A stretch of 64,000 nucleotides of DNA from Gossypium raimondii (Eukaryota > Streptophyta > Magnoliopsida > Malvales > Malvaceae): NCBI RefSeq assembly GCF_025698545.1, contig NC_068567.1:6324001-6388000 (forward strand). Direction: 5' to 3'. Positions within the stretch are counted from its first letter, which is position 1. Each line of letters opens with the position of its first letter. The translations under genes and the position numbers were made by a program. Under the pieces are notes generated by a model. The model was not told where the DNA came from and searched no databases. It saw only the letters and a list, made by a program, of their open reading frames with translations. This document shows positions 1 to 64,000 of the stretch, in pieces.

Positions 1-151
1 ATTATGAAAAGGTTAATGTGATAAATGATATGTACATGAAAAACTACTTATGATATGGTTGAAATTATATGCATCATGTATGAACTTACTAACTTGTGAG
101 TTTGATGTTGCTTATATAGGATTTTACTAAGCCTATGGTCTCGGTAACGAT

Positions 152-507
152 GTTATGCTTATTTTATAATTTGTGCTTAAGAATGGTAAGTTATGTTTGA
201 GTTTATACGAGTTTGCTATGCACTAGTTGCTTACGTAGTTATTTTCCTTTGTTTTGTAGATGATCGGAAGCTCGATCGATTAGAAGCTTATTAGAGATCT
301 ATCACACTATCCAGCAACCATTTCGGTAGTTTTTGAGTTATTTTGGCCAATGTTATAAATGACATGTATAGGACCTCTTTATAATGGTAATTCTTGAATG
401 TGTTAATGGTCAATTTGGTATGTATATGCTTTTGAAGTTTATGTTTTGTTTGATGGATTTTTAATGCCTTGACAAGTTTAAGTCTTTTGGCCACTTTAAA
501 GTACATG
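152..507 (+). repeat. Left arm of a long inverted repeat
   Basis: This arm is the reverse complement of 1882-2241 with only scattered differences (roughly 95% identical by eye). The outer ends read GTTATGCTTATTTTATAATT and its complement, and the inner ends are ATGTACTTTAAAGTGGCC and its complement. The arms are about 355 bp and are separated by about 1.4 kb. Both arms carry a short open frame of about 70 codons that I do not recognise. The type of repeat is not clear; it could be a foldback element or two opposed copies of an LTR-type repeat. Confidence 0.75.
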
Positions 508-1140
508 TAATATATGGTCATTTTGGTATGTTTATGATGATATGTGAATGGTTATAATTGATGTCATTTGATAGTTAAAGGAACTAGGTATTGTGCTTGA
601 AATGTAGCTACATTGCTTTGTTATGGTTAATGATGTTTTGGTATAGATGTGGTGCCAAAAAACATACAAATTCTATCAACCTATTTCACCTAACCAATAT
701 GTCATTCTAGAATTTTCCATAACTCAATGTTTGCATATATGCTCATGTATCTTCTTTTATATTATTTTCTAGAATTTTCTATTTTTAAATAAATTTTATA
801 TAAAATCAAGGGTCAAATTGACAAAAAAACATAAAAGTTGAGGACCAAAGTTGTCATTATACCAACTAAAACTTTAACGATCAAATTGTAACTTTTTTAA
901 TTAACGATAAAAATAAAAATTTAACCATAATTCAGTGATTAATAGTGTAATTTACCCTAAAGAAAATTAAGTATAGCCACATGGTAATACCTAAACATTT
1001 TCTTAACTACTTATGGTTTCTACTCATGTTACTTTTGTGTTGGATTAATTATTTATTTATTTGATTAAATTCTAGAATAAAAATTTAAATATTAAAATTA
1101 AGTATATAAATTAAATCTTAAATTTGAACAAAATATAGAG

Positions 1141-1860
1141 ATCATGGTACTCAAAATTACGATTGCGGTTGTTAGCAGGCTAATAAATGTGTTGACTGTC
1201 CAATAAACCCCAAGTAAAAGTGCAAATTAAGCATTTTTCCTATAATACTATGTCTCAATAAATGAAGCATTAAATTTATCACACATTTGTTAGCAGTATC
1301 TGTCATTATATACATACTTATAGGACTTTAATGTTTTATTTACATACATACATTAAATTTAAAACTTTAAAAACTACATTAATAATATCCATATGTTTAA
1401 TGTGGTTTCAAAACTACATTAATAATAGTGTTCTCTTTTTCTTTTTCAAAACTTTAGTCTACCCACAACCTTGAATATGAAAAAGACCCCAACTGGCCCT
1501 TCATATTTTCTTGGTTCAACCTAGGCTAAATGGGGTTTCTGTTAAAATTGTAAGACCCCAACTGGGCATATATAGAGTGAAAATACATGGTACTCAAAAT
1601 TACGATGGAGGTTGTTAGCAGGCTAATAAATACATGGTATTCTAGAATATCATGTATTTAATGGATGAATATTTTGGTAGACTAAAGTTTTGAAAAAGGA
1701 AAAGAAAACATTATTATTAATGGTAGATGAAAATAAAAACCATTAAATGGTCAATTTTCATCTACCATTTAATGTTTTGGATGAATGTTTTATATACATA
1801 CTTATAGGACTTTAATGTTTTATATACATACATACATTAAATTTATAACACATTTGTTAG
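1141..1860. repeat. Internal direct repeats inside the inverted-repeat spacer
   Basis: Two short direct repeats are present between the long arms. One starts with CATGGTACTCAAAATTACGA and occurs near 1144 and 1586, followed both times by GGTTGTTAGCAGGCTAATAAAT. The other starts with CATACTTATAGGACTTTAAT and occurs near 1312 and 1797. The spacer therefore contains its own partial duplication. No coding sequence was recognised. Confidence 0.6.
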
Positions 1861-1881
1861 CAATATTTGTTAGACATTTGT

Positions 1882-2241
1882 TATGTACTTTAAAGTGGCC
1901 AAAAGACTTAAACTTGTCAAGGTATTAAAAATCCATCAAACAAAACATAAACTTCAAAAGCATATACATACCAAATTGACCATTAACACATTCAAGAACT
2001 ACCATTATAAAGAGGTTCTATACATGTCATTTATAACATTGGCCAAAATAACTCAAAAACTACCGAAATGGTTGCTGGATAGTGTGATAGATCTCTGATA
2101 AGCTTCTAACCGATCGAGCTTCCGATCATCTACAAAACAAAGAAAAATAACTACGTAAGCAACTAGTGCATAGTAAACTCGTACAAACTCAAACATAACT
2201 TACCATTCTTAAGCACAAATTATAAAATAAGCATAACAATA
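1882..2241 (-). repeat. Right arm of a long inverted repeat
   Basis: This is the partner of the arm at 152-507 in opposite orientation. Both copies include the GATCGGAAGCTCGATCG region and a TTGTTTTGTAGATGATC stretch. High similarity over more than 350 bp suggests a recent insertion or duplication. Confidence 0.75.
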
Positions 2242-3288
2242 ATTAATTATACCACTGCAAAAACAAAGGCCACGGGGAATGTAGGTCTCTGTTTTGTACA
2301 ATAATGAATTATTTTAATTCGGAGACGATTGCCTCGGTCCTACTCTCGAAATTAATATTTTTATAGGTATATTTGGAGTGGCATGAACAAATTTAATATT
2401 TTTATAGAAATATTATAGTAATAAGATGAAACTTTTAAAAATAAATATTTTATTTAAAAAATCAGTATTTGCTTTTATCAAACAACACAATTATATTCAT
2501 ATTTATTAATTTACCTAATAATTTTATTAAAAAGAGTATTATGGAGATCCCTAAATAACAAGTCAAATTGTATTTTGTTCCTTTTTATTAAAAAAAGAAG
2601 GAAAATTGGTCTTTATAGGTTAGATCAAAGAGCAAATCTATTCCTTTTGTTAAAAATTTTATTCATTTCTACCGTTAAAATTCCTTTTGTCCGTATTTTA
2701 TATTTTTATAAATCAATAAAATTTATCCATAATAAAATTTGAAACAAAGTTCAATTTTACAATTTTAAATCAAAATTTCATTTTTTATATAAAATTTTAA
2801 TAAATATATTTATCAGAGATTTTTGTTTTTTACCCACAATATCAAATTGCTTGATATTTAAACAACTAAAATTAATTGAACTCATAAAAGTTGTTAAAGT
2901 TTCAAAATATTTATTTTAGAATAAATTGAGAGGGAAAGATGGAAAGTGCTCTTTTGTAGTTATGTCAAAATTGAATAATTATGGTAAAGATTTAATTTTG
3001 TTGGGCTATTTGTTGGATTGGCCCAAATATTAATTTTATCATTTGATTTTTTTTAAGTATGAAGCCCAAAGGAGTAATATGATAATATTAAGCTTTTAGG
3101 CTTAAGTAGGTTTGATTTCGGCTACTCAATTCAACTACATCATTATATATTTTTTAAAATTTTCATGCTCGTTTTATAGTTTACTTTTGAAATTTTTGGT
3201 TGCTCCTTCTAACAATGTTACTTACAAATATTAAATTTGCATTCTCACTTTGGAAACGTAAAAAAAGGCTACATTAGATTTCTACTAA
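2242..3288. other. Intergenic, AT-rich, repeat-derived
   Basis: No gene is seen. The part near 2540-2700 (with ATCAAAGAGCAAAT) resembles, in opposite orientation, the segment at about 63070-63180, so it belongs to a dispersed repeat family that I cannot name. Confidence 0.4.
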
Positions 3289-3422
3289 GGCTGAGTTTGG
3301 ATGGGCAGTGCATTTACTCGTGGTTAGTGTAAAAATAATTATCGCGATGAGATTAAATATTGTAGCGTGAGATAAAAAGTAAGCTAAAAATACTGCACTA
3401 CACCGTCGATCCAAAACCTCAC
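3289..3422. mobile_element. Tourist-like MITE (PIF/Harbinger type)
   Basis: This 134-bp element has imperfect terminal inverted repeats: GGCTGAGTTTGGATGGGCAG at the left and the complement of GTGAGGTTTTGGATCGACGG at the right. TAA is duplicated at 3286-3288 and 3423-3425. A 3-bp TTA/TAA target duplication is the PIF/Harbinger signature. Its body contains GATAAAAAGTAAGCTAAA, the reverse complement of a motif in the element at 36885-37044, so the two are related copies in opposite orientation. Confidence 0.75.
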
Positions 3423-4031
3423 TAAGTTAGCAACAAGATTGAGTAAAATATTTAATTTGAAATGTTAAGTAATTAAATCGAAAAATTAATAGTTGAGTTA
3501 CGAAAATAGAACAAAATAAATAGTTGTATGATTGTTTTTTTATTTTACTCTTCAAATACAAGTAACCAACAACAAACTAAAACCGTATTATATGGTCATA
3601 GAGAAAACTGAGGTATCACATTTTGGATGGCCAGTTGCACACTTAAATTCCCAATGATTCAACGTATACCATTAATTGATAATCGATTTTGAATCGAATT
3701 AATCAATAATTAAAATTTTAAAAGATTATTAATTAACCTCCTATTGAATTAAATTCAACCACTAATCGATTAATCGAAATAAATCGATTCAACCAATTAA
3801 TTCAATTTGAAGATAAGTAGGAAGAATCTAATTCCCAAATACTACAGCGTTTGTCAAAACCGTCAAAGTCTGCTTAAAGAAAATAACTGTTTTTCTTAAA
3901 TTACAAATAAACTCGAAGTTAAAGTGGCAGAATCGCAAATACATCCAAACATCAGTGGCTTTCTCTGACTTGTAATCACATATAGTCCACTCCCTCCTTC
4001 AACAGAAATACAAATCTAAGAAACCTCAAAA
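3423..4031. other. Upstream region of the RALF gene
   Basis: No gene is seen. The stretch 3680-3810 is rich in ATCGATT and AATTAAT words like those at 6200-6480 and 46990-47110, probably remnants of a low-complexity DNA element family. The final 150 bp before the RALF start codon would hold its promoter and 5' leader, but no clear TATA box was chosen. Confidence 0.4.
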
Positions 4032-4412
4032 ATGGGAAGCTCTAGAATCTCCTTCACTTTCCTCGCCATTTCCACCATCCTGGCCGTCCACGTGGCGCTC
4101 TCGTCTTCGTCTCCCACTCTCGACTCCGTCGGCGGCTATTTCCTCCCGATTAAACCGGAATGCAGCGGATCCATCGCCGAGTGCCTGATGCTAAGCGGGG
4201 AGGGATTTTCGGACTTCGATGCTGAGTTCGCCATGGACTCCGAGATCAGCAGGCGCATTTTAGCCAGGACTCGCTACATTAGCTACGGTGCGTTGAGGAG
4301 GAACACGGTGCCATGCTCGCGACGTGGTGCGTCCTACTATAACTGCCGGCCGGGAGCTCAGGCTAATCCTTACTCACGCGGGTGCAGTAGAATTACGCGC
4401 TGTCGGCGTTAG
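4032..4412 (+). CDS. RALF33: RALF peptide precursor (RALF23/33 class)
   Basis: This single exon encodes a 126-residue secreted precursor of a rapid alkalinization factor. RALF peptides act in the apoplast on CrRLK1L receptor kinases such as FERONIA, together with LLG co-receptors, and restrain growth and modulate immunity. Residues 1 to about 27 form a hydrophobic signal peptide. A dibasic RRIL site at 74-77 is the family's subtilase (S1P) cleavage site and is followed by ART and the receptor-contact motif YISY (82-85). Four cysteines at 95, 105, 118 and 124 fit the two conserved disulphides, and the C-terminal segment ANPYSRGCSRITRCRR is typical. The start is the first ATG after a purine-rich leader. 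The coding part is clearly more GC-rich than its flanks. RALF23 and RALF33 are too alike to separate, so the symbol marks the class. No neighbour within 2.9 kb. Confidence 0.95.
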   Translation: MGSSRISFTFLAISTILAVHVALSSSSPTLDSVGGYFLPIKPECSGSIAECLMLSGEGFSDFDAEFAMDSEISRRILARTRYISYGALRRNTVPCSRRGASYYNCRPGAQANPYSRGCSRITRCRR

Positions 4413-7329
4413 ATTTATTATTATTTTTAAATTATCCTTCTAATTTTAAAAAAATTTGTTGCCTCTCTATTTCTAAAAATGTAATTTATTTTCATCTTTA
4501 TTTTTTTTCTTATATTTGAATAATTTAATTGTGTGTATTGCTTGCTGATGCGATTGTTGTTTTCAAATATTTTTCCAAAATTTTGTGTTATATATATATA
4601 GAAGTGTCAGAATAAAGATGAATTATGATTACATTGATAATGTGTTGTAGTTAAATCCTACTTTATTTTATTTTCCTTTTATTTCTTTTATATTTCTTTT
4701 GCAGTTTTTGTATTCCAAGTTTTATTTTCTTTTAAATGAACAAAAATCAATTTGCTGATTTAATTTAAATAATTTAAGTATAGAAGTTTATTATTAAATA
4801 AGTAATAAATTTAAGTATTTTAAAATTAAAAAATATAATATTAAAACAAAGTAACAAATATGTCGGCAAGGCTATGTTATGTGTGGGTGAAAATTAAATT
4901 TAAGATTTATATTTAAATAAAATTTTAAAATCTCAAATCTTACATTCTAAAACTTAAAATTTAGTCTCTAAAATTCTAAATTCTAAATATTAATATTAAA
5001 TATTAAATGTTAAACCTTAAATTTTAAACCCTAAATATTAACCCAAAAGAAAATAAAGGATAACTATCGAAACAATACATAAATAGGGCTAAGCTAGAAA
5101 ATTTTTAGGGAGGTAAAATTAAACTGTAATGTTTACGACAGTAAAAATATATATTTTAAAGGATTAAATCAAAATTTTATCATTTTAGGGGCTAAAGTGT
5201 AATTTTACCTTTACTAAATTAAAATTTTAAAGGAGTAAAATGAAATTTTTTCATTTTTCCAGCCCCTAGATTCACCCTGTACATAAACTTTGATGTAATA
5301 TGCAATGTCATATATAAAATTTTATTTTGTGAGATTTTCGAAATCATTAATAATTATTATTGAATTAACGTCATTTTACCTTGATATATTGTAAATACAA
5401 ATAATTATATTAATTATGAAACTAATACATGCATCGATTTCTTTTAATGTGTACAATTAAATCAAAATCAAAGTTTCATGTATATATATGAACCATAATT
5501 CAAGTTTCATATGTATAATTGTACAAAACTGAACTTCGTATATTAAAGTGTAAATTGAACCAAGTTATAAATTTAATATTTATCCTTAAAAAATTATCAT
5601 AATATTTATTAAAATTTTAAATTTTACTGAAAAACAGACATTTTTTCTTCTTTACAGATTCTCGATTTTTCATGCCTGTTTGTGTCGATGAAATTTGAGA
5701 AATATTTATGGGAGTTGTACAATTAGTTGATGAGAGAAAAAAAAAAGATATTTTATTTGTACAGTTCTTAGATATGAATTTTCAGTTTTTTTTAGATTGA
5801 TTTTTGTGGCACTGAATTTCTTCTCTGGAGATTTCAGACAACAAATGGCCCAGAAAAAAAAAGAGTAAAATTTGTTGTTGAAAAATAGTTGGATAGTTGG
5901 ATACAATAAATTAGTCCCACCTTCATTTAAAGCCTTCATGTTTAGGTTTAATCAAGGTAAGTTATATTGTATTGCTTTGCTGCATACAAAATAAAGGCTA
6001 TAAAATTTGTGTTTTTTTTAAATTCAAGTTTTACTACATGTAATTACTATGTATGAATTTTAATCTCATCAAGTGTACGTCATATATGAATTTTATCTAA
6101 TTTTTAATCGTAAATAAAATATTAAGATAAATTTGAATAATACGAAAGTACAATACAAACATGATAGTTGTAGTTGTTGAGGAAAATTAATTTGTTGAGA
6201 GTAAAGGAACCAAACTAATATTAATCGAATTAATTGAACTTTTTAATCCTTTAACCGTTAATCGAACCAAAATTTATATGTTTCTTTTTTGGTTAAAACA
6301 AGTATAAACATATCAAAAAAATAAACTACATAAAATTTGTATTATTAATTATTAAGTTCAGTTAATTCGATTAATTACACAATGTCAAACCGAATTAACC
6401 GATAACTAAACTTTCAAAAAATTATTAACCGACCGATTAACCAAATTAGATCGATTCAGTCGATTAATTTAATTTTAACCAAAATTTGAACACCCCTTGT
6501 TGTGAGAAGCCTGTAAAATAAACCCTCTAACGGGTTGGTAAATCCATCAAAAGCCCAAATGCTTAAAGAAATGATAGGTACACGGAGCAGAAGTATCGCA
6601 TTGGATGCCCGAGAAGAAGAACGATGCAAAATTGTAAAGGAACCAAGTACTCCCACCTGTAATTGGGCATATCCTTAACTTTATGGCAACACAACTAAAT
6701 TTGCACCCCAAATGTCTTAGTCATATTTACAGGTATGTATGGAAAGAGAAAAAAAATAAAGAGAAAACAAGCAAATACACAGATAAACAGCAAGGAAAAT
6801 CAGGACCACATTTGCAACACTATAATGCCCAAGTGTTTTTTTGTGCTTAGTTGAGACAAAGCAAAATGCATTAATCTAATCAAGCTATTCGTGAGTAGAA
6901 TGACCTAAAGAGTAATGACATCCCTCGAAAACGAACCTATCTTGCAAACTAGTACTATTTTCTATCTAGATAGATTGCTTCAGAAATCCATGACCCTTGA
7001 ATACTCATGTCGGACATAGCTATTACAGTCTTCAAATATGCAATAGATTAAAAAGCCTAATCATGGCCTTAAAGTTCTGTTTAAAGAATAAGATGCATGT
7101 TGCTGATGGTTTTCAACATTCAACAAAAGGATGAGTTACAAATATAAGGGTAGTCTATGAAAATAGCAACTAGAGGAGGCTTGAATTACAAATATAAGGT
7201 ATATTTTTTTGTTCCAAAAATTTAAATGCTAGTATACTACGGATTTTCCATATGAGAAAAGCCAGGGACTGAAGGAAATAGAGTCTAGAATTACTGGCTT
7301 TAGATGCCGAATTTCCTTAAGCTATTGCA
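4413..7329. other. Intergenic region between RALF and HSBP
   Basis: About 2.9 kb without a recognised gene. It includes the RALF 3' end, an AT-rich stretch at 4700-5640, and a probable diverged DNA element at 6190-6500 with many AATTAATCGA words and an outer edge near AAGGGGTGTTCAAATTTTGG on the minus strand. The last 300 bp or so probably belong to the 3' untranslated region of the minus-strand HSBP gene. Short open frames here (5706-5939, 6456-6656) have no recognisable similarity. Confidence 0.4.
6190..6500. mobile_element. Probable diverged MITE, class uncertain
   Basis: The stretch is dense in AATTAATCGATT-like words in both orientations, and one edge reads GGGGTGTTCAAATTTTGG on the minus strand. 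This is the look of a plant hAT-type non-autonomous element that I have seen described as widespread. No target duplication could be identified, so the call is tentative. Confidence 0.35.
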
Positions 7330-9214
7330 TTAGGATTCATTGGGTGACTTGGAATCATCCGCAGGAGGAACTGGAGGAGAAGAGTTCTCTGCACCCATCT
7401 CTGCTTTGAGATCATTGATGCTTTGTTCTAGCTCATCTATCCTGCTGCCCATCTCATCGAGTTCATTGAAGTCAAGGAAATCAAGAAAATGTTTACGAGT
7501 GGAATGCAGTTTTATTTTGTTTGGAACAGAAATATATATATGTTAAATTTTTCTAAGACTATTATGTATTTGGAAAGTCCTCGGAGGATCATATCCCAAG
7601 CCCATGCTCGGGTAGGCATTGGATAAGGATGTCTAACATGGGTCTTCAATAAAAATGAAAAGTCAATGTTAGCATAATTTGGTAGCACCTACGAAACAAG
7701 GACAAGCGAAATCAAAATTCGGAACCCCCCCATAGCTAGTTCCCCCCACAATACAAATCCAACCTAAGAACAGACTAAAACCCTGGTAGAAAACTAAGGA
7801 CCCTCCATTTTTGCATATTGCAAAGCAAGTTTAAGACCTAGCCAGCCCCCCATAAAAGAATCCCAAAATCAACAAAACAACAATTCTATGATGTAATAGA
7901 AAAAAACGAAGCAATTCATCTCTTCGAGGTTAAGTTTTCTAAGTATTATGCTGTGATCAGATAATACGAAAAGGATATTCTTCGTGATGATGGAATCAGA
8001 CATTGTTTGGAACCTTGATTGCTGCAACATGAAAGCATATAGCAAACTTAGCTACATCTGCCTAAAATTCATTGTTCTTTAACTCCATACAGAATCTCAA
8101 ATCAATTGAAAATCAGAACTCACCATCTGTTGAAGTAAATTCTGGACCTGCAAAAAGAAGAGAGAGACTAAATTCAGTAAAAGCTGGATGAAAGTCATTT
8201 AAACTATAAAACCATCGTCTTTAAGATGGTCCAACAGTTTCAAGTGCAATGTTTGGTAAATCTCCCTAAAAGCATAGTTAATATCATCTGGTCCAAATAA
8301 CCATGAAGAGAAGGAATAATCTATAATCTAAATTTATTAGTGACATATAAAAGTGCTAGAGAATAGAGGAACTCACGAAAAGTGCCATATCCGTAGTGTC
8401 CTGTTTTGAATCTACAGAATCATTCCCATCCTGAAAATAAATCATGCAACAGTTTCAAGTTCAATCCTTCTAATCTAACTTAAGAAGCAAACCTTTCTTA
8501 AATGAATGTAAAGTTCAAGCCAAAAAGGCAAAAACCAGTCAATGAATTAATTAGAGCCTAGACTTCAGTCATTCTAATATACCAAAGTCCAAATCAATGT
8601 GACACAAAAAACACTTAAAAAGCATAATAGCTATATTTAACAAATTTTGTTTTCAGCAATAGGTTATTGCATTCTAGTTCCACTAACAAGCCAAAGACAA
8701 GAAACATATAGTTCAAATTGGTCAGTTTTCAAATAGTTAAAACTTTTGAATATAATACTCGAATTAATTTTCCAGTTTCCAAACATCTCTCAGCAACCAA
8801 ACAGGACTTTGAATTTCACAGTTATTGCAGTTTTCAGTAATAGATTAAGAGTTTATGACATTCTTAACCCCATTGATAAGCCGCATATAAGAAACATATC
8901 GTCGAAATACTTCAAAACTGATTGATTCGTATAATCTAATACTTACATTAACTTTCCAAGCATTTTCTCAACAACCAAATAAAACTTTCAGCAACTTCTA
9001 AATTACGATTCAGAAGTAAAATAAAAGAAAAGACAAAAAAAAAATTCTAATATGGTTGCCTCGTACAGAAAGAACAGATCAGATCCACTAACAGGAAATC
9101 AAATCCCTAATAAAATACTCATCGATAGAGATTCAGAAATATAATGAAACAAATTAGATATAAATAAAAAATAAGAAAAATAATAATTGAATAATCAAAA
9201 CTGAAAATTACCAT
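7330..9214 (-). CDS. HSBP: Heat shock factor binding protein (HSBP)
   Basis: This gene encodes a small coiled-coil protein of 84 residues. Family members bind the trimerisation domain of heat shock factors and damp the heat shock response after stress. Coding exons on the minus strand are 9212-9214, 8377-8430, 8124-8147, 7979-8021 and 7330-7460. Joined, they read MDGNDSVDSKQDTTDMALF, VQNLLQQM, QSRFQTMSDSIITK, IDEMGSRIDELEQSINDL and a short acidic tail. This matches the Arabidopsis HSBP pattern as I recall it, in length (about 86 aa) and in the heptad core. Two oddities: the first coding exon supplies only the ATG, and intron 4 (7461-7978) has AT-AC borders, which restore the conserved Ile-Asp at the junction. 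The 3' end is far from any other gene; a foldback element starts 168 bp upstream of the ATG. Confidence 0.93.
7461..7978 (-). other. U12-type AT-AC intron of HSBP
   Basis: Read on the minus strand, the intron begins ATATCCTTTTCG and ends TTTCCTTGACTTCAATGAAC. The first nine bases match the U12 donor consensus ATATCCTTY, and TTCCTTGAC matches the U12 branch site TTCCTTRAY, with its adenosine about 11 nt from the AC end. Splicing here joins A to TC to make an Ile codon in the conserved coiled-coil core. Confidence 0.88.
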
Positions 9215-9381
9215 TATCGATTATTAGAATTTTCGCTGGTTAGCAGTGGAGAAGATGAAGGGAAATGGCTAAGTTTACAAACGTTAAAAGACTGCGAATG
9301 GTAAAAAAACAAAACAAAAAAAGACAGCGAGAGCGATGGAAGAAAAAATTCCCTTCTGGGTTGGGCTTCTACTTAAAATTT

Positions 9382-10115
9382 GGGGTAAATTTTGTTGGAG
9401 GTCACCTTAAATAGCGTTGTTTCTGTTTTGATCACTCTAATTTTTTTAATCAATTTAATTACTTCCGTTAGAAAAATTAATCAAAATGGTCACTCAGCCG
9501 TTAAACCCTTAATGAATTACTGACTGGGCCTGCAAAAAAGGAAAATTGAATCTATTAGTCCCTTTAAAAATTTACAAAATTTTAGTTAACATCATTTCTA
9601 TACACGCGAAGTTTTAATTTTTTATGCTTAGACAAAAGAAAAGGCAGTGATTTACCATAGCTCTGCCCTCTATGATGTCATCACCGTCTCCTCTCTGTCG
9701 TCTCTCACCCGAATAAGAAAAATTCGTCATGGTTTCCAAACATCAACAGTGGAGGAAGAGGAAGGTACTAAACTGATGATTATGTTTTTGCGGGCGAAAA
9801 CCATGACGGAGTTTTCTTGTTCGAGTGAAAGATGATAGAGAGGAGAGGTGCCGACGTCATAAAGGCGGAGCTAGGGTAAATCGTCACCTTTTCCTTTGCC
9901 TAAGCATAAAAAATTAAAACTTCACGGTATAACAATGGTGTTAATTGAAATCTTATAATTTTTAAAGGGTCTAAAAGATTTTTTTTTTTCCTTTTTTTGC
10001 TAGCCCAATCAACAATCCGTTAAGGATTTAATAGCTAAGTGATAATTTTGATCATTTTTTAATAATAGTGACTAAATTGATAAAAAAATTAGAGTGATCT
10101 CTAATATAGTTTACC
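9382..10115. mobile_element. Foldback MITE, MULE-like
   Basis: The whole 734 bp folds on itself. The left part (GGGGTAAATTTTGTTGGAGG, then TCACTCTAATTTTTTTAATC) is mirrored at the right end by the complement of AGATCACTCTAATTTTTTTA. An inner segment, TAAAACTTCGCGTGTATA in complement at the left, has a partner near 9910-9935. Arms are about 330 bp, with a small loop near 9745-9790. Flanks TTAAAATTT (9373-9381) and TTAAAAATA (10116-10124) agree at 7 of 9 positions, which fits a 9-bp MULE duplication. The short open frame at 9647-9835 lies across the arms and loop and is not a gene. Confidence 0.75.
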
Positions 10116-11009
10116 TTAAAAATATTAAAACCATCCTGCTCGGATCAATTTTACTGTTTAAAATAATTTTATAAATTTTATAATTAAATTTAAATAATTT
10201 TTAGTTCCCATTTGAACAGACAAGTCAACCTTGAATATAGAATATTTTTGAAATCAAATCTAAATTCAATCGAGTCATGAACTTCCTATTTTTAATCCTT
10301 GCTTTGAAATTGAAAAATTGTGCTTAAATTTCGCTATATTCCCAAATTATGATCTAGATTTTAAATCAAGTCTAGACATCAAAATATTCTAATTTAACTT
10401 TTAAAGTATTGGCATTTTATCAACCAAGTTCTTCCAACATCATCTTGAGCCTTGATTAAAATATGTGTATACATGTTACATGGACAACATAGATTTGATG
10501 GGTTAATAAAACAAAAATGGTCATTAAAATTTAGGAGGACTACTTTTTAAAAAGTTAACCATACAATAAGTACAAATATATTTAAAGTCTGGTCCGCGTA
10601 TTGTAGATATGATCCACATTAGATTCTAGCTAGCATCTGTCACTCAAGTTGATTGTTAGGCCGACATAAATGCCTGAATGATACAACATTGATACTTCGA
10701 ATATTAAAATATTTTGATGTTCGAAGACTAATTCAAAATATGAGCCATGGTTTAACGATTTATTTAAAATCCAAGGGTCTATGTAGTATGTACAACATAA
10801 ACACCATCATACTTGTATATGAATAATCCAAACTCATCTATTTTTTTCAAATTGTGGAATGGTCGGAAGGAAATTTTTATATACACATTTTCATAATTTT
10901 TTGTATGGTTAATATTTTAATAATTCAACCGTCATATTTAATATTTTTTTCATATAAATCATGCTTATCAAGTTCAAAGTAAATTAAAATTTTCTAACTA
11001 CTTACGTGT
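10116..11009. other. Intergenic region, no gene seen
   Basis: About 0.9 kb of AT-rich sequence with no open frame above background and no repeat structure that I could define. Confidence 0.4.
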
Positions 11010-11017
11010 AATGCAAA

Positions 11018-11426
11018 TAGAGGTGATCATGGGTCGGGCCGTGTTCGGGTCGGGCCTAGACAAAATTTTAGGCCGTTTTCTAGGCCCGACCCAAAATATT
11101 GGCCTAAAATGCCTGGACCGAAAGAAAATTGCTAAGCCCGAGCCCGACCCGGCCCATATTAAATTTTACAACACCAAAAAAGTATATATTTAATATATAT
11201 TTGATTAAAAAATATATTTGATTAAAAATAAAAAATATATATATAATATATAATTCGGGCTAGGCCTGGGCAAAAAAAGTTTTACCCGAGGCCCGACCCG
11301 TTTTCTAAACGGGCCTCGTTTTTTTGCCCAAACTCATATTTCGAGCCTATATTTGTATCCGAACCCTCCCATTTTTCGGGCGGGCCATTGGGCCGAGCCG
11401 AGTAGCCCAACCTATTATCACCTCTA
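11018..11426. mobile_element. hAT-type non-autonomous element
   Basis: This 409-bp element is bounded by TAGAGGTGATCATGGGTCGG at the left and the complement of TAGAGGTGATAATAGGTTGG at the right. An exact 8-bp duplication, AATGCAAA, lies at 11010-11017 and 11427-11434. An 8-bp duplication and TAGAGG-type termini are hAT hallmarks. The ends are rich in GGGTCGGGC and GCCCGACCC, which contrasts with the AT-rich middle. It has no coding capacity; the open frame at 11011-11193 is an accident of the terminal repeat. Confidence 0.85.
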
Positions 11427-13599
11427 AATGCAAATACATTTATATTGATAATTCAATGATTAGATTATTATAATATTACTTATATAAAACAATTACGAAA
11501 ATATATAAATTTACTTTAGTTTTGCCTGGTATGAATCCTTAATTTACTATTTATATTTAATTGTTGCAAATTAATTATTACATTTTCTAATTTAATTTTT
11601 TGATATCTTTAACGTACATTTTACAATTTATATTTGAAATTTATGACTTCATATCTTAATGATGTCGTTTTTAAGATTCAAACTCATATTCTCTCGTTAA
11701 AATTGTAATGTACCTCACTATTAATCCAATACTTATTGGTACATTTTTCTAATTTAACCAAAGGTTTAACATATATTTCTAAGAAAATAAATTACATATT
11801 TAATCTAGATAAGTATATGCTAGACCTAATCATGGGTCGAGCCACTCACTCATGCCTGAAGGTCCGTCCAAAAAATGGGAGGACTTGGACAAAAATATAA
11901 GCCCGAAAAATAAGTTTGAACAAAAAATAAGGTTCATTTTCTAAACGGGTCGAGCCTCGGGTAAGATTTTTTTGGCCTGAGCTCAACTCGAATTTGCCTA
12001 AATTTTTTCACTGTTGTTTTAATGTTCTTTGTTGTAATTTTGATGTTGTTTTGCTATCATTTTGTTATTATATTGCTACTATTTTATTGTTATTGTTCGG
12101 ATATTATATAACTTTTGTTTTATTATTAATTTTACTACTATTTTAGAGGCATTTGCTTGTTAAGTTGTAACTATTTTAGTGTTATTTAAATATAAAGATT
12201 TTTTTAATGTATTTTTAATTTGTTGAGAATCATTTATTTTAATACTTTTAGTATATTGGATGTAACACCCTTTACCGGTATCCAACAGCGGAATAGGGTA
12301 CGAGGCATTACTAAAACACATACACTTGTAAACGTATTTAACCGAGTTATAAAATTTCATCTAAATTAAAACTTTCAAAATAATTAACATGCTTCTATAA
12401 CTTTTCACAATATATCCTCTGTACAGCCCAATTTTCAGCCCAATTACAATAACAGACAAACCCCAATTTTCAGCCCAATGAACCCACAAGCCCAAACAAA
12501 TTAATGGCCCAAACGGCCCGAAACCTTAACTGGTTTCAGTAGGAATTGAAACCCTAAGGCGCCACTTGCCTCCATGTGCGCCTTCAGATACCCTGCCTTG
12601 AGGTCGCCACCGCCAGTCGACCTTACACCAAAACGGCAAGCCACACCTCTGCCTTCGTCAAGTACCTACAAGCAACATAAAAAAGGAAATAAAAGCAACA
12701 AAAGGGGGCAGAGAATGGGTTGATTTTCGGCTTTATAAGCCTTGAAAAAACAATGTAAAGTGGGGGGGGAGCAATTTTTGTAAGGCAAAAAAAAAAAAAA
12801 CAGATTCAATAGATAGAAATAAAAAAAAAAGCAAAGTTTCAAGGTGATTTTACCTTTTATTTCTCTGTTTTCATTTCTTTTTCAGAGGTTTTATTTTCCT
12901 TTTTTTTTATTTTATTTCAATTCCATTTCTCTAAAATCTAAAAAGAAACAAAGAGGGACTTACCGAGCCGACCGCGACCTCGCCGGTGGAGGCTTCTTCT
13001 CCGTGTCCGATTCGGCCTAAAGGAGATAGAAGCCTTCTTTTCTTTGGTCTAGCGAGTCGAGAGAGCATAGCTCTCAAGGATGACTTTTAACGAAGGCTAA
13101 AAAAACTGTTTTGCGCGACGCCGGCCTTAGGTCACGCGACATGACGGGGCGTGATGGCGGACGTTTGAGAGAGTGTGGGTTTTTGAATTTTTTTTTAAAA
13201 AAGGGTGGCTGAAATGAGGGTTTCTTTTCAGAAAATTTTGGTTTAAATAGCATCACCCGCTTTTGACCCCACCCGACCGCATGGAGATCCGCGTGTTTAG
13301 GCGTGAGGGGATATTTACGCAATAAGCCCCTCCTCCTTTGCGACGTATTCAATGTGGTTTCTCTGTTTTTTTCAATTTTGGCCACGAATTTTCGTATCTG
13401 TTTCGATTGGATCCCTAGACCATGTACGTGCCTCACTTGAAAGGTGCCGTTTGGTCGGTGCGGTATATTTTCCCAATTAGTCCTCTTTTTTTTCCTCGCC
13501 TTTAAAATTAGTCCCTATGTTTGGTTTTATCTTTTCTTAATTTATCCTGTCAATTTAGTTTATATTGCATTTTAATCCTTTTATTTATTTTTGGTTATT

Positions 13600-14300
13600 T
13601 TGTCATTTAAGTGTGATATTGTCCTTTTTTACTTCAAATCTTACTATATATATATATATATACATGCACATATACATATTTAATGTTTAATAATATATTA
13701 CACCATTAATATTATATTATTAATATTATTATTTCCTCATATATATATATATATATTTGCTATTTCCAATTTTGCTATATATGTACATGTGCATGCTTAT
13801 ATTCTTTATATTTTTCATGTTTTCATAATTTGTTTATTTATATATATACATACTTATATATATTTTTATGTTTTATAATTTTATATATTCTATATATATA
13901 TACGCATATATACATACTTACATATTTTCTTATATAATAATTTTAAAATACATATATATACATGTATTTTTCATATTATTATAAATTTATGTACATACAC
14001 ACGTTTTTATAATGTACATACTTATATATATTTTTGTATTTTATAACCTATTTATATATATATATATATGTAAATACTTATATTTTTATATTTTATAATT
14101 CATATGTGTATATCTTTTATTTATTTTCTTCATTTATTTATTTATTTACATGTCCGTTATTATTATTTGTTATGCTTTATATTTGTTTATTATTGTACAT
14201 ATGTGATTGATTTTATTTATATATATGTGACTTCTTATTTACTTATCTTTTATTTCGCTCGTGTTATTTTACTTACATTATCATCATCATTCCATTACAC
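13600..14300. repeat. TA-rich low-complexity tract
   Basis: Runs of ATATATAT occur near 13645-13661, 13740-13757 and 14052-14069, spaced by TACATAC and TATATATTTTT words. This is part of LTR B. Confidence 0.8.
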
Positions 14301-14359
14301 CCATTTTTTTATTTAGATTTCAAAAAAGAAATTTTAAAAATATAAGTAATATTCGGTAT

Positions 14360-14830
14360 TTTAGATCTTCGAGAGAATCGAGCCCTAACGTATTGGGTTC
14401 CGATTTTTTCGTTGAATCTAAATAATCGGGATTACTCTTTTAAAAATGATAAAAAGCTCGTTATCGAAAATTTAATACGTTGTGTCCTAACGCATTGGAT
14501 GCGACACGATGTTTTCTCGAGACGAGGATTTTTTGAAATAAATGCAATATTCAATGTTTAATATTTTGAGAAATTGTGCCCTAACGTATTGGGTTGCGAT
14601 TTCTTCATTTGATTTAAACAATTGAATATTCTTTTAAACTTTATTACATGAATCTTTTCAAACTCAAGTTTTAAACGATATCGGGAATTAAAAAAGGATC
14701 GTGTCCTAACTTACTGGTCGTGACCCCTTTTTTTTATCCAAGATAGTTAAATATCTTTTGAACAAGCATTTTCATTCGCGTATTGGGAATTCGAGACATT
14801 GTGCCCTAACTTACTGGATACAATTCTCTT
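14360..14830 (+). repeat. Degenerate tandem motif in LTR B
   Basis: The motif CCTAAC plus a TATTGG- or TACTGG-like word recurs about five times (near 14380, 14485, 14580, 14706 and 14802). Each copy is preceded by GTG or GAG, and most copies are followed within about 30 bases by a GA-rich segment. Spacing is about 95-125 bp. It is a diverged tandem repeat inside the LTR. Confidence 0.6.
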
Positions 14831-15636
14831 TCTCGAATAACGTGAAACATGCCATTTTCCTGAAAATTTTCAACGTTTTAATACAATGATCGTATTTTTT
14901 TAAAAGTCTCCAAAGTTCTCAATTTTCGACATTAAGACATTAAGTAATCAACTAGGTACCAATTTTGGGCGTATCGAGGGTGCTAATCCTTCCTCGTATG
15001 CGAATCGACTCCGAACCCGTTTTTCAATTTCGTGGACCAAACTTGTTGTTTTAATAAAATCAAACCATTTATTAAAAACAACCACTTTTCGAGGTGATCC
15101 AATCACACCTCATAAAAAAGGATTGGTGGCGACTCCCATTTCATTTTTCAAAATCCAAGTCAACCCCGTTTTCATCAAAAAATAGTGTCAACATCCTCAA
15201 AATATTATAATCATAATAATTAGGGCCTACGAGACCTGATACATACTCATGCAATTCAATGCTTCATTTCCATTCCATTCAATTCGCAATTTTTCATGCT
15301 CACAATTTAAATCATATAACTAGCAATTTCCATTTAATTCACGTACAACTCAATGACATTAAGTTCAACACTAATACATACTTACCATTTAACTAAACAT
15401 TTATCGATTATACCATTCAATAACACATTTATGAAATTCTCAATTTTTGCAATGAAAATGTCACTTTAAAATAACAACGTCATCCTAGTATAAATACACT
15501 ACCACTTAACCATTTACTTTAATTCTTTTGGGCCCATTTGTCACTTACCATCCTTAATCAAATTAGGGAACGGTTACGGAAAATTGAGTACTTCACTTCC
15601 ACTTTGCCATAGTATAACTATGGTCTTACGTATGAT

Positions 15637-15940
15637 CACTTATCACTTGTCTCTTATCAGATAAGTGTAGCTAGGCTACCACTTATCACTTTATCACTTG
15701 ATCAGATAAGTGTAGCTAAAACTACCACTTATCACTTTGTCACTTGATCAGATAAGTGTAGCTAAAGCTATCACTTATCACTTTATCACTTGATCAGATA
15801 AGTGTAGCTAAAGCTATCACTTATCACTTTGTCACTTGATCAGATAAGTGTAGCTAAAGCTATCACTTATCACTTTGTCACTTGATCAGATAAGTGTAGC
15901 TAAAGCTACCACTTATCACTTTGTCACTGATCAGAAGTAC
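15637..15940 (+). repeat. 46-bp minisatellite, each unit a hairpin
   Basis: About six and a half head-to-tail copies, the first 43 bp and the others 46 bp, start at 15637, 15680, 15726, 15772, 15818, 15864 and 15910. Each full unit begins CACTTATCACTT and ends with GATCAGATAAGTGTAGCTA. CACTTATC and GATAAGTG are inverted complements, so every unit can form a stem of 8 bp. The array sits inside LTR A. Confidence 0.93.
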
Positions 15941-18485
15941 TCAAATCCGGCGTTCCGCTCAATTTGATCATTTATTCGGTTTTCGCATTTTTATTTTATT
16001 CTCATTTCAACAATAAATATATCTCATCATACATTATATAATTCATGAAATTAACATTTAATCATTAATTTTCAGCCATATGAACTTACTATTTCATTAC
16101 CTTTCCACACACGTTTCCTATGCACATCACACAAGATATAAACACATCATTCAACCATAGTCGCAAACTAGTACATTGAAATATAATTCTTTTGGAAATA
16201 ATCACATAATAAACCATTTCACTAAAGATTTCATAATTTAAACCTTACCACCCTTTCATGATCACAATATTTATTCATATATCAAACTTTCCAACATGTG
16301 TTAATTCAATACCCATTCACGACATTACTTCATGCCAAATCATATACCAAAATACAATACACACGTACTAAAAATTTTATTTTCCCACATAAGTTTAAAC
16401 CATGACCAATACTGCACAAATATATACATCATTTCTATTTCATCGTTTATCAATTATAATTAAACATATGACCAATGATACACAAATCATTCATATATTT
16501 CCTAATTTTTCCTCCTCCTCCTCTCCATTCCACATCCTTAATGTGTATAACACACTTAAACAACACTAGCTATAATTTCACTATTCACTCACATGTATAT
16601 TCAAAGTTGTTTATCCAAGTCAAAGTCACTAAATTATTTTTATCCGGAGCTACAGAGCTCCAAATTAAGATCCGTTAATTTTTCCTGAAACTAGACTCAC
16701 ATACCTTCTTACCATAAAATTTTCAGAATTTTGGGTTCATCCAAATAGTAAAGTTTATTCTTTAAAGCTTCCCCTGTTTCGCTGTCTGACAGTTCCGACC
16801 ACTCTTCACTAAAAATAAATTATCTAATTGTATAGAATTCGGATGATGTTTCTGTTTATTTCCTTTGAAAATAGACTCATTAAGGATTCTAATCATATAA
16901 ATTATAAATCATAATTATTTTTCTTCAATTTTTGATGATTTTCCAAAGTCAGAACAGGGGAACCTGAAATCATTCTAACATTTTTTCACAAAATTTATTA
17001 TATCTCATGATTTACAATTTCATTGCTTACCCTGTTTCTTCTATGAGAAACTAGACTCAATGAGCTTTAATTTCATATTTTATTCACCCTCTAATGTTGA
17101 TTTCCTTTTTGCCCCAAATTTCACAGTTTATACAATTCGGTCCTTGGTCCTTTCTCAATTAACCCCTCAATTAATTTAATTTTCTCAATTAATACTTTAT
17201 CTATACATTATAAGTTGTTTCACAACTATTGAAATTCAGAATTTCCACATATAACTCTATCTTCAAACTCTTTTACTATTAGGTCCCAAACATTCATTTT
17301 TATTCAATTCTTTCAATAAAATCAGGATATGAACAATTTAAAGCTCTAATCCCATGCTAAATCATCATATACTTCCAGCATGTATTCATAGCAACTTTCA
17401 ACTTCTTTCATAGAATCAAAAACTAATGAATACAATAATTGAGCCTAGTTGTAAAAGTCACAAAAACACAAAATTTTCAAGAAATAATCAAGAATTGAAC
17501 TTACCTGCAGTAAAAATAGGAAGAACCAGCTTAAAAAAAAACCCTTATATGGTGTTTTCGCTGATGAGAATGCAGAAAAATAAAGAGAAATCTAGATAAT
17601 TCCACTTTGGTCCTAACTTTATTAAGTAAATTTTGCAATATTCCAATTTTGCCCTTAATTCTCCTTACTTTGTTGCTGATTTCATGCCTTTGCCGTCCAA
17701 CCCAAATAGACCTTGGGTCTATTTGCCTTTTAAGCCCTCTTCCTTTTATCATTTAAGCTATTTAATCATTTCTCATAATTTTGTATTTGTTACAATTTAG
17801 TCCTTTTTGTTCAATTAATTATCGGAACTTTAAAATTTCTTAACGAAACTTTAATACTAAATTTTTAACACTACATAAATATTTATAAAAATTTTTATGG
17901 CTCGGTTTAAAATCCCCGAGGTCTCAATACCTCATTTTCGATTCTAATTATTTTAATATTTATTTCTAGTGTACTATTCACTATTTCAAAATTTTTTCTA
18001 ACTTCACATTTAACTTATACTCACTAAATTAATAATATTTTCTACCCATTTGTCTAATTTAGTGATCTCGAATCACCATTCCGACACCTCTGAAAATTCA
18101 GGCCATTATATTTTTTTTCTCGTCGGATTTGTGGTCCCAAAACCACTGTTCCAACTAGACCCAAAATCGGGCTGTTACATTGGATGTATTATATATATAT
18201 ATATTTAAACTTATTTTTATATCAAGAATAATATAAAAAAATTAATATGGACGGGCTATGCTGGACTCAAGTTTAGCATTTTTTATCTGGATCAAGCTTA
18301 GATAAAATTTTAGGCCCATTTTTCGGGCTAGGCCGAGCCCAAGACTAGAAAACAGGCATAAATTTTTGTATTGGTCCAGCCCGGCCCATAGTTAGGTCAA
18401 GTATATGTTTATGTCTTTGCATTTTACAAATTTTTTAGGTTAATTATTAGGTTCAAATTTGTTTAATTATTATTGGGAAATATTA

Positions 18486-19462
18486 GGAGTTTAGTACCAA
18501 TAAAGGCCCATTTCTGAAATTATTTACGGAAATGAGTCATTTCTAAAAATAATATTGGGTATAGACCAAAAACTCAAAAACGCGTTGATGTAGATGCGTT
18601 TTCAGGGGATAACCCAGAAAAATGCTTCAACATCACTGTTTTTTTCCTTGTGTTAGGCAAAAGCGCTTTGACGTGGACGCACTTTACTAAAAAGCGCTGA
18701 CGAGGATGTGTTTTTGGCCGTGTTTTCCCCCAACGGTCACCTCCAATGGCCATTTAAAAATCTGACCATTAGGCCTCCAACGGTCAAGAAAAAAAAAAGT
18801 ATAAACCCCCAACCTATTTCTTCACACCAAATTTTATTATTCTTCCAAATTTTTCTCTAAATTTTTCAAAAAAGCTCTTAAAGCTCTCTAATTTTTTTTA
18901 TTTTTGTCTAAATTATTATTATATAATTTCTAAAAATTTGATCGTGTTAGCAATAACCTAACAATTAATTCGTCTTGATTAAAAACATATCACTGTCAAC
19001 CAAATGGAAATGGTAAGGGTTAATTCTAATTTTTAATATTATTTTTATTTCATTTTTATAATTTAATTAATATTTTTATAATTTTTTATAATAGCCGGTA
19101 GATCAAGTGTTACAATGGCCAAAAGTCTAAACAATTTTTTATAATTTAATTAAACCCTAAACAATTAAAAACCTAATACCCTAATTTAAATTTTCCTAAA
19201 CCTTAATCAAACCCTAAACCTAGTCCCTAACTAGCAAATAACCCACTGGGGATTACACGGCCAAAAGTGCGTCCACGTCAGAACACTTTTGCCTGACACA
19301 AGAAAAAAAGCGCTGACGTGGAAGCCTTTTTCTGGGTTATCCCCTAAAAACGCGTCCGCGTCAGTGTGTTTTTGGGTTTTTGGTCCATAACCGTTATTAT
19401 TTTTAAGAACGGCCCATTTCCATAAATAATTTTGGAAATGGGCTTTTATTGGTACTAAACCC
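18486..19462. mobile_element. Long-TIR foldback element, MULE-like
   Basis: This 977-bp element has arms of about 250 bp. The left starts GGAGTTTAGTACCAATAAAG, and the right end, read in complement, starts GGGTTTAGTACCAATAAAAG. AAATATTA is duplicated exactly at 18478-18485 and 19463-19470. Both arms carry GC-rich words such as AAAACGCGT, GCGCTGACG and ACGTGGACGC in an AT-rich setting. The central 490 bp has no open frame of note. An 8- to 9-bp duplication with very long inverted repeats fits a non-autonomous MULE. The open frame at 19231-19464 lies in the right arm. Confidence 0.82.
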
Positions 19463-19470
19463 AAATATTA

Positions 19471-20345
19471 GTTAGTTTTAATAAATATTTAGTTATTTAT
19501 TAAACTAATATATGAAAATGCAACTTGTTGGTACAAGAAAGTGGTGTGAAGGAGGATGTGGTAAAATTCAAGAATAGTTCACCCTATTTTGATGGAGAAT
19601 CGTATTGTGCAGGTGATGAAGATAATAAAAATAGTAAACGAGAGAGACGGAAGAAAGGGAAGGAAAAGAAAGAGCTACAAAAAGGTTGGGGCAATACGGA
19701 TGAATGAACATTTTCCCTAATACAGGGTTTATTATAAAGTTGATTTTGTGGGACACATGATTGTCTCCGGCCTTGTTAATTAAGTAATGTGACATCGTTT
19801 AGGTTATAAAATGTGTGAGTGATAAATGATCATTATTTTCTCGTAATAGATAGGTTTTATAAGACACTTGACTCACATTTTATTCAAATTCTATTAAAAT
19901 AATATTCGTAGAGAAATCATATAGACGGAACTTTGTGGGCATGAATCATGGTGTTGCAGTGAAGGTCATCTAATGGCGAAACTCGTATGCATAACACAAT
20001 AATGTTGAAATTTATTGGAAACTTAGATATTCTCTCGAAACAATAATTTTAGACATAAAATGAAAACCTTCAACCAACACATTTAATAAATATTAGATTA
20101 TGTAGGTACCAATAATGCTAATATATTTATTTAAAGTTTATAAAAATTTAAATAAAATATTGGTTAAAAAGTTAAATTGAATGTAGATATGAGATTTTAT
20201 TGATTTTATATGACATAATTTAAAAGAATAAAAATATCTTTATAATAAAATAATTTATTTTATATAAATAATGATTTTTTTAATTGAGTCGATGTTCGAT
20301 TGACTTGTGACATCAACTTAAGGGTTTAGATAATAGTATATACAT
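19471..20345. other. Intergenic region, no convincing gene
   Basis: A short lysine-rich open frame at 19525-19707 has no recognisable similarity and does not begin at a clear start context. No repeat structure was defined. Confidence 0.35.
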
Positions 20346-20349
20346 GGCA

Positions 20350-20756
20350 TAATATATAATTTGGTACCTAAGTTTGACACTTTTTCTAACGTGATACATG
20401 TATTTAACAAAAGTTATACATTACGGTTCTTGAAGGTAACAATGTTAAATTTTAATGTTTAATTCGGGTTTTAAAGTTGATTTGATGAAAATTCATAATT
20501 AACTAATAATTAGTTATTAACTTTTATTAAATCACCCTATTTAACAAATTAAACTCAAAACTAAACAAATTCGCAATTAACATTAAATTTATTCTAATAA
20601 CAAAATCATGAAAAATTCAAACATGATGATATTATGAACATTGTTACATTTTGCACCAAAATATATAACTTCTATCAAATCGAACCAAAAAATAATACAA
20701 GTGCCGCATTAGAAAAAAAATATCAAACCCAAATACCAAATAATACATTATATGTA
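20350..20756. mobile_element. Probable foldback MITE
   Basis: TATAATTTGGTACCTAAGTT at the left is mirrored by the complement of a right-hand segment that reads TATTATTTGGTATTTGGGTT on the minus strand. The matching continues with TTTGACACTTTTTCTAA against TTTGATATTTTTTTTCTAA. Arms are about 70-100 bp and diverged. No target duplication was resolved. Confidence 0.55.
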
Positions 20757-21283
20757 TATATACTACTAATTATAATTGAATTGATGTCGTGAGTTAACTC
20801 AATACTAGAGCTATCCATGGATCAAATAAATTGCAACTTGATTCTAAAAATTTTCAAGTCAACTTGGCTCGACTTATCAACTCATTTTAAGGTTAAAATA
20901 TATTAAAATTATTTTTATATTTTTATATTTAAAATTTTAAAATATTATTACTTAAATTGAATTTAAATCCGATATATAATTGTATAGTAGATCTAGAACA
21001 GCCAACTCATTCAAATGCCAAGCTCTTAATTTTTTATTTTCGGCCGTCCTTAAAATAGCATAAATCAAAATCTTATAATTTAAATATATATTAATCAGGT
21101 TGTTAACGTTAAACAACCCATGTGAGTGGGAGTCCATGAAGTCATGACCTGGACGATTTGACTAACACTACGAGTGAAAGCCCCACCGCCGTAGATCTAC
21201 TCTTACCAGGCCCCACCTTTCGCATCGACTGCGGCTGTAAGTAAATCACCACAACGTGCTCCCGTTAAACACCTAAATTAAAA

Positions 21284-21815
21284 GGTTAAATTTTATTTTC
21301 AGTCCCTATACTTTGAAATAATTTAAGATTTAATTTTTATACATTTTATTTTTATTTAAAAATCTTAGTCCATAATTAATACGTTAGTATTTTTCATTGA
21401 AACTTGTCAACTTCGCTTAATTATCACACCAAAATCTTAGTCTAATTATTTTACCAATTCTCGTGTATAGTAAGGTGTTTGATACTCGTTAAGTAAAGTC
21501 TCGATTTAAGTCTTATGAACGGAGAAAACATCGTTAAAAGAATTTTGTTTTCAATTTAGGTGTTTGACTGGGCTTGACTTCATATATAGTTGGAGCCCAA
21601 ACACATGTTTATTTTTTATCAACTAAATGTCCATGATATGAGAATAGCCTAATTAACATGTAAAGTTGATCAAATTCATCAGAAAAACTAATGATGTTAA
21701 TGAATGGATTAAGATTCTTAAGTAAAAAATGTAAGAATTTTTTTAAAACATTTTAAGTAAAAGGACTAAATATCAAAATTCATCAAAGTATAGATACTGA
21801 AAGCAAAATTTGACC
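21284..21815. mobile_element. MULE-like MITE in the XXT upstream region
   Basis: The left end reads GGTTAAATTTTATTTTCAGT followed by CCCTATACTTTG, and the right end in complement reads GGTCAAATTTTGCTTTCAGT followed by ATCTATACTTTG. Flanks AAATTAAAA (21275-21283) and AAAATAAAA (21816-21824) agree at 8 of 9. It is 532 bp and ends 194 bp before the XXT start codon. It appears related to the elements at 28015-28525 and 61250-62519. Confidence 0.75.
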
Positions 21816-22009
21816 AAAATAAAATATTAAATTATTAACCGATTCTCTCTCTGTTTACAGCTTTCCATTTGTTTCTTTTCAATTTTCCCTCTCTTTTTTT
21901 TCTTCCTTCCTTCTTCACTTTCCTATTCCACCGTCTTGACTTGCTTTCCCTCGATTTTTCTATTTATTTACAATAGGGACCTGTTGCTGGAGCCGGCAAG
22001 GAAACCATC

Positions 22010-23353
22010 ATGTTGAACCGGTGGTTAAAGGTTCGCCGCTCCCGAGCCAAAATAATCGTTCTCTGCTTTGTAGTAGCGGTCATCGTCCTACATGGCACCT
22101 TCAACCCCGTAAATCCCGGTTACTCCGCCGATGAAAACCAAAACCACCACTCCGACGCTCATAGCAAGCGGGTTGAGTCCCGCCGCTTACTCGAAGAAGC
22201 TCAAAACGACGCCGCTCAGGGTGACAACAACGACAATAAGAGCTACGCGGAATTTGATATCGCCAAGATTCTCATCGATGAAGAAGAAGGAGAAAAGGAA
22301 AAACCCGACCCGAACAAGCCGTACTCTCTCGGACCTAAAATATCCGATTGGGATCAACAAAGATCCGAATGGCTCAAAACCAACCCGGATTTCCCAAACT
22401 TCATCGGTCCAAACAAGCCCCGTGTCCTCCTCGTCACCGGTTCATCACCCAAACCGTGCGAAAACCCGGTCGGTGATCATTACTTATTGAAATCGATAAA
22501 GAACAAGATCGATTACTGCAGGTTACACGGGATCGAGATTTTTTACAACATGGCGTTATTGGATGCGGAAATGGCGGGGTTTTGGGCAAAACTACCATTG
22601 ATTAGGAAGCTATTGCTTTCCCATCCCGAAATCGAGTTCCTTTGGTGGATGGACAGTGATGCGATGTTTACGGATATGGCGTACGAGCTCCCATGGGAAA
22701 GGTACAAAGATTTCAATATGGTCATGCATGGGTGGAATGAAATGGTTTACAATGATAAGAATTGGATTGGTTTAAACACGGGTAGTTTCTTGTTAAGGAA
22801 TTGTCAATGGTCGCTTGATCTTTTAGATGCTTGGGCTCCTATGGGTCCGAAAGGGAAGGTTAGGGAAGAAGCTGGGAAAATTTTGACTAGGGAGTTAAAG
22901 GATAGGCCAGTTTTTGAAGCCGATGATCAGTCCGCCATAGTTTACTTGTTGGTCAAGGAAAGAGCTAAATGGGGTGAAAAAGTATATCTAGAGAATGCTT
23001 ATTATTTGCATGGTTATTGGGGGATTTTGGTGGATCGTTACGAGGAAATGATAGAGAACTATCATCCTGGATTAGGGGATCATCGATGGCCTTTGGTTAC
23101 TCATTTCGTTGGGTGTAAACCGTGCGGCAAGTTCGGGGATTATTCTGTCGAGAGGTGTTTGAGACAAATGGATAGAGCTTTCAATTTTGGCGATAATCAG
23201 ATCTTGCAAATGTATGGGTTTACGCATAAATCGCTGGCTAGTCGGAGAGTTAAACGAGTTAGGAATGAGACCGCTAATCCACTTGAAGTTAAAGATGAGT
23301 TGGGATTGCTTCATCCATCGTTTAAAGCTGTTAAGGTCTCTCCTTCTTCATAA
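22010..23353 (+). CDS. XXT: Xyloglucan 6-xylosyltransferase (GT34)
   Basis: The intron-less reading frame encodes 447 residues of a Golgi type II membrane enzyme that adds alpha-1,6-xylose from UDP-xylose to the glucan backbone of xyloglucan. Residues 1-13 are a basic cytosolic tail and about 14-30 a single membrane anchor. A variable acidic stem runs to about residue 95. The GT34 domain then begins near KPYSLGPKISDWDQQRSEWL. The metal-binding DSD at residues 215-217 lies in WWMDSDAMFTD, and GCKPCGKFGDY and the HGYWGILVDRYEEM region are typical of XXT1/XXT2. Length compares with about 460 aa for Arabidopsis XXT1/2. The N-terminal tail is shorter than the Arabidopsis ones I recall, but the catalytic part looks near identical. 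The donor UDP-xylose would come from enzymes such as UXS at 55256-57564. A MITE lies 194 bp upstream. XXT1 and XXT2 cannot be told apart here. Confidence 0.96.
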   Translation: MLNRWLKVRRSRAKIIVLCFVVAVIVLHGTFNPVNPGYSADENQNHHSDAHSKRVESRRLLEEAQNDAAQGDNNDNKSYAEFDIAKILIDEEEGEKEKPDPNKPYSLGPKISDWDQQRSEWLKTNPDFPNFIGPNKPRVLLVTGSSPKPCENPVGDHYLLKSIKNKIDYCRLHGIEIFYNMALLDAEMAGFWAKLPLIRKLLLSHPEIEFLWWMDSDAMFTDMAYELPWERYKDFNMVMHGWNEMVYNDKNWIGLNTGSFLLRNCQWSLDLLDAWAPMGPKGKVREEAGKILTRELKDRPVFEADDQSAIVYLLVKERAKWGEKVYLENAYYLHGYWGILVDRYEEMIENYHPGLGDHRWPLVTHFVGCKPCGKFGDYSVERCLRQMDRAFNFGDNQILQMYGFTHKSLASRRVKRVRNETANPLEVKDELGLLHPSFKAVKVSPSS

Positions 23354-23882
23354 TGCCTTGGACACGTTGACATGTGATAGTCATACATTGTTCTTGATAT
23401 TTATTCTTTGACTTGTCAATTTCCACTCCATTGCCAATCCTTTTCTCTTTGAGAGATTGGACCATACTCAATAATTTTTGTATTATTTATAGAAAGGAAA
23501 ATTTTAACTGATATATAGCTGGTATTTGCATGTCATTTTGGCTAATTCTGCTTTATATATAATGTTAGATATATGTTGGCTGATTCTACTTTGCATTTGA
23601 TGAACTGTTCGTTTTTCATGTTTGGATGTGTCGGATACAAGTGTCGAGACATGGGTTACTTCAAGAAGAAGTAAAGGGCAAACCACAGTAGGTTGGAACT
23701 GCTTGAAATGCTTGTGTTTATTCCATCATTGAAAAAGAACAAAGTGTAGGAAACAAGAGTTCTATAGCAAATAGCAGACTACTTAGAAACCATGTAAAAG
23801 CAGCATTTACATGACAGAAGTCCAATCCCATAGTGTTATTCTACTATATGTGCTGCTTCTCTAAAGCTTCTACTTTGAACTC
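23354..23882. other. 3' regions of two convergent genes
   Basis: The 529 bp between the stop codons of XXT (+) and the ARM protein (-) must hold both 3' untranslated regions. No further gene is seen. Confidence 0.5.
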
Positions 23883-25128
23883 TTACTGGGAAGAAACGAC
23901 TTTGATCATCAACTGAGCTTGAATCATTGATAAATTTGACTGGCAAAAGCTTTGCCAATCCTCCTCCGTATCCAGCTTTTCGTTTTCTGTAAATGCCTCG
24001 TATACTGAAAGTACAATGCTTCTTGCTGCTTCTCTGGCCTCTGGCAGCCTATCGTTTAGCAAATCCGAAGCCATTTGAAGCAAGGTAACTGACCCGAACT
24101 CTTTGATTTCTTCTGATCCCTGCAATGAGTTGGGCAATGTTCAACATTCTATGAATGGAAAACAACAACTTAGCCATGGAGTTTTCTTAGTAGTTTTACC
24201 ATTTTGTAAACAGAATTGGAAATGGAAACTGCAGCTTTGGCTCTGACTCTAAGGTTGCCATGGTTAACAAATCCGCGGAGCTTTTGAAGCAGGGGTAAAG
24301 CAGCAATGGAGTTAACCATTGCTGTCAGCGACTTATCGGCTTCTTCACACACAAACTTCTTGTCCTGAGAGGCTTTCAGTAACAACTGCAGTAACTGTAA
24401 ATCCACCACAAATTTAACTCATCAAAGCAGAAACTCGAAAACCGGAAAAGAGAAATGATGATCAGGGTCAATTGGGCTACCCACCAGCTGATCAAATGCA
24501 CTAGAATCAGTTGAAAGCAATTTTTCGCCGTAGGCATTGAAGATATCTGAAGCAGCCATAATCGAAGTCTTGCAAAGAGCACTTCTCGGGTTCTTCATTG
24601 ACTTTACCACTACCAACATCACCTTCTCTCTGCATAATCACATACATTTTATCAGTTCAACACCCTTGTTCGATACATATCCAGGCACTAAAAATAAGAA
24701 GTTCGAATCTTACAGGACAGGAAGCAGTAGACCTGGGTGATATAAAGAGAAACGCCTAGCATCGTTCAACGACTGACAAACCTTAACCCAATCCTTCGAA
24801 TCTAATCCTTCAACTAAGCTCTGAAAACATCAAACCGAATCAGAATCGTGAAATTGCAAACAGGGTTTTACTTCATTTTTTAAAAAGTAAATAGTAAAAA
24901 TGGATTTACTTGGATGTTTGATTCTGGGTCTTGAAAGGGTTTGAGATCCTCGGAAGCGACATAATCAACGGAGGCATCTATGGGTTGCGGTAAAGGAGCT
25001 TTGTTCTCATCGTTTACGCTGATCTCGGAAGCTTTTTTCTGGGGTTGAATCGACACTTTGGCTTGTTTCTTGGGTCTGAGACCGTCTGGTACAATGGAGA
25101 GTGCATTATCTATGGGTCGCAACGCCAT
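23883..25128 (-). CDS. ARM/TOG-type helical repeat protein
   Basis: Five exons on the minus strand, 24910-25128, 24714-24820, 24485-24629, 24200-24394 and 23883-24119, join in frame to a 300-residue protein. All borders are GT-AG. The first 73 residues are low-complexity and basic to acidic (MALRPIDNALSIVPDGLRPK onward). The rest consists of amphipathic helical hairpins, for example LVEGLDSKDWVKVCQSLNDA, VMLVVVKSMKNPRSALCKTS and VNHGNLRVRAKAAVSISNSV. This pattern, with an N-terminal W-hairpin and a K-N-P-R-S-A-L-C-K-T helix, resembles TOG domains of CLASP and FAM179/TOGARAM proteins. Arabidopsis has small uncharacterised ARM proteins of this kind. A tubulin-binding role is possible but only inferred. 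It converges with XXT. Confidence 0.85.
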
Positions 25129-25409
25129 TTTTTTTTTTTTTTGCTCTGAGCAGAAAGCGAGAGGAAAAATCTATGATCTCAAAACAGAGTGGTTCGAAGC
25201 TATGAGAATCGGATTTTTTTAGGCAAAATTTGAATCTATAAAAGGTTAGAGAAATTGAATTTACTTTTTGATAGGGAAAAAGAGATAAGGGTTAAAGAAC
25301 GTTGCAAAAATTCAAATTTTCAAGAAAGAAAGGAAAGAAGAGACGTTAGACTTTTATATTCTAACGGTCGAATCTTTAAAGTGGCCATCAATTTTCTCTA
25401 ACTCCCTAA

Positions 25410-25943
25410 TAGACCCGTTCATAGTTGGGATAGGTCTAAAGGCTTGTCCAAAATTTAAGAGGATTTGAACAAAAATATTAGATTTAGGTTTGGGTAAAAA
25501 ATTAGGCATGTTTAAAATATGGTCGGGTTTGAGCTTAAATATTCAAAATCTAAGCTTGACCTGACCCGTTCTCAAGTTTATAATATTTTATACTATGTTA
25601 TTTTTATATATTATGTTATACATTAAAAAAATAAATCTATACTAAATATATAATACTAGTCTAACGTAAACATTAAAATATGTTAAGATTATATAAAGAT
25701 TTCAATAAATAAAAAAATATTAATATTAAAATAATATAATATAAATATTTTTAAAAAAATCTAAAATATAATATGAATAGGCCAAAAATAGACTTAGGTT
25801 AATCTTTTGCAAATATGGGCGGATTTGGGCAAAATTTTAAGCATATACTTCGGTTTGGTCGGACTTAGACAAGTATAAAGTATGTTAACATCATGCTTAG
25901 ACTCGGCCTAAATCCAGTCCAACCCGGCTCATGAGCACCTCTA
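25410..25943. mobile_element. Diverged hAT-type element
   Basis: The left edge TAGACCCGTTCATAGTTGGG and the right edge in complement, TAGAGGTGCTCATGAGCCGG, resemble the termini of the element at 11018-11426. The inner ends carry words such as GGTCGGGTTTG and CTGACCCGTTC around an AT-rich centre. No clear 8-bp duplication remains. It lies about 280 bp upstream of the ARM gene start codon. Confidence 0.55.
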
Positions 25944-26489
25944 CGCCTACTGTTTTTTTTTCTTTTTTAAATTTAAATTATTGATTTTCCTAAACATAAT
26001 ATTAAATAAATAAACTTATTTTTATATTTTTAAAATTGATAATTATTTCGCTCTTTAAAACATAATTAAAAAATTATTTAAAATTCAATTATAAAAAAAT
26101 AAAAATATTAATGTAGTTAGAATTTGAGCTATTATGAGATTTAAACAACTAAACAAAGCCCATTTCATGAACACCTATAGCTCCTCTTGTCAGGATGAGA
26201 TATCTATGTTGGCAAGTTCTTTAGGTTTAATTGGAGGCCAATCGCAACAAATTTGCATTACAAAAACTTCAATTAAATTATAATTTTTCAAAAATTCAGA
26301 GGGAATAAAATGCAATTTTACCCTATAAAGTATGAACTAAAAGGGACATAAATTCAACTTCATAATGGTCAAGTTGAGCTTTGAGCTATTGATTATTTTA
26401 GTGCTTAAGTAAACCATGAGCTTAATTTAATTAACTCTAAAATTTTCCATTGTTTTTTTGTGGAAAGAAGCAAAATTGAAAACAAATTA
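25944..26489. other. Intergenic region, no gene seen
   Basis: AT-rich sequence without a recognisable gene or a clear terminal repeat. Confidence 0.35.
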
Positions 26490-26830
26490 ATTACATCGGA
26501 GACTTTTGAGCAAGGCTAACACTTGCTTTAACAATAGGAGAAATTGCTAACACCTCCATTGGAATCTCTTCAAGCACCGTTGGATTTTGATTGTATTAAA
26601 AGTAAATTTTACTATACAATCAATAATTATATTAGACTCCCTGGGAATGTGTTGCATGACCCAATGTCCGACCTTCGCTAAAAGTTGATGAATTCTTCTA
26701 ATGAGGGTGGAGTTCGAATTTGTCAAGGACAATTCCTAAATAGCTTTGACCGCCTTCAAGCTATCTGTTTGAATCATCACTTCCTCAAATCTTCTTTCTT
26801 GGATAAGGACCAATATAATTTCAAATGGAC
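26490..26830 (-). pseudogene. LINE-type RNase H domain remnant
   Basis: Translated on the minus strand, the segment contains MIQTDSLKAVKAI, then LIRRIHQLLAKVGHWVMQHI followed by PRESNIIIDCIVKF, and farther on IPMEVLAISPIVKASVSLAQ in another frame. This is the C-terminal part of the RNase H-like domain found in plant LINE-type elements and their host-derived relatives. An in-frame stop and at least one frame change separate the pieces, so it is a dead fragment. No other LINE parts are adjacent. Confidence 0.65.
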
Positions 26831-28005
26831 AAATAATTAGTCTTGAAATTGAGTATAGGAATTAAATTTAATTTTACTAGCTAACGAGCTTAATTGAATA
26901 AGTTTAAAAAATTCGATTTTTTCTTCAATCAAGTTCAAATTTTGAAAATTAATTCGAGTTCAACTCAATTTCAAATTTTATTATTAATTGAGTTGATAAA
27001 TCGACCATAAGTCCATTAATCACGTGTCATATGCACGTAGGGCTTGTAGAAGATAACATTAAAGTGTTTAATATACATAATTTACAAATTTAATATGACA
27101 TAATTAAGTTATGGGATAAATTTCAAAGTTACATGTGAACTTTGATTAGATGTGTAATTTGATACATGAATTTTGATTTGGTATAATTATATATATAAAA
27201 TTTTAATTGTGGTTCAAATGTATATATAAAATTTTAATTTTGATTCAATTGCATATATATAAAGGAATAAATACATCAATTTATTTTTATATTAGGTATA
27301 TATAATTATTTGTATTACAGTATGTATACTTAAAATGGTGCTATATCGACAATTGTGTTAGTAATTTGTGAAAAAGTGAATTAAGTTCATATTTCATGTA
27401 TAAAGCATCACAAGATCAAAGTTCGTATATAATATTGCACATTGAACCAAATTTCGTGTTGTTAACCAGTGTGATTAAGAAGGAAGAGAAGGTGGTGGTT
27501 ATGATGGTGGTTCACCCTTAGTAGGGGCGGAGAGCCATTGTTTGAAATGTTTGGTTGTAAATCTTGGAAGGTTAGGTTTGGTTGGATAGAAGAAGGAGAA
27601 TAAGTTTTTATGTCTTACCCCCTCTCTCAAGTGTCATGGTAAACTTAAATATGGGAATAAAAAAAGTACACACGTCCTAAGCTTACTGACAGTGGAGTTA
27701 TACATTGTTTTCTTGTAGTGGCAGCGATGTGACATTTTAGGATATAACATTTTAGGATAATTGGGCAATCAATTAGTCTAATACCTTATGTGCATCTGGC
27801 GAGGGTGGTCCCATGAAAGTTTGTAAGTTTACTATAATCCAAGATTCGCTAGGCTCGCTTGATTAGAGGTTCACCCAGCATGGACATGGACATGTTAAAC
27901 ATGTGGCATGCCCGTTTATGACATGTGGAAGGACACGTGGAGGAAGTATAATATATGTAGTTTTGAGATTTATCCCTTTAAGTTATGTGATATACACTAT
28001 TTATA
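26831..28005. other. Intergenic region, no gene seen
   Basis: About 1.2 kb of AT-rich sequence; the short GGTGGTGGTTATGATGGTGG patch near 27492 is not part of a long reading frame. Confidence 0.35.
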
Positions 28006-28014
28006 GAGAACTTT

Positions 28015-28525
28015 GGTCAGATTCTTTTATTAGCCTTTATATTAGGTGTATGACGTGGATTTAGTTTCTGTATTTTAATTTGGTCATTTAAAATCCTTTT
28101 ACTTTCAAATTTTGAAACATCATTCTTACACTTGTTATGTTATTTTCAAAATTTCATGCAACAAATATATTATCGTATGTGTAATGTCATACTAACTTAC
28201 TATTTTCTCATAATACTCATAGAAATGCCAAGCTATTTTAGTTAACGGATTTAATAGATATTGTTTAAGTTAAGACTAAAATTTCAAAATTCAAAAAGCG
28301 TAAGAAATAAAATGATCAAATTGGAGAATATAGACTAAATTTACAACTTACGCATAGTAACATAACTAGTAGCAAAATTTAACTTAGTAGATTTAATTGC
28401 TACCCTTTAGATCAGGATTAAAATTTCAAAATTCAGAAAGTGTAGGAACTAAATTTACCAAATTAGAGCATAATGACTAAATCTTTAATTTACACATAGT
28501 ACAGGGACTAACAGCAAAATTTGAT
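28015..28525. mobile_element. MULE-like MITE upstream of the BTB gene
   Basis: The left end GGTCAGATTCTTTTATTAGC and the right end in complement, ATCAAATTTTGCTGTTAGTC, are diverged inverted repeats, and matching continues through GGATTTAGT and TTTAATTTGGTCATT-like words. Flanks GAGAACTTT (28006-28014) and AAAAACTTT (28526-28534) agree at 7 of 9. It is 511 bp, ends 189 bp before the BTB start codon, and is related to the elements at 21284 and 61250. Confidence 0.65.
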
Positions 28526-28714
28526 AAAAACTTTTAATAACTATTTAGCTTTGATAATCTAATTTAATCCGATTCGACAAAAGAAAGGTTCTTAATATAG
28601 TCAAAACGATGCGTTTTGGGTTAAACTTTCAATCACTGACTAATTAATAAACTAAAAAGAAGAAGAAAAAAAGCTCTTTTCTCTTCCTCATGTCCATAAA
28701 CGGCGACCTTTCGG

Positions 28715-31700
28715 ATGGAACCGCAATTCTCGAAGCACCGATCGTACGGACAACCAACGCACCACCACCATCACCAGCCGCAATTGAAAATGTCGATTCC
28801 ACCGCCACCGCCTCCTCCACCACAGCACTCTGAGAACGACCGTAGCTGCAGCGAACTCAGAGCCTTCGATTGTAACCTCAATTCCCTTTGCGAACATATC
28901 CGAATGGAAGGTTTCAACGGCGGTTCCTTCTCTGACATTGTCGTTAACGCCATGGGATCCACCTACCACCTCCACCGCTTAATCCTCTCCCGTAGCTCTT
29001 ACTTCAGGTTTAAAACGAATGACAAATAATAAAAATAAAAACCTAAGTTTTAATTTTTTATAATTATAAACTAATTTTAGTTTTTTTTTAATAATTGAGG
29101 AATATGCTTCACGGGCCTTGGAAAGAAGCTAATTCTCCGGTTGTAACGCTAAACGTCGACGACAGCAACGTTAACGGCGAAGCAATCGCGGTCGCGTTGG
29201 CTTATTTGTACGGACACCATCCCAAGCTTAATGATAATAATGCGTTTCGCGTTTTAGCTGCTGCTTCATTTCTTGATCTTCAGGTTCTTTTAAAGTTAAA
29301 TGGTTTTTTAATCATTTCAGAGGTAATAAATTAAAATTTTTTATTGGTTTATAATTTTGTGAATTCGAAACTGCTTGTAGGATCTATGTGCTATATGTAC
29401 GGATTTTATTATATCTGAGCTCTGGACTTCGAATTTCTTAGCATATCAGGTTTGAACTATAATTTAACAAATTTCTTTTTTTTTTCTCTACTTTTTTTAA
29501 TCAAAATTGGGATGTAAAATATAGGTTTTTGCCGAGAATCAAGATTATGGGGTACATGGAGAAAGGGTGAGGAGTGCTTGCTGGGGCTATCTTTGTCAAA
29601 GTGGTGCCATGGAATTGAAAGAGGTAAAGCTTAAAAGGTTACAGTTTTGGTGTTTTTACTTTTTATCAACTCAAGTTAATATCTATTCGTTATTTTATTA
29701 TCATGACTAAATTGTAGAGGAACTAATTAGAATGCTAGAGAGTGAATTTTAAGTAGGCAACATTTTTGTGGAATGTAGGTTAATGGTGAATGTTATTTCT
29801 TATGAGTTTTCCAGTATGCTTATCTGATTGGTCATTGGGTTTTCCTCATCATGGATAGGTGCTTCCTAAACTTTCATCTCAGACGTTACATGCATTACTG
29901 ACATCTGATGAGCTGTGGGTATCTAGTGAAGAAAAACGGTAGGATTTATTTGCAGTCCTGTTTCTTAAACTTGGGTTTGGCGGTTTGTTTTTATACTGTT
30001 GGGTGATCTATTGTGTTTGTTTTTATCAAAAGGTTTGAACTGGCATTGTACACCCTTCTCGCAAAAGATGCTTTTTACCAGCCGGAAAGATCTGGTCAAG
30101 GAAGTTCCTCCTCTTCTGAGATAGATGTCGGCACTTCTCTTGAGTCTTCTAAAGGAAAGGGAAAAAATTTAGTTGATAGCTTTCATGGTAAGAAATTGGA
30201 ATCTGAATTGAGACATTTAAGTTTAAAAGATAACTACTCAGAACTTAGAAGCTCCCAGCTGATCTTGCAGGTTGTGTAGTTGACATACCAGCAGGAATAT
30301 CTAGCGCTGACCAACAGGTTCAGCGGCCTAAATATGCTCGTTCAGAATCTCTGTGCCCCTGTAGCATGGATCAGTCTTCATCAATGAGTAGTTCATTTTC
30401 AGAGGGTATAAGAACTTCACATTCATATGTTGAAATGCCAATTGGTGATGGAACAAGTGGAGGAATGGCCATGGAGGGGCCATCTGAGGAAGGCTCGTGC
30501 TACCAGTTGAATAACAATAATTGGCTTGCAAGTGATCAATCAAAGCATTGCTCTTCTGAGGATTCTTCCTGTAGTGGGCTCATGTTAAATGATTGGGGAA
30601 GATGTAGCATGGCTTCTTTGTCTTGGGGTGGCAGGGTTGTGGGTAAAAGACAGGTAAAAAGCTATGCAAAAGGGAACTGTGGGGTTGGTGGTGAGGAATA
30701 TGATGCTTTTGTTAATATATTTGAAGGGGGTTCTCTTCTATATTGCAATATGTCCTTTGAGGCACTTTTGAATGTGAGGAAACAACTTGAAGAATTGGGG
30801 TTTCCTTGCAAAGCTCTGAATGATGGCCTTTGGCTGCAGGTTTGTTTTCTGCACCCATGTGCTTCCTTTTCTGTTATGTCTGACGCTGTATTAAGAAATA
30901 CCTGTTGAAGTCTGGATATATCAGCATGTTAACGGTTATTCTGGTGACAAACACAATTGAAATTGATGAATGGGTTTTAGGTTAAATATTTAGGAACTCA
31001 TTGAACCTGGTGGTATTTTGAGTTTTTATATTTTAGACTTATGGAAGATGGCAAAGACTTCTATTCTTTTTATCTTGGGAGTTTCTCCCTTTGTAATATA
31101 AGCATTTACAATTCCTTGAAATTTTGGCCTCCTCTTGTGGAAAAATTTGGCCTCTGCATGTGGCTTTGATGAGGATTTGATTGTTTTTGCTTGTATGGCC
31201 ATAATGTAGATGCTATTACGCCAGAGGGTGCAAGAAATTGGAGCTGACACTTGCAAAAATTGCTGCCTTACTAGTATGCAATGCAGTTGCAGGCAGCCAT
31301 TTGGTATTCAACATGGAGTAGCTACTACAGGCTATTATGTGCAAGAGCATGACCAAAGTCATCTAACTGGTAACATCAGAAATGTGTATGTGGCCGACAA
31401 TGCTCAAGATGAAGGAAATGGCCTTTTTAGGCCAGTTAGAGTGCAGGTTAGGGGGGCTATTGATGGGCTTGCAGGTATTGGACGTGGTGCTACTTCTGTT
31501 CCTGCAACTTTGTGGACTCCAACACGTTTTGTCTTTTCTCGTGTGCCCTTTGGTATGGGCAACAGAATTGGCCAGCAGTCTCCTGCTAATGAGGATTCAG
31601 AGGCTAGAGCCGACCATAATGGAGACATGTCTGGAGGTGGCTTAACAGCTCTGGTGGAGTTAAGCCAAGGAGGAACTAGTAATGCCATTAATGTTCGTGA

Positions 31701-33327
31701 AGAACAAACAGAGAGGAGTTGCGAGTTGGATCCCCAAAGCAAAGTGCCTATGACTTCTATTGCAAGGCCAGCTACTAGTGGGATTGCCATGCAGATGTTA
31801 GAGACACCAGATCGAGCCATTGGAATTGACTGGGAGAATGCAACTAGTTCTTCTATATCATTGGACTTGAAAACCCCTCTAAGTCACTTCCCTTCCTTCC
31901 GTTTTGGGTAATTTTTTTCTTGTTTTGTATAACTGTTGGTTTGTGCTTTGTAATTTCAAATAAGTAATATAAAAGCTTCCATAAACTATGGAAGTTGGTG
32001 CATATAGTTGTTGGTGGAAATTCTTCCACTTGGTGTCTTGCGCATTATACTATTTTGTTGGAAATAATTTGTTTTCGGTAATTCAACTATATTACTTACT
32101 GATAGGTTTGCCATTCTTGATCTTGTGTCTAACACATGACGTACTTCTTATGTTCTAGAGAAGCAAGAGCACATTTGTAGGGATTTTAGGGTGCAATTTG
32201 TTATATATTGCCTTTGTTAAAATCCATAGATCTTGTCAGTATTTGTCTTTTTCCTTTTTTTTGTTTTTGTTAGTCAAAGACTTATTCTGATAATGCTCTG
32301 TAAATCTTTTGCTGGCTCTACAGGGTTCAATTTGAGGATGTGCACAGGCTCAGTGATGGTCAAGTCAAGCACTCTCCCGAGTTCTTTTATGCCGGTTCAT
32401 TGTGGAAGGTATTTGAATATGAAAGACCCTTTCAGAACCCCAGGACTGATTTAGTTCCAACTCCACAACTGTCTTAATATCTTATTTAATCAGAATAGGT
32501 TCGATTGTTTATCTGAAAGAAAATTATGAAACCAATAACCTGATGTTCTTGCACATTTCTTTATTTATTAAGCTTTTTAATTTTATATTCCATGTTTGTA
32601 TGAAGATTTACGTTATAAGATTGGTTTCAATTTTCAGGTTAGTGTTCAGGCCTTTAATGATGAAGATCCTCAAGGACGTAGGACTCTGGGTAATGTTCTA
32701 AGGCTAAAAACTTGAGAACTTATCCTTTTGTTTTTCCAAGGTCATAAAAGACAATTTTGCAGTTGTTTTCTCAATATAGTTTTCTCCCATCACAGGACTA
32801 TTTCTTCACCGTCGGAAAGCTGAAATAACTGATTCTCTTGGAAAGGTCAGCCCTGTTTTGCCAAATCAAAGCTTGAGATGGTCTTTCATTTAATCCATGG
32901 AAAACAATCTTTTGCTATATTTGTTAACTGGAGCTTTTGAATAATACGAAACATCCTGTTTTCACTTTTCAGGTTCACATGTTTATCGATTCGCGGGAAA
33001 AGGTCACCGCTCGTTATCAGGTAATAGATTCTATTACTTAATGTAGAATTCAAAAATCTAGTAAGTTTAAGTTCAAATCGAAGCATTTGCAATCTGTTCC
33101 CTTATTCATAGTTATGATGACCTTCTGTTTTCATACCTTCATTTTTCCAGCTAATTTGTCCATCAAAGCGAGATGTAATGGTGTTCGGAAGCTTCAAACA
33201 GAGGGGCACTCTTCTACCAAAAGCTCCCAAAGGTTGGGGATGGAGGACAGCTTTGTTGTTTGATGAACTTGCTGATCTTCTTCAAAATGGCGCCTTGAGA
33301 GTAGCTGCCGTCGTGCAGCTTGTCTGA
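28715..33327 (+). CDS. BTB/POZ protein with MATH-like C-terminal region
   Basis: Thirteen exons join in frame to 852 residues: 28715-29007, 29100-29283, 29381-29449, 29525-29623, 29859-29938, 30033-30187, 30271-30839, 31210-31907, 32324-32408, 32638-32689, 32796-32845, 32973-33020 and 33151-33327. The N-terminus has poly-His and poly-Pro runs. The BTB domain spans about residues 66-175 (SFSDIVVNAMGSTYHLHRLI, then LSRSSYFRNMLHGPW), followed by BACK-like helices (LSSQTLHALLTSDELW). A long Ser-rich linker leads to a C-terminal region with VSVQAFNDEDPQGRRTLGLF and VHMFIDSREKVTARYQ that resembles a MATH/TRAF fold. BTB proteins often recruit substrates to CUL3 ubiquitin ligases, and a germ cell-less-like relation is possible; neither is proven. 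Intron 6 is only 83 nt and free of stops, see findings. It converges with TCTP. Confidence 0.88.
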
Positions 33328-35077
33328 AATCAAACAACAATGTTAGCCCTGTACAAAGTTACTTTTCGGAGTGAGATCATCGGATACTGGTATGTTCAAT
33401 TTTTTTTTTGGTTTTCTTGTGCATCTGTGGATCTTTTTGGAAGGTCATATCCTTATCTAATGGGTACTTGAAAAAAAAAACTGAAGAATCGGAGCAACAT
33501 AAGTCTGGGAATGGAACATTGTAGGAAACTAAAACCTGACATACATTGCTTTCTGCATTTTTGGTTTTCAAAAAAAAGAAGAAAAAAGAAAAATAATTGT
33601 GATTCTTGTAAGACCTAATTTCATTTGGCATAGTTAATTGTATGTATAATGTAATTATGATAAAAATATAGATATTGTATCACTTACCAATGGATGGAAT
33701 GAATGCTGAAATCAAGAAATGTATCAAAATAACTTGTTTACTATTATTTCTGAATTGTGTAACTTTTTCTTTTGTTTTAAATTAAAAAAGAATCTGTAAT
33801 GGAAATCAAATTATGAAAAATTTCAACCTTTTTCTCTTGTATAACAATAAAGCATTGGGATTAGCTTAATTCAGCAGCACATGGGTGATGGTTGATTTTA
33901 GTGACCTTTGTCAAATTTAACAGTTGGTACTGTATTGTATTATCAAAGAAAATGTGATTTTGTAAAACTCGATTAAATGGGTTAAAAACCATTCAGTTTT
34001 GTTATTATAAGGTATAAAATGAATGTATATTAATATTTTTACAATCTTTCTTGATTTCTTTGCCCTCATTTTTAAGTTATTTTTCTTCATTTTGTTCATT
34101 ATTATTAAAAGTCAATGATATAATTGGTTTTAAATAGGAGCTAAAATTTTTAAAAGTGCAGGTTAACCCTTCTTGAAAATACTCGAATGCCATATATTAG
34201 ATTTTACATTATGTTTTTATTATGTTCTCTCTGTTTTTTAAGCAATATTTGAGCACTTCTATAAATGTTGAGCTTTTATATAACCGCTTTTTACGTGAAT
34301 AATTTCTTTTTGGTTAGATCCTAATTTGAACATTTAGTCTTATTTAAAATACCATGTAAATTCGATATGATCTTGTATATATTTCATTTCATATTGTTTG
34401 ATTTTTTGTTGTGTTGACCATTCGGAACCAAGAAATCAGTATCATTTAAGATGTTGTCAAAGCCTGAACCGAAGAGCAAGTTCACAAAACTAACGTCACA
34501 CAATAAGTTTCTAACAAAGGATGAAGTGATAATGGAGTAAACCATTTAAGATGCTTTTTATTTCATGCACTACTTAAATTTACCAACAAAGTTTGATGTT
34601 CTTAAATTCTGGTTACGTGTAAATCTTCAAGAAAATTTAAACCTGACAATTCTGAAAATGCACAAATTAATCCATATCATCCATTATAGTTTAGATATCA
34701 AAACACTCGAACATATGCTCATTTAAAAAGTCTAATTAGAGACAAACAAATAGCTTGAGTATTTTCATAGGTTTATGAATTTTGCATTTAAAATAATTAA
34801 AATTTAGTCATAATATTATGTTTAACATGCCATATTTGTCCCAAAAACCTCCTTCCAATAAACTTAAGTAGTAATAGAACAAAGAGTTAAATTATTGTTT
34901 AGACAACCCATAAAAATAGAAACCATTCCATGATAAAACAACAAACAATTAAATCAAAAACATCAAAAACCATAAATAATTTATGTCTTTAGCAGAGTAC
35001 TGAAAATAAGAGACAAAAGCAATAATAAAAAGGACTAAATTCTTCAGCAACCACTTTTTTTCCCTTTGCTTCAAACC
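33328..35077. other. 3' regions of BTB gene and TCTP
   Basis: About 1.75 kb between two convergent stop codons. It is AT-rich and holds both 3' untranslated regions. No further gene or defined repeat was found. Confidence 0.45.
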
Positions 35078-36620
35078 TCAGCACTTGACCTCCTTCAATG
35101 CATAGGCAAAGTACAAAAATGTCGGGTCAACAGCACCATCCTTGTAGTAAGCAAATACCAAACATCCATCATCGTGCATGCTCTCTCCGACAAAACTGCA
35201 ACAAAAACCCAGATTTTTAGTTCTACTAAAAACCGAAAAGAATTTGACAAAGTACGATAAGAGGTAGGCAACTCACAATTGAAGGTCCTTCAATTTTGAA
35301 AGCAAAAACTTGGTTGCTCCCTCAATGTTTTTCTTGAAGGACTCTTGCTTTTCCGCATCCAGTTTCGGTGTCAAGTTCTTGATGAACTTCTTCATGAACA
35401 CGACAAACTGCTTCTTGTCGAAAGGGGGTTGCTCCTGCAAGTGTGTAATGGAATATACTATTCAAGTTCTACCTTGAAAGTTGATAAGTGTGAAATAGTT
35501 TTGAATTAGAACTGACTAACCTGAAGCCTGAAAGTGTCAACAATGTCAACAACCTTCACAGATTGGTCATCAACACCTTCATCCTCATCAGCATCTTCGG
35601 CTGAAGGATTGGCACCAATGTCAACATCAATAGCTCCTTGCACAACCCACTAAAAAGCAGCAAAAAAAATCAGGCAAACTGCATTTAGATCCCTTTTCGC
35701 AGTATGAAAAATCTAAAACCTTGTAAGCTAACAATTTCCCAATATACTAACCTTTCCCTCAACTTCCCACAGCATCCCATTCTCGATTTCCTTGTAGGAA
35801 AATGAGTCAGAAAGAAGCTCGTCACCTGAAATTAATCATCATAATTCATTCAACTCAACACGGCAAAGCTAACCAACACGCTTGCATCAACAAGATTCCC
35901 CTAAGTATAGCAATAAAAAATCCCTATATTTTAGCTTTAAGAAACACCAAGAACATAGTTTGTTCAACTTGCCTTGGTCCTACAATGCGGAACAAACTTG
36001 CAATAACAAGCAACTAAATTAAACCCTAAGCACAATAATCAAAGATCTATGAATTTTAGCATTAAAAACAAAAACCCAGGTTACCACAATTATTAAACCC
36101 AACAGCTAAAATTTGCGGACGCTGAATCTCATAAGCTAAAAAAGCCATGATTTAAAAAGTCAACTCCATTCCACCAACACACTTGCATCAACAAAATAAA
36201 TAACCCTAAACAAAAGCACCCATCTTTTTTAGCTTTAAAAACAGTAAGATACTAGAATTTGAAGACCCGACAGCTGAAATTAATAACTCTATGCAGAGCA
36301 ATAAAAAAGATCCGTTCTTCTTCCAGCTTTTTAAACACCCAAGCTCACTAAAATTTAATAGACTCAATAGCTAAAATCTGTTTTGAGGTTGAGTTTTGTT
36401 GGGATCTCTACTTTTTTATCGATTAAAACAAACAAAAAAAAACAAATAAACCCAAACATGGATTAGTAAACACAGATCTAATAAAAACCGCAAAAGCTAT
36501 AAAACTAAACGAAAAGCGATACAAATCAATGAAAACACAAATCAAGATCAGAGAGAATGTTGGGTTAAAAAAAGAAGCAAAAGAGTTAATACCGGAGATG
36601 AGATCCTGGTAAACCAACAT
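35078..36620 (-). CDS. TCTP: Translationally controlled tumour protein homolog
   Basis: Five exons, 36593-36620, 35752-35825, 35521-35649, 35277-35434 and 35078-35195, join to 168 residues, the exact usual plant length. The product starts [20 protein letters not shown] and ends [11 protein letters not shown]. It contains the TCTP1-like [20 protein letters not shown] acidic loop and the second signature in [24 protein letters not shown] is an abundant cytosolic protein that binds tubulin and calcium, and it promotes cell proliferation, with proposed links to TOR and Rab GTPases. Intron 1 is long (767 bp), as is common for highly expressed plant housekeeping genes. A TATA box and a pyrimidine-rich leader lie upstream. 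The last exon ends 1.75 kb from the convergent BTB gene. Confidence 0.97.
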
Positions 36621-36696
36621 GGTCTCTCTCGAAGCGAAAAGCTAAAGACTTTTTGGTTCAGAGAGATGAAGAGAGAGACGCAGGCGGCGGCGAGAG

Positions 36697-36716
36697 AGAG
36701 CGAAAGAGGGGCTTGA
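36697..36716 (-). promoter_or_regulatory. Pyrimidine-rich, TOP-like leader start of TCTP
   Basis: On the minus strand the leader contains CCCCTCTTTCGCTCTCTCTC about 25-35 nt downstream of the TATA box, where transcription would be expected to begin. TCTP is a classical 5'TOP mRNA in animals, and TOP-like leaders respond to TOR in plants. The exact transcription start is not known, so the role is inferred. Confidence 0.45.
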
Positions 36717-36733
36717 AAAGATCGGACGGATGG

Positions 36734-36741
36734 TATTTATA
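36734..36741 (-). promoter_or_regulatory. TATA box of TCTP
   Basis: TATAAATA on the minus strand lies 114 bp upstream of the TCTP start codon and is followed by a pyrimidine-rich leader. Position and sequence fit a core promoter. Confidence 0.7.
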
Positions 36742-36884
36742 AGCGAGGGTTTCGGTGGAGGTTTGAGCTTAAGGTTAAAGCTAAAGCGAATATCTTGGTT
36801 TTACCTTTTGTTTGGGAATAGGAACAAGTGTGTCCTATACTGGGATAGGGATTTTCTTGTTCTCCGCCCCAATTGTTACATTTA

Positions 36885-37044
36885 GGGTGGGTTTGGATGG
36901 GCGATTGAGTGCGGTGCGGTGCGTTGCGGTGCGTTTAGCTTACTTTTTGTCTCACACTACAGTATCGCTACAGTATTTAATTTCACCGCCACCGCTGTTT
37001 TTATACTAGCCGCAGGTAAACGCACCGCCCATCCAAACTCACCC
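36885..37044. mobile_element. Tourist-like MITE upstream of TCTP
   Basis: This 160-bp element has near-perfect terminal repeats: GGGTGGGTTTGGATGGGCG at the left and the complement of GGGTGAGTTTGGATGGGCG at the right. TTA is duplicated at 36882-36884 and 37045-37047, as for PIF/Harbinger elements. GGTGCG is repeated several times inside. It ends about 145 bp from the TCTP TATA box and is related to the element at 3289-3422 in opposite orientation. Confidence 0.88.
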
Positions 37045-37249
37045 TTAGTTGGTTATGAATTTTTAGACCTTGTCATTATATGGTGATATTATAGACTAAA
37101 GTATCACTTATCTGTCACACATTTTTATTAGGGTTGTATTCAGTTCGGTTTAGTTCGATTTTTTGAATTTTTTTTATTCTTTTGCTCAACCTTAATTTTT
37201 ATTATATTAATCACATTGCTTTGCTTAGAGTTATGCTATTGGGTTTTAA

Positions 37250-37720
37250 TGTGATAAAAGTGGTAAATTTGTTAAGGATGATTGGTTTTCAAGTTTGTAG
37301 TCCTCTTCTTAAACAAGGATTTCAGTAGTTGAAAAAAGTGATATAATTGTTAATTTTTAGTCGGATGATTGGTGTAGATTTGACAATCTTTGGGCTACTA
37401 TCAAATGCCCCCTTATGGCTAGAAAGAGAAATTGACCTTTATCGAAGTCTGATTTCAATGGCTAAGAGAGGGTACAAATGTTATGTCCATTATCTCGACA
37501 AATGAAGATGTGATTTGTTCTTTATGCTCAAACTCCTCTAATCAGGAACATCTATACTTATTAGTGTTATGAAGCAATTGATAATTGAATTACACCAAAC
37601 CTACTTAGGAATAATGATATTTGGACAAAAGTTTAGAAATAAAAGCTCTCACAAAAATTCAAATTCTATATGTTGAAATGTTCCTTAGAAAGCTTGCCTA
37701 TTAGGTAGTTACTCACATTG
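37250..37720 (+). pseudogene. Possible LINE fragment (zf-RVT-like)
   Basis: A translated piece reads ISTNEDVICSLCSNSSNQEH with LYL following. The C-x2-C spacing and the His-Leu-Tyr after it resemble the zinc-binding region after the reverse transcriptase of plant LINEs. The frame is broken on both sides and no reverse transcriptase core was identified, so this is tentative. Confidence 0.35.
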
Positions 37721-37966
37721 AAAGGTATGCATGCCCAAATGTAGGGTGATAAAGTTGTACATATGTATATACATTTGTATTATAATTATTTATTTACTTA
37801 AAATTAAGTTAAAATATATTTTGATAAATTATTATATTATGGAATAAATTAAATTAAAGACAAGTGTATGGTGATTAAATTAAACATGTGTAAAATATAT
37901 AAAACACACTTGTAATAAAATAAAATATTTTCTTATAATTTAAGTAAAAGATATTTATGAATTAAA

Positions 37967-37998
<32 letters not shown>
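37967..37998. repeat. ATT/TTA microsatellite
   Basis: About ten perfect ATT trinucleotides occur in a row inside LTR C. Confidence 0.95.
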
Positions 37999-38001
<3 letters not shown>

Positions 38002-38499
38002 AATACATAAAAGAAATAAAGTAAAAGAATAAAAGAAACAAAGAAGAAAAGAAATAGAGACCATTCGAAACAGGGGAAGGAAAAAGAAAGAAAGAAAGAA
38101 AAGAAAAAGGAAAAACTAGGGTTTAAGGATTTAAGCTTTAATTTGCTAACAAAGAACTTGAGGCATCGGCATCGAAAGGAAAGGAGAAAGCTATCGAGGA
38201 CTAAAATGGGAGATTTACGGTTTGTATTACTATAATTCAAATTACTTCTTATTAAATGCTATATTTAAATTTATATGTATGGTGAGTGAAATATAAGGTA
38301 AGTATTATTATTAAGTTGAAAGAAATGCAATTGAATGATGAATATATGTGTGGAATTGAATTGTGATTGAAAGTGAAAAAGTGGAATTGAATTGAAATGT
38401 GAATTTGGAGACCCTATTAACTAGTCGGGCTGAGTCGGATATAGTTGTCATGCTATAGGATTGGAAGAGTTCAGGGATACTTTGACCTCGAGTCGATGA

Positions 38500-38629
38500 G
38501 ACACTGGGTGTCACTATATTTCTTCGGATAGATTCGATGAGGTACTGGGTACCAACTTTCTTCGGCTTTGCCGATGAGACACTGGGTGTCAACTATTGCT
38601 TCGAACTATCCGATAAGGCACTGGGTGCC
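38500..38629 (+). repeat. Four tandem hairpins with covarying stems
   Basis: Short palindromes with a TGG loop lie at 38500-38512 (GACACTGGGTGTC), 38541-38553 (GGTACTGGGTACC), 38578-38590 (GACACTGGGTGTC) and 38617-38629 (GGCACTGGGTGCC), 37-41 bp apart. Each is preceded by GAT-A/G-A and the spacers share TTCGG or TTCGA words. Base changes in one stem strand are matched in the other. Confidence 0.9.
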
Positions 38630-39567
38630 ATACTGAGTGTTTGGTTGGATCTGTGTATCCGCCAAAGTCCGAGTTTTGTTAATAGGGTAAATAATGAAAT
38701 GATAAACCGAATAAGTTGATCAATCGAGCTACTGAAATGAGATGAAAAAGTTAAATTGTGAACTGAAATATGATATGAAATTGGGGAATGAACCTAAGGT
38801 TCATGATGTGTCCAAGTTTAAATTGTGGATATATGATATTAATTGATGAATTGTTATTGTTGAAATATGAAATTTGAATTTAAATTTGTATGTATGATTT
38901 ATGCTTTACATGTTTATTACTGTTATAATTTGAATTATGGTAATACCACTGAGTATGAAATACTCAGCGTACGGTTGTTTCCGTGCGCAGGTCGATAGAA
39001 GTCAAAGGTTCTGATTCAGCATCCAGATCAATCCAGACTTTAGCATAACTTTGGTGATGTATTTTTCCTTTGGTAAATGTGGCATATATTTCGGTTTTAT
39101 TAAAGAGTCTTGTAAGTTTTGGTTGTAAAGAATTGGTCTATAATATTTTAATGAAAATGAAACGTTAAGTTATAAAATGGTATGTTTGGTACTAAAACTG
39201 AAATAGAATGAATGAAGTTTATTTATTTAAACAATATATGCGAATATTTATTTAGTAAATTACTAAGTTAATGTTTAAGATATGTTTAGGTTATTTGAAT
39301 ATGAAATTGTATGAATTGTGAATTGGTTGCGGTTTGAAATTGCAGGGAATGTTAACTATTTATAAAGGGTTATATTGAGTTTTTTTTTTAAAATCACATA
39401 AAAATAAAAAATGAAGTCAATTAGTAAAATAAATATTTATATGAATTTATGATTATATTATAATATGTTTGTTATTTATTTAAGAATTATTTGTAGATTG
39501 TCTGATATGTTCGGTAATACCTCGTAACCTTATTCCGGCGACGATTTAGAGTTAAGGGGTGTTACAG

Positions 39568-41049
39568 AAAGTTTAATGAATTTGTATTCTAAATATATGT
39601 TAGTTGCAAATGGACTAACTTACTAACATTTATAAAATAAAATATGGACACAAAAGTTTGATTACATAGTTTGAAAATTTCTTATGTCTGCGGGCATTTC
39701 TCGAAGAATAATTCACTATAAATCAACTTATACAATATGTGATTAAGTCAAACTCACTCCTACACAGATACTAGACCACTCTCCCCACTAAGACTTCACA
39801 TTTGAAAGATTGTTTACAAAATGAGCAATACAAATAGTTTTTTTTTTTACAACAATTTTCACTAAAATAAGTTCCTCGCAATAAATAGAATAAGTGCTCT
39901 TAATCTCATTCAATAACTAATAACAAGTCATCTCTTAAACAAATGTATATTGACATGTCACTCTTTAATAAATGTGAACATATATCTCTCTGACTTTTGT
40001 TTCAAGAGGTTTTCAATAAAGAAACAGATACTCTTTTTGAAATTGGATCTCTTTACTAAGGAGTCCTCTTTTCGAAATCAGTATCTCTTTAAATAAGGTA
40101 AATAAAAATAAATCACAGTAGGACTCTTGAAAACTTCTCTTACTTGATTCAATCTTTTCTCCAATTATAATCTTAAGAAATCCTTAAAAATATGTAAGTA
40201 AATAATCAAGATATGTAAGTCAAAATCTAGGATGTGCAACTGCCATTAATAGTTGATGTACGAGATTGAATATACTTGAGTGTTTTAATGTTGAGGGTGC
40301 CTTAGAGTCTTAGGTTACACGTGTGAAGGCTTAATCGTTCGTTACTGGTGATTGGTGGAAACCGGTTTCCTTCATCTGGCAAGGCTACTCATAGAATTGA
40401 TCTTTGGAAGATACTATTGCTAACACTTGATTAGGACTTGTTAGCCATCCATTGATAACCATCTGTTATAAGGCTTTCCCTTCTCAAGCCTACTATTTTG
40501 GCTTGAGCTTAATGGTTGTTCTCTTGGTTTTAATTTATATAAAATATGCAATATTAATATAAAAATAATTTTAAATATTTTAGGGTTAATGTGCAAAATT
40601 GTTACCATATTTTAGGTGAAAGCTGAAATTTATTGTACTTAAGAATTATGTCTCTCTTTTTGATTGAATTTTGTCACCGGATTTTGATTTTTTATTGAAT
40701 TTTACTCTTCAATTTTAATTTAAAATAAGTTGAAGACAAATTTAATAAAAATTAACACTTAAAATAATAAATTAATATAATATCAACAATTGATAAAAAT
40801 ATTACTTATAAAAAGTAATCTTAATTTTTATTTTTCAAGTCTTTCTTTTATTAAATAAAATGATATTTTAATTTTTTATAAATTAATTTATTATTAGCTA
40901 TTAAAGTAAAATATTCAAATAATATTTTTCTTGTTAAATTTTATATTTCAAATCATCAAAATCAATATTAAGTGATAAAATTTAATTAAAAATAAAAATT
41001 AGTGACAAATTTTAATTTGAAAAATCTCATTATAAGTTCTGATTATATT
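39568..41049. other. Intergenic region, no gene seen
   Basis: About 1.5 kb, AT-rich. No open frame or terminal-repeat structure could be supported, although the segment at 40240-40500 is less AT-rich than its surroundings. Confidence 0.35.
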
Positions 41050-41165
41050 TGCTCTTTTTGGCACAATGCCTAAAACTACCTATAGCCCTTTTCAACGCAC
41101 TCGAACCCATGTCCTGCTGCATTGGCAACAATACCCATGCTAGTCAAGCTAAAACTCAATTGACA
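41050..41165 (-). mobile_element. Possible tRNA-derived SINE remnant
   Basis: On the minus strand, TAGCTTGACTAGCATGGG is followed about 40 bases later by GGGTTCGAGTGCG. These resemble RNA polymerase III A and B boxes of plant SINEs. No poly-A or T-rich end and no target duplication were identified. Confidence 0.35.
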
Positions 41166-41389
41166 ATTAGTGGCAAAATTTAGTAAAACTTAAATATCAA
41201 TAGTAAAATTCAATAACATAAAAGTTGTGTTGCAAATTTAACTATACTCTCAAAATATAATGGCAAATATTAATCAAAATAAAGTATAGTGCCAAATTTC
41301 AATATTCACCCATAATGTGGTGGCAAATTTACATTTTAATCCAACATTTGATCATTTTTTAAACAATAAAATGAATTTAAAAAGTGAAA

Positions 41390-43506
41390 GGGTAAACTAC
41401 ACTCATGGTCACTAAACTATTAGTAAGTTTACGTTTTGATCACTCAACTTCAAAAGGTTACAAATTTTTCATTGAACTATTTGAAAGTTTTTCATTTTAA
41501 GTCACTAGAGTATTCAAAAATCTTTATTTATCTCATTGGGATATTAATTTTCTTTTTTTTTAAAGCCTCAGTAACGAGCTCCAAACGATGATTTGACGAC
41601 TAGTATGGTGGATTAGTACCCATTGACGAGTAAAAGAACATATATTATATCTAAGTTGATATGATGATTAGGGTTAGAGATCGAAGAAGAAAGTTGTTTA
41701 GATTTTGGTTTGTAGATTCGCAACGTTCATAGTTGTAACGCCCTGAATAATTTATTTCTTTTCTTTAAATCTTGACACAAATGTGTATTTACTTTAGTGG
41801 TTAAGTGTTTTGGGTGTGTGTTTGAGGTCTTGAGTTCAAGTCTTACTTTAGGAAATTTTAGTTATTTTTTATCCTAGCCTTATCCTTGGTGGGTTGGGTT
41901 ATATTTTATCTTTAGTAAACTCATATCAGGATGAGTCTATTGGTTTGAGTGGTAAGGAGTTAGCTTATTGGAGGTCTTGTGTTTGATTTCTTGTGTGAGC
42001 ATGAATGATATTTTTGTTCCAGTTGTGAGATAGAGGTTGGGTGAAGTAAAATTCTGAGATGATGGAGAGTTGGTGGGTTAGTTAGTGGAATAATGTGAAG
42101 TTGAGATATTAGGGGTTTCAAATTTTTTTATTCTCAAAGTTTCTGACGTGTGATTGGCGAAGGCGTGGCCGTCAAAGTTTCTGACTGAAATGTGGGCCCA
42201 GAATTCTGAAACTTCCCCTAGGGTCGCACGGGTCGTTCTGATCGACTGTGGGCCTACTGTAGGGTTGATAAGGGCTAACCAAACCCTATTTCATGTGATT
42301 TGATATTCTGTTAGACTAATCTGAGTAGGATACTGATACGCATGTCTAACTATACTGTTTAAGTATGTATCTATCTGTATACGAGCATGTTAAATATGTT
42401 TAATCTGATATATCTGCATCTGTATTTTGTATCTGTGTTTGGGGTGGTGACTGTATATGTGGAGGAAGTGATCTATATGGTGACTCTTCACCTATATTAT
42501 GGCAGTTTGATTACATATTTTTTGTTATGTGTCTCATCGACACTATATGGTGTATAGGGATGAGTGGGTGTTATTAACCCCACATGGTGTGATGGGATGG
42601 TTGGAGATGGTGTGTAGAGGATGGTGGTAGGATTCTGTATATCTGTTCTGTTTATCTGATTCTGATATCTGTATCTGTTATGGACTTAGGTCCGAATCTG
42701 TATCTGACTGATCATGAGACTCTGTGTATGTTGTATGTCTATCTCTGTTGGGTTCCACACCGAGTTTACGTAAACTCACATCTGTATGTATGTTCTGTTC
42801 AGGTAATCCATATACATAGGCGGGTTGGTGCGATGGGGGCTCAATGGTGACCACTCGACCGGAAATTATTTTTACTTATCATTATTTCATGGTTTTTACT
42901 TAAATTTCTGGCTTTCATGAGAGTTTTGTAATTTTTGGACTATTCGGACTTTTTGACTGTTTGGTTTAATTTTTTTGGATTTGGTTGCGTTAGGATTTCT
43001 TAATTGCGACGATTCGACAAAATATTGATTTCACTCGAACAAAAAATAATTTTGAAAAAACGAGCATAGTTTTGATTTTAACAGTTTTTCAAACATTTGC
43101 TGTGAAATGATTTGGTTAACCTTAAAGGATAAAATGTAACGGTTTCAGTAATAAATATACAAATGAACACGTTTTATAACTTGGACATTTTATTGAGGTA
43201 TCATCGGTTTCAAAACCCTTCTTCATAACACTCCCAAATTCAGCCATAACGTCTAGGCCGGGGTTGAGGTGTTACAAAAGTTGTTTCATGAAAAAAAACT
43301 AAACTATAAAAGAGAACAAGAAGGGGGGAGGTTTCAATTGGTGCATGCAATGCGAACAAATAAGACCATACAAAAACGATTTTAACAGCTCGGTGACTTA
43401 AATAAAAAATTTCAAATAGTTTAATGACCATTTTGTAACATTTTAAAATTGGATGACTAAAACATAAATTTACTAATAGTTTAGTGACATTGAACTAAAT
43501 TTACCC
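41390..43506. mobile_element. MULE-like foldback element carrying a solo LTR
   Basis: The left end reads GGGTAAACTACACTCATGGT and the right end in complement reads GGGTAAATTTAGTTCAATGT. The arms then share CACTAAACTATTAGTAA and GAACTATTTGAAAG-like words over about 130 bp. Flanks AAAGTGAAA (41381-41389) and AAATTGAAA (43507-43515) agree at 8 of 9. Without the LTR insertion it would be about 570 bp. It ends about 450 bp upstream of the J-protein start codon. Confidence 0.78.
41734..43276 (+). mobile_element. LTR D, solo LTR nested in a foldback element
   Basis: The 1543-bp LTR begins TGTAACGCCC and ends GAGGTGTTACA. The flanking pentamers ATAGT (41729-41733) and AAAGT (43277-43281) are near-identical, which fits a 5-bp target duplication. 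There is no internal protein region, so it is a solo LTR of the same general type as LTR A and LTR C. It is younger than the enclosing element. Confidence 0.78.
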
Positions 43507-43627
43507 AAATTGAAAATGTTTTGGCCTGCAGCCCAACACCTCCATGAGATGGACAAGAAATGACAAAAAAAAGAAAAAAAAAGAGTAAGCAGCTTAGATC
43601 TTCTACTTCATACCTCGTCATTGAAAA

Positions 43628-43636
43628 TGACGTGGC
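43628..43636 (+). promoter_or_regulatory. UPRE-like / G-box-like TGACGTGGC
   Basis: TGACGTGGC lies 26 bp upstream of the TATA box of the J-protein gene. TGACGTG-type sites are bound by plant bZIP factors, including those of the unfolded protein response. It also contains the ACGTGGC ABRE core, so an abscisic-acid response is an equal alternative. Confidence 0.4.
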
Positions 43637-43661
43637 GCATTTTCATTCGATTTCCATAAAG

Positions 43662-43668
43662 TATAAAT
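43662..43668 (+). promoter_or_regulatory. TATA box of the J-protein gene
   Basis: TATAAAT lies 290 bp upstream of the start codon. A probable leader intron follows: donor GTAAGTTTCC at about 43749 and acceptor TTGATTTAG at about 43868. Confidence 0.55.
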
Positions 43669-43957
43669 TTCAAAACACGGGTCATTCATGTCATTCAGTT
43701 GAATTCTACTCCTCTCATTCTCTCTTGGACTTCGAATTTTCGATCTGGTAAGTTTCCTCAAATCTCTCTTTAATTTATCTTCAATTTTAAAATTAAAAAT
43801 TCTGCTTAATACGGAACATTTGCCTGAAATTTTTCAATTCCATAATCTGTATTTCCTTTTGATTTAGGTGTTCTATTTTGGATTTTTTGTTTCAATTTAA
43901 GCTTGTGGAATTTCGTTGGGAGAAAAAAATTAGGGTTTGGACTATAGAAATTTGGTT

Positions 43958-45016
43958 ATGGATGGTAATAAAGATGAGGCTTTAAGATGTGTTCGCATTG
44001 CTGAAGAAGCAATTGCTTCTGGTAACAAACAGCGTGCGCTCAAATTCATTAAAATCGCTCAACGCCTGAATCATACTTTATCTGTTGATGAACTCTTGGA
44101 TGCTTGTAAAAATCTTGATTCTGGGACGACCCCGGTTTCACCTGTTGGTGAAAAGCGTGTTTTAAGTGATGAGAATAAAGGCGGTTCAACTAAATTGGAT
44201 GAGGGTTTTGATGGTGACAGAAGTTATACAGAGGAACATGTTCAGCTGATTAGGCAGATTAAGAGAAACAAGGATTATTATTCAATTCTTGGTGTGGAAA
44301 AGACTTGTTCGGTTGATGATATTAGGAAAGCATATAAGAAGTTGTCTTTGAAAGTTCATCCGGATAAGAATAAGGCTCCGGGTTCCGAGGAAGCATTTAA
44401 GACTGTGTGCAAGGCGTTTAAATGTTTAAGCGATGATAATTCGAGGAGGCAGTATGATCAAGTTGGTTTGGTTGATCAATTTGAGTACAATCAGCGGCAT
44501 AATGTGAGACAGAGACGGAGAAGATATGAGCATGATTTGTTTGATGATGATTTCGATCCTGATGAGATATTTAGGTCGTTTTTTGGTCAAGGGGATATGT
44601 TTAGGGCATCTCAAGTTTACAGGACTAGAGGAATGGGTGGTCATCAGAGGGAGGAGCATCATAGAGGAGGAGGATCTAGTTTCTTGATTCTTCTCCAAAT
44701 GTTGCCAATTTTGTTGATTTTCTTGCTTGCTTTTCTGCCCACTTCCGAGCCTGAGTACTCATTATTTAGGAATTACTCCTATCAGATTCCTAAGACAACT
44801 GAGAAATTTGGGGTGGAATTTTTTGTCAAATCATCAACATTTGATGTGAACTTTCCCCAGGGAAGTGCTGCTAGAGCTAATGTCGAGGATACTGTGATTA
44901 AGGATTACAAACATATGCTATGGCGCTATTGTCATGTGGAACGCCATAAACGCCGTTGGAATAAGAATTTGCCAACTCCACACTGTAACAAACTACAAAA
45001 TCTTGGACTCGCATGA
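43958..45016 (+). CDS. ER-membrane type DnaJ protein with DUF1977
   Basis: A single coding exon encodes 352 residues. The start is the ATG of MDGNKDEALRCVRIAEEAIA, the family's conserved opening; upstream in-frame codons lack an ATG. The N-terminus carries the short helical motif typical of plant J-proteins (GNKQRALKFIKIAQRLN). The J domain is at about 105-170 with the Hsp70-stimulating HPD at 134-136. A His/Gly/Arg-rich linker, one hydrophobic segment at about 240-260 (FLILLQMLPILLIFLLAFLP) and a C-terminal DUF1977 domain complete the DNAJB12/DNAJB14 layout. Members anchor in the ER membrane with the J domain in the cytosol, recruit Hsp70 and act in ER quality control. The closest Arabidopsis relatives are ATJ49-like proteins; which one is not settled. 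A TATA box, a UPRE-like site and a leader intron lie upstream. Confidence 0.93.
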   Translation: MDGNKDEALRCVRIAEEAIASGNKQRALKFIKIAQRLNHTLSVDELLDACKNLDSGTTPVSPVGEKRVLSDENKGGSTKLDEGFDGDRSYTEEHVQLIRQIKRNKDYYSILGVEKTCSVDDIRKAYKKLSLKVHPDKNKAPGSEEAFKTVCKAFKCLSDDNSRRQYDQVGLVDQFEYNQRHNVRQRRRRYEHDLFDDDFDPDEIFRSFFGQGDMFRASQVYRTRGMGGHQREEHHRGGGSSFLILLQMLPILLIFLLAFLPTSEPEYSLFRNYSYQIPKTTEKFGVEFFVKSSTFDVNFPQGSAARANVEDTVIKDYKHMLWRYCHVERHKRRWNKNLPTPHCNKLQNLGLA

Positions 45017-47699
45017 AGGTAATTTTAACTACAAAATTGTCTCTCATATGGTCATATCTTTATTCTGTAGTGGTCATATCTTTCTGTTGATTTAAACCAA
45101 TGCCCAGTTTGAATGTTACATAATGTACCTTAGATTTTTCTGGTCGAATAGGGTATGATTAGATTCTGCCAAAGCATCAACAAGATGGTATATTGATCAG
45201 CAAGGAACCCACACGATATTGTCAAGTCCAAGGGCGTTCTTTTGCCGTAGTTATCATCTGCTAAGATGGTTCTGGACTGATTTGCAATGTATTCCGAGGT
45301 GCTAATGAGACTTCGGTGGACACCTCTAAGCGATAATGCTTCTCTTTTGGTAATGCGATGAAAATACTACAGTCTGCTGTTGGTACCTAGTATGATTATC
45401 GTGTCAATAGAAAGATAGTTAGCATAATAACAGAATTCAAACAAGTAACCGTCTTCAAGTTTGGTTCTTTTTGTTGTTTCATTCTGATTGATTTCTGGGG
45501 ATGTCATTGTCAGTTTGTCTACACTTCTTTTTTGAGATCCATATCTTGGATTAATCCATATAATCACATTAGCATTATTCATAATTTATTGCTCTATCCT
45601 TCACTTTGCTTGGTTTGAGTTGATGGAAATTTTGTTACTTATTGCTGCTCTTGGTGAAGACTTTAGGATGACACCAATCTATGCCATTGCTTTGCCCCAT
45701 GGATGTGGCATTAAACATCAATTTACTACCTCCATTTTTAGTTCACTATAATCTGATCCCTCCATTTCTTGTATCATAGGGCTTTAATCTTTGTAGCATT
45801 TCTTCTGTAGTTGAGCAAAATGAAAACTTGGGTTAGCAATTGACAAATAGGGTAGACCATTGATAATGGAGGCAGACTTGTTGGGGTTATTTATTTGAAC
45901 TAGCATTGGATATTTGGATTTTCCTTAAAAGATGATCATATGCCATAGTCATTTGGATATGCATCTAATCCGAATATTTGAGCAACATAAACAAGACTAA
46001 CAACCGACATAGAAGTCTCTGGAGATTTAGCAAGTATTTTGAGTATCATGAAACATTGTACTCAATCTTTAACCATATACTAACTCTGATATACCTAAGG
46101 AGGGTGACAAGAAAGGAGTTTGGTTTTTGTCTGGGTTGCAAAGCTATGTAGATTCCGGGTGAGAGTTGAATACACATCCGGGCGTAGATTTACTTTTTAT
46201 AAAACTTTTTATGTAATTGGAGTATCAAATCTTTATGATTTCATATTTTGTGGATATGCTAATTATTGGAACCCAAAACAAATGCCAGAGTGAACAATGA
46301 AGGCTGCAAAACTAAAAGCATAAGGAATCATGAATTAAGCACTAAAATTATTAATCAATCACCCGCCAAGCATGCTCGTGTTATGGTCTGAGAGTTGGAC
46401 CGACCATGCTCAAGTCTTCCAACCGAGCGTAACAACTTCAGTCTTGGACCATGACACTCGCACGTTGTAAAGATGCAACGGTTCTTTCTAAGGCACTCTT
46501 CAAAATGATAACCACGATTTGTGAGAATGTAAAAACACATTTCCATCACAGCAAATTGAGTCCATAAGCACATGCTCGTATCATGTTTAGTTATCACGGT
46601 TTCATGCATAATAAATTGTCACAATCCGGTGAAAGAAAATCTGAAGTTCCAAAATAACAATCATAACATTGTGTCTATTGCAGTGAAGTTTATCCCTGAA
46701 AAGCAAGCAAAAAGTGGCAACACCCAATGGATTCTTCTCATGATCCAAGCAACTCTTAGCACTTGATGGCACCCATTGTTGTCCTCTTAAAGCAACACTT
46801 GAAAAAGAAAGTTCCGAATCATATTTCTTTCGCAACTAAGGGGTTAGGGATAAGAGAAGAGAATGGAAAAATGAAAAGAAAATAAATTATTATTTTTACT
46901 TTTTTAAATATATAATATAGATTATTTTTATATATTATATTATTATTTTAAACACAATATTTATTTTAGACAAGAAGGAAAAAGTTGGTTAATTGGCTTC
47001 CAATTCAACCTTAAATTGGTTCGATTAGATTGATTAAAACCAAGATTATTGGAGGTTGGGCAGTTTTAATCGATTATATATAAAAAATCGATCCAAAGAA
47101 ATCGATTATTCAGTCCTAAATATTAGTATCAACCTTTGATTAAACCTGTTTATTTACACTATTATTTAAACTATTTTTACATGGGATTAGTATTTGATAC
47201 TCGATAATGTATATTTTTTTATTCGTAGTCTTAAAAACTATCACATATCTATTTTTTAAAATATTTTAATATACCCTTATAAGACAAGAGTTGTATTTAA
47301 AAAGTTAAAATAGGTTCTCTTAATTTTTTTAATTTAAAAGTTTCAGTTCAATCATTACTATTGTTAGTATTTTTCGCAAAGTTTGCTTACTAGGCATATT
47401 AATTAGATTACCTTCATGACATTACATATTATTGGAAAAAAAAACCCTTTCGATATTGTGATTGAATTAGAATTTTTAACTTTTAAATTACAGGACTAAA
47501 TCTCGAATTATGGATAATTACAGGGACTAAAAGCACATATTAACCTTTTTTATTGGGTTCGAAATTGTATTAGAAACCTTCTTTCTTCTCCACCTTTGTC
47601 TCTCTCAATAATAAAAGAAAAAAAAAAGAGAAAGGGTTTAAGCTTTTCCAGTTTAGCTTGAATCAACCAAAACTCCCAAATCTTGGAAATTGGGAGAAG
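45017..47699. other. Intergenic region between J-protein and PRL1
   Basis: About 2.7 kb. The first 600 bp hold the 3' untranslated region, possibly with an intron beginning GTAATTTTAAC right after the stop codon. A less AT-rich block at 46340-46850 has overlapping short open frames on both strands but nothing I recognise. The stretch 46980-47110 has ATCGATT words like the DNA element remnants near 3.7 and 6.3 kb. PRL1's leader is at the right end. Confidence 0.4.
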
Positions 47700-50600
47700 A
47701 TGGCAGCACCAACGCTGGAGATGGAGCCAGTTGAGCCACAGTCATTGAAGAAGCTCAGCCTTAAATCCCTAAAGCGCGCTCTCGATCTCTTTAGCCCTAG
47801 CCATGGCCAATTCGCTGCTCCTGACCCCGAAAGGTATTTGCAAATCTTCATTTATTTTCTCAAATCCCGTTAAACGCTGCTTGAAAACTAAAGTCTTTTC
47901 CTTTTTTTGGTTGAGTGTAGCAAAAAAATTCGCATGAGCCACAAGGTTAGTTCGATTTGCTTCAACTTTAGGTTTTTATTGTTTGTAGTATTGTAGAGTG
48001 GGGATTGTTTATTGAATTATAAGTGGATGATTGACTTTTTTAATTATTTAAATTTGTAAGATAAATGTTGAGTATTGTGGGATTAAAACCGCCTCGGGTC
48101 AGACTTCAAGGCAAGCTAATTCCGGTGCAGCTGAAACCGGGAATCAAGGTTCTGTGCCATCGAATGCCCTTGCTCTTACAGGTAATTTTCTTATTTGATT
48201 GAAACGAATGAAGGGTTTTAGCTTTATACTTTGTTCAATTAAAGTTTCTTGGTTTGTATTTAGTAGCTTGCTACTATACTGTGGTTTTGGCTTGTCTTTC
48301 CTTATTTATGTTTTAGTAGCTTGTTGCTAGTCGCCTATTTTGGGACTTTTGTAACCGTAGCTGTAAATGGAGCAGGTCCAGCTGATTCTAGGGATTCACA
48401 GAAGGGAGGAGCTCAAAATGCTTTAGTTGTTGGTCCATCCTTGCAACCAAAGGGACAGTAAGTTCTCTTGTTCTAAATTTTTTTATATGCTGATTCTGGT
48501 ATTGTCTTCCCCAATGAAACAACGGATTTGGTTTTTGATTTTAATGTTAAACAGGATCGATTATAGATGTATAGGCTGGCACATACTAGTTCTTCTGGAA
48601 TCTGTTATTTAGAAGAAACTGTGTTGACAACTCATTTGACTAATTTTTTTTTTTTTACTTTCTTTTTTCTTTCCCAGAAATGATGTTGGTACTTCAGGCA
48701 AGAGCAGTGCCATTACTTCTGCTTCTGCACCCTTTTCTGAAAGGTTTTCTCATTCTCTCCCTATTATGTGTCTTCTGGCTCATTGATGATTTTAGAACTT
48801 GTTCTGTTGAATTGCAATTAAACTCGGTCCAGTCTTTTACTGAAAGGATAGAGCTGATCCTATTGTCAATATTTCGGACAGATATATTCTTATCTAGATG
48901 TTCAAGATCTTAAATACAAAAATAAAAGACTAAACACAACTGAAATATTTTCCTGGGTGCATATTTAATCCTATGCATGAATCATTAGGATTGCTGTATT
49001 CTTTTCTATCCTGTATCCCATGGTGTCAGATCATGGATTGATCCAAGCATTACAGCTTCTTCTGCTCTTCCTATATGTTGTCCTTTTGGTTCCGTGTTGG
49101 AATAGAAACTTTCTGTATTATGTTAGTAGATGAGGTTTTACGAAAAAGGTTCTTGATGGGAGGATGGGAGAAAGTTTTCTTTCTTCAAATTTTTCAGTGC
49201 AAATTTTACACAACATGGGGAAATCACTATTTCTAATTGAAAAGAAAAAAGAGTTCTATCATATATAATGAATTGCTACTCTGGGTTCTCACAAAAGAGA
49301 ATTGTTTCTTGCAATATTCAATCATTGTTTGTTAACAACACTAGTGATTGTATCTAGTATGCCTATTCTAATAGGAAATAAAATATTCAATTGATTTTAT
49401 GTATTGTACTTTCATGTAAATATAGCTAGAAAGCTCTATGGAAAAATCCTGGTTCAATTTAATATAGTCTAAGGGAGAATTAGAATACAGATGTGAGCCA
49501 AGTAAATCAAAGGATAGCCTTGGTCCTGTTGAAAATACTAGTGTAAACAAAGACCCAGCTAGAAAAGATACGGATAAAAACATTCATGATGGTAGTGACA
49601 GATCTCGTTATTACAGTAAGGCTGATAATTTAGTTGGCGTCAAAGACATTTGGAATTTCATTTTTGATGACACCTTTTTAGTTAGGGATAGTAATCAGGA
49701 TATTTATTCCATATATTTTGATAGTGAAAACAAAAATTTTGAGATTAACTATGATCATTCTTTTTTGAGTCAACTGTCATGTGATTTTTAAAGCACCATT
49801 CTTATTCTTCTCCATGGTGTGAAAGTTTTCAAGAGAGCTTTTAATAAAACTGTTCTATATTTTATTAACTAGAGAATTGAACTTAAATAGAGAAAATAGT
49901 CCTAATCCTAATTGGGAAAATAATTCCTTATTCTAATCAACCACTAAAACATAAGGAAAATAATTCCCTTATTCTAATAAGGATAAAATAAAATATTCCT
50001 AGAATATGAATAAAACTTATCTACCTAAATAAGATTTATCTACCTAAATAAATTTAAATATATACATATTTCAACATGGTGATCTTTTCTTTTCTTTTTA
50101 GTTGCTTACCTGCTCTAATATGTGAAAATTCCTTTCGTGCAATTAGACCTATCATTTATTGTATCTTGCACTTACCTTTGTTTAGGCATGCGACGAGCTT
50201 TGTAGGTGAATGTGCACAAATGTGTTGTGACTTGCATGTAGAAGTATTTATTTGGTTATATGATCTATAAGTGGATTGCAAATTGGTGAAACCATTTAAG
50301 TTATATTCTGTTATGGCATGCCACTCATATCCTGCAAATTGAGGGCATTTAGAGATCGTAGATTTATGGTTTCCTTCATGTCACAGGCTGACAACCTCTG
50401 CTATAATAGAAAGGATCCCAAGCAAATGGCCACGTCCCGTGTGGCATCGTCCATGGAAGAACTACAGGGTGAGAGTCTCTTTCTATATGTCATGGTGGTT
50501 GATAGAAATGTCAGTGGAGCTTGTTGTTGATTTTACGGGCATGTGCAATGAAATAGAAATGGTCTTCTCTTTCTTTTCTCTGTGGGCACAGGCACACACT

Positions 50601-53027
50601 AGCACTTTTGGACTCTTTCCCTCTTTTCTATCGGGTTACTTTCTTGTCCATTGTGCTGATTGTATGTCTTAGTCTAGTCTTATGATAAACATGTTTATAT
50701 AACTAAAGCTACTAGAGTTAACATTCAGTAATTTCACTTTTGTATAATGCCAGTCGATTTCCTTAGTTATTTCCTGTTGAACATCTTTAATGGCTACTTC
50801 TTTGTCTTCCAGTTCATGTAAATTACTTGACATGTTTAAATGGTAATGCAGGTCATCAGTGGACATTTGGGATGGGTGAGATCAGTAGCCTTTGATCCTA
50901 GTAACAACTGGTTTTGTACTGGTTCTGCTGACCGTACGATCAAGGTATATAACTGTGTGATTGGAAGTTATCCTTTCTCTCTCTCTCTTTTTTTCCCCTC
51001 TGCTGGTATGCGAGTCTATAAAATGGATATTTATTTGAAAATCCAGTCATTACTTTTTGAAAATGACTTCTTTTTGTCGTCTTGATTTTGGCATGCTAGA
51101 TATGGGATGTAGCAAGTGGAAGGCTAAAGCTCACACTGACTGGACACATTGAACAGATACGAGGTTTGTTTTGAGAAATTTTCTAAGGTGTGAATAGTTT
51201 TTACGGGTTAAACATGCTGTGGATGATGATTATCAATCAGGGATTCAAAATCATTTGATATTTATATTTTATTCACAGGCCTTGCTGTCAGTAGCAAACA
51301 CACATATATGTTTTCCGCTGGTGATGATAAGCAAGTTAAATGCTGGGACCTTGAACAGAATAAGGTCAGAACTGCATAGACTTGCTGCTTTGGACAAATA
51401 AGAACTTCAGAAGAATTTTTTACCCCTTGAAACCATTCTTTTTATTGAAACTCATAAATTGCTGTATAGGTTATCCGGTCCTATCATGGTCACCTAAGTG
51501 GTGTTTATTGCTTGGCTCTTCATCCTACAATTGACATTTTGCTAACTGGGGGACGTGATTCTGTCTGTCGGGTATGAAAATCTTCAACATAGAAACTCAT
51601 AAATTGTTTTTTGTAATACAAGTTGATTTTAGCTGCTTATGTAATTATGTTTTTTTTCTTTATGGTTTTACTTTTTACTGGTTGTAGAGTCATGCAATCG
51701 ATTTTATATCTGATAGAACCACAAATTTCAGGTATGGGATATTCGCACCAAGATGCAAATTTTTGCACTGTCTGGGCATGATAATACTGTTTGCTCAGTT
51801 TTTACTCGACCAACGGTACAAAGATCTTTTTCTTTCCTTCGCAATTCTTCAAACGGGAAATTGTTAAATTTCTGCCTTTACATGTTTGCAGAAATTGAAT
51901 TTCAAGTTTCTTCTATTGAACTTTGTTAAATATTTGTGTTTTGGGTTGATAGATTATATTTTAATGGAATTTATGTATCTCATGTTACAGGATCCGCAAA
52001 TTGTTACTGGTTCTCATGATACAACCATAAAATTCTGGGACCTTAGATACGGTAAACTGAACTTCTGTGACAATTTCTTTCTGGTTTCTATATTTCTCAT
52101 CTTTTGTTCCATTTATTTCAAATTAATCGTTCAACGTCCAGGAAAAACGATGTCAACTCTAACACACCATAAGAAGTCCGTGCGAGCAATGGCACCACAT
52201 CCTAAAGAGTATGTACCCCTACATCCTATTTATTAATTAATGTGAAACGGAGCTATGGCTGAATTTTATGTTGCTATTCTATGGTCTTAAAATGTTTCTT
52301 GACTTTCGTGTTAGGCATTCTTTTGCATCTGCGTCAGCTGACAACATTAAGAAATTCAGTCTTCCAAAGGGAGAATTCTTACACAATATGCTGTAAGTGA
52401 AAAGCCGCTTTTACTTACGTGCTGGAATTCTAGACGCTTGCTTGTATGTATTTATAATGAACTAACATAGCATCATTTGTTTGTGTTGCTGGAGCAGCTC
52501 TCAGCAGAAGACTATAATTAACACCATGGCCGTCAATGAGGATGGTGTAATGGCTACCGGAGGTGCTTATAATTTTTGTTTTCATTTCAAAATAATTCTG
52601 ACATTCTGAACTTTATCGTGTACATGCCTCTTTGTTAGCCCGGAAAAAGGCTTCTAACCTAATCTTTTACCGATACGAATCATTGAAGGTGACAACGGGA
52701 GTTTGTGGTTTTGGGATTGGAGGAGTGGTCACAATTTCCAGCAAGCTCAGACGATCGTACAGCCTGGTATGTTTTTCCGGATTCTTTTTGCACTAGTTCT
52801 TGTTGATTGACGGAAAGGAAGGATGATTAACACAAAGGGTTGCTTTTATTACAGGCTCGTTGGATAGTGAAGCCGGCATCTACGCTCTCGCGTATGATGT
52901 AACCGGTACAAGATTGATTTCCTGTGAAGCAGACAAGACCATTAAAATGTGGAAAGAAGATGAAACCGCAACCGAACAAACTCATCCTCTTAACTTCAAA
53001 CCACCCAAGGATATCCGCCGGTTCTAA
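47700..53027 (+). CDS. PRL1: Pleiotropic regulatory locus 1, WD40 protein
   Basis: Seventeen exons join in frame to 486 residues, the same length as Arabidopsis PRL1: 47700-47833, 47921-47945, 48061-48181, 48376-48457, 48678-48743, 50387-50468, 50852-50944, 51100-51163, 51279-51364, 51470-51571, 51732-51815, 51991-52051, 52142-52208, 52315-52392, 52498-52562, 52689-52766 and 52855-53027. The N-terminal part starts [20 protein letters not shown], and seven WD40 repeats follow from about residue 170 ([20 protein letters not shown]), ending [11 protein letters not shown]1 is a nuclear subunit of the MAC/NineTeen spliceosome-associated complex and affects sugar and hormone responses, immunity and miRNA levels. 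Intron 5 (1643 bp) carries a plastid accD fragment. Exon 6 reads [20 protein letters not shown], more diverged than the neighbouring exons from the Arabidopsis sequence as I recall it. Confidence 0.95.
49370..49800 (+). pseudogene. Plastid-derived accD fragment (NUPT)
   Basis: An accD-like start (ATG at 49438, MEKSWFN) is followed in one frame by [20 protein letters not shown], then [36 protein letters not shown] and [20 protein letters not shown] before a stop at 49789. This matches the N-terminal region of the plastid-encoded acetyl-CoA carboxylase beta subunit as I recall it. The catalytic carboxyltransferase half is absent and an early in-frame stop is present, so it is non-functional. 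Sequence just before the ATG may be the rbcL-accD spacer. It lies in intron 5 of PRL1 in the same orientation. Confidence 0.88.
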
Positions 53028-55255
53028 CTGTGCACCTCGGTTTGTCCTGTTTTGGTGACTCGATCTTCAGCTTTAGTACAATGTATTTTGAGATAATGTA
53101 AGATTAGAACTAGTTTTTGGTTAATTATGATAAATCTTTGCTTCAGAGATAAAACAATTTTTGTTGATTCCTAGATAAAGCACCTGATAAATGATACATT
53201 TCAGTGACCCTGTTTTGATGTTCGTGCTAAGATTATTATTATATTCTAAAGCCATTGCTGGCGGTCCAAGAATGTTAAAGTTTCATCTCAAAGTCAACTT
53301 ACACAATTTTTTAATTTTTGATCTTAACATAAAAGGTTTGAATTTTTTAATTGAAAATTTAGTAGGTACAAATTTGGAGTGTTCAATCCAAAATTGGATT
53401 AATTTGGAGGTTCAATTGTGAGTAAAGTTGTTTTATAATTATAATGGTAAGTTAAAATTGTATAAATTTATCTAACTAAAATTGAATTTATTATTTTAAA
53501 TTGTGATATTGTAATTAAATTAAAAAAAAGCTTTTAGGAACATTTGGTTTGTATTTGTAATATTACATTCTGTAATGAGATTATAGTGTTTAGATTTTAA
53601 TATTTTGGTTATCCTGTAATTTCACATTATGGTTATTTTGTAATATAGTGTGTAATCTCATTACGTCCCATTCCTTAGGTAATCTTAAATTACATGTGTA
53701 ATCTTAAATTTTGGACTAATTTGCTATTATTTTTATTATTCTAATCAATTTAGATTTTTCCTTAAATAAAGTTTAAGATTAATTAAAAGAAAAAATATGT
53801 ATTTTTTAATAATGAACTAATAATGTCATACATTACAACTATAATCACTATATTTTATTTAATAATTTAATTATACTTAAAGTTGGTGTTGCAATCACTT
53901 TTCTTGAATTATTATAATTATGATTTATAAATTTATTTTAACACAATATATTTACTTATTAATATATAAATTGTAATACAAGGTAAGATTTGTAATTATT
54001 TATCATAATTTTATGGAAATTGAGACTAAAAAATATTAAAAGAACTAAACTTGTTAATTTTTTTTCTATGATAAGGACAACTGAGTAAAATGTGATTTTA
54101 AGTAATCTTACATCCCGTCAACCAAATAACTAAACAATTGTAATCTAACATTTCATCCACAATCTTACATCCTCGTAATCCTATTACGGAATGTAGTCTA
54201 AGATTGGGCGAACTAAACAGCCCCTCAATGGAATCAAATTAAAATTTTTGGATGAATTTGCATAATCAAAAAAGTAAACTTTGAATTAGCAATTTTCAAA
54301 ATAAAGGCTAAAAATAGAAATGCATTGTTGTCAGACACCAATTGTAATAATTTTCATTTTTTTCACAAATGAAACCAATGCAACGGCAACGCGTACACGA
54401 GGATGAGGGAAAAACATTACAAGGATTAAATGACTTTAATATATTTTTTTCTTTTTAAATGGAAATTGTCTAATTCTTATTTACGTCCTTGTACGCTTCA
54501 CACATTTTAAATTTAGTCCTTTTACTTTAATCCATTAGCTTTCTACTCTTTTGATTTGATTCTTGAAATCCAATTGATATCACTCTCAAAAGAATTATAA
54601 TTTTAAAAATAATCTTTTCTCTCATTGCCAATATTACACACGTGAAAAACATCGATATCGGTGTTATGAAAGTTCTAATTTTGAATATGAGATTACAAGG
54701 TTATTCACATTATGAAAATCAATATTTTCCTTTTTTTTCTTAAATGTCTTCGTGTAGTTTTAGATTAATCAAGTAAGTACATTGTTTATTCTTAAAATAT
54801 CACATAATCAAATTTAATAGAAGTCCTTTGTTAGCGTGATCAATTGGACTTAAAATTTAAATATCTGAAGAATATAAGGATGGTGAATATAATTAAAATA
54901 TGTATATTGATAATGAAAAAAATGTAATTGTGAAACAAAAGCAATGGCATATAAGTAAGCAAAAAAACATGGTTAAAATATAGCAATAAAATAGACCAAG
55001 AAAAAAAAAAGGAGCTCTCTCACCGACCAACCACAAAGCTCGAGACCGATTATCCAGCGCCAATATTCATGCATGAGCCCTACTGAACCGGTGATTTGTA
55101 ACAAATGCTCACTTTCTCCTCATTACTCTCCTTTTCTCACTTTGGAAACATTCAAACCAAAAAAAAGTTTTAATTAAACTCTGGTTTTTTTTTTTGATAA
55201 TTTGTTTTCCCCCCTTCCAAACACCTTCTTCCCCTGTTTTTTTTTTTTAACAAAA
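53028..55255. other. Intergenic region between PRL1 and UXS
   Basis: It contains the PRL1 3' end, a probable MITE (53536-54225) and AT-rich sequence. The UXS leader is at the right end. No other gene is seen. Confidence 0.45.
53536..54225. mobile_element. Probable MITE with diverged ends
   Basis: The left end AGGAACATTTGGTTTGTATT and the right end in complement, AGGGGCTGTTTAGTTCGCCC, are similar, and both are followed within 30 bases by TACATTCTGTAATGAGATTA or TACATTCCGTAATAGGATTA. The interior is AT-rich. No clear target duplication was seen; a hAT-type origin is a guess. Confidence 0.5.
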
Positions 55256-57564
55256 ATGGCGTCTGAATTGATTCATAGGAACCAGACAACCCAAAAAAGT
55301 TCGCCAAATATCAGTCCTGGGACCCCTTCATCCCCTGTCAGGAACTGGAAAACCCCATTCCTTTATGTGGCTCAGAAACAGCGGTTCTTCTTTGTTCTTG
55401 TCGGGATCGCCATTGCTGCTCTGTTTTTTAACTCGTTCCCTGTTTCGACGTCTTCGTTGTCTCAAGAACTGAGTGGTGGTGGTGGTGGTGCTGGTTTGAT
55501 TGCTGGTTCGGTCAGTGGTTTGGGAGCTGAGTCGAGTGAGGTGACTCGGAGGGTGTTGTATGAAGCTTACACCGAAGGTTTTCGAGGAAGGAACGTGGCG
55601 GCGGCTGGTAAGGTGCCGTTGGGGTTAAAGAAGAAGAACTTGAGGATTGTGGTGACTGGCGGAGCTGGTTTCGTGGGGAGCCACCTTGTGGACCGGCTGA
55701 TCGCGAGGGGGGACAGTGTGATCGTAGTGGATAATTTCTTTACGGGGCGTAAAGAGAATTTGATGCACCATTTTGGGAACCCCAAGTTCGAGCTTATAAG
55801 ACATGATGTGGTTGAACCGATTCTGTTGGAAGTTGATCAAATCTATCACTTGGCTTGCCCTGCTTCCCCTGTTCATTACAAGTTCAACCCTGTCAAGACC
55901 ATCATATCCTTTCTTACGTTTTTCGTTTTCCTTGAAATATTTAGATTTTTTTTATTTCAGGAGTGTTGTTGGACTGATTTTGCCTCTCAACTTTGTCAAC
56001 ATGATTCACAAAATAGCATCTAGTCTGATCAGACTATGCATGACATATGTCCATCCACCAAAGAAATGGTGCCCATTTACTACCATCAGTCAGGGTTTGA
56101 ACCCATGCCTCAAATGATATCTAAAGGCGCATATACTACCAAGGAATTGGTGTTTATATGTTATTAGTAGGGTTTGAACCTATGTACTAAATGGTATCTA
56201 ATGGCATTCCTTATAGGTGATCATGCGTTAAGTCTGGTCAATATAAGGTGATTTTGCTCCATGAATTCCACTTTTGGTTTGGGGGAATTTTAACATGGGA
56301 TAATACCAAATTTGTTGAGGTATCTATTGGCTCCGGACAAATGACACTTTGAAGATTTCTTCTGAAGGAGAAATTCCTCAACAATTCGTGTTCGACATGT
56401 ATGAAAATGTGTTGGTTCGGACAATATTCATCCCAATAACATATCAAGATTTGGGTTAATGTTTTTCTTTTCTGCAGTTGACATAACATTTATATGTGAT
56501 TGTGATTTGGGATCCTTGATTTTTGATTGTTGGGTTGGGGTTTGGGATCGATCCACAAGACCAATGTGGTGGGAACATTGAACATGCTAGGGCTTGCAAA
56601 AAGAGTTGGTGCCCGTTTCTTGCTAACCAGCACCAGTGAGGTCTATGGTGATCCTTTGCAGCATCCCCAGGTTGAGACCTACTGGGGCAATGTCAATCCC
56701 ATTGGTCAGTCCATCGCCTCCTTGTATATGTAAATACGTATTTATTGTGGATGATTTATTAACACGTTTCCGATCCGCCCCCGTTAGGTGTACGGAGTTG
56801 CTATGATGAGGGCAAACGGACCGCGGAGACCTTGACAATGGATTATCACAGAAGCCTCGGAATCGAGGTTCATATTTATATATTCCAACTTAGGTATAAG
56901 TAACATCAGATACGTGTGTATGTTAAAATACTTGAATGAACAGGTGAGGATTGCTAGGATATTCAACACATACGGACCACGAATGTGCATCGATGATGGG
57001 CGTGTTGTAAGCAATTTTGTAGCCCAAGCTTTAAGGAAAGAGCCAATGACTGTCTATGGCGATGGCAAGCAAACCAGGAGTTTCCAATATGTTTCAGACC
57101 TGGTAATACTTTACATCATTTAACTTTTTACCGAGTTTTCATCTGATTCACTGATAATTACAACAGGTGGAGGGTCTAATCCGGTTGATGGAAGGTGATC
57201 ACGTAGGTCCTTTCAATCTCGGAAACCCTGGAGAATTCACCATGCTCGAACTTGCCGAGGTAAAAAACGCTAATATCTTATACTCTGTGTCGGACACATA
57301 CTCGGGAGTATTGTAAGGGGGTACTATTGAATGATGTTGCAGGTGGTACAGGAAGCAATAGATCCCAATGCAAAGATAGAATTCAGACCAAACACAGAAG
57401 ATGATCCACACAAGAGGAAACCAGACATTTCAAAGGCTAAACAACTTCTTGGCTGGGAACCAACCATTTCCCTTCGCAAAGGCCTTCCTTTAATGGTGTC
57501 TGATTTCAGGCAAAGAATCTTTGGTACCCCTAAAACACTAATAGGCGGTGGTGCTACCGCTTAA
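55256..57564 (+). CDS. UXS: UDP-glucuronate decarboxylase, membrane type (UDP-xylose synthase)
   Basis: Six exons, 55256-55903, 56557-56704, 56788-56867, 56944-57102, 57167-57259 and 57343-57564, join to 449 residues. The enzyme converts UDP-glucuronate to UDP-xylose, with NAD+ kept in the active site, and supplies xylan, xyloglucan and pectin synthesis. Residues about 44-63 form a membrane anchor, placing the catalytic domain in the Golgi lumen as in UXS1/2/4. The Rossmann motif GGAGFVG is at 135-141 and the catalytic Tyr271 and Lys275 of YxxxK are in SCYDEGKR. The product also has [10 protein letters not shown] and [10 protein letters not shown], which are typical of the family. Intron 1 (55904-56556) needs AT-AC borders to join KTI to KTNVVGT. 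The long Gly-rich linker after the anchor ([10 protein letters not shown]) is low-complexity. It converges with SWEET, 385 bp between stop codons. Confidence 0.95.
55904..56556 (+). other. AT-AC intron of UXS, U12-type donor
   Basis: The intron begins ATATCCTTTC, which fits the U12 donor consensus, and ends GATCGATCCAC. Joining ATC to AAG gives the conserved KTI-KTNVVGT. The best branch-like word, ATCCTTGAT near 56515-56523, is about 37 nt from the AC end, farther than usual for U12 introns. Confidence 0.8.
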
Positions 57565-57949
57565 TCCTCCTCCTCATTAATATTAGAGTAAACAAAACAT
57601 TTAAGATCATACCTATACCTCTATATTAATTAGAACCTTCATTTTTTTACTGCTTTTTATAGGGAAATAATAATAATTAATAATAAATTGCATGCTGCTG
57701 AAGCTAATCCCTTCTTCCTTCCATGGAGGGTTTTCTTTTTAATAGTTTTGTCATGAGATTTTTAGAGTAATTCAATTTTTGTATTATGTTTTTGCTTCAA
57801 CACAAATATATAAATATGATTTTTTTTTATACATATGAATTGATATTTAAATTTTTTATATATAATTAGAGTACAAAATAGAACAATTGTGAACTCATTA
57901 ACTTACGCGTAAAATTTAAAAGCTCCACTAATATATTCAATATACCATA

Positions 57950-58789
57950 TTATACATATTCGTGAGATACAAGGGGCTCCTTTTGTTCCATTAATCCTTG
58001 TAAGCTGGTGTTGTTTGATGGCTTTGCATTTTTGTAAATGGCATACAGCAAAAGTTGTGCTGTTCCCAGTAGACAGCCTATCCCATTTGGTACCTATAAA
58101 CAAATAAATATAACTACAATGATAACGATATCAACAGTGTTACGATTTAATTATGAAACTAGTGATAGTAAATTAAATGAAGAAGGAAATTAAAAAAGTT
58201 ACCCCAAGGAAATAATCATGCATAAGTAAAGCATAGAAAGCCCAAATTCCGCCATTCAGAAAAAGGAAAAATGAGAGAAAAAATGGCATGTACTCCACAC
58301 TTTTGGTTCTCACCACTGTTTTCTGAAACAATATATACAAATATTAATTATATTTATTAAAAGTAAATTCAAAATTCAAAATTCCAATTCCTGAAACTTG
58401 AAAGTGAAACAAAATAATTATATTTAATATTTAATTATGTTTATATATAGTTAATAGTACTTAGTTTCAATTTGTTAATTTGCACCCAGCGATGATGTGT
58501 CATATAATTAATAAATGTGATTTTGATTAGATGGTAAAATATATATTTATATTTCTATTTTTTTATATAGAAGATATGAAATAATAAAAATACTTTTAAA
58601 ATAATATAATTTATTTTGGAAGGTAAAGATATTTTCGTTATTACCCGACAATATTATATATATATATATATATGTTTTGCAGATATTTTTATTTTCTATG
58701 TGGTATTCTTCAGCTTTTGAAGTCATATTCACCAAAAGAAGACAAATGAAAATTAAAAGAAAAAACAAGACAAGGAAAGATAAACTTAC

Positions 58790-58825
<36 letters not shown>

Positions 58826-60622
58826 GGTGAGAATAAATTATATTATGATCCTCCTAAAAGTATAATTTTTAGGTATCAATAAAATAGTGTCACGTTATCA
58901 AATTTTAAAGATAACAAAGTATTATTATACACTTGTCTATATCTAATATCTTTCCAGCTTAATTTAATTTTAATTAAATTACTTAAAATAATTAATTTTT
59001 CCATAAGTTAATATTTTTTACTTTTGCGCAACCAATTTTAAAAAAATTAGTAATTTTTGTGTAATTTTTCCATGTCATTGACACATAATTTTAGTAATTA
59101 TTTTACTATGAACCTCGAATCTAGAACCCTAAACCTTGAACTCGAATCTTAAACCTTGAACCCTGGGATTCAGGATTTGGATTTGGGATTTAAGGTTTAA
59201 GGTTCGAGTTCGGGTTTTGGGCTCAAGGTTCAAGTTTAGGGTTTGAGATTACGGGTTTGAGGTTCAAGGTTTGAGTTCAAAGCTTAAGGGTTTATGGTTC
59301 TTGTTTAGGGTTCAAGGGTTCGAAGTTACGGGTTCGATGTTCGAGTTTAGGATTTTGGGTTCAAGGTTTGTGATTCTAGATTCGAGGTTTAAGGCTTGGG
59401 GTTTAGGATAAAAAAATTACTAAAATTATGTGTCAATCACATGAAAAAAATTGTTGAAATGTTATTAAACAAATGGAAAGGGACCATGAATAATGTGGTA
59501 GAAATGGTCCATGAAATAAATTATTTATGGATGAGTGTATAATAATAGTTATTCCCTGTTGTTATTATTATTATTATTGTAATGTAACCAAACCAACGAA
59601 AGGTTCTTGTTGTTTTAGATTTTTCATCACTGATTTCAGATTCGTAAGCATATTTGACGTTCTCATTGAAGTCTCAACAACACTTTTTTTTTCTTCTCTC
59701 TATAAATTAATTTTAGCTTAACAAAATAAATAAATGAACTTTATATGATCGAATTTTGTATATTTTTAAAAGATGATTATTTAAATTTTGATTTTTCATA
59801 ACACCAACTACAAATCGAAAAATAGAGATGAGATGAAAGTTATTACCATGGCAGCTAAAGGGGAGCCGTACATGATGATGTTAAGACCACTACACATGAG
59901 CCCTATTGCACCAATTTGGGTTTCACTTTCCAATGCTAACTGTGTCACTACAATGGCAGCTGCTACAAAACCCACATTTAATATCCCTACCAAAACCCCC
60001 GTCTTCAACTGCATATCAATTCACATGTATAATTCAATCAAGTTATAAATAAAAAACTAGGGTTTTAAAGTTAATTTCAACAATTTACCTTCATCTTTTT
60101 TGGTGCATAAGTGAGGAACAAACCAACATAAACAGCTTCAACAAAGATGCCGAAGCCATTAACAGTGGCAACAAGGAGTCCCCCAGGCTTAGTGATCCCA
60201 TAATATGTCCATAAACTTGAGTTCAACAATGTGCAAATGTAAGGTAGGCTCTGGAAATCTTCAGTTGATTTATGTTTTATTATTCTTTCAAACGTTCCAC
60301 TGCAAATCAAACCCATGCTTTTTAGTTATTCCGATATATGTATTTATCGAATACAAATACTTTAAAAATGAAAAATCCGAGCAACATAACTTTTCGACAT
60401 GACAATGAATGTAAGAAATATGAAAAAAGAAGAAGAAGTCATTTATTCTTACATGGGAGAAAGAAAAACCAGAACTGATATAACATTGCCTGCATGAACA
60501 GAAAACACATGAGATTAGATGAACATATATATACATATATGTATATGTCTATAAAGGGGAAATTGATGTTTTTAGCCCATACCAATAATACCCACAAAGA
60601 AACTCAAGCTAAGAATTTCCAT
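57950..60622 (-). CDS. SWEET17: SWEET sugar transporter (SWEET16/17 type)
   Basis: Six exons on the minus strand, 60583-60622, 60453-60489, 60089-60299, 59847-60008, 58203-58322 and 57950-58093, join in frame to 237 residues. SWEETs are bidirectional facilitators; the clade IV members SWEET16/17 work in the tonoplast, moving fructose and other sugars. The protein starts [20 protein letters not shown] and has the two MtN3 triple-helix units with a linker helix. Typical motifs are [52 protein letters not shown] and [20 protein letters not shown]. The C-tail after VPNGIG is short. The match with Arabidopsis SWEET17 and SWEET16 is about equal, so the number in the symbol is a class label. Intron 4 (1524 bp) contains microsatellites and a foldback element. 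A TATA box lies 64 bp before the start codon. Confidence 0.95.
58790..58825. repeat. ATT/TTA microsatellite in SWEET intron 4
   Basis: About twelve trinucleotides in a row. A shorter TA dinucleotide run lies at 58656-58672 and a short ATT run near 59561-59578 in the same intron. Confidence 0.95.
59050..59470. mobile_element. Foldback element with telomere-like core
   Basis: The ends are inverted copies: GTCATTGACACATAATTTTA at the left and the complement of GTGATTGACACATAATTTTA at the right. Between them (about 59110-59410) is an array of degenerate words such as TTTAGGG, GGTTTAAGG, GGTTCGAG and CCCTAAACCTTGAA. It lies in intron 4 of the SWEET gene. No target duplication was resolved. Confidence 0.6.
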
Positions 60623-60685
60623 TATTAAGTGAAAATGAAAATTGAAGAAAAACAGAGATGGGGAGTTGAATGTGTTTGGGACTAA

Positions 60686-60693
60686 ATTATAAA
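60686..60693 (-). promoter_or_regulatory. TATA box of SWEET
   Basis: TTTATAAT on the minus strand lies 64 bp upstream of the SWEET start codon. The leader that follows is short and pyrimidine-rich. Confidence 0.5.
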
Positions 60694-60807
60694 GGAGGGA
60701 ACGATTAAAGATGGGGAAGCCAATAGCCCGAGAAGAAAAGAGAGAAAGAACACCTTAAGAGTTTATACAACTTTATTTTTTGAAGTATAAAACTAAATGC
60801 CGATTGT

Positions 60808-60990
60808 TGGTTGAAAAAGTATAGCATACAATAGGAAAAAAAATATATATCATCACTCATTTTAGACCCTACATTTGATATTTTTTAGTTGTCCTTTTGA
60901 TATTTTATTAGCTTCATACCAAAAAGTAGTGGTTGATAATTAATAATATAAAACAAAAATAAAACAAAAGATGTATAAGTTTTGCAAGAA
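60808..60990. repeat. Direct repeat, copy 1
   Basis: TTGAAAAAGTATAGCATACA, ATCATCACTCATTTTAGACC and GGTTGATAATTAATAATATA recur in the same order at 63365-63570. The copy lies just upstream of the SWEET promoter. The two copies are similar overall with small length differences. Confidence 0.8.
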
Positions 60991-61249
60991 TTATGCTTTG
61001 GTAGGGTTGAGATATTGTGGTTTGTTGAAGTTTTATTATGTGTGAGTGTGGTTTGGATTATTTTTAAATTATTTCAAGTTATATGGGACATGTTTAGATT
61101 TATTTTGATTTTGATTCGAATATATTTTAATTTTTAGTTTATTATGCGGATATATTCTAATTTTCAATTCTATTATATTTTATATTGAGTTTATTCTAAT
61201 TCTAACTAATCATATATGTATTACTTTGTGATTGTTTCCTTAAAAAATT

Positions 61250-62519
61250 GGTTACATTTTGCTACTAGATCCTAAACTTTGCGTAAGTTGAGGATTTAGT
61301 ACATGTACTTCAATTTGATCAATTTATTCCTTTACTTTTTAAATTGGTCAATACTAGTCCTTGTATTTTTGAACTTTGAAATTTTAGTCCTAACCAAACG
61401 ATAGAAATTAAAACTATTTTGTTAAATTCGCTATTAGTCTTATATTATGCTTAAAGTTGTAGATTTAGTTTATGTTCTCCAACTACATCATTCCTAGTCG
61501 CTATATTTTTCGAATTTTGAAATTCTAGTATTAATGCAAATGGCAATTGTGAAATCTATTAATTATTTTTTTAGTAATATGTGGAAATAGTAAGTTGACA
61601 TGGCACTAAAATACTCCTAGAGGGAGATAAGGCTAAGCGGAGCGAAAATGGTTTTCCACGAGACGAGAAATGAAAACTATTAGCCCCACACGAAGTTTGT
61701 GAATAAGTGATTGTCTGATAATGAGCAAGGAATATCTGCCTTTCTGCTAAACATGATGTATTGAACTCATAATTTATTTGATACTTTTTGTGAATGTCAA
61801 CTAAGTATCGTAAGTAAATTGGTCCCAATTGTTCAATAATTTGATAACCATAGTCATTCTTTGATAAATAATTACTATGAGTCAGACCCAATAGAATTTG
61901 ATCATTCTTTTTTTTTTCTATAGTTAAGTGGAGAACTGAACCAATAATTCTCTTTCTTTATCATCAATTAAATCACTGTACATGAGCTAAGATTCTATTT
62001 TATCATCAATCCAATCACAGCTCATGTTTTTTCTTTTTCTTATTAATGAATAGATGCCTTAGATGCCTCATATTTCTCAAAAATGATTCGAATGATGAGA
62101 TTCGGTATGATACTTATGAGACCGATGATATCGACGAGATTGATATTCAAATATTTTTCTTAAAATGTATTGATTTGATCCCATGAGCGACATCACAACC
62201 CCATAGCATGTTGTCGTCAAAAGCAAAACCCCGTATTTCTTCTAGAGAATCTCCTAATTGTTCTAGATCAACTAAAAAGAGATTTTTTTAACTAGAAAGA
62301 ATTTAGTTCAAATGTAGGATACCTATTCAAAAGTTTTCGCAACTCAATCATATATGATGGAATCATCAAAGATTTGACCTTTTCGTATTTAATGAATTGA
62401 GTAGCTACCATTCTGTTAGTACTAAAAAGTTAAACAATGACTGAAAATGACCAAATTAAAATACATGGTCCAAATCCACAACTTATGCATAGTACAAGGA
62501 CTAATAGCAAAATTTTACC
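61250..62519. mobile_element. MULE-like element enclosing plastid DNA
   Basis: The left end GGTTACATTTTGCTACTAGA and the right end in complement, GGTAAAATTTTGCTATTAGT, are inverted repeats whose similarity continues about 75 bp through GTAAGTTGAGGATTTAGT and ATAAGTTGTGGATTTGG. The 9-bp flanks agree only at 6 of 9, so the duplication is weak. The family matches the elements at 21284 and 28015, but this copy is longer (1270 bp) because it contains a ycf2 segment. Confidence 0.6.
61600..62415 (-). pseudogene. Plastid-derived ycf2 fragment (NUPT)
   Basis: Translated on the minus strand in several frames, it gives pieces matching plastid Ycf2 as I recall it: [115 protein letters not shown] and [20 protein letters not shown]. 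The order and orientation agree with ycf2 just before its ATPase-like region. Frame changes and stops show it is non-functional. It lies inside the terminal inverted repeats of the element at 61250-62519. Confidence 0.9.
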
Positions 62520-62571
62520 AAAAAGCTTTTGCAACTTAAAGTACAAATTTGTTCGTTACAATATTGGGGGT

Positions 62572-63190
62572 GTTGGAAAAAATCTGGTTTAAAAACGATT
62601 TTCTTGAATAGCGAAAAAAATAAAATTTAAAAACCGAGCCAGTTTGTGATATTTATAGCAATAAACTTTTCCTGAAATATACCTATGCTTTGAGTGAGAT
62701 GGATCATTTTTGTTCTCAGCTTTCAACTGAACAACATTCTCCACTATTATTGTACCACGATTTGCTCTGAGTGTGAGCTCAAACGATTCCGAATCAAACA
62801 CAAAACCATAAATTATTTACTTTACTTTCAGTGGGAAAGTAAAACTCTCTCTCTAATAGAAATCTGTAGAATTGTTATTCCAAGAAATAGAATTTATACT
62901 TAGAAATAAATTCTCACTATTTTCGGGCTGAATAACAGTATCTTAAAGTTGTGTGCAACTTATTATATTTTTAGCCCTATCGGTGCCATCTATTTATAGG
63001 GGGAAGGAGTGAAACCCTAATTGAATTAGTAGAATGCATTTAATGCCTATTTAATAGAAAAAATCAATTCTCTAATACAAGCGTCAATTTTTAACAATAG
63101 AAATAGATTGAATTTTTAATAGAAGGACCAATTTGCTCTTTGATCCAATGTACAAGGACTAATTACCCATTTTTGAGTAGAGTGGGTAAA
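62572..63190 (+). mobile_element. Possible LTR fragment (Copia-like), broken
   Basis: The sequence starts TGTTGGAAAAAATCTGG, a common LTR opening, and has a TATA-like CTATTTATAGG near 62990. A right boundary and a target duplication were not found. Its end part (63070-63180) shares a repeat with 2540-2700. Family is uncertain. Confidence 0.4.
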
Positions 63191-63364
63191 AAGATATTAC
63201 AAATAAGTGGTTGGGTATAATTATAAGACACATTGCATTTCTAAAGGAAAAATGTAAATTCAAACCTTAGAGATGACATTATCCCTTTTAACAGGAACAC
63301 CCATAAACATTCAACATAAACTCTAAAATCGACATAAAAAAATATGTTTAACTAACCAACTGAC

Positions 63365-63570
63365 AAGTTGAAAAAGTATAGTATATTACAAAAGAAAATA
63401 TCATCACTCCTTTTAGACCCTACATTATTTTGTTTAATTTGATATTTTGGATTTTCCTTTTATATTTTATTAGTTTCATACCAAAAGGTAACGGTTGATA
63501 ATTAATAATATATCTATAATCTATAATATAAAAACATAAAAAAAAATATGTATAACTATTGCAACTTGCA
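63365..63570. repeat. Direct repeat, copy 2
   Basis: This is the second copy of the segment at 60808-60990, in the same orientation, about 2.4 kb away. The plastid-bearing element and the LTR-like fragment lie between the copies. Confidence 0.8.
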
Positions 63571-64000
63571 AGCATATAAGATAAGGGAAATTACAAATTT
63601 GTTCACCACCTGTCTTAATAATATTAAGGAGGACCACTAATAAGTAAAATTCAAACAATACCATCCTAAATCATATACGTCATAAATGGTATATGATCTC
63701 ACTTTTGTACCTAAAGACTAGAACATTCACCTCCAAATCTTTCCCTTGAGAACTTAGGGAGTAAACCCTCAACAATATTTACAATCCAATTTGCACTCTT
63801 TCACAAAAACAATTCCTCAATGAACATATTAGAATGCACTCAATAAACCCTCTTACAAAACCTAGACAAGCCTCGAAGCATATATTCAATTTCAGCTTCC
63901 TAATATCGAATATAAGTGAATACAAAGTAACACCTTGAAGATAACTATTATAATCGAATATCTGATTTTCAAAACTGTTACATAATCTTCATCGATCCTC
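63571..64000. other. Window end, no gene seen
   Basis: No coding sequence or repeat was recognised in the last 430 bp. Confidence 0.35.

Follow-up and report, generated by a model that had tools for sequence, protein, structure and literature searches.

An HSBP gene of Gossypium raimondii with a probable U12-type AT-AC intron shared by its paralogues

The window, by which we mean the whole 64,000-nucleotide stretch of DNA analysed here, carries on its minus strand a gene of five coding exons that join into a 255-nt coding sequence, open through to its stop codon. Exon 2 (8377..8430, 54 nt) and exon 3 (8124..8147, 24 nt) have AG and GT on either side, exon 4 (7979..8021, 43 nt) has the 3' end ...ATCATCACGAAGA at 7979, and exon 5 (7330..7460, 131 nt including the stop) opens TCGATGAGATGG at 7460; introns 1-3 all have GT-AG borders. 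Coding exon 1 (9212..9214) is an ATG followed by GT, so that the start codon is seemingly the sole coding part of its exon. The joined exons translate to the 84 residues MDGNDSVDSKQDTTDMALFVQNLLQQMQSRFQTMSDSIITKIDEMGSRIDELEQSINDLKAEMGAENSSPPVPPADDSKSPNES, which identify the gene as one for a heat shock factor binding protein (HSBP): residues 15-62 match the Pfam HSBP1 family (PF06825) at 83.3 bits, against a gathering cut-off of 28.6, and the human HSBP1 structure 3ci9 aligns without gaps at 46.5 bits (E 3.8e-11). Judging by its family, the protein would bind and restrain heat shock factors. Elsewhere in the window, positions 15637-15935 hold a tandem array of 6.6 copies of a 46-base unit with 94% matches.

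The fourth intron (7461..7978, minus strand, 518 nt, phase 1) begins with ATATCCTTTT and ends with TTCCTTGACTTCAATGAAC, splitting an isoleucine codon as A|TC, and it is the joining of AAGA to TCGATGAG that gives the 84-residue HSBP. Its first ten bases (7969..7978) fit the U12-type 5' splice site [A/G]TATCCTTT exactly at the intron start, the word TTCCTTGAC near its 3' end (7471..7479, branch A at 7472) fits the U12-type branch consensus TTCCTTRAY, and the terminal AC (7461..7462) lies 11 nt beyond the branch A. This is a short distance of the kind seen in U12-type introns, where the branch-to-acceptor spacing is about 10-15 nt. The last 25 bases of the intron are 64% pyrimidine, with the branch word itself included in the count. 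A sequence-only reading of this DNA had placed an AT-AC intron at 7461..7978 with its AC about 11 nt past the branch adenosine, and on the minus strand its coordinates, donor, branch word, AC end and spacing all proved exact. It had also called the intron "textbook", which is slightly strong, because the upstream purine of the window branch word is G and because five of the paralogous copies described below (L010-L014) carry TTACTTAAC instead of TTCCTTRAC. An A at that upstream purine favours efficient splicing of plant U12 introns (Lewandowska et al., as cited in PMC5932401).

How far such motifs could arise by chance was gauged with 100 sequences drawn from a first-order Markov model of the window minus strand. 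The donor word ATATCCTTTT occurs once on the minus and not at all on the plus strand, with 0.36 expected per strand, and a loose donor-branch-AC pair occurs likewise once on the minus strand and never on the plus strand (0.13 expected). On the minus strand TTCCTTRAC, the branch word, is commoner than expected (4 occurrences vs 0.69; 3 vs 0.29 when an AC is required nearby), its other three occurrences lying far off at 22800, 22960 and 30103. Genome-wide, the donor word gave 4652 + 4421 matches and a reversed-pattern control 3097 + 2857, counts that by themselves are uninformative about the HSBP intron. Since the loose pair is expected 0.13 times per strand and this strand has an excess of branch words, the motifs by themselves are only modestly unlikely and are not decisive; what takes the intron beyond chance is their precise fit to the borders of two conserved exons, together with their recurrence in paralogues.

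To follow this recurrence, we compared the window gene with its paralogues in one genome (750.8 Mb, 281 contigs). A protein search returned 19 matches, comprising two to the window gene itself, six further loci (L010-L015) in which the last HSBP exon is matched at E 3.4e-7 or better, and 11 weak matches (E > 0.1) that were left out; none of the 19 was seen to be an intronless retrocopy displaying the spliced junction. Exons 2 to 5 are recognisable in L010, L011 and L012 and readable in L015, where no ATG was recognised at the expected place of exon 1. L014 (L053; G000:C11, about 31127000) is a partial copy of L010, 93-97% alike, whose match stops before exon 2, and L013 (L054; G000:C3, about 59294900) is a fragment that retains only the last HSBP exon and the 3' portion of the AT-AC intron. 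All six loci have, at the same codon, an AC acceptor preceding Ile-Asp-Glu/Asp codons together with a U12-like branch. The branch word of L015 is identical to that of the window, and TTACTTAAC, the word of L010-L014, differs from TTCCTTRAC by one mismatch at about the same spacing as in the window. The donor ATATCCTTT is present in four of the six (L010, L011, L012 and L015), while L013, cut off inside the intron, is without a donor. L014 is the only copy altered within ATATCCTTT, reading ATATTCTTTT in its place, which looks like decay of a U12 site in a broken copy.

The two ends of the intron have fared differently from its body. We compared the window intron with each copy, without gaps, over its first 10 bases, its last 19 bases and the 20 inner bases adjoining each of these. 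Against L010, L011 and L012, respectively, the first 10 bases are identical at 10, 10 and 9 positions and the last 19 at 15, 14 and 13, whereas the inner 20 agree at only 8, 6 and 4 positions on the 5' side and at 4, 4 and 3 on the 3' side; L014 gives 9/10, 15/19, 10/20 and 4/20 in the same comparison (first, last, inner 5', inner 3'). In the closer copy L015 the body is also still alike, as follows from its values of 10/10, 16/19, 11/20 and 16/20. With gaps allowed, the window intron is 70% identical to that of L015, and its identity to type B (L010, L011, L012 and L014) is 47-50%. Because end matches are high and inner matches low between the window and type B, the intron ends are conserved across the two HSBP types and the body is not. 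The same apparent AT-AC intron at the same codon in six other loci, new here, is the strongest support for the assignment: with sister copies retaining it, the intron looks real. Taken with the splice signals and the Pfam match of the product, this recurrence upholds the earlier U12-type AT-AC reading, and we consider it very probable that HSBP intron 4 is a U12-type AT-AC intron, common to the seven HSBP loci found in this genome as far as the copies reach, and one that would be spliced by the minor spliceosome.

The machinery that such an intron would call for is encoded in the same genome. Rfam searches found one match each above the gathering score for U12 (90.3 bits), U11 (78.9 bits) and U6atac (98.3 bits), and a CENATAC/CCDC84 gene is present. 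U4atac gave no match in the genome with Rfam RF00618, and its absence is not established by this, since no control genome matched the model either. According to PMC11039992, DROL1 is the plant counterpart (orthologue) of TXNL4B, and Arabidopsis plants in which it is mutated are impaired in AT-AC introns. Among 17 DIM1-family matches, five were translated, and of these L028 is closest to human TXNL4B, at 117.5 bits vs at most 45.2 for the DIM1/DIB1-type chains, so that U12, U11, U6atac, CENATAC and a TXNL4B/DROL1-like protein are all at hand. With the snRNAs of this genome, the window donor is predicted to pair with the 5' parts of U11 (-6.6 kcal/mol) and U6atac (-6.9 kcal/mol), and the altered donor of L014 less well (-3.8 and -4.0 kcal/mol, respectively); the predicted duplex of U12 with the window branch reaches -9.5 kcal/mol, vs -5.9 kcal/mol for L010-L012.

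These pairings bear on whether the AT-AC intron might instead be removed by the major (U2) spliceosome. AT-AC introns of U2 type have an ATAAGT-like donor, and the HSBP donor is the U12 word ATATCCTTTT, accompanied by a branch able to pair with this genome's own U12 snRNA. Major-spliceosome AT-AC introns do exist, as noted in the accessible portions of PMC3584512 and PMC8280824, yet on the donor and branch words we rejected this explanation as very improbable.

A second alternative keeps the major spliceosome and changes the junction. A GT at 7966..7967 (donor GTATTATC at 7967) can be paired with an acceptor ...CGATGAG whose AG lies at 7454-7453, and the intron could in principle be an ordinary U2-type GT-AG intron in which the AT-AC signals are coincidental. 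We built and scored the corresponding product. As the sequence-only reading had stated, it stays in frame and puts foreign residues in place of Ile-Asp-Glu; on translation, IDE becomes NILF, making the protein one residue longer inside the coiled coil, where one added residue should shift the heptad register. The product still lies above the Pfam HSBP1 cut-off, at 64.8 bits, but below the 83.3 bits of the AT-AC product, and it aligns to 3ci9 with a gap at 35.4 vs 46.5 bits. Conservation separates the two junctions further: the alternative GT is found in three of six copies (window, L010 and L014) and the alternative AG in two of six (window and L015), the two occurring together in the window copy alone (1/6), and a GT-AG intron would give no account of the shared ATATCCTTT and branch words. 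With lower scores and a pair not conserved among paralogues, the GT-AG junction was rejected as the sole junction, a reading we hold to be extremely improbable.

Under the preferred AT-AC assignment, U11 would pair with AUAUCCUUUU and U12 with UUCCUUGAC, and U6atac would then displace U11 from the 5' splice site. Splicing at AAGA|TCGATGAG by the minor tri-snRNP, TXNL4B/DROL1 and CENATAC included, would give a product reading SIITK-IDEMGSRIDELEQ. From the sequence signals we infer that this junction is the one used in vivo and that its use depends on the minor spliceosome, the latter because of what is established for U12-type introns. Were the minor spliceosome to fail, one would expect either retention of intron 4, bringing a stop after 77 residues with loss of the second half of the coiled coil, or a low level of splicing at the GT-AG pair nearby, at the cost of the extra coiled-coil residue. 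A related possibility is that both junctions are in use, the AT-AC one in the main, with GT-AG splicing or retained intron giving an isoform that is minor or appears under stress. There is precedent in human cells, where loss of CENATAC leads to AT-AN minor introns being retained or to the activation of cryptic major splice sites (PMC8280824, in the part available), and in Brassica, where HSBP splicing is altered with heat, the introns concerned not being named in the accessible text of PMC10499616, which also gives BrHSBP1 two exons. Against this, the paralogues do not share the GT-AG pair, and by eye GTATTATC makes a poor donor; we regard mixed use as rather unlikely.

U12 introns were spliced at least twofold more slowly in reviewed systems, and three- to fivefold more slowly in vitro (PMC3584512, in part). 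It is conceivable, though we think it improbable, that HSBP genes retain the AT-AC intron because it serves as a regulatory bottleneck, the supply of this brake on heat shock factors being held down by minor splicing that is slow or sensitive to heat; if so, heat would lower the amount of active HSBP through retained transcripts, with their 77-residue product, or through the GT-AG isoform. Apart from any such role, the assignment would correct how this small stress regulator is modelled, since a gene finder confined to GT-AG introns would miscall it, and would tie a brake on the heat response to the minor spliceosome by way of an intron that several gene copies retain.

Among the papers listed by our searches, none was seen to link HSBP with U12 introns: an ovarian carcinoma paper (PMC2974737) has HSBP1 and U12 once each, "HSBP" does not appear in the main texts of PMC2426677, PMC4892727, PMC10639083 and PMC7367187, and the strings intron, exon and splic- are all absent from PMC3994269. 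The intron is probably already within genome-wide U12 lists, the Arabidopsis gene included. AT-AC introns make up 26% of Arabidopsis U12 introns in one survey (PMC7367187 Table 2, consulted in part) and 4.8% in another (as cited in excerpts of PMC5932401). HSBP intron 4 thus adds a new and clear-cut case to a well-known kind of intron, the biology being otherwise as expected.

Among the nearest known systems is Arabidopsis HSBP1 (AT4G15802), at its fifth-exon junction, which gene the available text of PMC10499616 describes as having five exons of class '0,0,0,0,2', a class that the phases 0,0,0,0,2 obtained from the exon lengths of the window coding sequence fit in the notation as read here. 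It differs in being known by exon count and class, that text giving no intron type and not using the word "intron". In rice, an HSBP1 study targets exon 5 (PMC12922113, excerpted). The human A-type (AT-AN) introns that depend on CENATAC share AT-AC ends and minor-spliceosome signals with the HSBP intron (accessible part of PMC8280824), but belong to other genes and another organism.

As a positive control, we turned to plant CBP20, whose exons 4 and 5 are reported to flank a U12-type AT-AC intron in each of ten plant species examined (PMC5932401, in the portion available). The CBP20 gene of this genome (C3:56308808-56309269 onward) reads GATCCTG|ATATCCTTTC ... TTCCTTAATGTGCTATAC, and past the junction, placed by eye, the frame resumes as RGGYG-like residues; its AT-AC signals are thus as expected from the published intron. 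In the CBP20-like loci L036 and L037 this donor is missing downstream of the exons matched, within the stretches fetched, and they may be decayed copies. Several CBP20-like matches, most with internal stops, also lie within 40 kb at G000:C11 5879691-5917477 and could form a small cluster in which some copies have decayed. CBP20 intron 4 agrees with HSBP intron 4 in its donor and branch words, its AC terminus and its spacing; they lie in different genes, and the upstream purine of the branch is A in CBP20 (TTCCTTAAT) whereas it is G in HSBP (TTCCTTGAC).
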